64,000 bases of DNA from Scytolyngbya sp. HA4215-MV1 (GTDB lineage: Bacteria > Cyanobacteriota > Cyanobacteriia > Leptolyngbyales > Leptolyngbyaceae), in the NCBI GenBank assembly GCA_019359045.1, contig JAHHIA010000016.1:1-64000 (forward strand). The letters run 5' to 3'. Below are positions 1-64,000 of the stretch, one piece after another; positions within the stretch are counted from its first letter, which is position 1; every line of letters starts with the position of its first letter. The translations under genes and the position numbers were made by a program. Below the pieces are notes generated by a model that ran no database searches, had not been told where the DNA came from, and saw only the letters and a list, made by a program, of their open reading frames with translations.

Positions 1-111
1 TATTTCAACTGGATTTGGCAACACAGTCGCTTTAAAACCACTGCCGCTCAGAGAGCGGGATTAACGACGCGATCATGGAATTGGCGCGACATCGCTACTT
101 ACCCCACATTA
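1..111 (+). pseudogene. C-terminal remnant of a transposase-like gene
   Basis: Frame 1 is open from the window edge and reads a basic, Trp-rich peptide beginning YFNWIWQHSR and continuing with KTTAAQRAGL and a Trp-rich tail. This resembles the C-terminal end of insertion-sequence transposases in cyanobacteria, perhaps the IS1 group; the family is uncertain. The resemblance fades around position 111, where the same DNA enters the Mrr-like reading frame, although the formal stop in this frame is at 226-228. The simplest reading is that an insertion sequence landed in the 5' part of the Mrr-like gene. Confidence 0.35.
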
Positions 112-515
112 ATTTGACGCACTACCGTCTACTGCGTGAGTCTGGGTTTATCCAAGTTCAAGTTACAGGGAAATCTGGTGACGGCGGAATTGATGGGGTT
201 GGCATTGCCCGGATTAGTGGTTTCTTAAGCTTTCATGTGCTTTTTCAATGTAAGCGTTATCAAGGGTCAGTCACGGCAGGTCAAATTCGAGATTTTCGTG
301 GAGCCATGCAAGGGCGCACTGACAAGGGGTTGTTTATCACAACTGGCACATTCACCAGAGATGCGATCAAGGAGGCAACACGAGATGGGGCACCACCGAT
401 TGATTTAATCGATGGGGAACAGTTAGTCCAACGCTTGAAAGAGTTGGGGCTTGGTGTCAAGATCACAGTAATTGAGTCAGTGGAAGTTGACACAGATTGG
501 TTTGCAAAAATTTAA
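75..515 (+). CDS. Mrr-type restriction endonuclease domain protein, probably 5'-truncated
   Basis: This 146-residue protein has the Mrr catalytic core: a GDGGID segment with the metal-binding Asp at about residue 40, followed by a beta-strand with Gln58 and Lys60 (FQCKRY), the usual D-(Q/E)xK pattern. Mrr-family enzymes cleave foreign or modified DNA. The helix that normally precedes the core (an F-E-x-L-type segment) is missing, because the first residues are translated from transposase-like DNA; a stop at 33-35 prevents an earlier start. It may therefore be a disrupted gene with an intact catalytic core, or an active short form. As transposon cargo it would fit a defence role. It lies 15 bases upstream of the next small gene on the same strand. 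Confidence 0.68.
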   Translation: MELARHRYLPHINLTHYRLLRESGFIQVQVTGKSGDGGIDGVGIARISGFLSFHVLFQCKRYQGSVTAGQIRDFRGAMQGRTDKGLFITTGTFTRDAIKEATRDGAPPIDLIDGEQLVQRLKELGLGVKITVIESVEVDTDWFAKI

Positions 516-530
516 TGCAATGGGGGCTAA

Positions 531-773
531 ATGGTTAAAACTCTTAATAAACCATCTTCTTTAATCCACGAGATCCAGCTTGAAAAAGTTGGTGACTGGA
601 ATTTATTCAAATTCAGTGAGGCTCTTCAACTGCAAATGGAGAACCTTCTAGAAAAGAAAAAAGCCGATCAGATCACGCCCGATGAAATTGCTGAACTGGA
701 TGCGATCGGAGAATTAGATCGTATCTTTACCCATATCAACGCGATGCTTGCTGCTCAAAATGCCAATTCGTGA
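531..773 (+). CDS. Small hypothetical protein paired with an HNH nuclease gene
   Basis: The gene encodes 80 residues with no domain I recognise. The middle is a charged helix (MENLLEKKKADQ) followed by an Asp/Glu-rich stretch ending DAIGELDRIF, so it is probably a small helical cytoplasmic protein. Its stop codon overlaps the start of the HNH gene (ATG at 760), which implies translational coupling. Its role may be to accompany or regulate the nuclease, but this is inferred from position only. It is cargo of the Tn7-like element if the left end lies further upstream. Confidence 0.6.
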   Translation: MVKTLNKPSSLIHEIQLEKVGDWNLFKFSEALQLQMENLLEKKKADQITPDEIAELDAIGELDRIFTHINAMLAAQNANS

Positions 774-969
774 TGAACTCAAGCAGGCCATTCGAGAGCG
801 AGCCAAATATGTGTGCGAGTATTGCCATTCTCCGGAACGGTCGAGTGCCAATCGATTTACTGTTGATCATGTCATTCCAAAATCTTTGGGTGGTTCTGAT
901 GAACTTGATAATCTCGCACTTGCCTGTCGTCGCTGCAATGAGAGACGGTACAACTTTGTAGAGCTGTAA
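760..969 (+). CDS. HNH endonuclease, C-terminally truncated
   Basis: From ATG 760 the protein is about 69 residues. It shows a CxxC (CEYC), the HNH core VDHVIPKSLGG with the catalytic His, the central Asn of the LDNLALAC segment, and a second CxxC (CRRC). HNH proteins of this type usually continue well beyond the NERR motif; here the frame stops a few residues later at 967-969. The 3' part has been lost at the junction with the tniQ2 gene, whose last codons run antisense through this gene. A TTG at 748 would add four residues, but the ATG overlapping the upstream stop is the better start. The nuclease fold may be incomplete. Confidence 0.65.
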   Translation: MPIRDELKQAIRERAKYVCEYCHSPERSSANRFTVDHVIPKSLGGSDELDNLALACRRCNERRYNFVEL

Positions 970-2483
970 GTAGGAAGATGCTCATCTCGTAGCGATCGCT
1001 GCGTAGCAGTAGGATTTTTAGCTTGAGCACACAGCCATTCTGCCCGACGAGACTCTAATTCTTTTTGAGTGACTGTTTGTTTTTTTCTCGCTTTAGAAGT
1101 CACGTTAAAGTTAGGCTGCGTGAGTTTGCATCCTTTACCTTGCCCCTTTCGAGGAAATTGAAGCCCTAGACAGCTAGCCTGCCGTTTGATTGTATTGTGA
1201 CAACTATTAAGTCGCCGAGCAATCTCTCGCATACTTAATGATGAATCTTCCCAAAGTTCCTTCAATCTTCTGTCCCAGATATCTCCATAGGATTTGATCG
1301 TATCAAAACGGAATTGATCCTTTAAAGAGGCATCAGGTCCTTTTCGAGCATATGTGAAACCACAGACACAGTTAAAAATTCCGTATGGTTTTCTCTCGTG
1401 CTCCCCTGTATACACAAAATCAATTTGGCATTCGTTAGTCTGTAATCTTTGGAAAAATTGACAAGCAGGATTAAGACAGGGCCAAGGTCCTTCTCCAAAT
1501 GGCTTAGAGCCGACAACAGAATTTAAAGAATGCCTTGAGGCACAGTCCTTAAAGAACTCTTCTGCGGTATGACCCAAAAACTGAATCAGCAGAAGATGTC
1601 TTAAAGGATGATTTGTTTTGTTTAATCCGAAGTCTTTATGTAGACGAGCCAGCCAAGTGCTAGGTTTTTGCTCATCAACTTCACATTGAAGTTGTTTCAA
1701 GAGGTCGAAGGAGTAGTAGTTTTTGAAGGCACTCAGGAGTTTAGATACGTGTACTCTACTGTTCTCGTATGCTAATCCTCTTTCAGTCAGCAGGCTCAGA
1801 TAACACTTGCGTAAAATACTGAAACCCGGAACTAAACTGCGCTGCTCAAGCAACCAAGCAGCATCTTGAGCAATTTTAAGAAGAACATGATGATTAGAAT
1901 TGGATGAATCGAGTAAACGTGGTAACGCTCTAGAAAACCCTTGTTCAGCAGAAATTAAAACCTGGGTATTAACGCGATTCCGCATATATACGTTACTCTC
2001 TTGCAGGAAGACTTCATGAATTGGACAAACCTCAATGCCAGGCAATTGATGCAAACGATGCCAATAAAACTCACCATATTCTTTCCTATTTGATTCTGCA
2101 CAAACCAAACAGTATCTAAGTTTATTGGGCGTACGAATATTGCTTGGTGTAATTCCCGCAATCTTATGAACTGCTGAACCATTATTTCCTTGCATACTTG
2201 AGCGAAGACACTCTACTCGCTCTGTTGTTAGGAAAGGACTGTAGAAGGGTAATAATGTGTGCTTATCAAGCAAATAATCAACTGTGTAGCGATGTCCCGG
2301 TGGAAGTGCTGTAGTAAGATAAGCAAGACGAGTCGGCAAATCAATAGTTACCCCAGAACTGCTGCCAAACAACTCTTGAATTGTTGTATGCCCGCTGCCA
2401 AAATACATCATTCGATCGTGGTAACGAGCACAAACGCTGTACAGTAATTCATCGGGATAAGGGTTAGGGAAGCAACCTATCAT
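867..2483 (-). CDS. tniQ: TniQ/TnsD family target-selection protein, second copy (C-terminus foreign)
   Basis: This 538-residue protein starts MIGCFPNPYPDELLYSVCAR, almost identical to tniQ1, and keeps both zinc sites: CLVC with VCPIH near residues 125-160, and CLNPAC with CVCG near 340-375. TniQ/TnsD proteins select the insertion site and contact TnsC. Similarity to tniQ1 ends after the segment ESRRAEWLCAQA. The remaining 45 or so residues come from a HIP1-containing repeat and from antisense HNH sequence, so the native C-terminus has been replaced. The start has a good ribosome site (GGAGG). It sits 184 bases after tniQ1 and could have its own promoter. It may be a second target selector, or the TniQ of a CRISPR-associated transposon. 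Confidence 0.85.
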   Translation of the reverse strand: MIGCFPNPYPDELLYSVCARYHDRMMYFGSGHTTIQELFGSSSGVTIDLPTRLAYLTTALPPGHRYTVDYLLDKHTLLPFYSPFLTTERVECLRSSMQGNNGSAVHKIAGITPSNIRTPNKLRYCLVCAESNRKEYGEFYWHRLHQLPGIEVCPIHEVFLQESNVYMRNRVNTQVLISAEQGFSRALPRLLDSSNSNHHVLLKIAQDAAWLLEQRSLVPGFSILRKCYLSLLTERGLAYENSRVHVSKLLSAFKNYYSFDLLKQLQCEVDEQKPSTWLARLHKDFGLNKTNHPLRHLLLIQFLGHTAEEFFKDCASRHSLNSVVGSKPFGEGPWPCLNPACQFFQRLQTNECQIDFVYTGEHERKPYGIFNCVCGFTYARKGPDASLKDQFRFDTIKSYGDIWDRRLKELWEDSSLSMREIARRLNSCHNTIKRQASCLGLQFPRKGQGKGCKLTQPNFNVTSKARKKQTVTQKELESRRAEWLCAQAKNPTATQRSLRDEHLPTYSSTKLYRLSLQRRQASARLSSSSEPPKDFGMT

Positions 2484-2667
2484 TTAGGATGCCTCCAAAT
2501 ACTCAATCGTAAAATAAACAAAAGCTACGTGCATAAGCCCCTCTTACAAAGTATCAATACTTAGTCGTTTGCTCTGATTCAACTAGTTCTGAATGTCCTG
2601 TAAGACTATTGATAAACAGTTTTTGTAAGATGAGCACAACGACTACAACGTCATCTTCTCACCCGAA
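2484..2667 (-). promoter_or_regulatory. tniQ1-tniQ2 spacer with an imperfect inverted repeat
   Basis: The 184-base spacer contains arms CTTACAAA-GTATCAATA (2543-2559) and TATTGATA plus TTTGTAAG (2607-2614 and 2622-2629), which are near-complementary across about 85 bases. It is AT-rich and precedes the tniQ2 start. It could be an operator or promoter for tniQ2, or a hairpin ending the upstream operon. No TnsB-site-like repeat is seen here. Confidence 0.3.
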
Positions 2668-4635
2668 TCAAAAAGCCAATCGCTGAGACAAACGATCTCT
2701 GTCATCCCGTATCAGGATAATTTTTAGTGATTCTACCGCTTCTTCAAGGGCTTTTTGTACTATAGGCGACTCTTCTATTTCTGGTCGCAGGCTTGCTCTT
2801 CGTACTAATTGCCATCTTTGTGGGCAAATTCCTTCCTCCCTGTAGCATTCCACAACCCATTGAATTCGACGTAATGCAAAAGTTTCACGGTTTTCGATCA
2901 ACTCAGAAAGAACCTGTGCAGTGACCGGAAGCTTATCCAGATGGCGCTGAATCAAAGCTAGTTGCCCCAATTCTCGACCAATTGCTGCAATTGTAATTTG
3001 AGTTGGCTTGCTAGGTTTATTCTGTAAATGCAAAGCAGCTTGCCTTGCTGCACCCGCTAGTTCAATATCTCGGTTCTCCCAATCAACTCGCACAGCTGGG
3101 GAAGATTTTGCAAGCCGAGGTGGTAGATGCGCCTCCAACCATGCCCGATCGTTGCGATATAGCCATGTGTAGATTCTTTGAAATTGTTTTTTAAGTACGG
3201 TTCGTCCTACTTCACGATATTCCTGTCTTGCCGTTAACCATTCCTGTCGATATCGATTTAACGGGACTTCTGAAACCCCTGACTCCACTTCTGGAAGACA
3301 TGCCAAAGTTCGGCTCATTCGAGTAGTTTGTCGCTTCCCCTGTCGCGGAAACTCAAGTTCTAGTACAGCTGCATGAAGCTTAACGGTTGCCGCATCAACT
3401 CCAAGCTGACGAGCAATCTTACGTAGGCTAACAGATGAATCATACCAGAGCGTCTTGAGTGCATCATCCCAAATGGAGCCAAAAGCGCGAATTTTGGTAA
3501 TTCTCAGTGTATCCTCTTCAGATTCATCGGGCCCGGTACGACTGTAGACAAAGCCACAGGAGCAATAGAAAGTCCCGATCGGCTTACCATGTTCTTTGCT
3601 ATGGATTGCTTTGCATTCAGTGATTACAGGCTGTCGAAAATGATCGGCCGCTTTATTGAGGCAGAGCCACGGTCCTTTGCCAAAGGGCTTGAATTCTTTA
3701 GGCAACTTGAAGAATGATTCGGCTGTATACCCCAGGAACTGCATTAGGAGAAGATGACGTAACGGATGCTGCGATCCTTTAGGCGATCGCACCAACCGAA
3801 ACAACCAACTATGTTGGCTTTCAGCATCAATGCCACACTGAAGACTTTGTAGGAGATCATTTGGATAGAACTGATAAAACTCTCTGAGTAGTTCGCTAAC
3901 CCGTACTCTGCCGCTATAGGTGGCAAGATCTCGCTCTGCAAGAAGCTCACGGTAGCGTTTCAACAAAACCCCTAATCCAGGTGAGGAAGTGGTCTGTTTT
4001 AGCAGCCAAGCAGCATCTTGAGCTATTTTCAGTAGAATCTCATGATGGGGAATCAACAGACTGAATGAGCGTGACTTTGGCAATTGAATTCCCTGCTCTG
4101 CTGCAACAAACTCATGACGCGTCTGAGGATTCTGAATCCGAACTTGGCTATTCAATAGACGAACGTTGTGATCAGGACAGACCTCGATTCCTGGTAGTTG
4201 GTGAAGCCGATGCCAGTAGGACTCACCGAATTCTTGTTTATCTTGCCGCACACAAAGGGGGCAAAACCTGAGCCACTCTGGAGGCTGAACGATGCTTGCC
4301 ATAACACCAGAACGCATTTTAATGGCGGGTCCTCCTGCCCCTTCCATATCCGCCAAAAGTTGCTGAGCTTGTTCGGGATGCAAGAAAGGTGAGAAGAAAG
4401 GGAAGAGCGTATGACGATTGATTAAACGCTCAACTGTATGTGAGCTACCAATCGGTAAGGCTGAAACGAGACTACCAAGGTTACTGGGTAAATCAACAAT
4501 CGAGATCGCTGCCTCATCCCCGAACAACTCCCGTATGGTTCCCTTCTTATTGGAATACTGTACTCGTTGATGAAATCGAGCACAAACGCTATAGAGTAGT
4601 TCGTCTGGATAAGGATCGGGAAAGCATCCGATCAT
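2668..4635 (-). CDS. tnsD: TnsD/TniQ-type glmS target selector (long form)
   Basis: From ATG 4635 this protein has 655 residues and begins MIGCFPDPYPDELLYSVCAR. A TniQ domain fills the N-terminal third with a zinc site (CPLC and CPDH around residues 125-160). A second site near residue 345 has CLNKAADHF where tniQ2 has CLNPAC, so one ligand Cys appears lost, while CSCG remains. A helix-turn-helix-like part and a long C-terminal extension of about 200 residues follow. In Tn7, TnsD binds the 3' end of glmS and recruits TnsC; the insertion beside glmS makes this the likely homing factor. Its ATG shares one base with the tnsC stop (TGATG), and GGAGG lies just upstream. The TTG at 4638 is less likely. 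Confidence 0.88.
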   Translation of the reverse strand: MIGCFPDPYPDELLYSVCARFHQRVQYSNKKGTIRELFGDEAAISIVDLPSNLGSLVSALPIGSSHTVERLINRHTLFPFFSPFLHPEQAQQLLADMEGAGGPAIKMRSGVMASIVQPPEWLRFCPLCVRQDKQEFGESYWHRLHQLPGIEVCPDHNVRLLNSQVRIQNPQTRHEFVAAEQGIQLPKSRSFSLLIPHHEILLKIAQDAAWLLKQTTSSPGLGVLLKRYRELLAERDLATYSGRVRVSELLREFYQFYPNDLLQSLQCGIDAESQHSWLFRLVRSPKGSQHPLRHLLLMQFLGYTAESFFKLPKEFKPFGKGPWLCLNKAADHFRQPVITECKAIHSKEHGKPIGTFYCSCGFVYSRTGPDESEEDTLRITKIRAFGSIWDDALKTLWYDSSVSLRKIARQLGVDAATVKLHAAVLELEFPRQGKRQTTRMSRTLACLPEVESGVSEVPLNRYRQEWLTARQEYREVGRTVLKKQFQRIYTWLYRNDRAWLEAHLPPRLAKSSPAVRVDWENRDIELAGAARQAALHLQNKPSKPTQITIAAIGRELGQLALIQRHLDKLPVTAQVLSELIENRETFALRRIQWVVECYREEGICPQRWQLVRRASLRPEIEESPIVQKALEEAVESLKIILIRDDRDRLSQRLAF

Positions 4636-6185
4636 CAAGATACCTCCTCCCCAAAATACTCTATGACAGGGCGAATGAGTCCTGCTTGTCGAAGAGCTTC
4701 ATAGGCTCTGAGCTTTTGTTTCTCTCCTGATGCTGCAATTTCGGGTAAACTTCCTTCCAAGGGGGCAGTTTTCTTGCGTCTTCCAGAACCTTTTTTGACG
4801 GTTTCAGTAGCCGCTATCTGTGGCTCTGTTGCATCAATGGTGGCTGGAGGCAGTTGTTTGTTGAGATTGGTTGTTTGTACACTGCCTGATGCTTGATGCT
4901 GTTCAGCTCTACTCAATTGGTTTTGGGCATTTTGTAAAAACTGATCGATGTCAATGGGATGAACATCCTCAACGCTGGCAAGAAGCCGAGTGTCTTTATT
5001 TTTCAGAGCTTGTAGAATGGGGTACGCCAATCGTAAGCTTTCTTTAGCCACGAGTCGAATTCCTTGCTCGGTTACAACTTCTTCGCCATTTGCAATCGCC
5101 CGAATTTGAGCCAGCATGTAGACTTTAATGGCAAAGTCAGTAATACCTTGCGTCACCTCATACAGCGCATCGCGCAGTTCTTGGGTGGAGCGACATTGCT
5201 TTCTAACATATTGATATCCCCACAAACACTTGACGAACCATTTCCACTTATCGTCATTCTTCATCCTGTCCCAGACAAGGTCACCCTGCCCTGTACCTCT
5301 CCGGGCTTGTCGAAACTCTCCGCGGAGCACAGAGATTGCTTTATAAGTACCAACAAGTACTACTGGTAGACCAATCGTATTGATTAACTGAACGAAAAAA
5401 TTCAGCATTTTGCTGGAACCGCCACTTTTGGCTTGGCTAAGGTGCTGGATTTCATCAATGACCAGTACACCGATCGAGTGAAGAGACGCAACCAGCGCCA
5501 TACGCGGCAGCAATTCGTCTACTGTTTTACGACCACCTGCATAGTTGTCGTAGTAACGAGTGCCGAGCAGGTCATCTACTGCCTGGAAAAAGTTTAAGCA
5601 TAAGCCCTTGATCGAACCGTCAAAGGGACAATCTAGCTTAAGCCAGACAATTTGAGTGAAACTAAAATCGCGATCTTGGTAGTGACTATGGAAGATAACC
5701 TGCGGATACAAAAGCAGAATCGCTTCTATCGATGTGGTCTTACCAACTCCGCTAATGCCAACAATAGTAAATCCTGTTGCGGTTGAACGAGGGGATTGGC
5801 GAACTGTACCTAAAGAGTGAACCCGCGACTTCACATCCCCCCAAAAACCTGTAATTGCGGGATTCCGTGCCTGATATCCTAGCCGAATCATTCGGGAAAA
5901 CCGTTGCTCCAGATCAAAATGAATCGGTAAAGGAGCAAAAAACTGCAAAGTATTTTGAATCAAATGTAGCCGAAGATAGGCAGGCATCTTACGATGCTCT
6001 TCGTCATAATCTGGATAGAATGCAAGACGTTCTGCTACTTCATCCTGGGTGATGAAGATAGGAGGGAGAGCTTCAATCAAGGGATTCCCTTGATAGGTTG
6101 GAATGACCGGAACGAGGTAAGTTGCCTGTTCAACTCTACCCTTTCCTACTAAAAGAGACGGGATATGTTGACTACTCATCATCAT
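4635..6185 (-). CDS. tnsC: TnsC-type AAA+ ATPase, transposition regulator
   Basis: The 516-residue protein has a Walker A motif GISGVGKTT (about residues 143-151) and a Walker B motif VLVIDE (about 240-245), followed by sensor-type residues. TnsC links the target-selection protein to the TnsAB transposase and confers target immunity in Tn7. The N-terminal 120 residues and the C-terminal 150 residues lie outside the ATPase core; the tail is rich in Gln, Ala and Thr and probably flexible. Three ATG codons in a row (6185, 6182, 6179) make the exact start uncertain. The first overlaps the tnsB end by 14 bases, and the stop overlaps the tnsD start by one base. Confidence 0.93.
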   Translation of the reverse strand: MMMSSQHIPSLLVGKGRVEQATYLVPVIPTYQGNPLIEALPPIFITQDEVAERLAFYPDYDEEHRKMPAYLRLHLIQNTLQFFAPLPIHFDLEQRFSRMIRLGYQARNPAITGFWGDVKSRVHSLGTVRQSPRSTATGFTIVGISGVGKTTSIEAILLLYPQVIFHSHYQDRDFSFTQIVWLKLDCPFDGSIKGLCLNFFQAVDDLLGTRYYDNYAGGRKTVDELLPRMALVASLHSIGVLVIDEIQHLSQAKSGGSSKMLNFFVQLINTIGLPVVLVGTYKAISVLRGEFRQARRGTGQGDLVWDRMKNDDKWKWFVKCLWGYQYVRKQCRSTQELRDALYEVTQGITDFAIKVYMLAQIRAIANGEEVVTEQGIRLVAKESLRLAYPILQALKNKDTRLLASVEDVHPIDIDQFLQNAQNQLSRAEQHQASGSVQTTNLNKQLPPATIDATEPQIAATETVKKGSGRRKKTAPLEGSLPEIAASGEKQKLRAYEALRQAGLIRPVIEYFGEEVS

Positions 6186-8457
6186 CGCTCCACATTTTTG
6201 GACGCAGTTTATGCAATCTTTCGATTAGCTGGGATTGCGGGACATGGGTTGAGTCTTCTTGATTGTGACTGTCAATTGGCTCAGTGTCGGAAACTTCATG
6301 CTGAGGCTCTTCAGCATTCTTACTTGGTTCTGGTTCTGACACTTTAGATGGAACAATCAGAGGAATCACCTTGCCGGAATGATCAGTAAGCGGCTTTTCT
6401 CCCAATTGCCAAGCTTGAGCTTCGCGTTCCATGTCGCGTTCTTCTTGACGATTCGACCGGATGCCCTTGATGCGCGATCGCTTACTCTGCCCTGTCACCT
6501 GCTCCAGCGCCGTCGAGGTTTGTTCCTTACCTTCATTGATTATCTGCTCCATTTGAGCATTCAGCACAGCACTGGATTGCTGCTTACGACTTCTAGACAA
6601 TTCCTTTTGCTGCTTGCGAGTTTCAAAGTAATCAAGAGTTTCATACAAATCTCGCCCTCGGAAGGTATGTTCTGCATCAATCAACTGGCAACACTCCAGC
6701 CGTTGTCCTCCATCAAGACGCAAATAGATATCACTTAGGCTACGAGGATCGTAAGCTACATCAATTTTCCAACTTCCTCGTTCTCTAGCCCTTACAAACC
6801 ACTGCTCTCGTAAAGCTAGATCGCAAGAGTAAAATAAGCCCTTAAACCGGATACCGCGATAAGTAACAGAAACTCGCTCCGAAGGTAAAAGATTCAAGCG
6901 CAGAATGTCACGGGACTTAACCCTCAAGTGTCCTGCCCGGTTACGAATGCCCCAGTTCCATAGATCTAGGGGATATGGTTCAACGTGCTCTTGGATCATG
7001 AACTCATCCATGCGATACCAATCCATCCGGTGTTCTTTGTTATGGTCTAAGATCGCAAGAATCATGAGCTTCCGGAATTGATGCAAATCCAGCACAGCAT
7101 CAAGGCGGTAATCATTGTCTCCACGCTCATGCGGTTTATAAACAGCTCCCGGCATCCAATGAATGACTTTGTCATTACTCAAGCGGAAGTTGCGCTCTAC
7201 AATCCCTTTCCAATCTGCTCGGTAGGGAGGAGTGTTAGAAACGGTCACATTTAAGGCTTTGACAAGATTATCAGCGTTATAACCCTCTAATTCGCCTCGG
7301 TCTGCAAGAATGACTTCCGGCAAATGACGACAAGGCCAGTCTTCTTCTGCAATCTCAACTCCATATTCTTGGCAAAATGCAACTTTATCAATTGCTGCAT
7401 TTTCTAATGCCTGCATTGCCCCTAGCCAACTTGGTCCTTCTAGACTGACACTCAATCCTGTAATCATCCTGCTGAAAACGTCAATTAGAACATAAATCAC
7501 AGGGCGACCAATGATTCGGGTTCGATCGAGCGAACTTACCAAATAGATATCACCAATCGTTGCGTCTATCTGATAAATGGAGCCTGGACCGAAAGCCATC
7601 TGAGTTGAATCTCCCAGTACCTCTCGGTGGCGCAAATTATAACGGCGTTTTCCTTCTCTTGACGTAAGGGCTTGCGTTGCATCTCGCTCCTTTTCATACC
7701 AGTAGCGAAATTGCCCAAATGTTGGCAGTTCGTGGGCTGGTGGTAGACAAGGAACTAAAGCCCCGTTGGAAGAAAGCGTGTAGCCTTTATGAAAATGTTT
7801 CTCGAGTGTTTTCTGAAATGCATCTTGAAGTGTTCGTCCCTGACCATTCTCATAAAATTGACGAACGCCCCGATTAAATTTCTCTCGTATCTTGTCGTCT
7901 ACATTCACACCTACTGGTATTTGAGTAATTTTGCTAATTTTGTTGGGGCGTCCTCGCTTCTTCTCCCGGCTTTTACGCTCTTTCCCAGGTGCACCACACT
8001 TATCAAAAAGAGGTAAGAGAGCATTTCTGACCTGCCCTCCCTGCCAGTAGCGTCTGAGATACTTATACAAGGTCATTTTCGTGCAGCCCGTCTTTTCAAC
8101 CCAGGCATTCAAAAGCGCTCCACGACCGTGGGAAAAGAAGATACGCCCATCTTTACCCTCTACTAAAGGAGCGATGACCTCCCATGCTTGGTCTCTCCGT
8201 TCTCGGTGTTTTTTGGGGATAGTATCTTCAGGCTTGAGGAGAGAGGCATAAGGATCAACTTCTAAAACCTGAGCTTGCTGTGACGAGATCGCCTCTTCCA
8301 ATTCTTTACATTTCTGCCAAATAGGGAGTGCTTTCGGATTCAGTAATTCAATAGTGGCTACGTCTGTATAGGAAGAGTCAACCCAGAGTAATCGTTCAAT
8401 ACGAGAAGCTTCAGTTTCACTCTGCCACTCTAAAAGCATGTTGACAAAAAGTTTCAT
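6172..8457 (-). CDS. tnsB: TnsB transposase (DDE recombinase)
   Basis: This 761-residue protein carries the catalytic triad Asp298 (YQIDAT), Asp386 (VILADRG) and Glu421 (KGIVERNF). The spacings of 88 and 35 residues equal those of E. coli TnsB. It would bind the element's terminal repeats and join the 3' ends to target DNA. The N-terminal part contains helix-turn-helix-like DNA-binding regions; after the rve core come a beta-barrel domain and a charged, Gln/Ser-rich tail of about 150 residues that probably contacts TnsC. Start and stop overlap the neighbours (ATGA with tnsA, 14 bases with tnsC), so the operon is translationally coupled. Confidence 0.95.
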   Translation of the reverse strand: MKLFVNMLLEWQSETEASRIERLLWVDSSYTDVATIELLNPKALPIWQKCKELEEAISSQQAQVLEVDPYASLLKPEDTIPKKHRERRDQAWEVIAPLVEGKDGRIFFSHGRGALLNAWVEKTGCTKMTLYKYLRRYWQGGQVRNALLPLFDKCGAPGKERKSREKKRGRPNKISKITQIPVGVNVDDKIREKFNRGVRQFYENGQGRTLQDAFQKTLEKHFHKGYTLSSNGALVPCLPPAHELPTFGQFRYWYEKERDATQALTSREGKRRYNLRHREVLGDSTQMAFGPGSIYQIDATIGDIYLVSSLDRTRIIGRPVIYVLIDVFSRMITGLSVSLEGPSWLGAMQALENAAIDKVAFCQEYGVEIAEEDWPCRHLPEVILADRGELEGYNADNLVKALNVTVSNTPPYRADWKGIVERNFRLSNDKVIHWMPGAVYKPHERGDNDYRLDAVLDLHQFRKLMILAILDHNKEHRMDWYRMDEFMIQEHVEPYPLDLWNWGIRNRAGHLRVKSRDILRLNLLPSERVSVTYRGIRFKGLFYSCDLALREQWFVRARERGSWKIDVAYDPRSLSDIYLRLDGGQRLECCQLIDAEHTFRGRDLYETLDYFETRKQQKELSRSRKQQSSAVLNAQMEQIINEGKEQTSTALEQVTGQSKRSRIKGIRSNRQEERDMEREAQAWQLGEKPLTDHSGKVIPLIVPSKVSEPEPSKNAEEPQHEVSDTEPIDSHNQEDSTHVPQSQLIERLHKLRPKMWSDDDE

Positions 8458-9299
8458 CCCACGCCTCCTAGCTCCTGATACGAACCTGCTGATGAAATAG
8501 ACAGGAGCGTGAGTACCCTACTTGGTTGGATGCGATGGCTCATATCAACTTGCCATCGACGATTGGCAATAAGGTAACGGACAACCGATAGGCTTACTCC
8601 AGGAGAGAGTCCTAATTGATCATCACATGTGTTAGTGATTCTAGTTAGCGCTGTTTTCTCTTGTAAAACCTGTGGCGTTAGAACTGCTTCAATTCGTGTA
8701 ATGTCATCTTGATTGAGTGGTGCTAAATCGTTGAGCCAGTAACAAGAGCGCAGCCATTTAAGGTTTTCAACAAAGGTTTTGGGGATTTCTTTCTCGGTAA
8801 CAACTCCCCAATCAATATTCCGACGTTTCCAGTAAAGCCGCTCAATCTCCAGTTTCTCTAAAGTTCGTTGTGATTGAAGATCAGCGACAGGTTTAATGGC
8901 ACGAGCTTTTTCTATCTCGTGATCACTCTGTTTCAGAGTAATCAAAAAATCTGTGGTCATTACCACGGATTGTTGGGTTTGAGGATCAGTAGGATGGATA
9001 TATTCACATTGTTCTGCAATTTGCTGAGTTTCCTCCAACGGCAGTAGAGGAAATTGCTCTCGGATATCCAACACCGATTGTGACCAATCTAAAACGTAGA
9101 AATAGCTGGTCTCCAATTGGCTCAACAAATGATGGTCTCTGCCAGTCTTCCAACCTTTGACTCGACTGGCTAATCCCTGAGAAGGAACATCCTGAATTTG
9201 GAGCCAAGGTTGGTACTTGGCTCCTCTACCACTACCACGGCGCTCCTTCAGTCGTTGCTCAACTTTCTGCTGATTGGTACTCCGATTACGTTTAGCCAT
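8454..9299 (-). CDS. tnsA: TnsA endonuclease
   Basis: Counting from ATG 9299, the protein has 281 residues and an N-terminal endonuclease domain with Glu63 (QLETSYF), Asp117 (TTDFLI) and Lys136 (ARAIKPV). This matches the Glu63-Asp114-Lys132 active site of E. coli TnsA, and the C-terminal half is the TnsC/TnsB contact domain. TnsA cuts the non-transferred strands so that the element moves by cut-and-paste. Separate TnsA and TnsB genes distinguish this element from TnsAB-fusion and TnsA-less (type V-K) transposons. A TTG at 9320 could add seven residues; neither start has a clear Shine-Dalgarno sequence. The gene is followed by an ATGA overlap with tnsB. Confidence 0.92.
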   Translation of the reverse strand: MAKRNRSTNQQKVEQRLKERRGSGRGAKYQPWLQIQDVPSQGLASRVKGWKTGRDHHLLSQLETSYFYVLDWSQSVLDIREQFPLLPLEETQQIAEQCEYIHPTDPQTQQSVVMTTDFLITLKQSDHEIEKARAIKPVADLQSQRTLEKLEIERLYWKRRNIDWGVVTEKEIPKTFVENLKWLRSCYWLNDLAPLNQDDITRIEAVLTPQVLQEKTALTRITNTCDDQLGLSPGVSLSVVRYLIANRRWQVDMSHRIQPSRVLTLLSISSAGSYQELGGVG

Positions 9300-9345
9300 T
9301 GGGTTAATGCTGTCTAACAAATCTAGTAAATCTAGACGCTAGAAA

Positions 9346-9465
9346 GCGTTCTACTGGTACAAACTTTCTAGTTCTCCCAGTATAGAGCCTAATTTGCTAG
9401 TATCCAAGTTTATTTCGCGGTATATGACATTATTTGCCAGTAGACAAGTTTATTTGCGTTTTACA
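9346..9465. repeat. Transposon right end with TnsB-site-like repeats
   Basis: Two copies of a 30-base motif lie exactly 40 bases apart, at 9391-9420 and 9431-9460, sharing the core ATTTGCYAGTAKMCAAGTTT. A weaker third copy is visible around 9351-9375. Read from the glmS side the element begins with 5'-TGTAAAACGC, with the TGT terminus usual for Tn7-like ends. Tn7 right ends carry several closely spaced TnsB sites beside tnsA, which is what is seen here. Confidence 0.75.
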
Positions 9466-9492
9466 TTATTGGGAAAGGTGCAAGATCTGAGC
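9466..9492. other. attTn7-like insertion site downstream of glmS
   Basis: The five bases next to the terminal ACA (ttatt, 9466-9470) are the expected right copy of the target duplication. They lie 22-26 bases past the glmS stop, which is the classical Tn7 attachment position. The second copy should flank the left end outside this window. Confidence 0.7.
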
Positions 9493-11387
9493 TATTCTAC
9501 CGTTACCGATTTTGCCAAATTTCTTGGCTGATCCACGTCCAAGCCTCGGCGCGCCGCAATGTGATAGGACAACAATTGCAGCGGAATCACCGTAATAATC
9601 GGCGACAAAATCTCTGCCACATGGGGCACCGGAATCACCGTATCAAACGTCTCCGCTGCTTCCTGTTCATCCATCGGCGTCACGCCAATCAACCGGGCAT
9701 CCCGCGCTCTAGCTTCCTGGGCATTCGAGAGCACCTTCTCAAACACGCCACCGGGCATTGCGATCGTCACCACCGGCACCTTGGCATCTAGCAACGCAAT
9801 CGGACCATGCTTCATCTCTCCGGCAGGATAGCCTTCCGCATGGATATAGCTAATTTCCTTCAGCTTTAGCGCCCCTTCCAGGGCGATCGGGAAATTGATG
9901 CCCCGTCCCAAAAAGATAAAGTCCTGCGTCTCCGCAAAATCGTGCGCCAGTTGTTCAATGTAACGCTCCTGGCTTTCCAGCACCGACTCAATCTGCGCGG
10001 GCAGTTGCCGCAGCCCTGCCAACATCTCCTCTGTCTCCACCGGAGACAGGGTTTGGCGGTGGAATGCCAAGTCGATCGCCAGAGCATAAAACGCCATCAG
10101 TTGCCCGATAAAGGTCTTGGTGGCTGCGACACCAATCTCAATCCCCGCATGGGTATCGATAATGTGAGGCACTAGATGCCCCAGGGAACTTTCGGGACGG
10201 TTAGTAATGCCCAGCAAGCGCGCCTGATAGTCGCCACCATGCATGGCACGGCGTTGCTTTTCCATCTCCAGCGCTGCCAGGGTATCTGCCGTTTCACCCG
10301 ATTGCGTCACCCCGATCGTCAGCGTATTCGGCACCAGCGGTGCAGGCGAATAGCGAAATTCTGATGCATACTGCACTTGAGTGGGCAGTTCCGCAATTTG
10401 CTCCAGCAAATATTTACCCACCAGACTGGCGTGCCAACTGGTGCCACAAGCCACGATCTGAATATGTTCCAAATGGGCGTAGAACGAATCGGGTAAGTTC
10501 AAGCGCACCGGGGAGTGCATGTGGTCAGCTGCACTCCATTCCGCATCAAAATATGCTTCCAGACAGGCTCGTACCACCCCCGGCTGTTCGTAAATTTCTT
10601 TCAGCATGAAGTGCTTAAAGCCCTGTTTCTCCACCATCACCGGGTTCCAGCTCAGGGTGCGGGGATACTTCTTCAGCCGTTGTCCTTCAAAACTATAGAC
10701 TTCCACTCCCAACGGAGTTAGGCGCGCCAGTTCACCATTCTCCAGGGTCAACACGGCTTGGGTATAAGGCACTAGCGCTGGTGTATCCGATGCACAATAA
10801 AATTCACCCTGCCCAAAGCCGATCGACAGGGGGGCTTGTTGCCGCGCCACGATCAGTTCATCGGGATGATCCGCAGAAATGACGGCGATCGCAAAGGCTC
10901 CTTGCAGTTGATTCACTGCCTGTCGCACCGCCTCCAGTAATGGCGAAGTGTTGGCCGATGCCGCAGGCAGATGCTTCAGAATTTCGGCAATCAGATGGGG
11001 AATTACCTCGGTGTCGGTTTCTGATCGAAACTCGTGCCCTTTCTGCTTCAGGTCTTCTCGCAGTTCCCGATAGTTCTCAATAATGCCATTCTGCACCACT
11101 GCCAACCGCCGCGCCGTGTCCATATGGGGATGGGCGTTATATTCTTCCGGTTTGCCATGGGTTGCCCAGCGGGTGTGCCCAATGCCCAAGCGGGCGGGAT
11201 TGTTTTGCCCTTCTAGCTTCTCTTGCAGGTTGTGGAGCTTGCCCTTGGCGCGAACGCAATGAATTTCGCCTTCCAAGACCGTGGCAATCCCTGCCGAGTC
11301 GTATCCTCGATACTCTAGCTTTCGTAACCCTTCCAGGAGGATGTCACTTGCTGTCCGGGTGCCAATGTAGCCAACAATTCCACACAT
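9492..11387 (-). CDS. glmS: Glutamine-fructose-6-phosphate aminotransferase (isomerizing)
   Basis: GlmS makes glucosamine-6-phosphate from fructose-6-phosphate and glutamine, the first step to UDP-GlcNAc and peptidoglycan. The 631-residue protein starts MCGIVGYIG, exposing the N-terminal Cys nucleophile of the class II amidotransferase domain. Two SIS sugar-isomerase domains follow, with the motifs SGETADTLAAL and GATKTFIGQ-like, and it ends LAKSVTVE as in the family. The reading frame is open 45 codons further upstream, but ATG 11387 is right because of the required Cys and an AGGAG ribosome site. The intact 3' end serves as the attachment sequence for the Tn7-like element, and the insertion separates glmS from any native terminator. 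Confidence 0.97.
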   Translation of the reverse strand: MCGIVGYIGTRTASDILLEGLRKLEYRGYDSAGIATVLEGEIHCVRAKGKLHNLQEKLEGQNNPARLGIGHTRWATHGKPEEYNAHPHMDTARRLAVVQNGIIENYRELREDLKQKGHEFRSETDTEVIPHLIAEILKHLPAASANTSPLLEAVRQAVNQLQGAFAIAVISADHPDELIVARQQAPLSIGFGQGEFYCASDTPALVPYTQAVLTLENGELARLTPLGVEVYSFEGQRLKKYPRTLSWNPVMVEKQGFKHFMLKEIYEQPGVVRACLEAYFDAEWSAADHMHSPVRLNLPDSFYAHLEHIQIVACGTSWHASLVGKYLLEQIAELPTQVQYASEFRYSPAPLVPNTLTIGVTQSGETADTLAALEMEKQRRAMHGGDYQARLLGITNRPESSLGHLVPHIIDTHAGIEIGVAATKTFIGQLMAFYALAIDLAFHRQTLSPVETEEMLAGLRQLPAQIESVLESQERYIEQLAHDFAETQDFIFLGRGINFPIALEGALKLKEISYIHAEGYPAGEMKHGPIALLDAKVPVVTIAMPGGVFEKVLSNAQEARARDARLIGVTPMDEQEAAETFDTVIPVPHVAEILSPIITVIPLQLLSYHIAARRGLDVDQPRNLAKSVTVE

Positions 11388-11564
11388 GAACTTGCATCTC
11401 CTAGTAACCTGCTCATCAGGGGGTAGCAATCTGCGATCGATCCGGGCTGAGTCGATCCGTGCTTTGCAAACTTCCTCATCAAGTCTAAGGTTTAAAGCCA
11501 GGAGATGGAGAAATTGATACACAACAAAGCGATCGCACAGGGGTCAACACAGCTTTAAGGTTGC

Positions 11565-11804
11565 TTACCGCTTCTCACACCCAATGCCGTCCTTATCGCG
11601 GTCGAAGCCATGAGGATCTGGAGCGAGTACTTGGAAATTGCGATAGGGGATGTCTTTGCAATCGAGATCGGGCGGAGGCGAAGGAATGCATACGGTTGGA
11701 TAGGCGCGATCGCAATTGCCTGACATGGCTTGCTGGGCAGGCATAAAAATCGAAAGAGCGATCGCCAGACAAAGCGTAGTGAGAAGATAGAAAGCTTGCA
11801 TCAT
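11565..11804 (-). CDS. Small secreted Excalibur-like calcium-binding protein
   Basis: The 79-residue product has an N-terminal hydrophobic segment (YLLTTLCLAIALSIF) followed by an A-x-A-like region, so it is probably exported. The mature part is Cys-rich and ends with DRDKDGIGCE, the signature of the Excalibur calcium-binding motif (DxDxDGxxCE). Such domains occur in secreted nucleases and surface proteins; here the domain stands almost alone. Two ATG codons in tandem (11804, 11801) leave the start ambiguous by one residue. It lies divergent from nothing obvious and is probably a single-gene unit. Confidence 0.75.
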   Translation of the reverse strand: MMQAFYLLTTLCLAIALSIFMPAQQAMSGNCDRAYPTVCIPSPPPDLDCKDIPYRNFQVLAPDPHGFDRDKDGIGCEKR

Positions 11805-11939
11805 TTGGGTGGGGAAAGACTATCCACCACTCTGCCCGAAGGCAATGCTAGCTTTCGTAAAGCAACCAAAAAATATAGTGAAGGGAATTTGAATTTTGGT
11901 GGTGGATTCAAACCTTCGAGGTCTTATCAAGAATGGTAC

Positions 11940-11966
11940 AAAAAAAGGGTGAGCAATGCCCACCCT
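11940..11966 (-). terminator. Rho-independent terminator of the rbc operon
   Basis: On the minus strand a stem AGGGTGGGC / GCTCACCCT with an ATT loop is followed by a run of seven T. It lies about 42 bases after the rbcS stop codon. Confidence 0.85.
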
Positions 11967-12007
11967 AACAACACGATCAAATGATAGAAATCGTCAATGA
12001 ACCGAAA

Positions 12008-12355
12008 TTAGTAGCGGTAGCCGCCACCTGACTGACTGGGCTTGTGAACGATAAAGCTCATTACCTGGCATTGCTTGATGTTGTCAAATGCCACCACCCG
12101 GATATAGCACTGGGGATACTCAGAGCGGCATTGTTGCACTTCAGCCAACACTTCTTGGGGGCTGGAGCAGTTGAACAGAGGCAGTTTCCACATTGTCCAG
12201 TAGTAAATTTCGGCATCCGAGTTCTCGTTGAATTCAACGCAAGGATGGTAGCCCTGTTCGATGGTGTATTGAATTTGCCGCGCAATTTGCGCATCGCTGA
12301 GCGGAGGCAAGTAAGAAAAAGTCTCGTAACGCCGCTCTTTGGGTAAGGTCTTCAT
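12008..12355 (-). CDS. rbcS: Rubisco small subunit
   Basis: From ATG 12355 the protein has 115 residues and reads [20 protein letters not shown], the conserved start of cyanobacterial RbcS, continuing with the YHPCVEFNE region. It caps the L8S8 form IB holoenzyme in the carboxysome. The frame is open 19 codons further upstream, but GAGGAAATC immediately before ATG 12355 and family length support this start. It is the last gene of the rbcL-rbcX-rbcS operon, 74 bases after rbcX, and is followed by a strong terminator. Confidence 0.97.
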
Positions 12356-12429
12356 GATTTCCTCAGTATTGTCTCGATAATGTTCAAAGGTTGCATTCTG
12401 AGGGATGGGCAAGCCGTCTTGGTCGATCG

Positions 12430-12897
12430 CTAAGCGCCATCGGACTCAGAACCCGTTTCTGTTTCAGGATGAGTGCTGACTACATCCGGATCAACCACTT
12501 CAGATTGAGAAGTTATCTCGCCCGCATCCGTTTCAGGATGAGGACTGACCGCAGCCGCATCGATCTGCGTCATACGTTCCAATTGCTGAGTGCGTTGCTG
12601 TAGATTCGCTTGTTGAATCCCTGTACGCAGCATTTCCGGTAAGTAGTCGGCAATTTCACCCGCAATATGCTCCCGCACAGTTAGAAGACGAAAAGCGAGC
12701 CGCTGCTCTTCTAGAAAAAGGGCTTGCAGAAACGCTTCACCATCCTGAATGCTGACTCGATAGGAAAACTGACGGAGCCAGTATGCCCGCTTCGGTTCAG
12801 TCTCATCCAACTGCGCAATCACAATCCGCAACGCTTGATAGGTCATATAACTGATCAGCGTCTTGGTTGTATCCTTCGCAATCTGCTTGAGATCCAT
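12430..12897 (-). CDS. rbcX: RbcX Rubisco assembly chaperone
   Basis: RbcX binds the C-terminal tail of newly folded RbcL and helps form the L8 core. The N-terminal 115 or so residues show the family sequence ([20 protein letters not shown] and the [10 protein letters not shown]-like helix). The protein is 155 residues, longer than the roughly 130 usual for the family. The extra C-terminal tail contains a near-duplicated segment, [10 protein letters not shown] and [10 protein letters not shown], separated by about 20 residues, and is acidic and probably disordered. It lies between rbcL and rbcS on the same strand, so it is co-transcribed. Confidence 0.96.
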
Positions 12898-12983
12898 AGG
12901 AAAAGAGTGAAGAGAGAAGAAAGAAGAAAGAAAAGAGTATATGAGATTCCTTCAATCTTCTTTCTCCCTTCTTCGTTCTTTCG
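12898..12983. repeat. Purine/pyrimidine-biased spacer between rbcX and rbcL
   Basis: The 86-base spacer consists almost wholly of GAAGAAAGA-type units on the plus strand, giving a long pyrimidine-rich run in the rbcL-rbcX messenger. It may affect messenger stability or ribosome loading. No gene is present. Confidence 0.55.
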
Positions 12984-14414
12984 TTAAATAGTGTCTTGAG
13001 CCTCGAACTCGAACTTGATTTCCTTCCACAGTTCGCAAGCGGTTGCGAGTTCAGGACTCCAGCGACAAGCTTCGCGAATGATGTCGCCACCTTCGCGCAT
13101 CAGGTCGCGACCTTCGTTGCGAGCTTGAACGCAAGCTTCCAGCGCCACGCGGTTTGCTGTTGCACCCGGAGCATTGCCCCAGGGGTGACCCAGCGTACCA
13201 CCACCAAACTGAAGCACCGAGTCATCCCCAAAGATTTCCACTAGTGCGGGCATGTGCCATACGTGGATACCACCGGAAGCCACTGCCATTACACCAGGCA
13301 TAGAAGCCCAATCCTGAGTGAAGTAGATCCCTTTGGAGCGATCTTGCTCAACATAGTTTTCGCGCAACAGATCGACGAAACCGAGGGTCACGGCTTTGTC
13401 GCCTTCCAGTTTACCCACAACGGTTCCAGTGTGGATGTGGTCACCACCGGACATCCGCAAGCACTTTGCTAACACACGGAAGTGCATGCCGTGGTTCTTT
13501 TGACGATCGATCACAGCGTGCATGGCGCGGTGAATGTGCAACAACATGCCATTGTCACGGCACCATTTTGCCAAAGTGGTGTTGGCGGTGAAGCCTGCGG
13601 TCAAGAAGTCATGCATGATGATGGGCATTTCGAGTTCTTTGGCGAACTCAGCCCGCTTCAGCATTTCTTCGCAAGTGGCAGCGGTACAGTTCAGGTAGTG
13701 ACCTTTGATTTCACCCGTTTCAGCCTGAGACTTGTGGATTGCATCAGCAACAAACAAGAAACGATCGCGCCAGCGTTGGAACGGCTGAGAGTTGATATTT
13801 TCGTCGTCTTTGGTGAAGTCCAGACCACCGCGCAGACATTCGTACACGGCACGACCGTAGTTCTTCGCAGACAAACCGAGTTTAGGTTTGATAGTGCAAC
13901 CCAGCAACGGACGACCATACTTGTTGATCTTGTCGCGTTCAACCTGAATCCCGTGAGGGGGACCCTGGAAGGTCTTGAGGTAAGCCACTGGAATCCGCAA
14001 ATCTTCCAAGCGCAGCGCTTTCAGGGCTTTGAAACCAAACACGTTCCCCACAATGGAGGTCAACATGTTGGTGACGGAGCCTTCTTCAAACAGATCGAGC
14101 GGATAAGCAATGTAAGCGATGAACTGGTTATCTTCACCGGGAACGGGTTCGATATCGTAACAACGACCTTTGTAGCGATCGAGGTCGGTCAGCAAGTCAG
14201 TCCAGACCGTGGTCCAGGTTCCGGTTGAGGATTCAGCGGCAACAGCAGCACCGGCTTCTTCATAAGGAACTCCGGGCTGGGGGGTCACGCGGAAAGCTGC
14301 CAGGATGTCGGTATCTTTCGGAGTGTAGTCCGGAGTGTAATAGGTTAAGCGGTAGTCTTTAACCCCTGCTTGATACCCAGACTTCGCCTGGGTTCTGGTT
14401 TGCGCGTACGACAT
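12984..14414 (-). CDS. rbcL: Rubisco large subunit, form IB
   Basis: The 476-residue protein is full length for cyanobacterial RbcL. It begins [20 protein letters not shown] and contains the active-site segment [17 protein letters not shown], whose Lys is carbamylated, and the catalytic Lys in [10 protein letters not shown]. It fixes CO2 onto ribulose-1,5-bisphosphate in the Calvin cycle. It is the first gene of the rbcL-rbcX-rbcS operon and is preceded by a 636-base region that should hold its promoter. No anomalies are seen. Confidence 0.99.
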
Positions 14415-15050
14415 ATCTCCCTTCCTGTGAATTCAAATTTTCTCGATCGAAGCAATCAGAACCTAATTAAGTTCCGTTAATCAATTCTGATTGCGATTCT
14501 AAGAAACCTGGTGTTGACTGGGAACCGGCAACCGACATCACCCCAGAGAAACCGGAGTTGCCAGTGCTGCACTTCCTTCACCTTGCATCAGGTGGCTTTA
14601 GTAAGAATGATATCAGCAATGTACCGCAAAACAATAAGCCAGGGTTTTGCAATTCTGTTGTGTTCGATAAACATTGTTTATCTTTTACATATTTGACTTG
14701 ACTTCCATGAAATCAAGTAACAGAGCACGATCGAGCATAAAATTTCACAGCGTTTTCCATATAAACACAAAGAAATCTATACTCTTATCTTGTTTTGTAA
14801 CGAGAAAAATCTTCGATCGAAAACTAAACGAATTCTCCGCATTTTGTCCAACTCTGTATCCAGTTTTTGCAGATTGCGATCGGTCAATGGCGACCCGAAC
14901 CAGGTTTGAGTAAATCTGAATTTAAGATTGCGTTTTATTGCGAATTTTCATGTTTGGCGTCAATCCATGCATTAAAAACTGGATTGGCAGGGTGTGCCAA
15001 CCGTTCAACGGACTGGGTTCGCCTATCGTCTAATTTTGGTAGGTTTGACC
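14415..15050 (-). promoter_or_regulatory. rbcL upstream region with a perfect palindrome
   Basis: No convincing gene lies in these 636 bases. The site GATAAACATTGTTTATC (14666-14682) is a perfect 8+1+8 inverted repeat about 250 bases upstream of the rbcL start. It fits the T-N11-A type of LysR-family operator (RbcR/CmpR/NdhR), but that assignment is inferred. The region is AT-rich around the palindrome and GGAG (reading GGAAGGGAGATATG) lies just before the rbcL start. Confidence 0.45.
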
Positions 15051-16631
15051 TTACCTCTTTACAATTTCTCCCTTCGGCTGTTGATGCAACTGCCGTGTTT
15101 TCTCGAGCAGGGCTTCGACGTCTTCTTCCGCTAAGCGCTGAACATAGTTCACTTTGATTTCTTCGAGTAAATCCGTTAATAATCCTTGCAGTTCATCTAC
15201 GGTGTTCTGTTGTTGGACTTCGGTAGTTAACGTTGTGACCAAGTTTTTGACTAAAAGGTTGACGAGATCCGTGAAAACGGGATCTTCCAGTGCCGACCTC
15301 AAGGCGGTGTAAGCAGTTTGGGTTGCTTCTGAAATCACTCGCTCGTTGATCTGACTGGGAATGTTGCCCAATCCAGGAATTGTCTCAAAGCCGCGGTAGA
15401 GAGGAGATTGCTTGAGGACGCTTTCGATCACATGGCGGAGCAAGGCTTCAATATCGGGCTGCACTTTCGGGAACACCTGGTAGACCGTGAGTTTGATCAG
15501 ATGAGCGGTAATTTCTTCGACTTCGTTGCGGTTGTTGATGTCGATATAGCGACGATCTCCCGATTTCATCAACCAATTTGTCACTTCGCCCCGGGTAATC
15601 GATCCTTGTACTTGATTGATGACCTGCACCACGACCACCTCAGTAATTTCTTCAGCAATGTTGGCAACAAAGCTATGCCGGACCTGGTCTTGAATCTGAT
15701 GCATATCAACGATCTCAGCTTCATCCAGCCGATTGGCTACTGGGAAAATCCGCACCCATGCCCAGGCAGGAAAGGTGACCCCAAATGGGAACAACAGGGG
15801 AATATCGTACCAGCGCCAGATCATGGCATCTAGCCAACTCAGGCTGCTATAGCGACGGCTAATGTAAAAGGTGCGTGCCAGAAATTCCAGCGCAAACAAA
15901 ATTACGAATGGAGCATCCAAGACCCAGAAGTTGTTTGTGGGGTCTCCGTTTTCACCGATCGTCCGATAATAGTTAGTGGCGATCAGCGGTGCAACTTTTT
16001 GGTCAAACCAATTTTTTTCTCGCTCCCAGGTGGCAGGAGTGAGAGATTGGGTGCTCCAAAAAATGTCGAAAGCTTCTCGTGCTGGTACATTTTCCCGGTC
16101 TTTGCTGCGTACCTGGTCGCGCATCTGATTTTTGATTTTCTCCAAAATGCCGCTTTTATTGGCTGCGGCAAAGGGGTCCGTGACAATCATGTCGCTGCTT
16201 AGGTTGCGCAATTTTGCCAAAGTTGCCTGCACTTCGGTGGACTTAAAGGCATTGTCCAATCCTTTCTGATTAATCTGGCGCTCCAGGGTTTGTACCGTAT
16301 TTAAGTAGCTTTGGGTTTCACGATGCGGTTGAATCCCTTTAATGGGGTCGTATATGCAGGTAATGACGGATTGGCGAAGGGTGCGCGGTGGCTCCTTATT
16401 CGTAATCGATCGATCGTTACAATCCATTTCTGGTAGAGGGACCTGTACCTGGAACTGGGTAAATGGCACTGGGATGTTGCCCTGTAACCAAAAGTTTCGC
16501 CAGGAGACATAGGTCAGGTCAAACATCACTAGGCAAAGATTGGCAGAGGCGATCGTTGCCATGATGCGTTCAAACCAGAGATTGCGACGACGGTTGCTCT
16601 GTCGTTTGGCAAAATTACGAGAAGAGGACAT
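15051..16631 (-). CDS. Conserved cyanobacterial membrane protein of unknown function
   Basis: This 526-residue protein has a basic N-terminus (RRRNLWFERIMATI) and a first membrane segment near residues 25-45. A soluble coiled-coil-like part follows, then a hydrophobic patch in the middle (FVILFALEFLARTFYI and LLFPFGVTFPAWAWVRIF, about residues 245-300). The C-terminal 220 residues are helical and charged, with a pattern of long amphipathic helices. I recognise it as a conserved cyanobacterial type but cannot name a function. It is a single gene with its own spacer on each side. Confidence 0.8.
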   Translation of the reverse strand: MSSSRNFAKRQSNRRRNLWFERIMATIASANLCLVMFDLTYVSWRNFWLQGNIPVPFTQFQVQVPLPEMDCNDRSITNKEPPRTLRQSVITCIYDPIKGIQPHRETQSYLNTVQTLERQINQKGLDNAFKSTEVQATLAKLRNLSSDMIVTDPFAAANKSGILEKIKNQMRDQVRSKDRENVPAREAFDIFWSTQSLTPATWEREKNWFDQKVAPLIATNYYRTIGENGDPTNNFWVLDAPFVILFALEFLARTFYISRRYSSLSWLDAMIWRWYDIPLLFPFGVTFPAWAWVRIFPVANRLDEAEIVDMHQIQDQVRHSFVANIAEEITEVVVVQVINQVQGSITRGEVTNWLMKSGDRRYIDINNRNEVEEITAHLIKLTVYQVFPKVQPDIEALLRHVIESVLKQSPLYRGFETIPGLGNIPSQINERVISEATQTAYTALRSALEDPVFTDLVNLLVKNLVTTLTTEVQQQNTVDELQGLLTDLLEEIKVNYVQRLAEEDVEALLEKTRQLHQQPKGEIVKR

Positions 16632-16800
16632 GGCTCCACCAAGTAGACAAGGTTATCCCAAAAGTATGGGAGTCTACCTGTCAATTCGCAATCTATTCTG
16701 AAAAGTTCTTGAAACTCCAGAGAAATGGATGAATTTGGCTTAAACTGAGCTTGCTTATATCGAGGTCTGATTTCAAAGTTATTTGCGAGGAATGACCCAG

Positions 16801-17460
16801 ATGAAAAAGAAACAAAACAATCATTCTGATTTAGGAAAACGTGTCGTGTTATTTGCGATCGCAGCGATCGCGGCTGGATCTGCGCAAACTCCCATCCTGA
16901 GCTTTGCTGCTACTACCCCTGCAACTGTAAATTCGGGGGCAAGTCATGGGGATGCCCTACCTAATTCACTTCAGCCAGGTGAATTTCAAATTGCCCAACT
17001 ATCGGGCTCCTGCCGTCGGTTAAACCACGCGGCGGCGGTCTATGAAGACTCTGCGGTGACCAGTAAAATCGTTGCGAATTTGGTGATGGGAACGGTAGTC
17101 AAGCTGGCTGCCAACACTGGGGTGAATGGGTTAATTGAAATTGACGCACCAGCAAAAGGCTACCTGGAACCTAAAAATTTGAGTCCAAAAGTTCCCTGTC
17201 CTGTGACGACTCCCCCTGCCGATCGTTGTCGGAAAGTGCTTAATCCCCCTGAAGGGTTGATTATTCGTGAAAAGCCTCAAACCTCGGCGCGGCTGGTCGG
17301 GGGGGTTGCCAAAGGTGCTACCGTCACGCTGACCAGCAGCCCACCCAACCGCAGCACCGATGCGAGTGGACGGATTTGGGTCGAGATCTCTCAGCCGATT
17401 CCTGGTTGGGTTTCCAACGGTTATCCTAACAATCCCAGCAATCTGATCTATTGTCCATAA
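16801..17460 (+). CDS. Secreted protein with two SH3-like (bacterial SH3) domains
   Basis: From ATG 16801 the protein has about 219 residues. A signal peptide is visible (KRVVLFAIAAIAAGSAQTP, cleaved near SFA-A). Two SH3_3-like modules follow, each beginning with a Cys-Arg (SCRRLNHAAAV at about residue 65 and RCRKVLNPPEG at about 140) and containing VV/VTLTS strands; such domains bind peptidoglycan or other periplasmic ligands. GAGGA spaced nine bases before 16801 supports this start over TTG 16783 or ATG 16792. It stands alone and ends in a clear terminator. Confidence 0.82.
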   Translation: MKKKQNNHSDLGKRVVLFAIAAIAAGSAQTPILSFAATTPATVNSGASHGDALPNSLQPGEFQIAQLSGSCRRLNHAAAVYEDSAVTSKIVANLVMGTVVKLAANTGVNGLIEIDAPAKGYLEPKNLSPKVPCPVTTPPADRCRKVLNPPEGLIIREKPQTSARLVGGVAKGATVTLTSSPPNRSTDASGRIWVEISQPIPGWVSNGYPNNPSNLIYCP

Positions 17461-17489
17461 CATCCGGTTTGCGATATCACACTTATTCA

Positions 17490-17523
17490 ATCAGAGTTGG
17501 CTTTGTCCAGCTCTGATTTTTTA
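17490..17523 (+). terminator. Terminator after the SH3-like gene
   Basis: The stem ATCAGAGTTGG / CCAGCTCTGAT (one G-T wobble) is followed by a run of T, 30 bases after the stop codon. Confidence 0.85.
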
Positions 17524-17566
17524 TCTGCAGTGGTTGGGTTATCAATTTAAGTGTTGCTGAATAGCA

Positions 17567-17597
17567 GTATGAATTGGAACGAAGTTTCAATTCATAC
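17567..17597 (+). repeat. Hairpin repeat family 1, copy A
   Basis: The arms GTATGAATTGGAAC and GTTTCAATTCATAC close on a GAA loop, with one G-T wobble. The core GGAACGAAGTTT recurs in copies B and C elsewhere in the window, whose arms differ in sequence but still pair. It lies between two convergent genes. It shares the preceding GTGTTGCTGA context with copy B. Confidence 0.75.
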
Positions 17598-17634
17598 AAC
17601 TCCAAATTCATACCTGAAATCAGTAACGCTCAAT

Positions 17635-18522
17635 TTACGGTCGTACATTCTCAGGCAAGGGTCTGCCCTTCGGTTCCGGCAGGGACGGACGACGCTCGTA
17701 AGGCATGGGGATGTACTGTACGCTGGGGCGACCACCCTGGGGCTGCGGATATAGCTCCATCAGATCATAAATATCTCTAGGCAGTCCAGCCGTGATGGGC
17801 AAACCTAATGCAGTCGCCTCCTCAACGGTGATGGGGTAGTCGTGCGTCACCTGCCCCGTGGTCAGAAACTCCACGATCGACTCAATCTTGTCAGGCGCAA
17901 CCTTCTGATTCGGAATCTCATCGTGCAACAGCGTCCGCACAAAGCCCTGCACCTGCCGAATTGCCTTCTGAGACAGATCTGCCATGATCAGTGTCTGGTC
18001 ATCGATTTCTGCGATCGGCTTCTTTTCCACCACCTTCAAAATGCTCGCTGCCGGAAAGTTGCCCAACTGGGGATCAACCGGACCCAAAACCGCATTGGCA
18101 TCCATCACAATTTCATCCGCTGCCAGTGCTAGCAGAGTGCCACCGCTCATGGCATAGTGTGGTACAAATACCGTGACCTTGGCTGGATGGCGGATCAGTG
18201 CTCTGGCAATTTGCTCCGTTGCCAATACCAATCCCCCCGGTGTATGCAAAATCAAGTCGATCGGCACATCCGTTGGCGTGAGTCGAATGGCTCGCAACAC
18301 CTGCTCCGAATCTTCAATGCTGATATAGCGCGACAGCGGAATGCCCAATAAACTAATCGATTCTTGGCGATGAATCAGGAAAATGACCCGACTGTTGCGT
18401 TGCTGCTCAAACGATCGCAAGGCTTGCACTCGTCGATACTCTAACTGACGTTTCTGCAACCAGGGTTGAAACGAAGACAGAATCAGAAACACCCAAAATA
18501 AATCAAAGGGACTAAACGTCAT
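17635..18522 (-). CDS. SDH_sah/ClpP-fold serine protease-like membrane protein
   Basis: From ATG 18522 the protein has about 295 residues. It begins with a hydrophobic segment (FSPFDLFWVFLILSSF, likely a membrane anchor) and contains the crotonase/ClpP-like fold: HTPGGLVLATEQIA with a substrate loop, and HYAMSGGTLLALAADEI with the candidate nucleophile Ser in MSGG. These are features of the SDH_sah family (serine dehydrogenase proteinase-like). The C-terminus is Pro-rich. A GTG at 18543 is the alternative start. Substrates are unknown. It is convergent with the SH3-like gene, and repeat copy A lies in the gap. Confidence 0.8.
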   Translation of the reverse strand: MTFSPFDLFWVFLILSSFQPWLQKRQLEYRRVQALRSFEQQRNSRVIFLIHRQESISLLGIPLSRYISIEDSEQVLRAIRLTPTDVPIDLILHTPGGLVLATEQIARALIRHPAKVTVFVPHYAMSGGTLLALAADEIVMDANAVLGPVDPQLGNFPAASILKVVEKKPIAEIDDQTLIMADLSQKAIRQVQGFVRTLLHDEIPNQKVAPDKIESIVEFLTTGQVTHDYPITVEEATALGLPITAGLPRDIYDLMELYPQPQGGRPSVQYIPMPYERRPSLPEPKGRPLPENVRP

Positions 18523-19801
<1,279 letters not shown>

Positions 19802-19849
19802 AAGGTCAAAAGACTGGTTGCGCTAGTTCATCCCTGATGCAGTGACTCT

Positions 19850-20434
19850 GTGCTGAAACTGATCTATATTCCTGGTATTTTGGTGGGCTTTCGTTTTGCG
19901 ATCGCCCCTCTACTATTGCTCGATGCGTTTGATCACCAAACCCATTCATGGTTTGTTTTTGCTTACATTCTGGCAGTGGTTTCTGATATTTTTGACGGCA
20001 TCATTGCTAGAAAATTGGGAGTTAGCACTGCCCAACTGCGTCAGGCGGACAGTTGGGCAGATATTAGTCTGTATCTTTGTATCGCCCTCAGTACTTGGTG
20101 GGTCTATCCTCAAGTCGTGCTCGATTTCCAGTTGCCGTTGCTAGGGGCGATCGTGGTGCAGTTGCTTTTGTTTGCCACCAGCTTGATCAAATTTGGCAAA
20201 TTTCCTAGCTTTCACACCTACACCGCCAAAATTTGGGGCATTACTCTGTTGATTGCTACGGTAAGCCTGTTTGGTTTCGGGAATGCGGCTTGCCTCTGGG
20301 GAGCGATCGTTCTCTGTTGGGTCAATAGTCTGGAAGAGATTGGGATGACGCTAATCTTACCCCAATGGCAATGTGATGTGTTGAGCCTCTTCCATGCGAT
20401 CGCTTTGCGCCGTGAACAGTTGGCGCAGCCATAG
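19850..20434 (+). CDS. CDP-alcohol phosphatidyltransferase-like membrane protein
   Basis: The protein has 194 residues starting at GTG 19850 and several membrane helices. The family motif DG-x2-AR-x(8)-G-x3-D-x3-D is partly kept as FDGIIARKLG, followed by LRQADSWAD, so the second half reads R-QAD-SWAD instead of G-x3-D-x3-D. Proteins of this family join CDP-diacylglycerol with an alcohol to make phospholipids. Because of the altered motif I would not name its product. It lies 48 bases after por and may be co-transcribed. Confidence 0.72.
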   Translation: MLKLIYIPGILVGFRFAIAPLLLLDAFDHQTHSWFVFAYILAVVSDIFDGIIARKLGVSTAQLRQADSWADISLYLCIALSTWWVYPQVVLDFQLPLLGAIVVQLLLFATSLIKFGKFPSFHTYTAKIWGITLLIATVSLFGFGNAACLWGAIVLCWVNSLEEIGMTLILPQWQCDVLSLFHAIALRREQLAQP

Positions 20435-20458
20435 TCATTCAGGTTAAGTAGGACAAAG

Positions 20459-20553
20459 GGGCTTACAGCTCTTTTCGGACGAGTAAGCCACAGTTCGGTG
20501 GATGAGTGAATCTGAGTGTGGCTCACACAAATGAAACCGGCTGTAAGTCCCTT
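20459..20553. repeat. Nested inverted repeat, family 2, copy 1
   Basis: Outer arms GGGGCTTACAGCT and GGCTGTAAGTCCC flank inner arms GAGTAAGCCACAG and GTGTGGCTCAC, giving a cruciform-like 95-base unit that starts about 25 bases past a stop codon. Its internal block TTTTCGGACGAGTAAGCCAC plus GGTGGATGAGTGA recurs at 34777-34815. The region 20435-20752 holds no gene. Confidence 0.6.
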
Positions 20554-20752
20554 ACTGATTTCAGGCTTTGAAATGTTCTAATGACTACCACTGTCGCGAC
20601 GGGTCTATTCTCCTGAGCATTGCTCTCGTTGCTTGGAGGTAAGTCCTGATGGAAGCTTGTTCCAGTCCAGTGATATTCGTTGATACAAATTTTACCAACA
20701 TGGGCATCCTGAGTACGGGAAAACTCTGAACAGTATTGCTCAAGGAGTAGCC

Positions 20753-22099
20753 ATGTTGGCACAAAATCGCAAGTATCGCATCGGTGGTTATCAGGCAGGT
20801 CGGCGACCAGAAAGCGCGAAACATCACTCAGCCGGGCGCTTTCAAAAAGATCAACTTCCCCCCAAGGTTGATCTGCGTCAGTACATGACCACTGTAGAAG
20901 AGCAAGTGGGTAATAGTTGTGTTGCCAATGCCTTTGTGGGTGCCTATGAATACCTGGCGAAGCGCAACTTGGGAGATTCAGGGGATGTCAGTCGTTTGTT
21001 TGTGTACTACAACGCACGTGCACAAATGGATGCGGTCAATGAAGATAGCGGGACCCAAATGTATTGCGCGATCGAGAGTCTGATCGCTTATGGCGCTTGC
21101 TGCGAAGATCTGTGGCCCAATGACGAAAACCTCATCAGCCAAGAACCCCATGCCGATGCTTACGAACAGGCAGCCAACTTTAAGATCATGGAGTCTGAGT
21201 GTGTTGAAACTGACCTAAATCTATGGCGACACACGCTGGCAGAAGGATATCCCATCGCGTTTGCTCTCAATACCTTCGAGTCTTTCGATGAGGCGACCCA
21301 CAATCGAGGGCGGGTTCCTCTGCCCAAAAAATCTGATAATGTGCGAGAAACCCACGGTTGGCACGCCATGCTGTGCGTTGGCTATTCTGACAAAGACCGC
21401 ATGTTTATCGTGCGCAACTCTTGGGGCAGTGCCTGGGGTGATCAAGGCTACTGCTACATCCCGTATGACTATGTCATACACCCAGACTATAACGCTCACG
21501 ACTCCTGGATCGTCAAATCCCTCAGTGATATGGACTTCAGCGCTGAAGTTTGGGAAGAAGACGAATCCTTCTTCGCAGATGAAGGGTCATTGTTGCTCTA
21601 TTCCTTTTATGTCCGCACCAAGGACCCAGAAGGCTTTGTTGAAGCGCTGGATACCTTGTGCAAAAACTATGTTGAGAGTGAAGAAGATTATTACTTCGAC
21701 TATGAAGAAGAAGAAGAGGATGGGGATGTCTACACCGTCACCATTCTGAATTTTGACCTCACGATTGACGAATCGGATGAGTTTCTGGCAGAACTCGATA
21801 CCCTTTGTCAACACTATGCGATCGACGCAGACTACGCCTTTAACCAGGATGATGACCCAGAAGAGGCGGACAGTGATGAGGCAGAGAACGACGAAGAAGA
21901 AGCGGAGCCAGTCGATGAAGATGAGGAATCAGAGGATGAGTCGGTAGAGGAAGAAGAAGGGGAAGGGGAAGAAGAAGGAGGAGAAGAAGAGGAAGCGTTA
22001 GAAGCGGAGGATGAAGAGTTCGAGGGAGACTATGAGGAAGAGGAATATGGTGAAGAAATCGAGGAAGAGGGTGAAGAAGCAGAGGAGGATGAAGAATAA
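20753..22099 (+). CDS. Papain-like (C1) cysteine protease with acidic tail
   Basis: The 448-residue protein has a C1 peptidase domain with the oxyanion Gln51 and nucleophile Cys56 in EEQVGNSCVANAF, the catalytic His204 in HGWHAMLC and Asn222 in RNSWGSAWGD. There is no obvious signal peptide or long propeptide, so it may be cytoplasmic. After residue 275 there are two similar segments (ALDTLCKNYVE and ELDTLCQHYAI) separated by about 65 residues, and then a tail of roughly 85 residues that is nearly all Glu and Asp. Substrates and role are unknown. It is a single gene, followed by a GC-rich hairpin. Confidence 0.9.
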   Translation: MLAQNRKYRIGGYQAGRRPESAKHHSAGRFQKDQLPPKVDLRQYMTTVEEQVGNSCVANAFVGAYEYLAKRNLGDSGDVSRLFVYYNARAQMDAVNEDSGTQMYCAIESLIAYGACCEDLWPNDENLISQEPHADAYEQAANFKIMESECVETDLNLWRHTLAEGYPIAFALNTFESFDEATHNRGRVPLPKKSDNVRETHGWHAMLCVGYSDKDRMFIVRNSWGSAWGDQGYCYIPYDYVIHPDYNAHDSWIVKSLSDMDFSAEVWEEDESFFADEGSLLLYSFYVRTKDPEGFVEALDTLCKNYVESEEDYYFDYEEEEEDGDVYTVTILNFDLTIDESDEFLAELDTLCQHYAIDADYAFNQDDDPEEADSDEAENDEEEAEPVDEDEESEDESVEEEEGEGEEEGGEEEEALEAEDEEFEGDYEEEEYGEEIEEEGEEAEEDEE

Positions 22100-22150
22100 A
22101 GGCGCTTGGGCATAACCCATTTGTCTGATGGCTCAATCCTCTAGCTGATT

Positions 22151-22173
22151 GTTCCCCGGCTTTGCCGGGGAAT
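22151..22173 (+). terminator. GC hairpin after the protease gene
   Basis: The stem TTCCCCGGC / GCCGGGGAA with a TTT loop lies 52 bases after the protease stop. No T-run follows, so it may be a processing stem or weak terminator. Confidence 0.45.
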
Positions 22174-22348
22174 ACCTTGAGCAGAACTGTCTCAATTTCC
22201 GTCACTCTGCCAGAAGGCTTTGCAGGATATAGAACCTACCAAAAATAATTCTTACAAACTTACGCTATCAGTCCACTCAAAAGTGACAGATTACTTACTT
22301 AGAAAGTTTTTAGGGGGACTGTTGGGTTAAGACGCTCAACCCTCAACT

Positions 22349-22684
22349 TTATTCTGAGACCACCTGCGGTAAACCCATACTATAGTTGAGTACGCGGCTA
22401 TTGAGGTTGTAAGAAATTTCACCCTTTTGCAGAAGCGATCGCACCAGATGCTCTAATTCTGACCCAATACGTCGCAGATTATATTCCGTTAGATCCGCAC
22501 CGTTGTAAACTTCAACTAGTTCATCAAACTTGCGATAAATCTTTTGCAGCGCGTCTTCGTTCCAATTGAGTTCATTATCAGGATCGACATCCAATGTCAG
22601 AACGTTATCGCTAGGGATCAGTTCGTTGCTCTGAACCTCGGCAGTAAAAATATGGATGTGGCGAGTCGTGGATTTAAGTAGCAT
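22349..22684 (-). CDS. ndhM: NAD(P)H-quinone oxidoreductase subunit M
   Basis: The 111-residue protein begins MLLKSTTRHIHIFTAEVQ and contains the NWNEDALQKIYRKFDEL and LLQKGEISYNLNSRV segments typical of cyanobacterial and chloroplast NdhM. This is a small hydrophilic subunit of NDH-1, needed for respiration and cyclic electron flow around photosystem I. It is unlinked in the operon sense from the ndhA-I-G-E cluster about 2 kb away but lies on the same strand. Spacers on both sides exceed 200 bases, so it is probably monocistronic. Confidence 0.93.
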   Translation of the reverse strand: MLLKSTTRHIHIFTAEVQSNELIPSDNVLTLDVDPDNELNWNEDALQKIYRKFDELVEVYNGADLTEYNLRRIGSELEHLVRSLLQKGEISYNLNSRVLNYSMGLPQVVSE

Positions 22685-22886
22685 AGGGAACCTCTACCGG
22701 GCTTTTGAGCACAATCGCAAGAGACTGAAATCGGAATATCTGAATAGTTGACCCAACCGGGTGAATCACTAAAAACATTCCTAATTATTGTATAGGGGAT
22801 TTCTCTCCAGTCCCAGTGTAGATTGATTGGTTATTTTAATCGACGTCATAGAACCTTTTGTATTCAAGAGGACGATCACTGCACGG

Positions 22887-23435
22887 TTATGCTTTTTGAG
22901 GAATCATTCCGGTCAAACGAGCGTAATCAAATAGCCCACCTGCATCAATCACTGGACCCACCTCACCCAAAGGTTTGAGTGGATATTCTTTTTCCAAGGT
23001 GTGATTGATTAAGCAATTGCGTTCAAAATCGATCGTCACTTCTTGTCCAGTTTGGAACTCATCACACAGACGATCAACCGATTCCCAAGGATACAACTCC
23101 CCTGTTGAGGCACTATTGCGGAAAAAGATCCGGGCGTAAGACTGAGCGATCACCGCTTGCACGCCCGATGCTCCCAATGCAATGGGGGCATGTTCGCGCG
23201 ACGACCCACAACCAAAATTTTCTCCTGCAACAATGATTGGATAGCAGGTTTTCGTATCTCCCGACGCAATAAACTTGCCATAGCGATCGGGCAATCCAAT
23301 CAGCGCATAACTCCCTAATTTCTCATACTCATCTGGCTTCGAGGGGACCAGAGTCAGATATTCTGCTGGAATAATTTGATCGGTATCGATATTGTCATCC
23401 ACCACAAAAATCGTTCCGCGAATCACCTTACTCAT
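22887..23435 (-). CDS. leuD: 3-isopropylmalate dehydratase small subunit
   Basis: LeuD is the swivelling subunit of the leucine-pathway isomerase and works with LeuC, which is not in this window. The 182-residue protein starts MSKVIRGTIFVVDDNIDTDQ and contains the GCGSSREHAP motif that contacts substrate. The length is usual for the short bacterial type. It lies 134 bases after nadK on the same strand, with no sign of coupling. Confidence 0.94.
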   Translation of the reverse strand: MSKVIRGTIFVVDDNIDTDQIIPAEYLTLVPSKPDEYEKLGSYALIGLPDRYGKFIASGDTKTCYPIIVAGENFGCGSSREHAPIALGASGVQAVIAQSYARIFFRNSASTGELYPWESVDRLCDEFQTGQEVTIDFERNCLINHTLEKEYPLKPLGEVGPVIDAGGLFDYARLTGMIPQKA

Positions 23436-23569
23436 TGGGATTAACCGACTCCGCTTGCAAAGGTTGGTAGTGTTCGAGAGCTTCTGAAATTCTCAACTCT
23501 CTCACTCTATCATTCGGAATTTTAGATTGCAGGGTTTTACAAGAGAAAGACAGTCGAGTCGTGGCGCAA

Positions 23570-24490
23570 TCAATTGCGATGGTGATTGCTGTAGTGAATC
23601 CGAGCACCTGCCCACTGGAGCTTTTCTTGCAGGGTTTGGTAGTAAGAATAATTTTCTTTTAGAATGATAAATTGAGCTTCGCAATCTGCCATGCTAATAT
23701 CGACCCGCTGACCGGGCCAAATAGAGGTTGCCAAAACCCCATCCATCCACAGCTTGGTGGTTAAGTCACGATCTGCCAAGGGCCAAATACTAACGATCGA
23801 CCGGGCTGGAATTACGATGGCGCGACTGGATAAACTGAGTGGGCAAATGGGAGTAACGGCGATCGCCTCCATGCCAGGATGGATGATCGGGCCGCTGGCA
23901 GCCACGGTGTAGCAGGTTGAACCGGTAGGCGTTGAGACAATTAAACCATCCCCTTGATATTGATCGACGACTTCGCCATCAATCTCCATTTCCAAAATGG
24001 CGGTGATCATGCGATCGGCAGAAGCGGGCTTGACACACATTTCGTTGAGTGCCAAAAAACGATCGCTCATGATTTCTTGGGTCGATCGACTGCCTTCAAA
24101 GGTGCTGGCTTGCAACATCATGCGCTTTTGTACTGCAAAGCGATCAGTCAGCAAGCGCTCCCAGAGCTGCCCAGTATCCGCAATCATCTCTGATGACTCG
24201 GTAAGAAAGCCCAAATGTCCTCCGACATTGATTGCCAGAATGGGCACACCATCCATTGCCACATGGCGTGCTGCGGTTAATGCAGTGCCATCTCCTCCCA
24301 GAACGAGCGCCAAGTCGATCGGTTGCGAAATCGATGCTAAGAAAACGGGATAAGGATTATCTTTAGGTCCACTGGGACCCAGCAAAACCTTACAATCCCG
24401 CTCTTCGAGCTGTCTAGCACAGGTCTCGGCAACCTGTTGACTGAGACGATCGCTAGCTTTGTGAACAATGATGACTTGCTTCAATTGCAC
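23570..24490 (-). CDS. nadK: NAD kinase
   Basis: The 306-residue protein has the NAD kinase signature LVLGGDGTALTAARH (GGDGT, about residues 80-85) and NVGGHLGFLTE, with a C-terminal beta-sandwich containing the conserved DGLIVSTPTGST-like strand. It phosphorylates NAD to NADP. Cyanobacteria often have two paralogues; this looks like the common type. It is placed directly after ndhE on the same strand with 133 bases between them, so it may be co-expressed with the NDH-1 cluster. Confidence 0.95.
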   Translation of the reverse strand: MQLKQVIIVHKASDRLSQQVAETCARQLEERDCKVLLGPSGPKDNPYPVFLASISQPIDLALVLGGDGTALTAARHVAMDGVPILAINVGGHLGFLTESSEMIADTGQLWERLLTDRFAVQKRMMLQASTFEGSRSTQEIMSDRFLALNEMCVKPASADRMITAILEMEIDGEVVDQYQGDGLIVSTPTGSTCYTVAASGPIIHPGMEAIAVTPICPLSLSSRAIVIPARSIVSIWPLADRDLTTKLWMDGVLATSIWPGQRVDISMADCEAQFIILKENYSYYQTLQEKLQWAGARIHYSNHHRN

Positions 24491-24623
24491 GATGGAGAAC
24501 CCTTAGGGATAGTGGGTGAATTGCTCTCTTCAATGAGTTTCACCTAGATGAGCCACAAATTGAAGGCGACTCATACTGAACTACTAACACCCTAAGATAA
24601 ATCGCCAAAGAGGAGTGAATAAA

Positions 24624-24929
24624 TTACCACTTCAGCAAATTGAATTGCTCCATGTCTACAGTGTCCCGGTTTCGGTAGATAGCTAGAATGATAGCCAACC
24701 CAACCGCAGCTTCAGCGGCAGCGACGGTAATGACAAATACCGTAAATACTTGCCCCTTAATAGCTTCCGAATCCAAAAAATTGGAAAATGCCATCAGGTT
24801 CAAATTCACGGCATTCAGCATGAGTTCGATCGACATCAACACGCGGACGGCATTCCGGCTGGTGACCAATCCATAAATACCGATACAAAATAGAGCGGCG
24901 GCTAGTAACAAAAAGTATTGAAGTTGCAT
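24624..24929 (-). CDS. ndhE: NDH-1 subunit E (NuoK-like)
   Basis: From ATG 24929 the protein has 101 residues with three membrane helices: [34 protein letters not shown] with the buried Glu of the proton path, and [20 protein letters not shown]. It is part of the membrane arm of NDH-1 in the thylakoid. The frame is open 12 codons further upstream, but the family starts MQLQYF. It is the last ndh gene of the cluster and follows ndhG with a 58-base gap. Confidence 0.95.
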
Positions 24930-24987
24930 GAGCGTGCTTTGGATGCAAGATCTAAACGAGAACAAAGATCAGCGCGATCGCCAAAAT

Positions 24988-25602
24988 TTAGCGATTGAAT
25001 TCTGAAGATGAACTCACTGACATCAACTCACGAGGACGCTCTGGCAGCGTCAAGGCAGCATCGCGAGCAGGCATGTCGGTTTCTTCAGGAATAAACTCGC
25101 GCCGTGCCAAAATAATGGCACCGACCAGCGCCATCAACAGCAGGACGGATGCTAATTCAAAGGGCAAGAGAAAATCTGTGAAAAAGTGCTTGGCAATCAC
25201 AATAATCGAGTCGTTGCCTGCGATCGCCCCAGTTGAAAAATTCCAGGATGTGGTCAGTACCATCGTACTGAGCAGTGCAAACAAACCTGCACAAACCATG
25301 CCAGTTGCTGCCTTGCGAATCCACCCTCGTTTCAAGGGGAGAAAATCTTCGCGCTTGTTGACCAACATAATGGCAAACAAGATCAATACGTTGACTGCGC
25401 CCACATAGATCAGCACTTGAGCGGCAGCGACAAAATCTGCATTTAATAACAGATAGAGCCCCGCCATACTAATAAACACGCCCCCTAGCAAAAAGGCAGC
25501 GTAAACCACATTGGGTAAAAGAACCACACCCAATGAGGCACCGATGACCATCAGGGTCAACAGCCCAAACGAAACAATCTGGACACCTTGAGCTAAATTC
25601 AC
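24988..25602 (-). CDS. ndhG: NDH-1 subunit G (NuoJ-like)
   Basis: The 204-residue protein has five membrane helices and begins MNLAQGVQIVSFGLLTLMVI. The conserved LLNADFVAAAQVLIYVGAVN segment forms a helix of the membrane arm. After the last helix a hydrophilic tail carries ARREFIPEET and ends EFNR. It is a structural subunit of NDH-1 between ndhI and ndhE in the usual order, with short spacers. Confidence 0.95.
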   Translation of the reverse strand: MNLAQGVQIVSFGLLTLMVIGASLGVVLLPNVVYAAFLLGGVFISMAGLYLLLNADFVAAAQVLIYVGAVNVLILFAIMLVNKREDFLPLKRGWIRKAATGMVCAGLFALLSTMVLTTSWNFSTGAIAGNDSIIVIAKHFFTDFLLPFELASVLLLMALVGAIILARREFIPEETDMPARDAALTLPERPRELMSVSSSSEFNR

Positions 25603-25677
25603 AGCAACGAATTCTCCAAATATCTGATTGAGCGAGTGATTGAGTCGATACCTTGATCGGTTTCAGTCATCAACTAC

Positions 25678-26274
25678 TCACGAATCCCCATTCTTCTCCA
25701 TTTGCTCCAAAATTTGCTCTGGACGCAAACCAACTCGTTGAGCATCAGCAGGCAAATCGTGAGGATCGGTCACCCCTTTAGGCAGGTATGCCAATTCGCG
25801 TAGCGGTGTCACCATGGGATCGTCTGTAACTTTATAAGGCAGTCTTCCCAGGGCAACGTTATCGTAATTGAGTTCGTGGCGATCGTAGGTTGCCAACTCA
25901 TACTCCTCGGTCATTGAGAGGCAATTAGTGGGGCAATACTCCACACAGTTACCACAGAAAATGCAAACGCCGAAGTCGATACTGTAATGCTTGAGCTTTT
26001 TCTTCTTGGTTTCCTTATTAAATTCCCAATCGACGACTGGTAAGTTAATGGGGCAAACCCGCACACAGACTTCACAGGAAATACACTTGTCAAATTCAAA
26101 GTGAATTCGCCCACGAAACCGTTCCGAAGGAATTAGCTTTTCATAAGGATACTGCACCGTTACGGGCCTACGTCGCATGTGGTCAAACGTGACCGAAAGA
26201 CCCTGCCCAATATACCTTGCAGCTTGGACAGTTTCTTTGGTATAGTCTCCGACTTGCTTGAGGAACTTCAGCAT
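25678..26274 (-). CDS. ndhI: NDH-1 subunit I, two 4Fe-4S clusters
   Basis: From ATG 26274 the protein has 198 residues, matching the family. Two ferredoxin-type motifs, [12 protein letters not shown] and [12 protein letters not shown], each bind a 4Fe-4S cluster and pass electrons towards plastoquinone. The frame is open 30 codons upstream, but that stretch has no family similarity and reads through repeat-like spacer. The gene lies 79 bases after ndhA, and the spacer contains a short tandem and inverted AAAACTC-type repeat. Confidence 0.96.
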
Positions 26275-26353
26275 GACTTTTCTCAGTTTCGAGTTACAAG
26301 TTTTGAGCTTCGAGTTTTGAATCCGCCAGAACCCAAAACTCAAAACAATACGT
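26275..26353. repeat. ndhA-ndhI spacer with short tandem and inverted repeats
   Basis: The spacer has GAGTTTTG (26312-26319) and CAAAACTC (26334-26341) as an 8-base inverted pair, along with GAGTTACAAG / TTTTGAGCTTCG-like tandem pieces. Similar repeats are common in cyanobacterial spacers; here it could shape messenger processing in the ndh operon. Confidence 0.4.
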
Positions 26354-27472
26354 TTAACCACCAAAGGCGAGCGGAAAACTAATCTTCAAAGCCGCAGTCA
26401 ACAATAGATTGACTAGAGAAATCGGCAGAAGAAATTTCCAACCCAGATCTAACAACTGGTCAATTCGCACGCGGGGCACTGTCCAGCGCATCAAAACTGC
26501 CAGAAAGACCAGGAAATATGCTTTGAGTAGGGTCATGGTGATACCCAGAGCGGCAGTGACTACCTGCAAGATCGTATTGGTCTCACTGATTCCGACCCAA
26601 CCTGCCAGTAGATTGATAGGGACTGGAAAGTCCCAACCGCCCAAATAGAGTACTGCAAACAGGAGAGAAGAGAGTACCAGGTTGACGTAAGACCCCAGAT
26701 AGAACAAGCCGAACTTCATGCCGGCGTATTCAGTTTGGTAGCCAGCAACCAATTCCTCTTCGGCTTCTGGTAAGTCAAATGGGAGCCGTTCGCACTCCGC
26801 TAAAATGGCAATCCAGAAGATGATGAAGCCCACGGGCTGCCGCCAGATATTCCAGCCCAGAATGCCATAACCCGATTGCTGTTGGACGATATCGATCGTA
26901 CTCAGCGAATTGGACATCATGGCGATCGCTAATACCGAGAGTGCCAGCGGAATCTCATAACTAATCGATTGCGCTGCTGCCCTCAGCCCTCCTAGCAGAG
27001 AGTATTTATTGTTCGAGGCATAACCTGCCATCAAAAGACCGATCGGCGCAATGCTCGACAACGTGATCCAGATAAACACACCCATTCCCAGGTCTGTGAT
27101 CACCAGATTTTGCCCAAACGGCACAATGAGATAAGACAAAAACACTGGGATTACTACAATCACAGGACCCAGTGTAAATAAAAGCGCATCTGCCTTTGCC
27201 GGAACCACATCTTCTTTAAATACCAGCTTGAGCCCGTCTGCCACCGGAGCCAATACCCCCAGTGGTCCAATAAACTCAGGACCGATTCGTTGTTGCGCCG
27301 CCGCAGATATTTTCCGCTCTAGCCAGACCGTAACCAAAACTCCTACCGTCGCGCCAATAATCATCAGCAACATCGGTAGTGGCATCCAGATCGCTTTAGC
27401 AAGGTCTGCGGGTAGACCAAGTTCGACCAAAGATTGAATGAAAGTTTCCTGGAGGTCAATTCCTGGGTTCAT
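26354..27472 (-). CDS. ndhA: NDH-1 subunit A (NuoH-like)
   Basis: From ATG 27472 the protein has 372 residues and about eight membrane helices. The motif [17 protein letters not shown] is recognisable as [17 protein letters not shown], as is [19 protein letters not shown] with the acidic residues near the quinone channel. NdhA joins the peripheral arm to the membrane arm of NDH-1. The frame extends eight codons upstream, but [11 protein letters not shown] fits the family. The cluster ndhA-I-G-E follows gltA, an order common in cyanobacteria. Confidence 0.96.
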
Positions 27473-27961
27473 GTTCTCCCGTTCCAATGATCTCAACTGG
27501 GCAGCATTATTAGCATTCTTACAGTCAAGATTTCTTAATGCTTTTCCGCTATCCAGTATATCCCCGGTTTACCTGTAAAAAGTTGTGTAAGACGCAAATC
27601 CCGCATCACATTTCGCCGAGTCAAGATATAGAATCTGTTCGATAAGCAGAGGTGAAACGTGGGGATGAGGAGACGCGGGGATGGGGAGATGCGGGGATGG
27701 GGGTGTTTCCTGACCTCCTGGCTTCTGAAACTTTCCCTCCTTTAAAAAAAGAAGCCCCCAGAGAACCAAAACTCTGAGGGGTGGAGTTCCTGAAAATCGT
27801 CACTGGACATATCCTGACAATCGCTTCTGGTTTCGGCAAGGGGGGTTTGACCCATCATGCAACTCCGCTTGAGTCGTGTTAAGCCCATTCTGCCCTGTGT
27901 AATCACGATTTCAAGTTTTCCTAGAAAAATCAGTCATGTGATGAAATACTGATTCTCATTC
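27473..27961. other. gltA-ndhA spacer: minisatellite and terminator
   Basis: About 490 bases hold no clear gene. A G-rich tandem repeat of a unit like GGGGATGGGGAGATGC occurs three times at 27659-27708, a pattern frequent in cyanobacterial spacers. The likely gltA terminator follows at 27744-27781. Confidence 0.55.
27744..27781 (-). terminator. Probable gltA terminator
   Basis: On the minus strand the stem CCCCTCAGAG / CTCTGGGGG is followed by GCTTCTTTTTTT. It is about 180 bases after the gltA stop. Confidence 0.6.
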
Positions 27962-29116
27962 TCAATCTACCAATGTTTCCCTGCGCTCAGTGATTGGGGT
28001 ATAGGGAATGGCATGGAGCCCTGTGTAAATTTGGGTGGGGCGAAAGATGCGATTTTCGGCAAGTTGCTCTTTCCAATGGGCAAGCCAACCAGCTACTCGG
28101 GCGATCGCAAACACGGGCGTAAAGAGATCGGTAGGAATGCCCAACTTGCGATAGACCAGACCGGAATAAAAATCGACATTGGGATAAATTCCTTTATGTC
28201 CTAACTTTTCTTCCACGGCTTGCTCCATGGCAATCGCAATATCGTAGTAATTGTCTCGCCCAAATTTTTCAAACAGTTTCTCTGCGAGGTTTTGCAATAT
28301 TGTGGCGCGCGGATCTTTAACCTTATAAACCCGATGCCCAAATCCCATAATTTTGGATTTGCGCTGAAGACAGTCATCCAGATAAGGACGAACATTCTCG
28401 ACAGAGCCAATCTGCTCTAGCATGTCGATGACTTCTTCATTCGCTCCTCCATGTAAAGGACCTGCCAACGTCCCTACCGCCGAGGCGATTACCGCATAAG
28501 GATCTGTCAATGTGGATGCCGTGACCATCGCCGAAAAGGTTGATGCATTGATGGTATGTTCGGCATGGAGTGTTAAACAAACATCAAAAATCCGAGCTGC
28601 CAAAGCATCTGGCTCTCGTTCGCTCAACATGTATAAAAAGTTACCAGCGTAACCTAAGTCATCTCTCGGTTGAACGGGGTCGTTGCCTTTACGAATGAGC
28701 TGAAAGGCTGCCACCATAGTAGGAATTTTTGCTAGAAGCCTGACGACTGCCGCCCGAATGTAAGCTGGATCATCTAAGGCGCGGCGCGAGTAGAAAAGTC
28801 CCAAAGCAGCTGCGCTGGCTTGCAGTGCATCCATCGGGTGTCCACTTTCTGGAAAGCATTTCATCATGTCTCGAATCCGAAATTTGAGCCGCCGATGATA
28901 GCGAATTTCATGCTCAAATGCTTCTAATTCATCTTTATTGGGCAGTTCTCCCCAAATCAAAAGATAGGTTGTTTCCAGGAACGTGCTCTTTTCTGCCAAC
29001 TCTTCGATGGGAATGCCTCGATATTCCAGGATGCCTTTTTGCCCGTCAACAAAGCTAATGTTGGATTGAGTAGCAGGAACCCCTTCTAGCCCTGCCCGAT
29101 ATTCGCAGACTGTCAT
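27962..29116 (-). CDS. gltA: Citrate synthase
   Basis: The 384-residue protein has the active-site elements of citrate synthase: HAEHTINAST, GALAGPLHGGANEEV-like GPLHGGANEEV, and MGFGHRVYKVKDPRA with catalytic His. It condenses acetyl-CoA and oxaloacetate at the entry of the TCA cycle. The length is that of the short type I bacterial and cyanobacterial enzyme. It lies upstream of the ndhA-I-G-E cluster, an order seen in many cyanobacteria, though a terminator is predicted between them. Confidence 0.97.
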   Translation of the reverse strand: MTVCEYRAGLEGVPATQSNISFVDGQKGILEYRGIPIEELAEKSTFLETTYLLIWGELPNKDELEAFEHEIRYHRRLKFRIRDMMKCFPESGHPMDALQASAAALGLFYSRRALDDPAYIRAAVVRLLAKIPTMVAAFQLIRKGNDPVQPRDDLGYAGNFLYMLSEREPDALAARIFDVCLTLHAEHTINASTFSAMVTASTLTDPYAVIASAVGTLAGPLHGGANEEVIDMLEQIGSVENVRPYLDDCLQRKSKIMGFGHRVYKVKDPRATILQNLAEKLFEKFGRDNYYDIAIAMEQAVEEKLGHKGIYPNVDFYSGLVYRKLGIPTDLFTPVFAIARVAGWLAHWKEQLAENRIFRPTQIYTGLHAIPYTPITERRETLVD

Positions 29117-29548
29117 GGCTGTACCGTTGTTTGAGCGTTAGTTCATCCAGCTAACTTATCAGAAATCTTTAGACCTTAGTGTCGCCGTCGATCGTGTCTA
29201 GAAGGATTTTCGATTCAGCGGATGCCCTGATGTCACGATCGCCCCTTGTATTGTTAACTAATGTTAAAAAAAAGCGTTGTGAGGATCATTTTTTGTGTAA
29301 AGTTTGCCCCTCTTTACAAAAATGATTAGTATCTAAATAGCCCGGTTTTAACTCGTCACTTCGGGGGTTATGCCGCTTTTCAATTAGGCTGCAATGAACA
29401 AGGGGTTTTCACTCTTTGCCTGATGAAGGTTTAATTTTTTGCAAGCTCGGTCGAATTGGTATTGCTGAGTGACGGCTCTTGCCTTCTCCTGTGCATTGTT
29501 GAGAGGAGGCAGGGCGGCGTTTAATTATTTGTCTCGTTTAGGAGTTTT
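29117..29548. other. Intergenic region between gltA and a small conserved gene
   Basis: This 432-base stretch between divergent genes is AT-rich near 29250-29330 and should hold both promoters. I see no gene or RNA in it. A GC-rich imperfect hairpin is present at about 29477-29514 (TGCCTTCTCC and GGAGGCA-like). Confidence 0.4.
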
Positions 29549-30004
29549 ATGCATCGAAGACGCTCTGATCGTAAACCTAGTCTAGAAGCTCGTTCTGACC
29601 ATTCATCTCATTCATCACGAAATACGGCTCCCAAGATCGCCCACAACGCAGAACTCAAACCGCTACAAAATTCTACTGCAAAGACGCTACGCGATCGCAG
29701 CAAATCTCAATGGGTAGAGGATGCACTCTCCTCTCAACGCACTAGTGCAATTCAGCTCAGTTTGACTCGACTAATTGAACAAGATGCCCCCCTGCAAACG
29801 CATAGCCTGTTGGTCTTAATGTATGGTCCGTTTCAAGCAGAAATGGCTCCTGAAGCTGGACAAGGGGTTGCATCCTGGATCAAAGATTGTTTGCGGAAAC
29901 ACGGTTTGCCCAGTTTGGTTCGGTTCGATTATCGTCGTCGTGCACAAGTTTTTCGACGCGATCAATTCCAGTCTTGGCTTGAACCTCTGATGATTGCAGA
30001 ATAG
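29549..30004 (+). CDS. Conserved cyanobacterial protein of unknown function
   Basis: The 151-residue protein starts at ATG 29549 with GGAGTTTT before it. The first 60 residues are basic, Ser-rich and low in complexity; the rest looks folded, with segments LSLTRLIEQDAPLQTHSLLV and ASWIKDCLRKHGLPSLVRFD. I recognise no named domain. Its position alone gives no function; it is divergent from gltA. Confidence 0.7.
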   Translation: MHRRRSDRKPSLEARSDHSSHSSRNTAPKIAHNAELKPLQNSTAKTLRDRSKSQWVEDALSSQRTSAIQLSLTRLIEQDAPLQTHSLLVLMYGPFQAEMAPEAGQGVASWIKDCLRKHGLPSLVRFDYRRRAQVFRRDQFQSWLEPLMIAE

Positions 30005-30088
30005 TCTGATGGCAGAATAGTTTGATCGCTTGATGAGCCAACAAATGGCTGAATGGAGATCGTCCCAATCCCAACGGTTGCATCTACC

Positions 30089-30691
30089 TTATTTGACGAC
30101 ATTGCCCTGGACCATTTTTTCCCGCCAATCTGCTTTCCAGATGGGGTTGATCAGGCTGGTCAGAACATGGTCTTCCCACTTGCCATCAATCAGCAAATAG
30201 TCTCTGGCATATCCTTCAACGACAAACCCTAATCTTCTCAATAAGTTGCCACTGCGGCGATTGTGGGGCATGTAGTTGGCGGTAATACGATGCAAGTTTA
30301 AGTCTTCAAACAGATAATGGATTGAGGCTTGCAACGCTTCGCTCATGTAGCCTTTGCCTTGCTCTGTTTTTGCCAGGTTGTAGCCGAGAACACACGATTC
30401 AGATGCCCCATAGATAAATTGGGTAAAATTGGCAGTGCCAATGATGATTTTTGAGTTCTTTTTGAACAAAAAAAATCTTAATGCCTGACTATAGTTGAAC
30501 TCAATCAGGTTTTTATCAACTTGTTCTTGCCAAAATACGGGTGTAAAAAAGTTGTCGGGACGGATTGGCTCAAAAGGTGCCAGGAAGGTGCGATTGTCTC
30601 GATAGTACTTAACAATTTCGGGGACATCATCCTGCAGAGCTGGGCGCACGACCAGTCTATCAGTAGCGATGAGGGGCAATTCCAACGGCAT
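30089..30691 (-). CDS. GNAT-family (RimJ-like) N-acetyltransferase
   Basis: The 200-residue protein is a GNAT acetyltransferase of the RimJ/RimL type. It begins with the ATDRLVVRP start and has the acetyl-CoA loop EQGKGYMSEAL (Q-x-x-G-x-G/A pattern, about residues 115-125), followed by LHRITANYMPHNRRSGNLLRRLGF. RimJ acetylates the N-terminal residue of a ribosomal protein; the true substrate here is unknown. It is convergent with the gene before it and lies upstream of nothing coupled. Confidence 0.86.
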   Translation of the reverse strand: MPLELPLIATDRLVVRPALQDDVPEIVKYYRDNRTFLAPFEPIRPDNFFTPVFWQEQVDKNLIEFNYSQALRFFLFKKNSKIIIGTANFTQFIYGASESCVLGYNLAKTEQGKGYMSEALQASIHYLFEDLNLHRITANYMPHNRRSGNLLRRLGFVVEGYARDYLLIDGKWEDHVLTSLINPIWKADWREKMVQGNVVK

Positions 30692-30813
30692 AGTAAAGGT
30701 TGGCGAAGAGGGAAAAGTGTTCTCGGCACTGAGCGATGGTAGAGACAGGTCTGCGATAATGTCCAGCGTCTGGTGTCGATCGCAGTGTAGTCATGACCTG
30801 AGTCGGTCACGAT

Positions 30814-31098
30814 CTACACTTCGACTTTGACACCTTTCCAAAATGCAATATAGCCAGTGATATTGGCGGCAGCAGTTTTGGGAGTGGGGTAATACCAGGC
30901 AGCATCGGGGTTGGTTTTACCGTCTACTTCCAATGTGTAATAACTGGCAACGCCTTTCCAGGGACAGGTGGTGTGGGTATTACTGTCTTTGAAGTATTTT
31001 CGATCGATAGAGTCAGGCGGAAAGTATTGGTTGCCTTCTACAACTTCGCAACGATCGCTTTCTGCTAAGACGGCACCATTCCAGATTGCTCTTGGCAT
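30814..31098 (-). CDS. DUF427 family protein
   Basis: From ATG 31098 the protein has 95 residues and reads MPRAIWNGAVLAESDRCEVV. The DUF427 hallmark segment CPWKGVASYYTLEVDGK is clear, and the fold should be a small beta-rich domain. The biochemical role of the family is not established. The frame is open 19 codons further upstream, but MPRAIWNG fits the family start and GGAG is present before it. It is a single gene divergent from the lipoprotein-carrier-like gene. Confidence 0.88.
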   Translation of the reverse strand: MPRAIWNGAVLAESDRCEVVEGNQYFPPDSIDRKYFKDSNTHTTCPWKGVASYYTLEVDGKTNPDAAWYYPTPKTAAANITGYIAFWKGVKVEV

Positions 31099-31236
31099 GA
31101 TTGGATCAACTCCTTTTGATGAAGATTCTGACAAGTTGTATTCGTACCATACCATTGCTCGACCTTACAGGCTCTCTGATACATCGCATTTGCCAAGAGA
31201 AAGACTAAGATGCTGATAGTGTCTCTTGTTGAAGTT

Positions 31237-32091
31237 ATGAAGGTCTATTCTCAACTCTTGGCTGCCTTGGGTGGCTTAGCGATTACGGGTGGTTTGTGGG
31301 CAACCATCGCGGTGGGACGATCGCAAGTTATTCCTCTGGCTCAGGCGATGCAGCCTCCGGTTATGTTGGCTCAGGCGATGGGGAGTCCGGATTTGCCCTT
31401 ACTCGTCAAAACGAGTGCTCACTTTTTGGCTGGAGATCGCTACGAAACCAAGTCCAAGATGCAGATCATCGGCACATCGCCCGGTAGCAACGTTGTCTTG
31501 AACATGCTGCTACGAACGATCGTTCAGGCTCCCCATCAGTTTCGAGCAGAGTTGACCTTCTCTCAACCTGACGGTGCTAGTTCTTTGTCTAGCCTCATTG
31601 TGTCGGATGGCAAACAAGTTTGGCTGTATCGACCCGATCTCAAGCAATACAGCAAACTTTCTTTAGAGAAATTTGACCAATCTGATGACTCTTTTCTGAT
31701 TGGCATGTCTTCTTCTCTGTTTTTACAAATTCCCAGCGAAACCCGTAAAGAAATCGCTGAAGGCAATCTGGAAGCCAATGCCGACGCCTTGAAGCAGTTG
31801 GGATTGCCCCTCTCGCTCAAAGGTGGACAACGGACAGTCAATGGGCAAAAATTTTATGGCTATGAATATGCAGATGAGAAAGAGGGATACCTTTTCAGTG
31901 CTTTGGTTGAACCCACTACGGCGACACTGCAACAGTTACAAATTAGTGGAAAGGCAGAATCGTTGGATATTGTCATTACCGAACAAATTTTGCAAAGAAC
32001 AGCAAATCCTGAAGTCACTGCGACTACGTTTCGCTTTACTCCTCCAAGCGGAGTGAAGCAAGTAGACACCCTGCCGATTATTCCTTTTTGA
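31237..32091 (+). CDS. LolA/DUF2092-like exported protein
   Basis: From ATG 31237 the protein has about 284 residues, with an N-terminal signal sequence ([21 protein letters not shown]) and a mature part of beta strands ([23 protein letters not shown]), the pattern of LolA/LolB-fold or DUF2092 proteins. These bind acyl chains or lipoproteins in the periplasm. The ATG at 31210 would add nine residues without a signal-like composition. It ends at 32091, eight bases before gloA, so the two are probably co-transcribed. Confidence 0.75.
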
Positions 32092-32099
32092 GAAGCATT

Positions 32100-32516
32100 A
32101 TGCGATTACTACACACCATGCTGCGGGTCGGTAACCTGGAAGCGTCTCTGAAATTTTATTGCGATGTTCTGGGAATGCGCCTGTTGCGCCAGAAAGACTA
32201 TCCGGGCGGAGAATTTACGCTGGCATTTGTGGGCTATGGCGATGAGGTCGATCATACAGTTTTGGAACTGACGTATAACTGGGGCAAAGAGCAATATGAC
32301 TTAGGTGATGCCTATGGGCATATTGCGATCGGGGTTGAAGACATCTATCACACCTGCAAAGCGATCGAGAGCCGAGGTGGAAAGGTGACTCGCCAACCGG
32401 GACCGATGAAGCATGGTTCGACGGTGATTGCCTTCGTCGAAGACCCCGACGGTTACAAAATTGAACTGATTCAACAGAGTGCTCAGGGTGCTGCGGTATC
32501 TGGTGTGACTGCTTAG
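32100..32516 (+). CDS. gloA: Lactoylglutathione lyase (glyoxalase I)
   Basis: From ATG 32100 the protein has 138 residues. It keeps the metal ligands of the VOC fold: His in [10 protein letters not shown], Glu in LELTYNWG, His in [11 protein letters not shown] and Glu in [10 protein letters not shown]. It detoxifies methylglyoxal through the glutathione hemithioacetal. The frame extends four codons upstream, but ATG 32100 matches the family start. It overlaps nothing and is followed at once by the porin gene. Confidence 0.95.
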
Positions 32517-32582
32517 GTGCCTCGTTCCTGGCTGGTCACAACTGCTGAAGTCCTCAGGCAATTTGGTGTAAGGAGTGTGTGT

Positions 32583-34157
32583 GTGAGAAAGGTTACCAGG
32601 TTGTTGCTGGGGGGGGTTTTCATGAGTACCCTGGCACAGGGTTTGCCTGCGTGGGCAGGAGGAATCCCGAATGCAGGGGGGACAATCGACAATCTATCTG
32701 CATCAGATCAATTGTTGGAGACAGATAACGAGTCTGGCATGGTAAGTATGCCTCCAGTTGCCAGATTATCCGATGTATCCACCTTTTCGGATGTCCAACC
32801 TGGAGATTGGGCTTATGAAGCGTTGCGATCGCTGATTCAACGCTATGGAGTGCTGGAAGGCTACTCCGATGGGTCATTTCGGGGCGATCGGGCAGTTACT
32901 CGCTACGAATTTATTTCAGCGCTCACGGCTGTGTTGGCGAAAGTTGAGCAGTTGTATCGGACTGGCGAACGAGGACGCACCATTGAGGAAGACTTGCTGA
33001 CCTTGCAGCAGTTGCAGACGTTTTATGATGCCGCCTTGGGTGAGTTAAAAGGACGGCTAAGCCAACAAGAAGACCGTCAAACCCAACTAGAAGCGAAAAG
33101 ATTTTCGGCAACAAGCCAGTTGCAGGGACAAGTGATTTTGGCTGGCACAGGTGGTGTGCAAGCTAAGGATGTCATCGTTCTGCGCAGTCGCTTAAATTTA
33201 GTGACCAGTTTTAGCGGCACGGATCAACTCGTCACCCAGTTGGAAATGGGTAACGATGGAGAAGATGCGATTAATTTTGCTCAAAGCCAGGGACAGAATT
33301 TATTTGGCACCAATGGTTCACTGGTGGATGGCGGCGGGTTGGATTACGCAGGGGTTAGCCCCAATACTCATCTTTATCGGCTCTATTACCAGTTTCAACC
33401 CTTGCCCAGTCTCCAGGTGGCAGTGGGTCCGAAACTGGTGCCGAGTGACTTTATCGATCGCAATAGCTTTGCCAATAATTCTGCTCAGGACTTTGGTTCC
33501 AGCTTTTTCATTAACAATCCCTTGATTGTGCAAAACCAGATCGATCGCTTGGGCGGAGCGGGGGTTGCCTTGACTTGGCAGGCAAGCAAATTGCCGCTCA
33601 AATTGCGGGCACTGTATGCAGCTAGCGATGCTGAAAATCCTGGAACGTTGCCGAATGGGGGTGGGCTGTTTGGCGATCGCTGGCAAGGGACACTTGAAGC
33701 AGAATTTGAATTCCAAAAAGGTCTCATTGCTCGATTTCAGTACACCACGGCTCAGATTAACCAGACAGACATTGAAGCGGCTGGCATTAATGTTGAATGG
33801 GCGATCGATCCGAGGCATCGATTTGCAGTGTTTGGACGTTTTGGTGTTGCCGAATATAGTGGATTCAATTCATTACTCAATCGCGATCTGGATCTGACGC
33901 CCAAAAGCTGGTCACTGGGAGTGGTCGTTCGAAACCTCTGGATTCCTGGTACACTAGCTGGTTTTGCTATAGGGCAGCCATTTGTCGAAGCTGATTTGGG
34001 CGATGGGACCCAGACTAACCTCGAAGCCTTTATCCAGGTTTTTCTCAACGATCGCATCAGTATTACGCCCTCGGTCATGTTGGTCACAAATGCCAACAAC
34101 AACGATGATGCAAACGACATCTGGCAAGGTACGATTCGGACAGTTTTTTCTTTTTAG
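32583..34157 (+). CDS. Iron-uptake-type porin with SLH and OprB domains
   Basis: The protein has about 524 residues from GTG 32583, which lies seven bases after AAGGAG. A signal peptide (LLLGGVFMSTLAQGLPAWA) precedes an SLH domain (FSDVQPGDWAYEALRSLIQRYG, about residues 75-130) and a coiled-coil stretch, and the rest is a beta-barrel of the OprB type. In cyanobacteria such outer-membrane porins carry out diffusion of iron and small solutes, with the SLH domain anchoring to peptidoglycan. The frame is open to GTG 32517. It follows gloA by 66 bases. Confidence 0.9.
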   Translation: MRKVTRLLLGGVFMSTLAQGLPAWAGGIPNAGGTIDNLSASDQLLETDNESGMVSMPPVARLSDVSTFSDVQPGDWAYEALRSLIQRYGVLEGYSDGSFRGDRAVTRYEFISALTAVLAKVEQLYRTGERGRTIEEDLLTLQQLQTFYDAALGELKGRLSQQEDRQTQLEAKRFSATSQLQGQVILAGTGGVQAKDVIVLRSRLNLVTSFSGTDQLVTQLEMGNDGEDAINFAQSQGQNLFGTNGSLVDGGGLDYAGVSPNTHLYRLYYQFQPLPSLQVAVGPKLVPSDFIDRNSFANNSAQDFGSSFFINNPLIVQNQIDRLGGAGVALTWQASKLPLKLRALYAASDAENPGTLPNGGGLFGDRWQGTLEAEFEFQKGLIARFQYTTAQINQTDIEAAGINVEWAIDPRHRFAVFGRFGVAEYSGFNSLLNRDLDLTPKSWSLGVVVRNLWIPGTLAGFAIGQPFVEADLGDGTQTNLEAFIQVFLNDRISITPSVMLVTNANNNDDANDIWQGTIRTVFSF

Positions 34158-34292
34158 TCGGGAGGCGATAATCTGCAGTGTTTTTAGAAGGTGGAAGCTC
34201 TATGCGGTATGCCAGACCCGCTTTTGAACGAGTTGAACTCACCCCTTGCCCATTTTTCCGCTCTTCCCCTATTTCTCCATCTTGGTTTAGCC

Positions 34293-34757
34293 ATGCCCAG
34301 TCTTTATACTGAGATCGAAATCAATGCGCCTCGATCTCTGGTTTGGCAAGTACTGCTTCGCAAAGAGCAGTGGAAATACTGGAACACCTTTTTGTACGAC
34401 TGCAGCCCAACGCAGCCGTTTCAGCTAGGGGGAGAGGTCTTTTTGGCTGTACGCCGGGTGCCCGCTGATGAAGAGATTGAGTTTCAGCCAGCAATTACCC
34501 TGATCCAGTCCGAAGTTTGCCTGAAGTGGGTTTCATCAATTCCAGGATTTCAAAACGAGCATGTATTTGAGCTGATGGATGTGGGAACTGGTAGGACCCG
34601 ATATGTGCATCAAGAAAATTTTTCGGGAATGCTTGCTCGGTTTTTACTGCCGTTTATTCGGCAGGATGAACAAGCCGGAATGCGCCGTATGGCACGCGAA
34701 TTGAAAACTTATTTAGAAAAGCAAGATTACCCAGTGAAGGCGTCCAAGCGTCGGTGA
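34293..34757 (+). CDS. SRPBCC-fold (polyketide cyclase-like) protein
   Basis: From ATG 34293 the protein has 154 residues and begins MPSLYTEIEINAPRSLVW, the first strand of the START/SRPBCC ligand-binding fold, and ends with a long C-terminal helix (RRMARELKTYLEKQDY). Members bind hydrophobic ligands. The frame is open about 34 codons upstream, but that part is unlike the family. The ligand is unknown. The gene follows the porin by about 135 bases. Confidence 0.82.
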   Translation: MPSLYTEIEINAPRSLVWQVLLRKEQWKYWNTFLYDCSPTQPFQLGGEVFLAVRRVPADEEIEFQPAITLIQSEVCLKWVSSIPGFQNEHVFELMDVGTGRTRYVHQENFSGMLARFLLPFIRQDEQAGMRRMARELKTYLEKQDYPVKASKRR

Positions 34758-34772
34758 TGCCAGATTATTGCA

Positions 34773-34872
34773 GCAATTTTCAGACGAGTGAGCCACAGTG
34801 ATGGGTGGATGAGTGATGAGTAGATGGGTAATGAGGGTGTCCCATCCAGGTGAAACTAGCTACAAATTGCGG
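34773..34872. repeat. Nested inverted repeat, family 2, copy 2
   Basis: The block TTTTCAGACGAGTGAGCCAC plus GGTGGATGAGTGA (34777-34815) matches 20473-20509 with few changes. Outer arms GCAATTT and AAATTGC lie about 95 bases apart, a similar layout to copy 1. As in copy 1 the unit begins shortly (about 16 bases) after a stop codon. Confidence 0.6.
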
Positions 34873-34972
34873 ATTTTAGCTGATGAAAGCTTCGACCAAG
34901 CTGACAATGCTCTCATCCCTAGCCCTTTTCTCAATGGGAGAAACTGGGGATGAGAGCTGAAGTTGCTGCAAT

Positions 34973-36151
34973 TTAGGATACTGGTGCGACTTGAGGTAAG
35001 TCAGGCACCTGTTCTAAGTTGCTCATGTTGCGATCGTCGGTTTCACCCGTGCTCAAGAAGCGAAAAGTTTCTTGATAGAGGCTTTGCCAGAACCGATTGC
35101 TCATATTTTGGCTCACCTCAGTGGGGTCAACCATGGGATGAGGAACCAGAGCTTCGACGGGGTACTGATAGAAACGATGTCCGTTTTGTCGATCGCCAAT
35201 TTTGCGGAAAAACGTTTTGTTGGTCTCGATATCGGCAGCATCTTCGTTGGTGGTTAGAACCATGAAGGTCGGAATCTGCTGCAATGATTTGATGGATTTG
35301 GCACTCATCACTTCACTGCCCCCAAAATGATCGTTCGCAGTCAAACATCCGACTGGAAACTGCAAATTTGGGTCCCAACCCGATTCTTTAATATCCAGGG
35401 GACCCGCCAGATTAACATACTGACGACGATCGTCCCCCAAAATTCTCAGTAAGGGGGCGTAGGTGACCACACGCTTGACTCGTTCTGGATGATTGGCTGC
35501 GAGCGCTAATGCCACCGCTCCACCTACGGATAAACCGACCGTATACACAGGGCCAGGCATAGCAACAAGTTCTGCGAGTCGGGCTGTTGCATGGGTCAGA
35601 TAGTCCCGATGAGAGGAAATAAAGTACTTATCGAAATCTGGGTCATTCGGACTCTCGATCGCCTTCACAATGTCGAGCAACCGAGGTTCTATTTTCAGCA
35701 AGCGAGCAATCAGCGCAACACGTTGCATGTAACCCGGACGGGCAGACGATCCGCCAGGATTTGCTGAAATATTTGCCAGATAAGTCATTAAGACAGGATC
35801 TTTCTGAATTTTGTCTTTCAGCGGATTGGCAATTTCTGGTTTCAGGTCAATTTGGGGCCAGTTTTTGGCAGGACGCAATAGTGAATGTCCTGCCAGCGAA
35901 GCCTGATAAACATTGAAGCCATTCTCAAACAGATAGGTCGCCAGTCGCCACATTTGGTGCGGTTTGGCACTAAACCCATGAAATATCATCACTGTGCCGC
36001 GAATCGGTTGCGCTGGCTCATGGATTAAGTAATAAGGATAGGCACCATCACGACGATCAGGATGGCTGTCGATACTTCGGATATAAGACTCGATCGCCTG
36101 CTTCGTTTGGTTGATTTGGTCGGCGGTGGGAGTCACGGTTGGACTGTTCAT
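34973..36151 (-). CDS. Alpha/beta hydrolase of unknown substrate
   Basis: The 392-residue protein has the alpha/beta-hydrolase core: oxyanion motif HGFSAKP near residue 59, the nucleophile elbow GLSVGG near residue 211, and a late His in ALVPHPMVDPTE. The N-terminus is soluble and lacks a signal peptide. It could be an esterase or lipase. It lies downstream of bcsA on the same strand, with a 323-base spacer and a hairpin between them. A Met- and Val-rich region suggests a large cap domain. Confidence 0.82.
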   Translation of the reverse strand: MNSPTVTPTADQINQTKQAIESYIRSIDSHPDRRDGAYPYYLIHEPAQPIRGTVMIFHGFSAKPHQMWRLATYLFENGFNVYQASLAGHSLLRPAKNWPQIDLKPEIANPLKDKIQKDPVLMTYLANISANPGGSSARPGYMQRVALIARLLKIEPRLLDIVKAIESPNDPDFDKYFISSHRDYLTHATARLAELVAMPGPVYTVGLSVGGAVALALAANHPERVKRVVTYAPLLRILGDDRRQYVNLAGPLDIKESGWDPNLQFPVGCLTANDHFGGSEVMSAKSIKSLQQIPTFMVLTTNEDAADIETNKTFFRKIGDRQNGHRFYQYPVEALVPHPMVDPTEVSQNMSNRFWQSLYQETFRFLSTGETDDRNMSNLEQVPDLPQVAPVS

Positions 36152-36474
36152 ACAGATGGCACCTGAAACGATTAATAAGTACGGCTGAACAAAAGACTGG
36201 ACAGAAGAACTTCTATTGGATCACTGATGAGAACAGGGCTATTTCCAAAAGTATGGTAAGCGCTACACTCGTCTTTGCAGCAATTCTTAGGGGTAATATC
36301 AAGTTCGGCAGATAGAATTCCTCAGTTCTTAGCTCCAGGGGTGAATGACCCTACTGCGACTCCCCTCAATCTCACCGTCCCGTAAAATGAGCCAGAGTCG
36401 TTCAGACGGCTTCTGCCCAAGATTTCAGCAAAATTTTACTGAAATCTTGGATTGGGCGTATGGCTAAGGATCAA
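36152..36474. other. Spacer between bcsA and the alpha/beta hydrolase, with a strong inverted repeat
   Basis: These 323 bases contain no gene. At 36417-36450 the arms CCAAGATTTCAG and CTGAAATCTTGG pair perfectly around a 10-base loop, with flanking GCCCA / TGGGC adding to the stem. On the minus strand no T-run follows, so it may be a processing or attenuation hairpin instead of a classical terminator. Confidence 0.6.
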
Positions 36475-38754
36475 TTAAACCTTAGAGACTGAGATCGCGC
36501 TCACCTCCGGTTTGCGATCGAACAAAATCCGGGGTTTAAACAGAATCTTGAAGAGCAAAAATACTGATTGCAGCTCACCGGGCGTATTCCAGCGTTTCCA
36601 TTGTCCTGGACGACAAAACAGCATCTCGATGAGTGCTCGATGCTGACGTAGACTGAGATCCTCAAACATTAATCGGATTGTAGGAAACTCACTCTGCACT
36701 CCTATTTTGGTTACCCTTCCTTGCAAGGTTAACTGTGATTCCATAATTTCTAGGGATACCACTTGGGTTTCCAGTGGCAAGATTGCTGTGGGCAATGCTT
36801 CTGTGAGAGCCACCTCGACTCCCCCCTCAGACATCATCGTGGTTACGCCCCAAAAAGTGCGATTGTCCACTTGTATCCGCACCGTACGCCGCAGATCAAA
36901 CCAAGCAAATCCATCCGGTCGAGGCGCATCCAGCAAAACCAGCAAGGCAATTCCCAACATGATGAGATTGTAGGCACTCCACAACCAACCCAACCCAATC
37001 CCTTTTGCCTGCAAAGCTGTGATGGGATCAACTTCTGCCATCCACGCCCCTTTAATCATGCACAGCCCCAAGTTCCGCCAGAGACTGACTGCCGTAGCCA
37101 CAAACAACAAAATCAACGGTAGCGCCAGTTTCCAGTTGAAGACAAAACGATCGTTCGTCAAACCTTTAGGTGTCACCTTAAACCCTCGCGAGAAGGGCGC
37201 AAACATTGCCTGAATCACCGTAAATGCGATTGGAAATACCAACACCAGAGAATAAATATTGGACAAGATCAACGATCTCGATCGATAATTCAGCCAAGAA
37301 AACACACTCAACTGCACCACGTAATACGGCAGAAAGAAGTACATTAACTCATCTGTAGTCGCCCGAATCGGAATGATCTTCAAAAAAGAATAGGCCAACG
37401 GCATCAATAAGTAACCTGCCTGAGAAAAGGTCGTAAACCAGTGGAGCAAGCCCTCCAAATGCGCTAGGCGCTGAATTGGGCTTAAGCCAGAAATCGTGAG
37501 CGGATTGGCATCAATGAAAAATGCCTGTAATGTTCCCCTTGCCCAGCGCAAACGTTGTGTGGCATGGGCTGCCATGTTTTCTGTTGCCAGACCTGCACTC
37601 AGCTTTTCATCTAAGTAGACCAGTTGATAACCTTTGGCAGAAACTCGAATCCCTGTGAAATAGTCTTCACTTAGCGATTCGGTAACAAAGTAACCCGCCT
37701 CTTCCAGCGCTTTGCGCCGAATTACAAAAGAAGTACCCGAACAAATGACACTACCTGCTCCATCCCGAATCGGCTGAATCTGGCGATAGAACACCTCTTC
37801 TTCGGAGGTTAAAATGCTTTCTAAGCCTAGGTTACGGGCGATCGGGTCAGAATTGTAAAAGCTCTGCGGCGTTTGCACCAATGCCACTTGAGGATTTTGG
37901 AAAAAGCCCAGTGTGCGAGTCAAGAAATTGGTTGTTGGGATAAAATCCGCATCAAACACGACGATCAGTTCGCCTGTGGTATGCGCGATCGCATGGTTCA
38001 AATTTCCAGCTTTGGCATAGTGATTATCAGGACGAGTCATATACTCGCATCCCAAGGTTTCTGCTAGTTCCCTAACTTCCGGACGATGTGTATCATCTAA
38101 CACGTAAATTTTTTTATTGAGATACTCCATCGCCTGGCAGCCCATAATGGTGCGTTTCAGGATGAAGGTGGGTTCGTTGTAGGTAGGGATCAACACTTCG
38201 ACCGTCGGCGCATAGGTGCCATCTAACACAGCTTGCGAAACTTGGTCGGCTTCCCGTTTGCGATCACGAATTCGCAACATCAACACAAGCTGAATGATGC
38301 CGTTACTCAGTGCCAGCATTTCTAGGAAAAACAGCCCCAAGCTAAAAATGCCATTTTGGGGATCACTTAAGTTGAGCGTAGATAGCGCTCTCCAGAGTAC
38401 ATAGCGCGTTGTCAAAACTAATAAAATGCCACCGACCACCCACCGGGACCAATTCTGAGGCCTGGGTGAAGCCTTCATCACTCCCAACGCAACTACTAAC
38501 GCCAAAACGGACGGGAAAAGCAAATATTCACCCGTTACCATCGGCACTTTTAGCCAGAGGGGTGGGTGTTCTTGAAGGGCATTCAGTTGAGCAAAAATCC
38601 GGGTGATTTTGCCCTCTTTGGCAAACCAAGCAGTGCAAATTGCCCCTGTCAACACAATCGTACTCAACATCACCACAGTTGCCCATTGCGGGCGAACTAT
38701 TGCTTTAGATTGTTGCTTCTCTAGGCTTGAACTTGCAGGTAAAGAAACCTTCAT
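36475..38754 (-). CDS. bcsA: BcsA-type cellulose synthase / family 2 glycosyltransferase
   Basis: The 759-residue protein begins with membrane helices, then a GT2 domain with TYNEP, DDTHRPE, DADFIPT, a TPQSFYN segment, SEDYFTG (the catalytic Asp region) and QRLRWARG (Q-x-x-R-W). More membrane helices follow, and a C-terminal part resembles the c-di-GMP-binding PilZ domain (about residues 610-730). It would make beta-1,4-glucan and translocate it, regulated by c-di-GMP. The PilZ motif is only partly recognisable. No bcsB or other cellulose gene is adjacent, unlike in many proteobacteria; cyanobacteria often use other partners. Confidence 0.9.
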   Translation of the reverse strand: MKVSLPASSSLEKQQSKAIVRPQWATVVMLSTIVLTGAICTAWFAKEGKITRIFAQLNALQEHPPLWLKVPMVTGEYLLFPSVLALVVALGVMKASPRPQNWSRWVVGGILLVLTTRYVLWRALSTLNLSDPQNGIFSLGLFFLEMLALSNGIIQLVLMLRIRDRKREADQVSQAVLDGTYAPTVEVLIPTYNEPTFILKRTIMGCQAMEYLNKKIYVLDDTHRPEVRELAETLGCEYMTRPDNHYAKAGNLNHAIAHTTGELIVVFDADFIPTTNFLTRTLGFFQNPQVALVQTPQSFYNSDPIARNLGLESILTSEEEVFYRQIQPIRDGAGSVICSGTSFVIRRKALEEAGYFVTESLSEDYFTGIRVSAKGYQLVYLDEKLSAGLATENMAAHATQRLRWARGTLQAFFIDANPLTISGLSPIQRLAHLEGLLHWFTTFSQAGYLLMPLAYSFLKIIPIRATTDELMYFFLPYYVVQLSVFSWLNYRSRSLILSNIYSLVLVFPIAFTVIQAMFAPFSRGFKVTPKGLTNDRFVFNWKLALPLILLFVATAVSLWRNLGLCMIKGAWMAEVDPITALQAKGIGLGWLWSAYNLIMLGIALLVLLDAPRPDGFAWFDLRRTVRIQVDNRTFWGVTTMMSEGGVEVALTEALPTAILPLETQVVSLEIMESQLTLQGRVTKIGVQSEFPTIRLMFEDLSLRQHRALIEMLFCRPGQWKRWNTPGELQSVFLLFKILFKPRILFDRKPEVSAISVSKV

Positions 38755-39536
38755 TCACTGAATCCTCCGAGATATTAATCGAAGAAAGAAAGAGACTGGC
38801 TGCTCAGAACCTTTTATGAAAGGGAAAATGATTCAGAACTCAATCACAGCTGAGCTTTCTCTGTTTTTAAAAAAACGTTTATCTGAAAGCTCCTTTTTAC
38901 AGTAAGAAAGCAATGAGTCTCCTTTTAAAACACCAATGTTAGGCATAAAGCCCGATAAGGCAAGAGATTTCGTTGCAAGGTGATTCCCAAATACTGCTGG
39001 CTTGGCTGAGGAACGAGAACCCAATAAGACCGTTTATTCTGTTATGGGGGCCTCGCATTGGTTAGATTACGTTTGCAGAAAGATTATGGATTGATATGGA
39101 AAATTCAACTCTCATCTACCATAAGAGCCTTTGCTGAGGATTTACTGAATCTCGCATTCCTATAGATTTATTCTAAGTAGCTGGACTAAATTAAAGATGT
39201 TTTTTGAGGGTCTCTACCGGGGGCGCAGCCCCCAAACCCCTTTCTGACAATTAATTAGCTACTACTCACTTATGGATGCAAGATCCCACATCCATTAAGA
39301 TGAATCCATTTTCGGTTGAATCTATCCTTCTTGAGGATGCCGAACCCAGTCACGCCAATCGCAAATTAGGGAGATAAGTAGGCGATGATATTTCAATCTA
39401 GGACGGGCAAACAGCACCATACCCATCGACTATTCTTCTGATAGGTACGTGATACCTTGCCTATCCTACGTGGGTTTTATGTTGCATTGCGTCTTCCTAC
39501 TTGCCCGACTCAAATTCACGTTTCAACCACATTGCC
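38755..39536. other. Gene-poor intergenic region with dispersed repeats
   Basis: These 782 bases contain no convincing gene. They hold a GGGGGCGCAGCCCCC hairpin (39219-39233), of a kind frequent in cyanobacterial genomes, and the first copy of repeat family 3 (39398-39500). The rest is AT-rich and unassigned. Confidence 0.55.
39398..39500 (+). repeat. Dispersed repeat family 3, copy 1
   Basis: The roughly 103-base block shares aligned segments with 44987-45092: TAGGAYGGGCAAA, CCCATCGAC, TATCCT-ACG-GGTTTAT and a TGCG-CTTCCT end. It is intergenic, just downstream of an 81-residue gene on the other strand. Confidence 0.55.
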
Positions 39537-39782
39537 CTAATTTAACGATGCAATGTAATAAGACGGTTGCTTCAACACTTCCATGCGCGCCATATTGCCC
39601 TGATAGTTTTCGTTAATGCTTCTTGCCCGTAATTGCAAATGAGCAGGGACGTAGCGCAAATCTACAGGCAATCCATGCATCAAGAAAAAAGATGCGAGTT
39701 GATCTGGATGAAGATAAATTCCTTCTTGATGCAATCGTTGCAAAATCGCCTCAAAGCTATGCCAATCAACTTCTTCCAACAT
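39537..39782 (-). CDS. Small conserved hypothetical protein
   Basis: The 81-residue protein begins MLEEVDWHSFEAILQRLHQ and has an amphipathic helical N-terminus and an ordinary hydrophilic middle. It has no membrane segment or Cys pairs. The composition looks like a real globular protein, and an apparent homologue among cyanobacterial hypothetical proteins is plausible, but I cannot name a domain. It stands alone between two repeat-rich spacers. Confidence 0.55.
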   Translation of the reverse strand: MLEEVDWHSFEAILQRLHQEGIYLHPDQLASFFLMHGLPVDLRYVPAHLQLRARSINENYQGNMARMEVLKQPSYYIASLN

Positions 39783-40690
39783 CGTCGCTCTCTGCCTCTT
39801 TGACCGTTTTCATAGCGAAGTGTATCTGATTTTGCTTCGGATTTCATGGGTAGCGATGCCGCAGCCGAGGAGGCGATGCTCAAGACGAGAACTTTACACC
39901 CCCGTGTTGCTGTTGAGCCTCATGCAGCCTTTCTACACTCAAAAAATAAAGTTTACGCATTGATGCGGAAGCGATCTGGAGGATTGATGTTAAATTAAGA
40001 AGGTCTATCTTCATGGAAGGTTGCATAGAGCGTTGAAACTCCTTTCCTTAACTGGATATCCTTGGCGACCGCTATGGTATCTAGAAATGAAATTGAAGCG
40101 GAAACGGCAGTGTGACCCCGCACTATCCTGGGTTGACCGATGTGAGGCACCCAGTATGAGCTGACCGATCTGTAACTTAAGGTTCGCAATGGGTAGCGAA
40201 TGACATCGCTGCATAGCAAATCAATTGTTTCTCTAGGCTTTTGCGAACTGGATCGGTCAAGTTCTCTTTTAGGAGAATATTTCAAATCAAATTCTTCAGA
40301 ACTCCTCCGTCGCTTGATAGATGTGGGGTCAAAGTTTTGTCGAAATCCTCAGGAGAAGCAGGCGCATGATGCTTTTCTTCTCTGATCCGAGGATATTTTG
40401 GGTCGTTTGAAAGATGACCGCAACTTCGGAATTTTGACCTATGCAGAAAGATGGAATTACTGGTAGATGAATGCAAAAAAAACACCGCATTCGCACCAGT
40501 CTATTAGTGCTGTCGATCGGTTCTGAGGTGCCAGCCTGGTTTCTACTTCAACAACTTTCTGCTCAGCAGAAATCTGGCTGTGGTTAGCGCTCGCGTTGTC
40601 TGAGTCTGCATGACCGCGATCGCTTCCAGGGAAATCTTGTGTCCAACTCCTGACTTTCTTTATGCTGTTCATCCTTTTTGGAGTGCAAAA
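39783..40690. other. Long intergenic region with possible coding relic
   Basis: These 908 bases hold no gene I trust. In one plus-strand frame (about 40203-40468) a peptide continues across a TGA at 40383-40385: it reads LLRRLIDVGSKF, then after the stop EDILGRLKDDRNFGILTYAE, and ends at a TAG near 40468. It may be a decayed small gene, source unknown. A minus-strand 96-codon frame at 39995-40285 is not convincing. Confidence 0.3.
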
Positions 40691-41893
40691 ATGTCTCAAT
40701 TGCTCAGTCACAAAATCGCACCCTCCCCCATGCCTGCTCAAATTAGCGTGGTCGATTTGATTGATGGCTACTTCACCGCCTATAACTCTGCGCGTTTACG
40801 AGAAATTTGCCACCTCTTGAGCCGCGAAGTGATGCAGCCAGGCGTCACTGTAGGACTCAGTTTATCGGGTGCGATGACCCCGGCAGGATTTGGGGTTTCT
40901 GTATTGGCGCCTCTAGTGCGCAACGGCTTTATTGACTGGATGATCAGTACGGGGGCAAACCTCTATCACGACATGCACTACGGTCTGGGGTTTAACCTGT
41001 ATGCCAGCAGTCCTTTCCTCGATGATGTAAAACTCCGCCAAGAAGGACGCATCCGGATTTACGACATTGTGTTTGAGTACGATGTCTTGCTAGAAACGGA
41101 TGCCTTTATCCGTAAAATTCTGTGGTCAGAGCCTTTCCAGCGGCGCATGGGTAGTGCAGAATTTCATCACTTGCTGGGCAAATATGTGCATGGCATAGAG
41201 CAGCAATTGGGGATTCAGCACCCCAGCTTGCTGGCAACTGCTTATGAATGTGGGGTGCCTATCTATACCTCATCTCCGGGGGATAGCTCGATTGGCATGA
41301 ATGTAGCGGCTTTAGCCCTGGAGGGATCAAAGCTGGTGATCGATCCATCGATGGATGTGAATGAAACCGCTGCGATCGCCTACGCAGCCCGTGAATCGGG
41401 TATTGCTGGTATGGAAGGCAAGAGCGCTGCGGTGATTATTGGCGGTGGCAGTCCCAAAAACTTTATGCTGCAAACCCAACCCCAATTGCATGAAGTATTG
41501 GGTCTAGAGGAACGGGGACATGACTACTTTGTTCAGATTACCGATGCTCGCCCCGATACGGGGGGGCTGTCTGGTGCTACTCCTAGTGAAGCGGTGAGTT
41601 GGGGGAAGGTCGATCCCGATGAGTTGCCGAACACGATCGTGTGCTACACCGATAGCACGATCGCCTTGCCCATCATGTCTGCCTATATCATCAATCAATG
41701 TGCCTCTCGTCCGCTGAAGCGCTTATACGATCGGCGCGATGAAATGCTAGCAAAACTCAAAGCGGACTATGATGCAGCTCGCTCCAGACCCTCGGATGCG
41801 GTCAAGCCACTCATTAACATTCCAGAAAGTGTGTTGCGAGAACCTGTTGCCACCTACCCTTGCGGCACTCCGATCCGCAACGGTCGGCACTAA
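40691..41893 (+). CDS. Deoxyhypusine synthase-like protein
   Basis: From ATG 40691 the protein has 401 residues. It has the family segments [16 protein letters not shown]-like ([15 protein letters not shown]) and the [15 protein letters not shown] region that bind NAD and spermidine in deoxyhypusine synthase, with the Lys and His/Asp residues of the C-terminal part. In bacteria, members of this family probably make homospermidine or related polyamines, as eIF5A is absent. The product here is not proven. The frame is open 27 codons upstream, but [11 protein letters not shown] has a better family start. It is convergent with dxs and shares a strong terminator with it. Confidence 0.85.
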
Positions 41894-41938
41894 TCGATCG
41901 ATTTGATGAGAGATGCGTGATCTTCATCTCTTTGAAGC

Positions 41939-41992
41939 AAAAGCGGGGATTGTTGAATGCTTTGCTGAGCATTCAACAATCCCCGCTTTTTG
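41939..41992. terminator. Strong bidirectional terminator between the DHS-like gene and dxs
   Basis: The arms AAAAGCGGGGATTGTTGAAT (41939 on) and ATTCAACAATCCCCGCTTTT (to about 41991) pair perfectly over more than 20 bases around a short loop, with A- and T-runs on the outside. It serves both convergent genes. Confidence 0.95.
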
Positions 41993-42019
41993 TTAGAATC
42001 AATCCCCAATTGGCTGAAG

Positions 42020-43927
42020 TTAAACTCCTACAGCGGAAGGCTGTTTGCTAAACAACTTGAGAATACGTTCTGCCATTTGGGAGGGCGTTAACCCTAATTC
42101 GACCTTTGATTGCTCAGGGGTCGCATGATCAACCAGTACATCGGGGACACCGATGCGAGTCAAAGAGATAGTGAGGTCTGCATCCAGCAGCGCCTCTGCT
42201 ACTGCTGAACCGAAGCCACCCGGTAGACAGCCTTCTTCCAGCGTGACAACTCGCCCAATGCGTTGGGCTAATGGCAAAATCAGGTCGGTATCCAGGGGTT
42301 TGGCAAACCGTGCATTGACTACTGTGGCATCCACGCCATGCTCATGTAGGATTTCTGCCGTTTGCATGGCGGGGTAGACCATGGATCCATAGGCCACGAG
42401 TAAGACATCATCACCATTGCGGAGGATCTCCCCTTTGCCGATCGGCAGCGGTTCCCATCCTTCTTCCATCAACGGTGCGCCATAGCCATTGCCTCTGGGG
42501 TAGCGCATCGCGATCGGTCCTTCTGTGTGCTCAATCCCGGTGACCAACATCCGCTGCAACTCAGCTTCGTCTTTGGGCGCCATCAGTACCATATTCGGGA
42601 TGCAGCGCAGATAAGCAATGTCATACATGCCTTGGTGGGTGGGACCATCCGCCCCCACAATGCCTGCCCGATCCATGCAGAAAAAGACAGGGAGCTTTTG
42701 AATACAGATGTCATGGATAATCTGATCAAAGGCGCGTTGCAAGAAGGTGGAGTAAATCGTCACAACGGGGCGTACCCCTTCGCAGGCTAGACCACCTGCC
42801 AGAGTGACGGCATGCTGTTCTGCAATGCCCACATCGATATATTGGTCGGGTACACGTTTTTGCAAGATATCCAGTCCGGTGCCAGTCGCCATGGCAGCTG
42901 TAATGCCGATGACTTTGGGATTATTTTCGGCAATTTTGGTCAGGGTTTCGCCAAACACCTTGGAGTAACTGGGCGGTTTGGGCTTGCTGGAGGGAACGGC
43001 TTTGCCCGTTGCCAGGTTAAAGGGAGACTGGGCATGGTAGCCGACCTGGTCAGCTTCGGCGATCGCATAACCTTTACCTTTTACCGTTGCCACATGCACT
43101 AGTACCGGACCCGTGTGCTTGTGGGCTTCCTGGAACGTTGCCATTAACTCTGCCAGATTATGCCCATCGATCGGACCCATATAGGTAAAGCCCAGTTCTT
43201 CAAACACTGCTCCCACCTTGGGCACTGCCAGTCGTTTCATCCCTTCCTTGATTCGATCCAGTTCGGGTGAAAGCGAATCTCCCACAAACGGCAAATGCTT
43301 GAACTGCTCTTGCAAATTTTCTGAGAGGAATTGGACAGGTGGGCTGAGCCGCATCTTGTTCAGATAGCGCGGAATGGCGCCGACATTGGGCGAAATGGAC
43401 ATTTCATTGTCGTTCAGCACCACCAGGAGATTGGTTTTGGGCAAATGCCCAGCATGGTTGATGGCTTCCAGTGCCATACCGCCAGTCAGCGCGCCATCGC
43501 CAATCACTGCGACCACTTTGGACTTTTCGCCGCGCATGTCCCGTGCCAGTGCCATGCCCAGCGCCGCTGAAATGCTAGTAGAGGCGTGTCCGGCACCAAA
43601 GTGATCAAACTTACTTTCGCAGCGCTTGAGGTAGCCAGCTACCCCTTCTTTCTGACGTAGGGTATGAAAGTCGGAATAGCGACCTGTCAAGAGCTTGTGA
43701 GGATACGCTTGATGCCCCACGTCCCAAACTACTTTGTCACGATCGAGATCTAAAGTTTGATAGAGTGCCAGGGTCAACTCCACAACTCCCAAACCAGGTC
43801 CGAGGTGTCCGCCACTTGCTGCCACCGTTTGCAGATGCTTTTCACGGATCTGACGGGCAACTTGCTGAAGTTGGTAAATCGACAGACCATGCAACTGGTT
43901 TGGATGGGTGATTTCACTCAGATGCAT
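42020..43927 (-). CDS. dxs: 1-deoxy-D-xylulose-5-phosphate synthase
   Basis: From ATG 43927 the protein has 635 residues, the family norm. The thiamine-diphosphate motif [20 protein letters not shown] with NDN downstream, and the transketolase-like [15 protein letters not shown] segment, are clear. DXS joins pyruvate and glyceraldehyde-3-phosphate as the first committed step of the MEP pathway to isoprenoids, carotenoids and the phytol tail of chlorophyll. The frame is open 16 codons upstream, but the family starts MHLSEITHP. Confidence 0.98.
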
Positions 43928-44311
43928 ACAGGCATACCTTCCTAGCTTATCAAGGTGAGTTATTACCCTTTTCACTGTAATGGATTCGGGGGACTGAATT
44001 CAGACACGATCGATGCAGAGATACAAAAAGTAGTGAGGAATGCATAGGTTGTTGGGCTGCCTCAGATCCGTCAGAATAGGACAGGATAAGGTTCTATGAT
44101 CGATTGACCCCAATCAAGATCGTTGGGATGATTTGTAAGAGTATTTTGGCAAAGGGCGATACGCCTTTACAAACTACTCGCTTTTGGGTGTTGCTGAAAA
44201 GCAGGATGATTTGGAACGAAGTTTCAAATCATTCAGCATCATTTTCATCCCGTTGTTGAGCAACGCCCGCTTTTGCGATTTGATATCACTTAGTAGGTTG
44301 AAAGGCACGCT
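43928..44311. other. Spacer between dxs and the cysteine-repeat gene, with repeat copy B
   Basis: The 384 bases between divergent genes contain hairpin repeat family 1 copy B at 44206-44232 and otherwise no gene. A GGGTGTTGCTGAAA stretch precedes the hairpin, as in copy A. Confidence 0.55.
44206..44232 (+). repeat. Hairpin repeat family 1, copy B
   Basis: The arms ATGATTTGGAAC and GTTTCAAATCAT pair around a GAA loop. The core GGAACGAAGTTT is identical to copy A, while the stem bases differ (ATTT for AATT) on both sides together, which keeps base pairing. Confidence 0.75.
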
Positions 44312-44914
44312 ATGACTCATCAACTTTACCCTTCTAAACTGGCTCCCCGTTTCAGACGATCGCTTTCACTAGGAGTGATTATCGGATTCGCAACGATTTC
44401 GTTCCCTTTTGCCCCCGCCAGTGCTCGCAATGTTTATGAAAGCTGTGCCACCAATCTGCTGACCGTTGGAATTGCGAAGGAAGATACGGCGATCGCCTGT
44501 TCCGAAGCCCTTTATCCCCAAGATGTGGGCAGGTGTGTGGTCAAAATTAGTCATGAATCCAACATTACGGCGCTGGATGCTCTTGCCGCTTGTAGACGAG
44601 TCCGCCGCCCGACCGAACTCGCCAGTTGTGTGAACGAGATTCGAAGCGAAATCAAAGATTCCGCCACTGTAGAAGTGCTGGACAACTGTCGCCGCAGCTT
44701 GTTGCCAACTCGCTTTTCGAGTTGTGTTGTTGGGATCAGTCGCCGCACCGCCCTGACTGCGACTCCAGTGATGAATATTTGCATTAGTGGGAGCGACACC
44801 CCTCGCGATTTTGGCCCAACGTTCATCCCGGTTGGGGCATCTGTGACGCCGACCTCATCTGAGGTTCCGAGTTCAGAAACCGCTCCTGCTGAGACACCTG
44901 CGGTGCCCAAATGA
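44312..44914 (+). CDS. Secreted cysteine-repeat protein of unknown function
   Basis: The 200-residue protein has a signal peptide (about residues 15-38, ending PASA-RN). The mature part repeats a unit C-x11-C followed by about 18 residues to the next Cys, three times (starting CSEALYPQDVGRC, CRRVRRPTELASC and CRRSLLPTRFSSC), with a period of 31-32 residues. It then has a Pro/Ser/Thr-rich tail. The paired Cys suggest disulphide-linked repeats in the periplasm or outer surface. I do not recognise a function. It stands alone. Confidence 0.75.
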   Translation: MTHQLYPSKLAPRFRRSLSLGVIIGFATISFPFAPASARNVYESCATNLLTVGIAKEDTAIACSEALYPQDVGRCVVKISHESNITALDALAACRRVRRPTELASCVNEIRSEIKDSATVEVLDNCRRSLLPTRFSSCVVGISRRTALTATPVMNICISGSDTPRDFGPTFIPVGASVTPTSSEVPSSETAPAETPAVPK

Positions 44915-44986
44915 TGAAAGGCTATGACCCTAGACGTAGACGGCCCTCGATCGCCGTTTCTTGATCAGTCGGTAATTACCATTTAA

Positions 44987-45092
44987 CATAGGATGGGCAA
45001 AGGGCATCGACTTGCCCATCGACCAGCCTAAGGATGGGCATGCCATACTTTGCTTATCCTTACGGGGTTTATATCGAACTGCGCCTTCCTCC
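44987..45092 (+). repeat. Dispersed repeat family 3, copy 2
   Basis: The block starting TAGGATGGGCAAAGGGCATC shows colinear matching segments with 39398-39500 over about 105 bases, in the same orientation. Both copies lie in intergenic DNA beside short genes. Confidence 0.55.
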
Positions 45093-45163
45093 TGATGAGG
45101 CTCAGATTCCCTTCAGCCAATTACCCAGTAACGATGGCTCCAAATTCCAACCAGATTTTGATT

Positions 45164-45526
45164 TTACGAATCTTTATCCCGCAGTTTTTCTAATTCCATC
45201 CGGATGGCTGCGATTTGCTCAGTCAACTCGTGGAGTTCTCCTTGCACCTCGGGTGTTGCGGTTGTGCTCGATGGAGGGGTTGCAGTTGCCGAAGCCTGCC
45301 CCCCACGCTGAGACAAGACCGTGTCTACAAAGCTACGGGCTTCCTGTTCAGTCACCAAACCTTTCTCAGCCCATTCCTCGGTCAATTGGGTCAGGTCAAG
45401 CCGCAATTTGGTCAGATTTTCTTCTCGCTTTTGGGGATCTTGCAGAATTTCGATTAAAGAAGCCGTTGCTCCTAAGGTTACTCGAAATCCCTTTTGCAAT
45501 AACTGAACGAGGATGTCGGAATTCAT
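45164..45526 (-). CDS. Phasin-like coiled-coil protein
   Basis: The 120-residue protein starts MNSDILVQLLQKGFRVTLGA and has a helix with a heptad-like run (LTKLRLDLTQLTEEWAEKG). It then has a Ser/Thr/Ala/Pro-rich linker and a second coiled-coil (ELHELTEQIAAIRMELEKL). This architecture resembles phasin-family proteins that coat polyhydroxyalkanoate granules or other hydrophobic surfaces. A regulatory or structural role is inferred only. The plus-strand 170-residue frame over it is a shadow. Confidence 0.65.
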   Translation of the reverse strand: MNSDILVQLLQKGFRVTLGATASLIEILQDPQKREENLTKLRLDLTQLTEEWAEKGLVTEQEARSFVDTVLSQRGGQASATATPPSSTTATPEVQGELHELTEQIAAIRMELEKLRDKDS

Positions 45527-45839
45527 TGATTAAACAAACCTGTTGAAGATTCACAGATTCTACACTTTGGAAAAATTGTAGCAACTTTAAAAAAGCTAAA
45601 TCTTTATGATCTAGCTCTAGTAATTTTCTACCGTGCTTGTTGCCCCCAAGCTTTCTCCTTCCAGAGTTCTCTATAAAATCTTTCCACCTAACGCCTAGCA
45701 ACCTGCATGGCACCATGATTGTCGAATTTGCGCTTTACTAGTGCTAGCGTTTCATCTCCTTTGCCTCCTCTTTTGATTGCTTTTTTGTTGAGCATATAGC
45801 TAAGTAGCTAGGTGTAGAAAAGCTCGGGTATGTCAAGGC
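45527..45839. other. Intergenic region upstream of the phasin-like gene
   Basis: These 313 AT-rich bases before the IS630 relic show no gene or RNA that I can support. Confidence 0.5.
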
Positions 45840-46350
45840 TTATGAAGGAGCCAATTTGGAGGAAAATTGGAATCGTTGTGCTGGATAGCCCCCCGCTTGT
45901 GCTCTGGTATCAACAGCCTCAATCACGGCATCAGCCAAATCCAGTTCATCTTCAAACATTTTCCCTCTCAATTCGTGGTTTTTTAGCTGATGCCACTCGG
46001 TTTCAATTGGATTCATCTCTGAGCAGTATTCGGGTAAGCAGAAGAGGTAGAGTCCACAAGATTGCCACTCTGGCCATTTTGCCTTCACTCGTTTGCTGGT
46101 AGGAGGCGGACCATTCTCTTGAACAATCACCCGTATTCTGCCTGTTTGCTCGAACTGTTGTTTGGCTTGGACACACCTACTCACCCATCATCGTGATGTA
46201 GCGGTCTCCATCAAAACTGCTTACCACCAAGCAATAGACAAAGCTCACCAACGGTTGTAACAATCCCAAAATGTAATGTGCCTGCCCCGGCGATGGGTTT
46301 GTTCGATGCGCTTCTGCTCACCTCTGAAGAAGTATGGCAGTAGCCAGCCC
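45840..46350 (-). pseudogene. IS630-family transposase relic with frameshifts
   Basis: The minus strand reads pieces of one IS630/Tc1-type transposase in three frames. One piece reads GEQKRIEQTHRRGRHITFWD, another VSFVYCLVVSSFDGDRYITM, and the last is the 114-residue C-terminal frame with IRVIVQENGPP, WPEWQSCGLYLFCLPEYCSE and MNPIETEWHQLKNHEL. The last piece holds the DDE-type Glu region. Two frame changes and a stop (TAG) lie between them, and no ends are apparent, so the copy is dead. The N-terminal part is missing. It separates the phasin-like gene from nblS. Confidence 0.8.
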
Positions 46351-46424
46351 AGTTAGGACGTACGCTATAACAACTTCTACAGATACCATCCTAGTTCATT
46401 GCCGATGTGATTGAATCCACGATC

Positions 46425-48497
46425 CTATGGGATGGAAACTGCTTCAGGCGTCTTATTGACTGCTGCTGTAATTTCTGGCGATTCCACGGATTGAGCAACC
46501 ACGCTTTCATCTTGACTCAGTGCTAACGCAGATGGAGCGACTTCGACAGGGCGTTCTGGCTTCAGCATGGCACCGTCTTGAAACACGGCAAGATCGAACC
46601 AAAAGGTCGTGCCAGCCCCCACTTCACTGATTAAATTGACTTTGCTGTGGTGTTTTTCAATGATGTTTTTGACGATCGACAGCCCTAACCCGGTTCCTTC
46701 CAGGGTGTGTACCCGATTCTCGACCCGAAAGAAACGATCGAAAATCGCTGCCTGGTCTTCGGAATCGATGCCAATGCCCGTATCACAGACTTCAATGCGA
46801 ACTTTAGCAGGGTGCTGCAGCATCGCATCGGATAAAGCAGGATCAAGATTTTGGCGATGCTTTTCTCCATTCACAACATAAGCTCGCAGGGAGACCTTGC
46901 CACCAGGTTCGGTAAATTTCAAAGCATTGCCGACCAGATTGGCAAAGACCTGAAGCAGTAAGTCATAGTGTCCCAGTACTGAAGGTAAGTTAGGTTCAAT
47001 TTCTTGAATTAACTCAATCCCTTTATCCCGCGCATTGAGCTGGTAAGTGCGGAGTGTTTGCTCGACGGGTTGTACCAGGTCAATCGCATCAAAGTGGTAA
47101 ATTCGACAAGATTCCAAGCGAGAGAGATCCAGCACATCGTTGACCAGGCGAGTCAGGCGATCTGTTTCTCGGTTTGCCGTTTCCAAAAATTCGCGCCGCT
47201 CGGCTTCACCCAGTTCTTCCCCATATTCGTAGAGCGTTTCAATAAAGGATTTGATGTTGAACAGGGGCGTGCGCAATTCGTGGGAGACATTGCTGATGAA
47301 CTGGCTCTTGGCTTCGTTGAGTTCCACTTCGCGGGTAATGTCTTGCACCGTAATAGCAATGCCTTTGGCAGTTTCGCGCGAACTGTCGAGTACGGTGGTG
47401 AGCAGAATGCGAACTGTGCGATTGGTTGGTTCTGTGAGGGTGATGCGATACTCGGCTTCGCGGAGTTCGCCCTGTGCGACTTGATAGAGCGATCGGGTCA
47501 ATTCCGACGTGACATCCGCAGGCAGGTAGTGCAGCACGTTATTGCCGACCACCTTTTTACCCTCCCAACCAAAAATGCCCTGCGCGATTGGGTTAGCCAA
47601 AACGATTTGCAGATTGGGATCGAGCAAAATCGCGCCGTCAGCGATCGTCGAAACCAGCGTTTCCAGTTTGGCTTTCTCGGCGGTCAGCTCTTCAATATTT
47701 TGCTCTTCATAGCTTTCTAGCCGTTCTGCCATCTCATTGAAGCTAAAGATCAGCTCACCCAGCTCACCCCCCAAAGGCAGATCAATCCGTTGCTTGAAGT
47801 CTCCAGCCGAGATATTTTTCACCCCCAGCAATAATTCTTTAATGGGTTTGGTAATGGTGAGGGCATTGAACACGGCACCCAAAATCACCATGACCCAAAT
47901 CGAGACAAAAACTGCGATCGTCACATCTCGCGTCAGGTGTGAGGAGGTGACGACCGTGGGATTGGGATTGGTGCCGATCGCCAGCACGCCCAAATATTTG
48001 CCTTCATAGACCAGGGGCACAAACACATCCGTCACTTCACCATCGGGTGTGAGGTGTTGTCGCACCATGGGCAAATCCACATGCTCGGCAAAGTTTTCGG
48101 GAAGTTGAATGCGACGACGAATGGTCAGTGAGTTTTGCACCTCCGACTCAGAGAACGGAATGCCAAAGAAGATGTCCCCTACTTCGTCGGCATAGAGCAT
48201 GTAGCGAATGCTGGAAGTACTGCTGTAGAAACGATGGGAGAAGCGTGCCAACTCGGCGCGATTGTCTTCGGCAATCAGTGGTGCAACATTGGCAGACAGC
48301 AGCAATCCCAGGTCGCTACCAAAGCGTGTGTCGTTGAGGCGCGAATCTTGCTGAATTGAGTTCACTGCCCAAAAGGTCAGCCCACTCATTACCAGGGAAA
48401 CGACCAGAGTGGCAGCCGCCATCAGGCGCGTCTGGAGGGTAAACTCCGACCACCAGCGAGCAAGAATTTCTCGAACTGTTTTCAGGAGGGCTAGCAA
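46425..48497 (-). CDS. nblS: NblS/Hik33-type sensor histidine kinase
   Basis: The 690-residue protein has an N-terminal membrane helix (LMAAATLVVSLVMSGLTFWAV), a periplasmic or extracytoplasmic sensor loop (about 45-185), a second helix near residue 200, HAMP (about 215-270), a PAS domain (about 275-385), HisKA with phospho-acceptor His406 in SNVSHELRTP, and the ATPase N, G1 and G2 boxes (DTGIGI, GTGLGLSIV). The sequence around RYMLYADEVGDIFFGIPFS matches the Hik33/DspA/NblS type. In other cyanobacteria this kinase controls high-light, nutrient and cold responses and phycobilisome breakdown. The partner response regulators are not in this window. Confidence 0.94.
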   Translation of the reverse strand: MLALLKTVREILARWWSEFTLQTRLMAAATLVVSLVMSGLTFWAVNSIQQDSRLNDTRFGSDLGLLLSANVAPLIAEDNRAELARFSHRFYSSTSSIRYMLYADEVGDIFFGIPFSESEVQNSLTIRRRIQLPENFAEHVDLPMVRQHLTPDGEVTDVFVPLVYEGKYLGVLAIGTNPNPTVVTSSHLTRDVTIAVFVSIWVMVILGAVFNALTITKPIKELLLGVKNISAGDFKQRIDLPLGGELGELIFSFNEMAERLESYEEQNIEELTAEKAKLETLVSTIADGAILLDPNLQIVLANPIAQGIFGWEGKKVVGNNVLHYLPADVTSELTRSLYQVAQGELREAEYRITLTEPTNRTVRILLTTVLDSSRETAKGIAITVQDITREVELNEAKSQFISNVSHELRTPLFNIKSFIETLYEYGEELGEAERREFLETANRETDRLTRLVNDVLDLSRLESCRIYHFDAIDLVQPVEQTLRTYQLNARDKGIELIQEIEPNLPSVLGHYDLLLQVFANLVGNALKFTEPGGKVSLRAYVVNGEKHRQNLDPALSDAMLQHPAKVRIEVCDTGIGIDSEDQAAIFDRFFRVENRVHTLEGTGLGLSIVKNIIEKHHSKVNLISEVGAGTTFWFDLAVFQDGAMLKPERPVEVAPSALALSQDESVVAQSVESPEITAAVNKTPEAVSIP

Positions 48498-48590
48498 AGT
48501 TCAACCAGGAAGGAATCTTGGGTAGTTAGAGGGTCAGGGTCACTTTCTAACTGCACATCCACCAATACCCATGTTTATTAACCTACTATA

Positions 48591-49883
48591 CTAGCTTGTC
48601 AGGGGATCGAGAGATTGAACGCGATGCCCAATATCGCGACGATAATAGGCCCCTGCAAACTGGATGGTAGGGATGGCAGCATAGGCTTTGGCGATCGCGT
48701 CTGCAAAAGTTTGTCCCACTGCGGTCACTCCCAATACTCTGCCCCCATCGGTGAGCATAGTGTTGTTTTCCAGTTTTGTGCCGGCATGAAAGACGATCGC
48801 GCCCGTGGCTTCTGCTTGCTCCAGACCCTGGATCGGCAATCCCTTCGGATAACTGCCGGGGTAGCCTGCGGATGCCATGACCACGCAGGCGGAGGCTGCC
48901 GATTTCCAGATGATCGCGGGCTGTTCTGCCAGTCGTCCCTCGACGCAAGCCAGTAATAGGTCCAGTAAAGGAGTTTCTAGCAGGGGCAACACCGCTTGGG
49001 TCTCAGGATCGCCAAAGCGACAGTTGAATTCAATCACCTTGGGATCGCCCTGGGGCGTAATCATTAGTCCAGCGTAGAGAATGCCGCGATAGTCGATCTG
49101 ACGCTGGCGCAGTGTGGCGATCGTCGGTTCCAAAACTTCGGCTTGAATCCGTTGCATCAGGGCAGGGGTAACGATCGGTGCGGGCGCATACACCCCCATG
49201 CCGCCTGTATTTGCGCCTGTGTCGCCTTCGCCAATGCGCTTGTGGTCTTGGGAGGGAAGTAGTGGTCGAATCGTTTGTCCATCGGTCAGCGCCAGAATCG
49301 ACGCTTCCTGCCCGATCAGGCATTCTTCAATCACCACCTGTTCTCCGGCGGCACCAAACTGTCCCCCAAAGGCGGCATCGATCGCGGCTTGTGCCATCTC
49401 TACCGAATCGGCAACGGTCACGCCCTTGCCTGCTGCCAATCCATTGGCTTTAACGACGATCGGGGCTCCCTGCGCTGCGACATAGGCTTTGGCAGGTTCG
49501 GCTGCGGTGAAGACTGCCGATCTGGCTGTAGGAACGCCTGCCGCTTGCATCAACGCCTTAGCCCAGGCTTTGCTGGCTTCGATCGCAGCACCCAAGCGCG
49601 TTGGGCCAAACACTTTGAGATTTTGCTGCTGAAGGAAGTCCGTGATCCCCAACGCCAACGGTACTTCTGGACCGACCACCACGAGATCAATGCCCTGCGC
49701 TTGCGCAAATTGACCGATCCCAGCAAAGTCTTCCACTGTCAGGGGAATATTCTGGCAACGATTCATTACTGCAGTGCCGCCATTGCCCGGAGCACAGAAC
49801 ACCTGCTCTACCTGGGGCGATCGCAACAATGACCACGCCAGCGCATGTTCTCGCCCCCCATTGCCCACAACCAGAATTTTCAC
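48591..49883 (-). CDS. purD: Phosphoribosylamine-glycine ligase
   Basis: PurD ligates glycine to phosphoribosylamine in purine synthesis. From GTG 49883 the protein has about 431 residues and begins VKILVVGNGGREHALAWSLL. Its ATP-grasp domain has GPEVPLALG, AAGKGV and PVVVKANGLAAGKGV-like elements. The frame is open 46 codons upstream through Pro-rich, low-complexity sequence, but only the GTG start after GGGGGAG gives family similarity. It is divergent from the TPR protein gene. Confidence 0.96.
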   Translation of the reverse strand: MKILVVGNGGREHALAWSLLRSPQVEQVFCAPGNGGTAVMNRCQNIPLTVEDFAGIGQFAQAQGIDLVVVGPEVPLALGITDFLQQQNLKVFGPTRLGAAIEASKAWAKALMQAAGVPTARSAVFTAAEPAKAYVAAQGAPIVVKANGLAAGKGVTVADSVEMAQAAIDAAFGGQFGAAGEQVVIEECLIGQEASILALTDGQTIRPLLPSQDHKRIGEGDTGANTGGMGVYAPAPIVTPALMQRIQAEVLEPTIATLRQRQIDYRGILYAGLMITPQGDPKVIEFNCRFGDPETQAVLPLLETPLLDLLLACVEGRLAEQPAIIWKSAASACVVMASAGYPGSYPKGLPIQGLEQAEATGAIVFHAGTKLENNTMLTDGGRVLGVTAVGQTFADAIAKAYAAIPTIQFAGAYYRRDIGHRVQSLDPLTS

Positions 49884-50173
49884 AACTCCCCCAACCCCGA
49901 ACTGGCTCAAAAACAGCAATTTATTATGCCATGTGGGGCTGAGGTTCGGAGTCAGAAAGCAGGAGTCAGGAAATTCCACGCCTTTTCCTCCCCGTCTTCC
50001 CCATCTCCTCCACCTCCTCACCCCATCACCCTTCCCTCCGTTCCCATCTCAGAGTAAAACAGTAGAGGCGCTCAATTTGGCTTCTCCCGGAAACTTTGAG
50101 CGGCAGGTTGGATTCTTTGGTAAAAGTTGTATGGATTGATCGGGCGATCGTAGTCCAAGTGGGAGGCTCATCT

Positions 50174-51637
50174 GTGAACTATCGGAGATTGACGTTGTGG
50201 CTCAGGGGTGTCTCGGGTTTGGGCAGTTTGGTGGGAATGGTGGTGTTGCCAGTGCTGATCATCGGGAGTGCGGCGTTGGCTGCTTCGGTGAAGCCGCAGG
50301 GAATGGCATGGGATAAACAATCGACGGGGGTAGAACCTGCCAAGCCTGCAGTTCCCTTGGAACAAGAGCCAGCTAACCTCAATCCTGCGTCTACCTTACA
50401 GCAGCAGGAACAAACTCAGCCAGAGCCTGCCTCAGAAAAGCCGAAAAAGCCGGAGGCACAACCCGACGAGTTTCCCCCCAATCCATTGGAGATCACGACG
50501 CCTGATCCGTTATTGCCGCCACGGATTCCTGTCGATCGACCCCTGTCTCCCCTAGAGCGCAAAAGCTTGGAAGCGGCGTTAGATCAACTCAACACGGAAG
50601 CCACCGCTCAACTGAAGATTGGGAATACAGTCAATGCCTTTGAGATTTGGGATCGAGAATTGCGGTTGCGTCGGGTTTTGGGACCTTTGCCAGAAGCCCA
50701 AGCCCTCGCCAGGGTGGGTGAAGTTGCCTGGAAAGAAAATCAACCTTACCAAGTGCAGATTATCACTGGCAGATTACAGGCAATTCAGCAGGCGGCAGAA
50801 GCCAAGTCACCTGTGGATTTGACTCTGCTGGAGGCATTGGGACAAGCCTATGAACAAGTCCGGTCTCCAGGTTTGGCAGTCAACATTTATGACAAACTGT
50901 TGGCGGATGCGCGTCAACGCAAGAACCCCGCCCGGATCGAGGCAATTTTGTTGAAGATGGCTCAACTCCACATGAGTTGGTTCGACTATCCCAAAGCCGC
51001 GATCGCGTATCAAGAACTGGTCGCAGTTGCCCAAGCGACCAACAATCGAGTCAATGAAATCAAGTATTTGAATGAATTGGCTTATGTCTATGAGCAAGGG
51101 AAACAGCCAGAGCAAGCGATTGCCATCCAGCAACAATTACTCACCCTGCACCAAAAAGCCAGAGAGCCAGAACCGATCCCGCTCTTAAAACTGAAGATTG
51201 CGGATAACTACATGAAAATCCAGCGTCCTGATCTGGCAGAACGCAATTATCAGGAAGCCTTTACCCTGGCGCAACCGTTGTCTCAGTTTGCCTATGCCAG
51301 TGATGCCCTACAAAAACTGGCAGCGCTGTACAAATCAGTCGATCGCCTGGATGCTGCCCTCAAGATCTACGGCTATCTCGTAGTGGTTGAGCAACAGGCA
51401 TACAACTACTTTGGCATCATGAGTGCCTACGACGAAATTGGCAACATTCATCTCAAGCGCAAAAACTACCCCCAAGCCATCACTGCCTACCAACAGGGAC
51501 TCAACCTGGCAAGACAACTGAAGTACCGCGAAGATCACTTCAAGTCACAAATTAAGAAAGTGCAACAAGCGGCTCAACCACCAAAAGCGCCACCGCCACC
51601 GGGTGCCAGTCATGCAGCGCCGTCGCGATCGGAGTGA
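50174..51637 (+). CDS. TPR-repeat protein with signal anchor, Pro-rich linker
   Basis: The protein has about 487 residues from GTG 50174, which is seven bases after GGGAGG. The N-terminus has a hydrophobic segment (LVGMVVLPVLIIGSAALAAS) for export or anchoring. A Pro- and Glu-rich linker (about residues 60-140) follows, then about seven tetratricopeptide-like repeats up to the C-terminus (for example LKIYGYLVVVEQQAYNYFGI). TPR proteins act as scaffolds in thylakoid or cell-surface complexes. The frame is open to TTG 50096 upstream. No partner can be named from position, as the flanking genes are purD and rimM. Confidence 0.8.
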   Translation: MNYRRLTLWLRGVSGLGSLVGMVVLPVLIIGSAALAASVKPQGMAWDKQSTGVEPAKPAVPLEQEPANLNPASTLQQQEQTQPEPASEKPKKPEAQPDEFPPNPLEITTPDPLLPPRIPVDRPLSPLERKSLEAALDQLNTEATAQLKIGNTVNAFEIWDRELRLRRVLGPLPEAQALARVGEVAWKENQPYQVQIITGRLQAIQQAAEAKSPVDLTLLEALGQAYEQVRSPGLAVNIYDKLLADARQRKNPARIEAILLKMAQLHMSWFDYPKAAIAYQELVAVAQATNNRVNEIKYLNELAYVYEQGKQPEQAIAIQQQLLTLHQKAREPEPIPLLKLKIADNYMKIQRPDLAERNYQEAFTLAQPLSQFAYASDALQKLAALYKSVDRLDAALKIYGYLVVVEQQAYNYFGIMSAYDEIGNIHLKRKNYPQAITAYQQGLNLARQLKYREDHFKSQIKKVQQAAQPPKAPPPPGASHAAPSRSE

Positions 51638-51722
51638 GGAACGGGGGAGGCTAAAGGAGTCAAGAGGTGGAGAAGTCAAGTAGTGGAGCGGTGGAAAAAC
51701 TGGGGAGGGCAGCTTCACTCCT

Positions 51723-52355
51723 TCACTCCTCCAACAATCCACGGGGGGGAGTGATCTCAATGCGCTGCTGGTGCAGATCGACAAGGGGGACGATCGCCAT
51801 GACGAAGGGGATTAAGACTTTACTGCCATTCGTGCGTTCCACTTCCAGCAAATCGTTTCCAGCCGGGAAGACATCGGTGACAGTGCCGATGAGGGTTTGC
51901 GTGGTCTGGTCATACACCGCTAGCCCAATCAGATCACGAACATGGAATTCACCAGCTTCTAGAGGGGGACGATCGCTTTCGGGCACCAGTAACTTGCTAC
52001 CCCGCAAGGCTTCGGATTGCTCGCGACTGGTAATGCCCGCCAACTGCACCACATACAGCCCTTTGCCATGCAGATAGCGACCTGCCAATAACTGAATCGA
52101 CTCGGGGGCTTTTGCGCCTGGACGGAGGAGCCACCGTTCTCCCGGTTGCTCAAACCGTTCTGGAAAATCTGAGTCAGGATAAACGCGCATCTCCCCCTGT
52201 AAACCCTGAGGCGCAATGATCTTACCGATCTCCAAAAAGCCGGAATGAGAGAGAGAGGGGGCAAGATTGCTACTCTCAGAAGGGGCAGAAGCCTGACCCT
52301 GGATTACTGGATGCTGGGTGCTAAGTGCTAATTGCTGACTGCGCTTTTCTATCAC
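51723..52355 (-). CDS. rimM: 16S rRNA maturation factor RimM
   Basis: RimM assists maturation of the 30S head. The 210-residue protein has an unusual N-terminal tail of about 38 residues, rich in Ser and Gln. The RimM domain begins [20 protein letters not shown], and the PRC barrel starts [21 protein letters not shown] later start cannot be proved, so the tail may be an artefact or a real extension. It is convergent with the TPR gene. The downstream partner trmD is not adjacent. Confidence 0.93.
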
Positions 52356-52387
52356 CTAATTTTCTACCACCTAATTCTGATATCTTC

Positions 52388-53692
52388 TCAACTGGCAACC
52401 ACCGATCGCTGCCCACTGATGCTCGATCGGTCATAGATCTGTTCCACCAACTCAGCCAGACGTATCATGCCGATCTCAATTTCCTGATCGCTAGCAGTGA
52501 GGCTAATCCGAACGCATTGTTGCTTGTGCACCCACTCTTCTCTCAAGCCTGGGAAGAAGGAGCTACCGGGCACGACAATGACACCGACCTGCTTCAGTTC
52601 TTGGTACAGTTCCCAATCGGTAATGGGTAAATCCTTCAGCCAGAGCCAGGAGAAGATGGCGCCCTCACCGCGATGCAAAAACCAAGGTAAGTCTTTGGGC
52701 ATGGACTCATCCAGGGTTCTTTCCACAATTTTGAATTTGTTTTGATAGAAGGGACGAATCACCTCAGTGGCGATGTCGGCAAGGGCACCGGAGGCAATGG
52801 CACGTGCTGCGATCGCCTGTCCATAGCGGGGCGAGTGAATGCACATATTGGTCTGGAAGCATTCCAGAATCTGGATGACCCGTTCGTCCCCGATCGCGAT
52901 GCCAATCCGCTCACCGGGTAACCCCGCCTTCGACAAACTCATGCAATGCATCACATTTCCCCCAAAGACCGGAGTCATGTCGGTAAAATTTAATGCAGGG
53001 AAGGGAGGACCGTAAGCAGAATCAATGAGCACAGGCACCTGATACGGTTCTGCTAGAGCGGCTATTTTGTGAACCTCTTCATCCGTTAGCACATTGCCCG
53101 TCGGATTACAGGGACGGGAAAACAGCACACAGCCTGTATTTTCATTGATTTCTAGCTGGCTGAAATCGGGACGATATTTAAAACGGTGGGCAGGCGCATC
53201 CATGTCCAGAAATGGCTTGTATGCCACCACCGATTCTGGCACCATGGCAACGCCTCCGTAGCCTGTATAGTCGGGATTCAGTGGCAAAACAATTTGTTTC
53301 AGCTGCTGGCCCCGGGTATAGCCGCCAAAAGCATTTGCCGCATAAAAGTAAAGACTTTGGCTCCCCGGTGTAATCAAAATGTTACGATCAGTCAGCTTTA
53401 ACCCATAGCGACGGTTAAAGTCCTCAGCGACTGCTTCAATTAACGGTTGATAACCCTGACTATCGCCATACCGACACACCACATTGCCATACTCGGAACT
53501 GGCAAGCAGATCGGCGGTCGATTCCCGCCAGAGTTGTTCCACCTCTGGCAAAATCAATGGGTTACCTGCACTCAAATTGATGAATTCTCGCCCAATTCCC
53601 GCTCGTAGAGTTTCTTTAATATCCTTCATAATTGCCCGCACACCAGTCAGGCGGGACATTTCATCACCAAATTGAGTCAGGGCAGGGTCCAT
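52388..53692 (-). CDS. avtA: Valine-pyruvate aminotransferase-like enzyme (AvtA type)
   Basis: The 434-residue protein is a fold-type I PLP aminotransferase. It has SRPCNPTGNVLTDEE, with the substrate-binding NPTGN, YGPPFPAL and MSLSKAGLPGERIG, containing the PLP Lys in SLSKAG. The closest family I recognise is AvtA, which transfers the amino group of alanine to 2-oxoisovalerate in valine synthesis. Other subgroup III aminotransferases share the motifs, so the exact substrate is inferred. It is a monocistronic gene on the minus strand, 32 bases from rimM, which lies downstream on the same strand. Confidence 0.86.
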   Translation of the reverse strand: MDPALTQFGDEMSRLTGVRAIMKDIKETLRAGIGREFINLSAGNPLILPEVEQLWRESTADLLASSEYGNVVCRYGDSQGYQPLIEAVAEDFNRRYGLKLTDRNILITPGSQSLYFYAANAFGGYTRGQQLKQIVLPLNPDYTGYGGVAMVPESVVAYKPFLDMDAPAHRFKYRPDFSQLEINENTGCVLFSRPCNPTGNVLTDEEVHKIAALAEPYQVPVLIDSAYGPPFPALNFTDMTPVFGGNVMHCMSLSKAGLPGERIGIAIGDERVIQILECFQTNMCIHSPRYGQAIAARAIASGALADIATEVIRPFYQNKFKIVERTLDESMPKDLPWFLHRGEGAIFSWLWLKDLPITDWELYQELKQVGVIVVPGSSFFPGLREEWVHKQQCVRISLTASDQEIEIGMIRLAELVEQIYDRSSISGQRSVVAS

Positions 53693-54120
53693 AAGAATCT
53701 CAATACAATTTGAAAGGCTTTACCGATGCTAACTAATTGCCTGTCATCTTACCAAGGGATTTCAGAAGTTAATTAAAGTTTGAGGGCAGCGTTTTAGGGA
53801 GAAGTCAGCGGTGCAGCAGTTGAGCAGGAAAGGAGTGAAGCGGTTGAAATGTAGCCCTAAATCATATTTTTCTTAACAAAGGCTTCGGAAAACTTCAGAG
53901 AGTGTGAAAAAAAGATAGCAATTTAGGAGATCTGGTCAAGATAGGATCTCATAATCAGTTGGTTCGGTTCTGGATTTGTTTTTTTAGCAAGGCGTCGTAA
54001 GTTAGAACTGAGTCACTCAATCCATGTTTTTAGTGGGGGTCGGCGATCGCAATATCGCTTCTAACTTGACCGAACTGACCGCAACCTCCTTCGCTATCAG
54101 TGCAAAAGTATTAGCAACTT
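53693..54120. other. Upstream region of glgP
   Basis: These 428 bases between the divergent avtA-like and glgP genes should carry both promoters. I see no gene, tRNA or recognisable operator. Confidence 0.5.
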
Positions 54121-56343
54121 ATGATTCATCCTGCTTCTGTAACCCCGGCTGACAAACTGCGGGAAAAACTACCTGTATCGCTAAAACGCCTGGCGGATCT
54201 GGCATATAACTACTGGTGGAGTTGGACACCAGAGCGCCTTTCTTTGTTTCAGACCGTTAACCCAGACATTTGGGATCAGTGTGGACACAATCCTGTCGCG
54301 CTGCTGGAGGCGGTTTCTTACAATCGTTTGACCCAGCTTTCTCAAGATCCCCACTACATCAAACGGGTGAAGGCACTGACTGAGGAATTTGATCGCTACA
54401 TGGCGGCAACCGATACCTGGGCACACCGGGTTGCGCCCCAAATTTCACCTGATCGCCCAGTCGCCTACTTCTGTGCAGAATTTGGACTACATGAATCCTT
54501 GCCGATTTACTCCGGGGGCTTAGGAATTCTGGCTGGGGATCATTTGAAGTCGGCATCCGATTTGGGGGTACCCATGGTCGGGATCGGGCTACTTTACCGT
54601 CAGGGATATTTCCATCAGCGGTTGAATCGCCAAGGCTGGCAGGAAGACTTTTATACCGACAATGTGTTTGAACAGTTGCCGCTGGAGTTGATGAAAAATG
54701 CTCAGGGTGAAACGCTCACCATTGAGCTTCAAGTGCGGCATCGCATGGTGAAAGCTCAAATCTGGCGGGTACAAGTAGGGCGGGTCAGCCTGTATTTGTT
54801 GGATACCGATCGCGAAGACAATGACCCGATCGATCGCTGGCTCACCGGGCACCTCTATGGTGGCAACCAGGAAACCCGCATTGCTCAAGAAGTGGTGTTG
54901 GGGATCGGTGGCGTACGAGCGCTAGAGGCGTTGGGCATTCAACCCGGCATCTATCACCTGAATGAAGGACATGCGGCGTTTTGTTTGCTGGAAGTAGCAC
55001 GCTTAGAAGTGCAACGCACGGGCAAGTCGTTCTACGACATTGAAGCATCGGTGCGCGATCGGTGTGTGTTCACGACCCATACGCCAGTCCCCGCTGGACA
55101 TGATGTCTTTTCGGCGGATCTGATTGACTCTTACTTTGCTGCCTACTGGGAGCAAATGGGGTTATCCCGTGAGCAGTTTCTGGCGTTGGGTGCGCGTCGT
55201 CTGGGCGATCCCTGGGAGCCGTTCGGGATGACGCCGTTGGCGCTTCGCCTTTGTCGCTCTGCCAATGGCGTGAGTGAGTTGCACGGGCATGTTTCCCGCA
55301 AGATGTGGACCATCCTCTATCCCGATCGCAGCGAAGATAAAGTGCCGATCGGCTATATCACCAACGGAGTGCACGCACCGACCTGGACGGCTCCTTTGAT
55401 TGCCGATCTCTACAACGAATACTTGGGCGCAGACTGGCAAAATCGTGCCACTGATCCCAAACTCTGGGAAAAGGTCGATCAAATTCCCGATCAAGAACTC
55501 TGGTGGCGGCACCAAACCTTGAAAGAGCGTTTGATTGCGCATACTCGTGCCACTGTGAAGCATGCGCGGCAGGAACGGGGTGAAGATTGGGAATACATCC
55601 AAGCAGCCGATCGGTTACTCGATCCCAATGTGTTGACGATTGGGTTCGCGCGTCGCTTTAGCCCTTACAAACGTGGATACTTGCTACTGCGCGAGGCAGA
55701 GCGGGCGCTGCGGATCTTTGGCAATGCTGATCGTCCGGTGCAGATTGTTTTCTCTGGAAAGGCGCACCCCGCGGATGAAGAAGGCAAACGGATCATTCAA
55801 CGCTTGATGGAATGGTGCAGACAGTATCCAGAAATCCTCAATCGGGTAGCTTTTGTAGAAAACTACAACATCTATACCGGACAAAAACTGGTGCAAGGGG
55901 TAGATGTCTGGCTGAATAATCCACGTCGTCCGTTGGAGGCTTCAGGTACCAGTGGTCAGAAGGTCTGTTTCAATGGCGGTATTAACTGTAGTGTGCTGGA
56001 TGGCTGGTGGTGTGAAGGTTACAAAGCCGATGCCAACGGTAAGGGGTTGAATGGTTGGGCGATTGGCGAAAATGCCAACACCAGTGACCAAGACTTGCAG
56101 GACAAGATCGATTCCGAATCGCTCTATCGTCTGCTGGAGGAGGAAATTGTGCCCCTCTACTATGACCAGGATGCCAATGGGGTGTCCCATGGTTGGGTAA
56201 AGATGATGAAGGCTTCGATCAAGACGAACGCACCTGCGTTTAATACCGATCGCATGGTTGCCGATTATGTGGCTCAGGTTTATGCTCCTGGCACGAAATC
56301 GGGACTGGAACTCACGTTTGCCAGTGTGCCGTACGCTCGATAG
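54121..56343 (+). CDS. glgP: Alpha-glucan (glycogen) phosphorylase
   Basis: The 740-residue protein begins MIHPASVTPADKLREKLPVS and belongs to the bacterial alpha-glucan phosphorylase group, which phosphorolyses glycogen to glucose-1-phosphate. The PLP Lys lies in EASGTSGQKVCFNGG near residue 614. The length is shorter than classical glycogen phosphorylases (over 800 residues) but usual for this group. It supplies sugar phosphate in the dark. Its start is AUG 54121, and a terminator follows 30 bases after the stop. Confidence 0.94.
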   Translation: MIHPASVTPADKLREKLPVSLKRLADLAYNYWWSWTPERLSLFQTVNPDIWDQCGHNPVALLEAVSYNRLTQLSQDPHYIKRVKALTEEFDRYMAATDTWAHRVAPQISPDRPVAYFCAEFGLHESLPIYSGGLGILAGDHLKSASDLGVPMVGIGLLYRQGYFHQRLNRQGWQEDFYTDNVFEQLPLELMKNAQGETLTIELQVRHRMVKAQIWRVQVGRVSLYLLDTDREDNDPIDRWLTGHLYGGNQETRIAQEVVLGIGGVRALEALGIQPGIYHLNEGHAAFCLLEVARLEVQRTGKSFYDIEASVRDRCVFTTHTPVPAGHDVFSADLIDSYFAAYWEQMGLSREQFLALGARRLGDPWEPFGMTPLALRLCRSANGVSELHGHVSRKMWTILYPDRSEDKVPIGYITNGVHAPTWTAPLIADLYNEYLGADWQNRATDPKLWEKVDQIPDQELWWRHQTLKERLIAHTRATVKHARQERGEDWEYIQAADRLLDPNVLTIGFARRFSPYKRGYLLLREAERALRIFGNADRPVQIVFSGKAHPADEEGKRIIQRLMEWCRQYPEILNRVAFVENYNIYTGQKLVQGVDVWLNNPRRPLEASGTSGQKVCFNGGINCSVLDGWWCEGYKADANGKGLNGWAIGENANTSDQDLQDKIDSESLYRLLEEEIVPLYYDQDANGVSHGWVKMMKASIKTNAPAFNTDRMVADYVAQVYAPGTKSGLELTFASVPYAR

Positions 56344-56374
56344 AGCAAGGTTCAACTAGCGTTTCTGTGTTGCA

Positions 56375-56406
56375 GCCCCCATCAGAATTTCTGATGGGGC
56401 TTTATT
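56375..56406 (+). terminator. glgP terminator
   Basis: The stem GCCCC-CATCAG / CTGATGGGGC (one bulged C) is followed by TTTATT, 31 bases after the stop codon. Confidence 0.85.
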
Positions 56407-56482
56407 GTGGAGTGATTGCATTTCTTTGCAATCACGCAAGATCATAAAATAAGCCTTAGGTCTTCATCCAGCGCATTGAATC

Positions 56483-57448
56483 ATGAGTCCCATCGCCAGT
56501 CACCTCCCCGTTGGAACCGTTCTTTGGATGTGGAGTCATCCCCAAAAAGGGAGCCTGGTCACGGTGATCCAACCGGATGGCGAGGTGCGCGAGATGCGCT
56601 TGCATAAAAAGGACACAAACCCTAGCGAATGTGGCGTGGGTTGTATTCCAATAGCAATGGCTCAGACTTTGCACACGATCGCGTTGACGCTGCTGACGGT
56701 GAAAAGTCATTTTCCGGAAGGTGAAGCTTTCCCCGAAGGGTATAGCCTCGCGGTAAAACAAGATGAAAATCAGGTGCTAGAGCGTTGGACTTTCGCCCAA
56801 GACCTACCAAACAGCCCAGAAATAGCAAAGTTCCGCCAACAACTGCTTGCGGCTCGAAAAACCGCAGAGGGAGGACGTTTTACCTGGCGGAGTCTGGGGG
56901 GACGCATGTTTTTCCTGTTTTTGGCAGTCGGACTCTTTGTGACAGGTCTGACGGTGCAAGGCTGGCGAGAAGGTGATGAGATGGCGAGACAGGGTGAGCA
57001 CCTGACGGGATTGGTGACGAAACGTGACGGGACAGGGGGGTATGACCCGGGCAAGTTTATCCGCGTCCGCTTTACTCCCCAAGCAGGGCAAGCGAGAGGT
57101 AAGCAGCAAGAGGCGAACATTGCAGACTACCTCTCGGCAGAAAACTGGGAGGCGGCAAAAACGGGGACTAATGTAGCTTTGCTCTATCTCCCTTCTAAAA
57201 ATCTGACCTATGTCGAGGCAGATATCCTACGTTGGCAGCAGGATAAGAAATGGTTCACGCTATTTCCACTGGGGCTGCTGATTCTGGGCATGGGTTGCCT
57301 GGTTTTGCTGCCGCGCTACCGAATTGGGGTGCACTCCGATGGGCAGGAATACATTGTGGAGAAGGACTATGTGCTCAGTGATGACAAGGATATGCCAGTG
57401 AGCCGACTGTCGCTGAATATTTCTCGGGTTTTGTGGAGGTTGCTGTAA
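56483..57448 (+). CDS. Membrane protein with DUF3592-like domain
   Basis: The 321-residue protein has a soluble N-terminal half (about residues 1-135), a first membrane helix (GRMFFLFLAVGLFVTGLTV) and a periplasmic-type beta domain ending VALLYLPSKNLTYVEADI. A second helix (FTLFPLGLLILGMGCLVLL) and a cytoplasmic tail follow. The central part resembles the DUF3592 pattern (LTGLVTKRDGT and a VRFTP strand). Function is unknown. It follows glgP by 140 bases and probably has its own promoter. Confidence 0.7.
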   Translation: MSPIASHLPVGTVLWMWSHPQKGSLVTVIQPDGEVREMRLHKKDTNPSECGVGCIPIAMAQTLHTIALTLLTVKSHFPEGEAFPEGYSLAVKQDENQVLERWTFAQDLPNSPEIAKFRQQLLAARKTAEGGRFTWRSLGGRMFFLFLAVGLFVTGLTVQGWREGDEMARQGEHLTGLVTKRDGTGGYDPGKFIRVRFTPQAGQARGKQQEANIADYLSAENWEAAKTGTNVALLYLPSKNLTYVEADILRWQQDKKWFTLFPLGLLILGMGCLVLLPRYRIGVHSDGQEYIVEKDYVLSDDKDMPVSRLSLNISRVLWRLL

Positions 57449-57553
57449 ACCCGCGATCGTGCTTCATTGATACACTGATTTGCTGCATCACACTGGGTAG
57501 AGCGAACGCAACAAAATTAGCTTGGCTCAGGGGGGTATCCTTTGGAGACAGCC

Positions 57554-58006
57554 TTAATACGCCCAATCGATCGATAAAACTTGCACATGGGCACCGGGAT
57601 GAAGATTGGTCTGTTGGAATGACACTGTGCCTCCAGGTGCAATGGGCTGAGATTTGATGATTCCAGTGTCTACCGGATTTCCCTGGTTATCCAAAAGTTG
57701 GTAGGTGATGGTTGCCTGCTTGACTAACTCATCTGTGCGATTAGTGAGCTGTCCACTGACCAGTCTGCCATCATAGGTCATCCGATTGAGTAAAACATCG
57801 GCATTCTTGGTAGGTTTTGCCGAATGAGAAACTGGTGGATGAGTGCATAGCGCCGTTAAATCCAGAATTCTGCCATCGGTGGTTTGCATGTAACACGATG
57901 AGGCATTCACGTCTCTACTGGATGTGAGCGGATCAGCGCTCACGCGATGGGGAACTGAAGATATGATGCCGATCGCCAGCAGGAAAAGCGGTTGAATTCG
58001 TAACAT
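57554..58006 (-). CDS. Small secreted protein, beta-rich
   Basis: The 150-residue protein has a signal peptide (LFLLAIGIISSVPHRVSA). The C-terminal half reads VLLNRMTYDGRLVSGQLTNR and TITYQLLDNQGNPVDTGII, the layout of an FxLYD-like beta domain found in bacterial exported proteins. A Cys pair (SCYMQ and ALCTH) is present. Role unknown. It is convergent with the DUF3592-like gene and lies near a second secreted protein (58225-58899). Confidence 0.7.
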   Translation of the reverse strand: MLRIQPLFLLAIGIISSVPHRVSADPLTSSRDVNASSCYMQTTDGRILDLTALCTHPPVSHSAKPTKNADVLLNRMTYDGRLVSGQLTNRTDELVKQATITYQLLDNQGNPVDTGIIKSQPIAPGGTVSFQQTNLHPGAHVQVLSIDWAY

Positions 58007-58146
58007 AATTCAGAGGGGAATGATGAATACGGATCAGCAACCAACGCTTGGAAAAAGAACAGGTTTCTTTGGAGATGAATAGATAAACACAATAGTCTCA
58101 AAGAAACCTGTTAGTGAATGTATGAATGCGCGAATGTTGTTACATC

Positions 58147-58183
58147 GCTGTATGAATTAAAACTTTGTTCCGATTCATACAGC
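58147..58183 (-). repeat. Hairpin repeat family 1, copy C
   Basis: On the minus strand the sequence is GCTGTATGAATCGGAACAAA followed by GTTTTAATTCATACAGC: outer arms GCTGTATGAAT and ATTCATACAGC pair perfectly, the core GGAACAAAGTTT has one change relative to copies A and B, and one C-A mismatch lies inside. It is in the gap between two minus-strand secreted-protein genes. Confidence 0.7.
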
Positions 58184-58224
58184 ACTCAATTCATCCCTTG
58201 ATTCAACAATGCCAATGCAGGTTA

Positions 58225-58899
58225 TTAAGGATCGCAACCGCCCGGAACATTGGGGTTCGGTTTCGTACAGAGGGGTCCTAACTTGGATACAGGATCGGGA
58301 AGGCTGATAAATGCCAGGGGACCCGCCTGAAACTCCCCATTGAAAGGAGTGACGATGCGTTGGTGATTGGGATTGCAGGCAACGGCATCATCGGGGTTAT
58401 TGAACCAGAAACCAACATGGAAGGTTCGGGTGGGCTGCAGGGGCGATGCCGATTGGGGATTAGTACTCACAAACCCAAAAATCTGATCCAGCAAAATGGT
58501 TCTGATGGTCACGCTCCCAGGTTCGAGATCGGTTTGATACCACGACAAACCAAAGCCCTTAAAGTTGGGATCTGGTTGCCCGTTAGACAGAAAAGGACTG
58601 TTTTGAATCGTGAACAGATCAAACTGAATACCCGATTTGAACCCCTCAGCATGAACGGTCATCGTATCGTTCAAATCACCCCGTTTCACTGTGACGGTGA
58701 CTTTGGGGTTCTTACCAGGCGCCGCAACACAGGGAATAATGGTTTGCCTGGCAGGAACTAACTGAAATTGAATACTTTCACTATCTTTGGGACTTTCTTT
58801 TGCGTGTACTGGGTAGTTCACGCCTAGAAATATCAGACTACTAACAATGGCTCCACAGCGTGTCCAGGATAACCGACCGGGCAGTAGATTGCTGAGCAT
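58225..58899 (-). CDS. Secreted protein of unknown function
   Basis: From ATG 58899 the protein has about 224 residues; GGAG stands six bases before. A signal peptide (RCGAIVSSLIFLGVNYPVHA) is followed by a beta-rich mature part, with segments VTVTVKRGDLNDTMTVHAEG and RTFHVGFWFNNPDD, and three or four Cys including the final PGGCDP. I recognise no family. The frame is open ten codons upstream. It may be a surface or periplasmic protein; the neighbouring secreted protein is not coupled. Confidence 0.68.
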   Translation of the reverse strand: MLSNLLPGRLSWTRCGAIVSSLIFLGVNYPVHAKESPKDSESIQFQLVPARQTIIPCVAAPGKNPKVTVTVKRGDLNDTMTVHAEGFKSGIQFDLFTIQNSPFLSNGQPDPNFKGFGLSWYQTDLEPGSVTIRTILLDQIFGFVSTNPQSASPLQPTRTFHVGFWFNNPDDAVACNPNHQRIVTPFNGEFQAGPLAFISLPDPVSKLGPLCTKPNPNVPGGCDP

Positions 58900-59279
58900 G
58901 TTAATCTCCTTTGAAGATAGATAGCTCAATAGCCTGAAAAATTTTTCAAGAGAAAAATCGATCTAACAAAGAGTTACCCCTGCTTTAAGGTGCAGATAGA
59001 AATAAACAGTCCTAGTGGGATAACCTTGTCATTATTCTATAACTTTATTCGCTAAATGCAACAAACCCTGACAAAATACGATCGCTGAAGGTGGCGATGT
59101 TCTTTAACGATATTTTTCATGTTGAAAAACTTTGTTCAGTCAATCTTTCTAACATGCCAAACATAGGTCTAGAGAGTTACTTGGACAATGAATTTATGGA
59201 TTCTCTGAAAATTGCTAGACTGGTTATAGTTTCAGGTCTTTGCTAATTGGAGAGGTAATAGATTCAAAGTTTCAGAAAT
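58900..59279. other. Intergenic region after the secreted protein gene start
   Basis: These 380 AT-rich bases hold the promoter side of the secreted-protein gene. No gene or RNA is seen. Confidence 0.5.
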
Positions 59280-59480
59280 TTGGTATTGAGCAAATTCATT
59301 AGCTTTGACGAGTTTCTTACTTGTTATGCTGGCGATAACCGCTATGAACTGATCGATGGTGAGGTGTTTAAGTGGGTAAAATTGCCACACCCAAACTCAA
59401 CGATCTCACTTCTAGCCAGAGCCACCCAACCCAGGCAGCGATCGGTTATCCTAAAGAGAATATTAAGTTACGCAACTTAA
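59280..59480 (+). pseudogene. Uma2-family (DUF820) nuclease fragment
   Basis: The 66-residue frame has the N-terminal part of a Uma2/DUF820 protein, reading FDEFLTCYAGDNRYELIDGEV. That is the segment before the catalytic core, after which the sequence departs into unrelated Arg-rich residues and stops at 59480. Uma2 proteins are about 190 residues, so this is a truncated relic. It starts at TTG and lies 25 bases before the PTPS gene. Confidence 0.65.
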
Positions 59481-59505
59481 CACGATTCGGCTTGCCAGCA
59501 CCCTT

Positions 59506-60378
59506 ATGAAATGCATCATCGATCGTCGTGCCCAGTTTTCTGCCAGTCACCGCTACTGGCTGCCCGAACTGAGCGAAGTAGAAAATATCGAGAAATTTGG
59601 TGCGTGTAGTCGCTACCCCGGACATGGACACAACTATGTCCTCTATGTCTCCATGGCAGGCGAATTGGATGAATATGGCATGGTGCTTAACCTCTCGGAT
59701 GTGAAACATATCATCCAACGAGAAGTCACCAGCCAACTAGATTTCAGCTATCTCAACGAGGTTTGGCAAGACTTTCAAGAGACCTTGCCTACCACCGAAA
59801 ATATTGCGCGGGTCATCTGGCAACGGTTGGCTCCCCATCTCCCTCTTGTCCGCATTCAGCTTTTTGAACATCCCGAACTCTGGGCAGAATACTACGGAAA
59901 CCCTATGGAAGCCTACCTCACCATCAGCACCCACTTTAGCGCCGCCCATCGGTTGGCTCGTCCCGACTTGAGCTATGAGACCAATTGTGAGATTTATGGC
60001 AAGTGCGCTCGCCCCAACGGACATGGGCACAATTATCACCTGGAAGTGACTATCAAAGGCGAGATCGATCCCCGCACTGGCATGATTGCCGATCTGGTCG
60101 CCTTCCAAAAAGCAGTGGATGATTACGTGGTAGAGCCCTTCGACCACACCTTTTTGAACAAAGATATTCCCTATTTTGAGCAGGTGGTGCCGACGGCAGA
60201 AAACATTGCCGTTCACATTCGAGATCTGTTGCAAGACCCGATTCGTCAGATTGGCGCTCAGTTGTACAAAGTCAAGTTGATCGAAAGCCCCAACAACTCT
60301 TGCGAAGTCTACGGCACCGATTTGGAAACTCCTCCAGCCAGTTTGCAGCAACGAGAACCTTTCCTGGCAATGGTTTAA
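59506..60378 (+). CDS. Tandem-domain 6-pyruvoyltetrahydropterin synthase / QueD-like protein
   Basis: The 290-residue protein contains two PTPS/QueD (T-fold) domains in one chain. Domain 1 (about residues 1-130) has SASHRYW and CSRYPGHGHNY; domain 2 (about 135-275) has SAAHRL and CARPNGHGHNY. Each holds a zinc site from three His and a nearby Cys. Family members make 6-carboxytetrahydropterin (queuosine) or tetrahydropterins from dihydroneopterin triphosphate. Single-domain enzymes are about 120-150 residues, so this is a fusion or internal duplication. The product is not certain. It follows the Uma2 relic by 25 bases. Confidence 0.88.
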   Translation: MKCIIDRRAQFSASHRYWLPELSEVENIEKFGACSRYPGHGHNYVLYVSMAGELDEYGMVLNLSDVKHIIQREVTSQLDFSYLNEVWQDFQETLPTTENIARVIWQRLAPHLPLVRIQLFEHPELWAEYYGNPMEAYLTISTHFSAAHRLARPDLSYETNCEIYGKCARPNGHGHNYHLEVTIKGEIDPRTGMIADLVAFQKAVDDYVVEPFDHTFLNKDIPYFEQVVPTAENIAVHIRDLLQDPIRQIGAQLYKVKLIESPNNSCEVYGTDLETPPASLQQREPFLAMV

Positions 60379-60382
60379 GGAG

Positions 60383-60601
60383 TTAGATGCGGACGATCGA
60401 CACCACCCCGTAGTACATATGCCCAACCAACAGCGTTGCTTTGCCACAGGCAGAACTCAGGACTCGCTCAACCCATTGCCGAAACGCAGCATCCTCTTGT
60501 TTGCTAGGAGATTGCATCGTCTGAGCCATAACATCGGTGGGCATGAGCCACCCCAGCAGGCACAGACTTAGAACCGGCAACGAAAATAAACGAAGCTGCA
60601 T
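60383..60601 (-). CDS. Small secreted hypothetical protein
   Basis: From ATG 60601 the protein has 72 residues, with AGGAGG eight bases before it. A signal peptide (LFSLPVLSLCLLGWLMPTDVMA) leaves a mature part of about 50 residues with one Cys. I recognise no family. A TTG would add one residue. It ends five bases from the PTPS gene, on the opposite strand, so the two genes are convergent. Confidence 0.6.
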   Translation of the reverse strand: MQLRLFSLPVLSLCLLGWLMPTDVMAQTMQSPSKQEDAAFRQWVERVLSSACGKATLLVGHMYYGVVSIVRI

Positions 60602-60658
60602 CAAGCATCCCTCCTCTGAAAGTCAATCATCGAAAGTCCGATGTTCTTCATAACCTTA

Positions 60659-61657
60659 CTAAGGTTTGAAGCGTCGTCGGTGGTTGGCTTGCGATCGCAA
60701 ATAGGCATAAATTCCAGCCGCGATCGCCCCTTGTACTCCACCCAGTAGCGCCAACCGTACTTGGACACCTTGCTCCAGGGGGAGAGGCGCAGGTCTGCCT
60801 ACCCGCACATTCAATCGATTCCCCAGCAAAAACCAGAAAAAGAGCGCATTGCCGCCCAACCCTAAAATCAGTAAAGCGAGACCTCGTTGACGTGCACGTT
60901 GTAGCGGAGTAGCCGCCGAGATCAGTGATGGAGGGCGTTGCCCCTGGACTTGTCGCCAGAACCGATCGGTGCGCCAGAAAAGCCAGAGAATGAGGGGAAA
61001 TTGTCCATAAACCAGCCAAGCCCAGACTGGGAAGTGCCAGGCGATCGCCAAACTGTTGACCAGTGCATGGTAGAAAACAGCACCTACCCAGGCAGTCAAC
61101 AAGTGCGATCGCCATTCCCGCTTATAAGTCCCTGACCACCGATAGATGGGCATTCCCAAAGCATAGCCCCACGCTGCTGAAAAGAACGCATGAGAAGGAG
61201 TTCCCACCACTCTGGAAAACACTGTTCCGGTATGGTGGAACAAGTATACAAAATTTTCTTCAGCGGCAAACCCCAGGGCGATCGCGATCGTTGCCAACAA
61301 CACCGTATTTTGTTGGATCGGGATTAACCAGTTCCGTCGCCCCAAATAACCCAAAACCAGCAGCACGGCAATGAACTTACTGCCCTCTTCCAACGGAGCA
61401 ACTTGTAGCAATTGACGCAACACTTCACCCAGAAAGTGCAGTGTCCCCTCTCCCGGAAAAATCATCTGAGCCAGCAGTTCAATGCCTCTGGCAATGCCCA
61501 AAGCTGCCAACCCAGACAGCCCGCCGAAGCAAAAGATCAGCAAGAGTTTGGCAGGAGCCAGCGCAGATTGTAGCGGCAGATAGTAATAAGTCAGCACTAC
61601 CAGAGGTGGTAGCACCGCCCAGAGCAATACTGGCAGGCTGAACGAGTCAAAAAGCAC
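60659..61657 (-). CDS. PrsW-like intramembrane metal/glutamic protease
   Basis: The 332-residue protein has eight or so membrane helices and the PrsW family motifs: EEGSKFIAV near residue 96, GFAAEENFVYLFHH near 128, HAFFSAAWGYALG near 155 and HALVNSLA near 203. PrsW-type proteases cut regulatory membrane proteins, such as anti-sigma factors in Bacillus. Its cyanobacterial target is unknown. The C-terminal part adds two more helices. It is on the same strand as the methyltransferase gene, 98 bases apart. Confidence 0.85.
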   Translation of the reverse strand: MLFDSFSLPVLLWAVLPPLVVLTYYYLPLQSALAPAKLLLIFCFGGLSGLAALGIARGIELLAQMIFPGEGTLHFLGEVLRQLLQVAPLEEGSKFIAVLLVLGYLGRRNWLIPIQQNTVLLATIAIALGFAAEENFVYLFHHTGTVFSRVVGTPSHAFFSAAWGYALGMPIYRWSGTYKREWRSHLLTAWVGAVFYHALVNSLAIAWHFPVWAWLVYGQFPLILWLFWRTDRFWRQVQGQRPPSLISAATPLQRARQRGLALLILGLGGNALFFWFLLGNRLNVRVGRPAPLPLEQGVQVRLALLGGVQGAIAAGIYAYLRSQANHRRRFKP

Positions 61658-61755
61658 GAGCAGTCAGCAGTTTGAGTAAAGTCATTGCAAGCGTTAACGT
61701 CAGACTACAACAATCTGCCAAGACTGCCAAATCAACAGTCAGAGAACCCTCATTC

Positions 61756-62706
61756 CTACTTCACTTTCGCAATGACGGTACGATGGCGCGGGCTATTACA
61801 AGTCACTGTCGGTGACTCAAATCCGGCATCGACGATCGCCTGCCTCAGATCTAGCGTGAAGTATTCATCTAGATAGGGCTCCGTGCTTTTTAGCAAGGTC
61901 AAGATATAGGGAGGCATCGACGCATAAATGTCCGACTGGGGATTCATATCCATCAAGGCAAAATATCCCCCCGGACGCAGCAGACGCCGCGCTTCTTTTA
62001 AAATCGCGATCGCGGCACTCTGCGGCAACTCATGAAAAATCAGAAACGCTGACACCAGATCAAAAGAAGCATCGGCTAGCCCGGTCGATTCAGCCGCCGC
62101 ATGAAGCCAAGTCGGAGCAATTCCAGCTTGTGGAGACACTTCCGCCCCGTCCCCACTCCTCGCTTGAGCCTTGTAACTCGCCACTGCCAAAAAATAAGGT
62201 GACAAATCCACCCCAGTAATGTTTGCTTGAGGATACATCGCTTGCAGGGCAAACGTACTCATGCCCACACTACACCCAATATCCAAAATATTTGCAGGTG
62301 GAGTTGGCAACGTCGCTTTTAGAATTTCGTGGTAGCTCTGGCGCAACAGCGCATCGCCCTGTGCTCCAGCATCTTGCCAGATACGCGCGTGCACGGCATA
62401 AGCTGCCACTTCCACTTCAGTGGCAGGCTCCCAACCCAGGTTGCCTTCTTCGTAGGCATGGAACGATCGCACATAATATGTGGGATAGACCAAATCAGGA
62501 TTCTGCACCGATGCCAAATCGGCATCCCAATCGCGGGCACGTAATTTTTCCACTTCGCCCAGCCAATCGACCCCGATCGCAGCCGCCCGCTTAATCATCA
62601 TTTGGCGTGCCCGCTGCTTTGCCAAGTTTGCCAGCGGTTTAATTGCCAGCACACCATTGACCAAACGAGACGCCAAACTCGGAGAAGAATTCACAGCAAC
62701 AGTCAT
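61756..62706 (-). CDS. SAM-dependent class I methyltransferase
   Basis: The 316-residue protein has the S-adenosylmethionine motif ANILDIGCSVGMST (about residues 137-150), a GVDLSPYFLAVA acidic loop and a FDLVSAFLIFHELP post-I region. The first 120 residues are an additional domain rich in Arg and Trp. Similar proteins act on small molecules or lipids in cyanobacteria, but the substrate is not recognisable. It begins MTVAVNSSPSLASRL. It lies 98 bases upstream of the PrsW-like gene and may be co-transcribed. Confidence 0.82.
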   Translation of the reverse strand: MTVAVNSSPSLASRLVNGVLAIKPLANLAKQRARQMMIKRAAAIGVDWLGEVEKLRARDWDADLASVQNPDLVYPTYYVRSFHAYEEGNLGWEPATEVEVAAYAVHARIWQDAGAQGDALLRQSYHEILKATLPTPPANILDIGCSVGMSTFALQAMYPQANITGVDLSPYFLAVASYKAQARSGDGAEVSPQAGIAPTWLHAAAESTGLADASFDLVSAFLIFHELPQSAAIAILKEARRLLRPGGYFALMDMNPQSDIYASMPPYILTLLKSTEPYLDEYFTLDLRQAIVDAGFESPTVTCNSPRHRTVIAKVK

Positions 62707-63145
62707 AAATTGAGAAATTCAAAGATTTTTGCAATCACCCATTTAATTATCTCAAACGAACCGCGCCATACTCGTAATTAAGAACGCGCTAACCTGGAAA
62801 AGCAGGAGGTTGAATGAGATTGAAATTTTCAATCCAACCAGAACCGAACTGGCTAGCTGTGCTGAAAGCATGACAGAGCTGCCTTTCCGTCCGGTTTGGA
62901 GTCAGCGCATACCGCATATAGACGCTAAAAATAGGTAGCAGTGGAGAAAGACGCGGAGTATTTTTTCCAAAAAACTTTACACACTGCAAAGGGATTCTTT
63001 CAGCTTTCGACTCCCTTCTGCTAGTCTGTCTAGTTCAACCGTCTTTTGATACGTTTCCTGGGTGCATTATCCAAGCTCAGAGTTATGCTCAGAGCAGGAT
63101 GAATACACAGTTACAGTTCCTTGAATAGGGTCACTATCCAAACCT
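62707..63145. other. Upstream region between the methyltransferase and aminopeptidase genes
   Basis: This 439-base divergent spacer should hold both promoters. A minus-strand 66-codon frame at 62789-62989 has no recognisable features and is not annotated. Otherwise I see nothing. Confidence 0.5.
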
Positions 63146-64000
63146 ATGATGCAGTCTTATTTTGATTCGGAGAATAACGGTCATAAATCCTTTGAATTAC
63201 CCGGTGCTCGTCCTCATTACACGCCCGATCGTCCAGGACAGGTCGAACATATCTTTTTAGATCTGGTGTTAGACATCCCTCGACGGAGCTACAGCGGCAC
63301 CTGTTCCACCCGACTGAACCCCATTCGTCACGGCATCGATCGCCTCATCCTGGATGCAGTCAACCTCACGATTCACTCCGTCAAGATTGGCAAAACCGCT
63401 CAACCCTTCGACTACGACGGTGAACAACTGCACATTTCCCTCAAGCAAGCCACCCAGATCGGCAAACCCATCACCTTCGATATCGCCTATAGTGTCGAAA
63501 ATCCCCAACGGGGCATCTACTTCATTGCACCCGACAAACACTATCCCGACAAACCCGTCCAGGTTTGGACTCAAGGTGAAGACGAAGACTCCCGCTTCTG
63601 GTTCCCCTGTTTTGACTATCCCGGACAATTGGCAACCTCCGAAATCCGCGTGCGGGTGCCCAAACAATATCTGGCAGTCTCCAACGGCGAACTGATTAAG
63701 ACCGAAGCCGTCGGCGACGATAAAATTTATCACTGGTCACAAAAAGAGGTTCATCCCACCTACTTGATGACGTTGGCGGTCGGCGACTTTGCTGAACTGA
63801 GGGACGAGTGGAACCACAAACCTGTCACCTATTACGTTGAGCCAGGGCGCGAAAAAGCAGCCCGCCTCAGCATGGGCAAGACGCCCCAAATGATCGAGTT
63901 TTTCAGTGAAAAATTTGGCTACCCTTACCCCTTTCCTAAGTACGCCCAAGTCTGCGTAGATGATTTCATTTTTGGTGGTATGGAAAACACCTCCACCACG
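63146..64000 (+). CDS. M1-family aminopeptidase (3' end outside the window)
   Basis: The frame from ATG 63146 stays open to the window edge (285 codons). It begins MMQSYFDSENNGHK and has the N-terminal beta-saddle of M1 zinc aminopeptidases, followed by the start of the catalytic domain with the substrate-binding GGMEN motif near the edge (FGGMENTSTT). The zinc HExxH motif should lie just beyond position 64000. Such enzymes remove N-terminal residues from peptides. It is the last gene in the window and is partial. Confidence 0.93.
   Translation, partial: MMQSYFDSENNGHKSFELPGARPHYTPDRPGQVEHIFLDLVLDIPRRSYSGTCSTRLNPIRHGIDRLILDAVNLTIHSVKIGKTAQPFDYDGEQLHISLKQATQIGKPITFDIAYSVENPQRGIYFIAPDKHYPDKPVQVWTQGEDEDSRFWFPCFDYPGQLATSEIRVRVPKQYLAVSNGELIKTEAVGDDKIYHWSQKEVHPTYLMTLAVGDFAELRDEWNHKPVTYYVEPGREKAARLSMGKTPQMIEFFSEKFGYPYPFPKYAQVCVDDFIFGGMENTSTT

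Follow-up and report, generated by a model that had tools for sequence, protein, structure and literature searches.

We analysed a 64,000-nt window from Scytolyngbya sp. HA4215-MV1, comprising the initial 64 kb of contig C20 (JAHHIA010000016.1) in a 33-contig genome; window position 1 is therefore the start of the contig. According to table values, the completeness of this genome is 99.99 and its contamination is 0. The minus strand carries tnsA, tnsB, tnsC, tniQ1 (tnsD1) and tniQ2 (tnsD2), with glmS adjoining. An Mrr-like remnant, an 80-aa ORF and an HNH ORF lie on the plus strand, to the left of the tns operon. The features are as follows.

1..126, plus strand: 3′ end of an IS, with a transposase C-terminus in the frame at 1–114; copies elsewhere in the genome; the contig starts here
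127..515, plus strand: remnant of an Mrr-like restriction endonuclease gene, last ~130 of ~286 residues (Pfam Mrr_cat, 3.8e-27)
531..773, plus strand: intact 80-aa ORF of the Mrr/HNH gene set; it adjoins HNH in 29/29 HNH loci compared
760..961, plus strand: HNH remnant, 67 of 150 residues (Pfam HNH, 3.2e-17; ungapped match to L017/L134)
867..961, minus strand: new 31-residue tniQ2 tail (residues 508–538) and stop codon, read from antisense HNH DNA
961..962, no strand: well-supported recombination junction between HNH and tniQ2, where both homologies end
962..2483, minus strand: tniQ2/tnsD2 remnant, residues 1–507 (Pfam TniQ, 3.9e-22; TnsD, 1.8e-65)
2668..4635, minus strand: tniQ1/tnsD1, intact, 655 aa (Pfam TnsD, positions 1–355 of 355)
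4635..6185, minus strand: tnsC (Pfam AAA_22, TniB)
6172..8457, minus strand: tnsB (Pfam Mu-transpos_C; homology to FACHB-63)
8454..9299, minus strand: tnsA (Pfam TnsA N and C domains)
9372..9465, minus strand: Tn7-like right end with the terminal TGT at 9465; three clear and one weak TnsB-like site in 20-bp steps
9492..11522, minus strand: glmS, the attachment gene, ORF bounds as listed (Pfam SIS, GATase)

The ends of Tn7 have four right-end sites, three left-end sites, a terminal TGT and a 5-bp target duplication. Like Tn7 and other glmS-targeting Tn7-like elements, the window has tnsA, tnsB, tnsC and tnsD in the same gene order and a right end whose TnsB-like sites, at 20-bp steps, lie beside the glmS stop codon (9494–9492, 26 bp from the right end). 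The four sites score 31.3, 29.5, 22.6 and 11.1 with a matrix trained on 12 sites, three from the window itself and the rest from relatives. The window differs from these elements in carrying two TnsD genes, of which the second is cut short by its fusion to HNH DNA, and in that no left end was found. NCBIfam named no tns protein at its cut-offs, and Rfam gave no match at gathering score within window 1–9500.

A scan of the genome collection for comparable loci returned 19 stretches with the pattern and one confirmed locus, on contig JACJNX010000133.1 of Cyanobacteria bacterium FACHB-63, which we take to be contig C39 of genome G406. This relative is collinear with the window and likewise lies beside a glmS end. 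The elements on FACHB-63 C39, on FACHB-63 C90 and in G416 each have four right-end and three spaced left-end sites, and in G416 the bases AGATC are seen by eye at both flanks. A second tnsA (L131:64–714) is present immediately beyond the left end of the element on FACHB-63 C39, which suggests tandem Tn7-like elements. In addition, two different Tn7-like elements of FACHB-63, on C39 (L004:1–84) and C90 (L122), abut an identical glmS 3′ end (84/84 bases), as would arise from a duplicated glmS end, mixed strains or an assembly effect.

When the whole genome was scanned with two simple patterns and the window with the matrix, no certain left end was found, the window containing none; the right-end cluster (C20:9372–9455) was the only full cluster of sites. 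Two left-end-like TnsB sites occur 67 bp apart beside a transposase-like ORF (L172; C7:33820 and 33887), perhaps a relic of another Tn7-like element; the site at C7:33820 was rejected as the mate of our right end, since its terminus and flank differ. Among empty sites downstream of glmS, no common neighbour was seen (first 150 bases of 29 relatives, with ORFs listed for nine of them), so that the left flank of the window's element is not predictable from these relatives.

The plus-strand genes belong to a set that is complete elsewhere. In G278 the Mrr gene, the 80-aa ORF and the HNH gene occupy L134:9575–11130, possibly as a small defence module, between ORFs that by eye resemble ordinary chromosomal genes; tblastn matches show the same order in G213. 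The 80-aa ORF matched no PADLOC family. The five closest Mrr homologues have frames of 287–300 aa, and the ORF in L134 is an intact 286 aa. The 5′ part of the window's Mrr gene is evidently removed by the IS at 126. The missing Mrr N-terminal part was not found elsewhere in the genome, in a search run without a positive control. Because the Mrr gene too is broken, by an IS, this side of the element appears to be decaying.

The IS stretch at 1–126/127 has 100% identical copies at the ends of three other contigs (C30, C27 and C10), the shared stretch ending at ~126 in all three, and copies of 84–88% in C23 and C5. Identical copies at three other contig ends indicate that this IS probably breaks the assembly. 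Its 37-residue C-terminus was read by eye as that of a transposase; Pfam gave no match.

The HNH gene and tniQ2 run in opposite directions and are cut at the same place, as the original prediction had stated. We located the cut by aligning each side with an intact counterpart. Window positions 126–961 match L017, which represents the intact Mrr/80-aa ORF/HNH locus of G278, at 774 of 836 bases (93%) and without a gap, and the HNH homology stops at 961. From the other side, homology to FACHB-63 DNA is collinear from window position 9300 down to 967 by blastn, and the printed alignment, read by eye, extends tniQ2 homology to 962. The two homologies thus end within 1 bp of each other, at 961/962. 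The recombination junction that had been proposed is real; its position near 1010, where tniQ2 had been said to lose similarity on comparison with tniQ1, has to be moved ~45 bp further left. The paired ending of two long homologies at one spot is evidently not a chance effect.

Both genes read across this break. The HNH ORF, from its ATG at 760, continues past 961 into tniQ2-derived DNA and stops at a TAA at 967–969, right after its last CxxC region, just where its end had been predicted. Conversely, the final codons of tniQ2 are antisense HNH DNA, again as anticipated; they amount to 31 residues (508–538) by our count, in place of the ~45 proposed. The HIP1-containing stretch had also been counted as joined DNA. 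That part is mistaken: the HIP1 octamer begins at 992, 30 bp inside tniQ2-homologous DNA, where FACHB-63 has ACGATCGC, and HIP1 was rejected as a recombination site on the same grounds.

Alignment with full-length homologues, which had been suggested as a check, showed that both genes are longer elsewhere. An HNH search in a sample of 386 genomes of the phylum matched 95, our own included. We compared the frames of 29 higher-ranked loci besides the window's own; the lower-ranked matches include frames of 46–105 aa. Beyond the residues YNF, the window's frame has three further residues (VEL), whereas all 29 others are longer: 44 residues in L019, 72 in L026 and 82–87 in the remaining 27. Relative to the ~150-aa cyanobacterial HNH family, the window's protein keeps the core and lacks the C-terminal half of ~80 residues, having lost 83 of 150 residues compared with L134.

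Similarly, the window's tniQ2 encodes 538 residues compared with 662 in FACHB-63, and the last ~154 residues of the intact protein are gone. Over 504 aligned residues the two proteins are 81.0% identical, with no internal stop. A family search for tniQ2 in 42 genomes (threshold 1e-30) matched 10, our own included; the matching frames span 582–677 aa except the window's, apart from two partial matches in frames of 365 and 318 aa. Repeating the search at order level with the full FACHB-63 TnsD2 (1e-60) matched nine of 42 genomes, again in frames of 582–677 aa except the window's; these are the same 42 genomes, hence the result is not independent. In the phylum sample, seven of 386 genomes matched, the distant matches including frames of 284–500 aa. 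The Pfam TnsD model, a test for a full-length selector, is covered over positions 1–274 of 355 by the window's tniQ2 and over 1–355 by tniQ1 and both FACHB-63 proteins. The comparison homologues of HNH and tniQ2 come from other genera. Since longer versions of both genes exist elsewhere, a recombination junction that cost both their 3′ ends is well supported by these alignments. The two short forms were found side by side in none of the relatives examined.

What tniQ2 has lost was approached with an AlphaFold model of FACHB-63 TnsD2, which was built from four sequences (mean pLDDT 51.7) and is usable in parts of its C-terminal half, with pLDDT of 67–82 in the blocks at 471–520 and 67–90 in those at 541–660. 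A structural look-up of the model returned Tn7 TnsD first (Z 10.5, rmsd 9.1, 129 aligned; Z 9.8, rmsd 3.0, 118 aligned), followed by many helix-turn-helix (HTH) proteins that match ~396–448 with Z of at most 6.0. The model has an HTH-like set of helices at 474–520 and a well-modelled helical region at 539–661. Helices 496–502 and 504–513 resemble an HTH, the latter being the helix that is cut. Another predicted HTH, at 396–448, is modelled less confidently and is kept in the window's TniQ2. Passages of two sources (PMC10293859; PMC11406308) ascribe site recognition to the C-terminal region of TnsD; the first, by Faure et al., describes there long C-terminal regions that fold into several HTH domains and might confer site recognition on TnsD. 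With the rest of its DNA-binding region missing, the window's TnsD2 has most probably lost the ability to select a target.

The surviving tniQ2 codons have changed no faster than those of FACHB-63, nine of nine Tajima relative-rate tests being non-significant, so that either the truncation is recent or the remainder is still selected. For tnsD1, three of four such tests were significant, with FACHB-63 the faster.

We then considered how the two sides were joined. Around the break, the two parent sides agree in register over no more than 3 nt in a row. They do share the 8-bp word GGTACAAC, which lies no more than 25 bp from the break on either side and is shifted by ~6 bp relative to the register; since a common word of at least 8 bp is found in 2.8% of random pairs, short homology near the break may have helped the join. 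Recombination between repeats was rejected: window 1–2600 has no direct repeat of at least 20 nt, and the 8-bp word is out of register. An IS-mediated deletion at 961 was also set aside, as the only IS end that could be recognised is the one at 126, none being apparent at the junction. The exact junction word had no match in viral contigs, and a megablast of window 100–2500 against phages matched none.

The original prediction had also raised the question of whether cas genes once lay at the junction. This idea finds no support, although the DNA lost from the window's own genome may still have carried cas genes. In FACHB-63, the intact tnsD2 encodes a long protein of TnsD type and not a short TniQ as in CASTs; next to it come two restriction-helicase fragments, and then glycosyltransferase, transporter and transposase genes. 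This cargo yielded no convincing cas gene in an analysis in which PADLOC covered 10 of the 22 ORFs of at least 110 aa and the other 12 were inspected by eye. CRISPR-related PADLOC labels there are partial only, namely typeIV_DinG on a helicase fragment (8.8e-4) and CARF-LolE fusion matches on a MacB/FtsX permease (1e-7 and 2.2e-5). As a check for a CRISPR array, direct repeats of at least 20 nt were sought, and there are none in window 1–2600; DNA beyond the contig start is outside view.

Based on these comparisons, we consider that the junction originated by illegitimate deletion in a Tn7-like element inserted downstream of glmS, with a probability of roughly 85%. On this reading of the alignments, a deletion on the cargo side of the tns operon would have brought the middle of HNH and the 3′ part of tnsD2 together in a tail-to-tail arrangement. 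The DNA lost would comprise the 3′ half of HNH, the last ~154 codons of tnsD2 and whatever lay between, the HNH gene presumably being cargo. TnsD2 is left with a tail of 31 residues of antisense HNH, cut within a predicted helix-turn-helix and probably without function; TnsD1, the probable glmS selector, is intact. Against this reading, a genome with the arrangement from before the deletion was not found: ten tniQ regions (L066–L075) and L004 had no Mrr, 80-aa ORF or HNH match at E 1e-4. The lack of a certain left end and the unraised rate of change in the surviving tniQ2 codons likewise count against it.

A variant of the deletion reading, compatible with it, is that the event also took the left end and the remaining cargo, so that HNH and Mrr would be flanking chromosome and the element one-ended and immobile. 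The lone right-end cluster in the genome and window scans is consistent with this variant, as are the chromosomal-looking ORFs around the gene set in G278 and the different terminus and flank of the sole left-end-like pair noticed, on C7. On the other hand, the contig start cuts the window, and a left end may be present in DNA that was not assembled or not recognised; such ends have variable sites, and only simple patterns were used to scan the genome. Moreover, passages in PMC8649781 give restriction-modification as the kind of defence cargo that Tn7-like elements carry most often. We regard a lost left end as possible but rather doubtful.

An assembly chimera, in which two unlinked sequences were falsely joined at the contig end, might be suspected at a junction 961 bp from the contig start. 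Against this, the junction DNA is single-copy, a query of 700–2500 matching itself and two short tniQ1 stretches only in its own genome, so neither side has a second copy in the assembly. Nor does the missing TnsD2 C-terminus lie stranded on another contig, being absent from the genome except as its tnsD1 paralogue, and the completeness and contamination values speak against misjoining; we judge a chimera very improbable. Even less credence is due to the proposal that both genes simply end here in this lineage: they lose homology at the same base, and the nearest counterparts of each in other genera have greater length. The comparison is without another genome of the genus, and some distant HNH and TniQ frames are short, as given above; we nevertheless consider a normal end of both genes next to impossible.

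The truncated TniQ2 could, alternatively, still work, either by binding TnsC as a short adaptor that makes no choice of site or by inhibiting TnsD1. It keeps the N-terminal core and the predicted HTH at 396–448, has no internal stop and no raised rate, and in CASTs the core makes up most of TniQ, as passages of PMC10293859 describe. Its tail is accidental antisense DNA, however, no second case was seen among the relatives examined, and nothing suggests a partner such as Cascade. A working protein is accordingly about as unlikely as a chimera. Slightly less likely again is the narrower idea that a full TnsD-type selector has become a short TniQ-like adaptor, which would still recruit TnsC and would have lost its own site choice. 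If it were true, the locus would be a natural snapshot of how TnsD-type proteins are freed for takeover by another targeting system.

The element has two TnsD-type genes, one of them cut. In a tree of 16 TnsD/TniQ proteins, the window's tnsD1 forms a clade with five others (support 100/100). Of these six, five are next to glmS (the window, FACHB-63 C39, FACHB-63 C90, G416 and G418), the C39 contig end being read as the last 27 GlmS residues; in the sixth, G405, glmS is on another contig. G416, G418 and FACHB-63 C90 have a single tnsD gene in the regions fetched. Because most of the clade adjoins glmS and includes single-tnsD elements there, tnsD1 is probably the glmS selector and tnsD2 a second one. 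In these three single-tnsD regions (L067, L068 and L069, from FACHB-63 C90, G418 and G416), a conserved protein of at most 522 aa follows tnsD directly, in the place of tnsD2, and is perhaps a distant TnsE. Pfam (two of the three scanned) and PDB gave no match for it, two weak plasmid matches had no useful name, and there was no TnsE annotation in the two plasmid regions looked at.

In the tree, the tnsD2 clade consists of the window and FACHB-63 proteins, which are much closer than the rest of the two elements. Synonymous differences between the elements, as proportions, are 0.78 for tnsA, 0.79 for tnsB, 0.72 for tnsC and 0.60 for tnsD1, compared with 0.36 for tnsD2 (bootstrap 95%, 0.31–0.42). 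Per 150-column DNA block, identity is 47–84% up to the start of tnsD2 and 82–89% in the ten full blocks after 2457. In the tree, the tnsD1 of FACHB-63 groups with that of G416, which is without tnsD2, and not with the window's (100/100). Since tnsD2 is far less diverged than the other four tns genes, the simplest reading of these values is that it was probably exchanged between elements separately and more recently than the rest. Such an exchange fits the modularity already described in passages of PMC10293859.

Among known systems, the locus resembles the dual tniQ-tnsD Tn7-like elements in its tandem of two TnsD-type genes, a kind named among 1,048 tandem-gene loci in a passage of Faure et al. 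2023 (PMC10293859); the window's second gene differs in being without its C-terminal region, which is intact in FACHB-63. With Type I-B1 CASTs, as a passage of PMC11406308 presents them, it shares a cyanobacterial host and a glmS-homing TnsD accompanied by a second TniQ-family protein. It differs from them in that this second protein is of the long TnsD type in FACHB-63 and that the 10 of 22 cargo ORFs covered by PADLOC hold no convincing cas gene.

The junction is best read as the commonplace scar of a deletion, in a part of a Tn7-like element that is decaying, and is of little importance by itself. It suggests that a dual-TnsD element can stay at glmS without its second TnsD. Together with the probable separate exchange of tnsD2, the scar would add one more example of target selectors as swappable modules.
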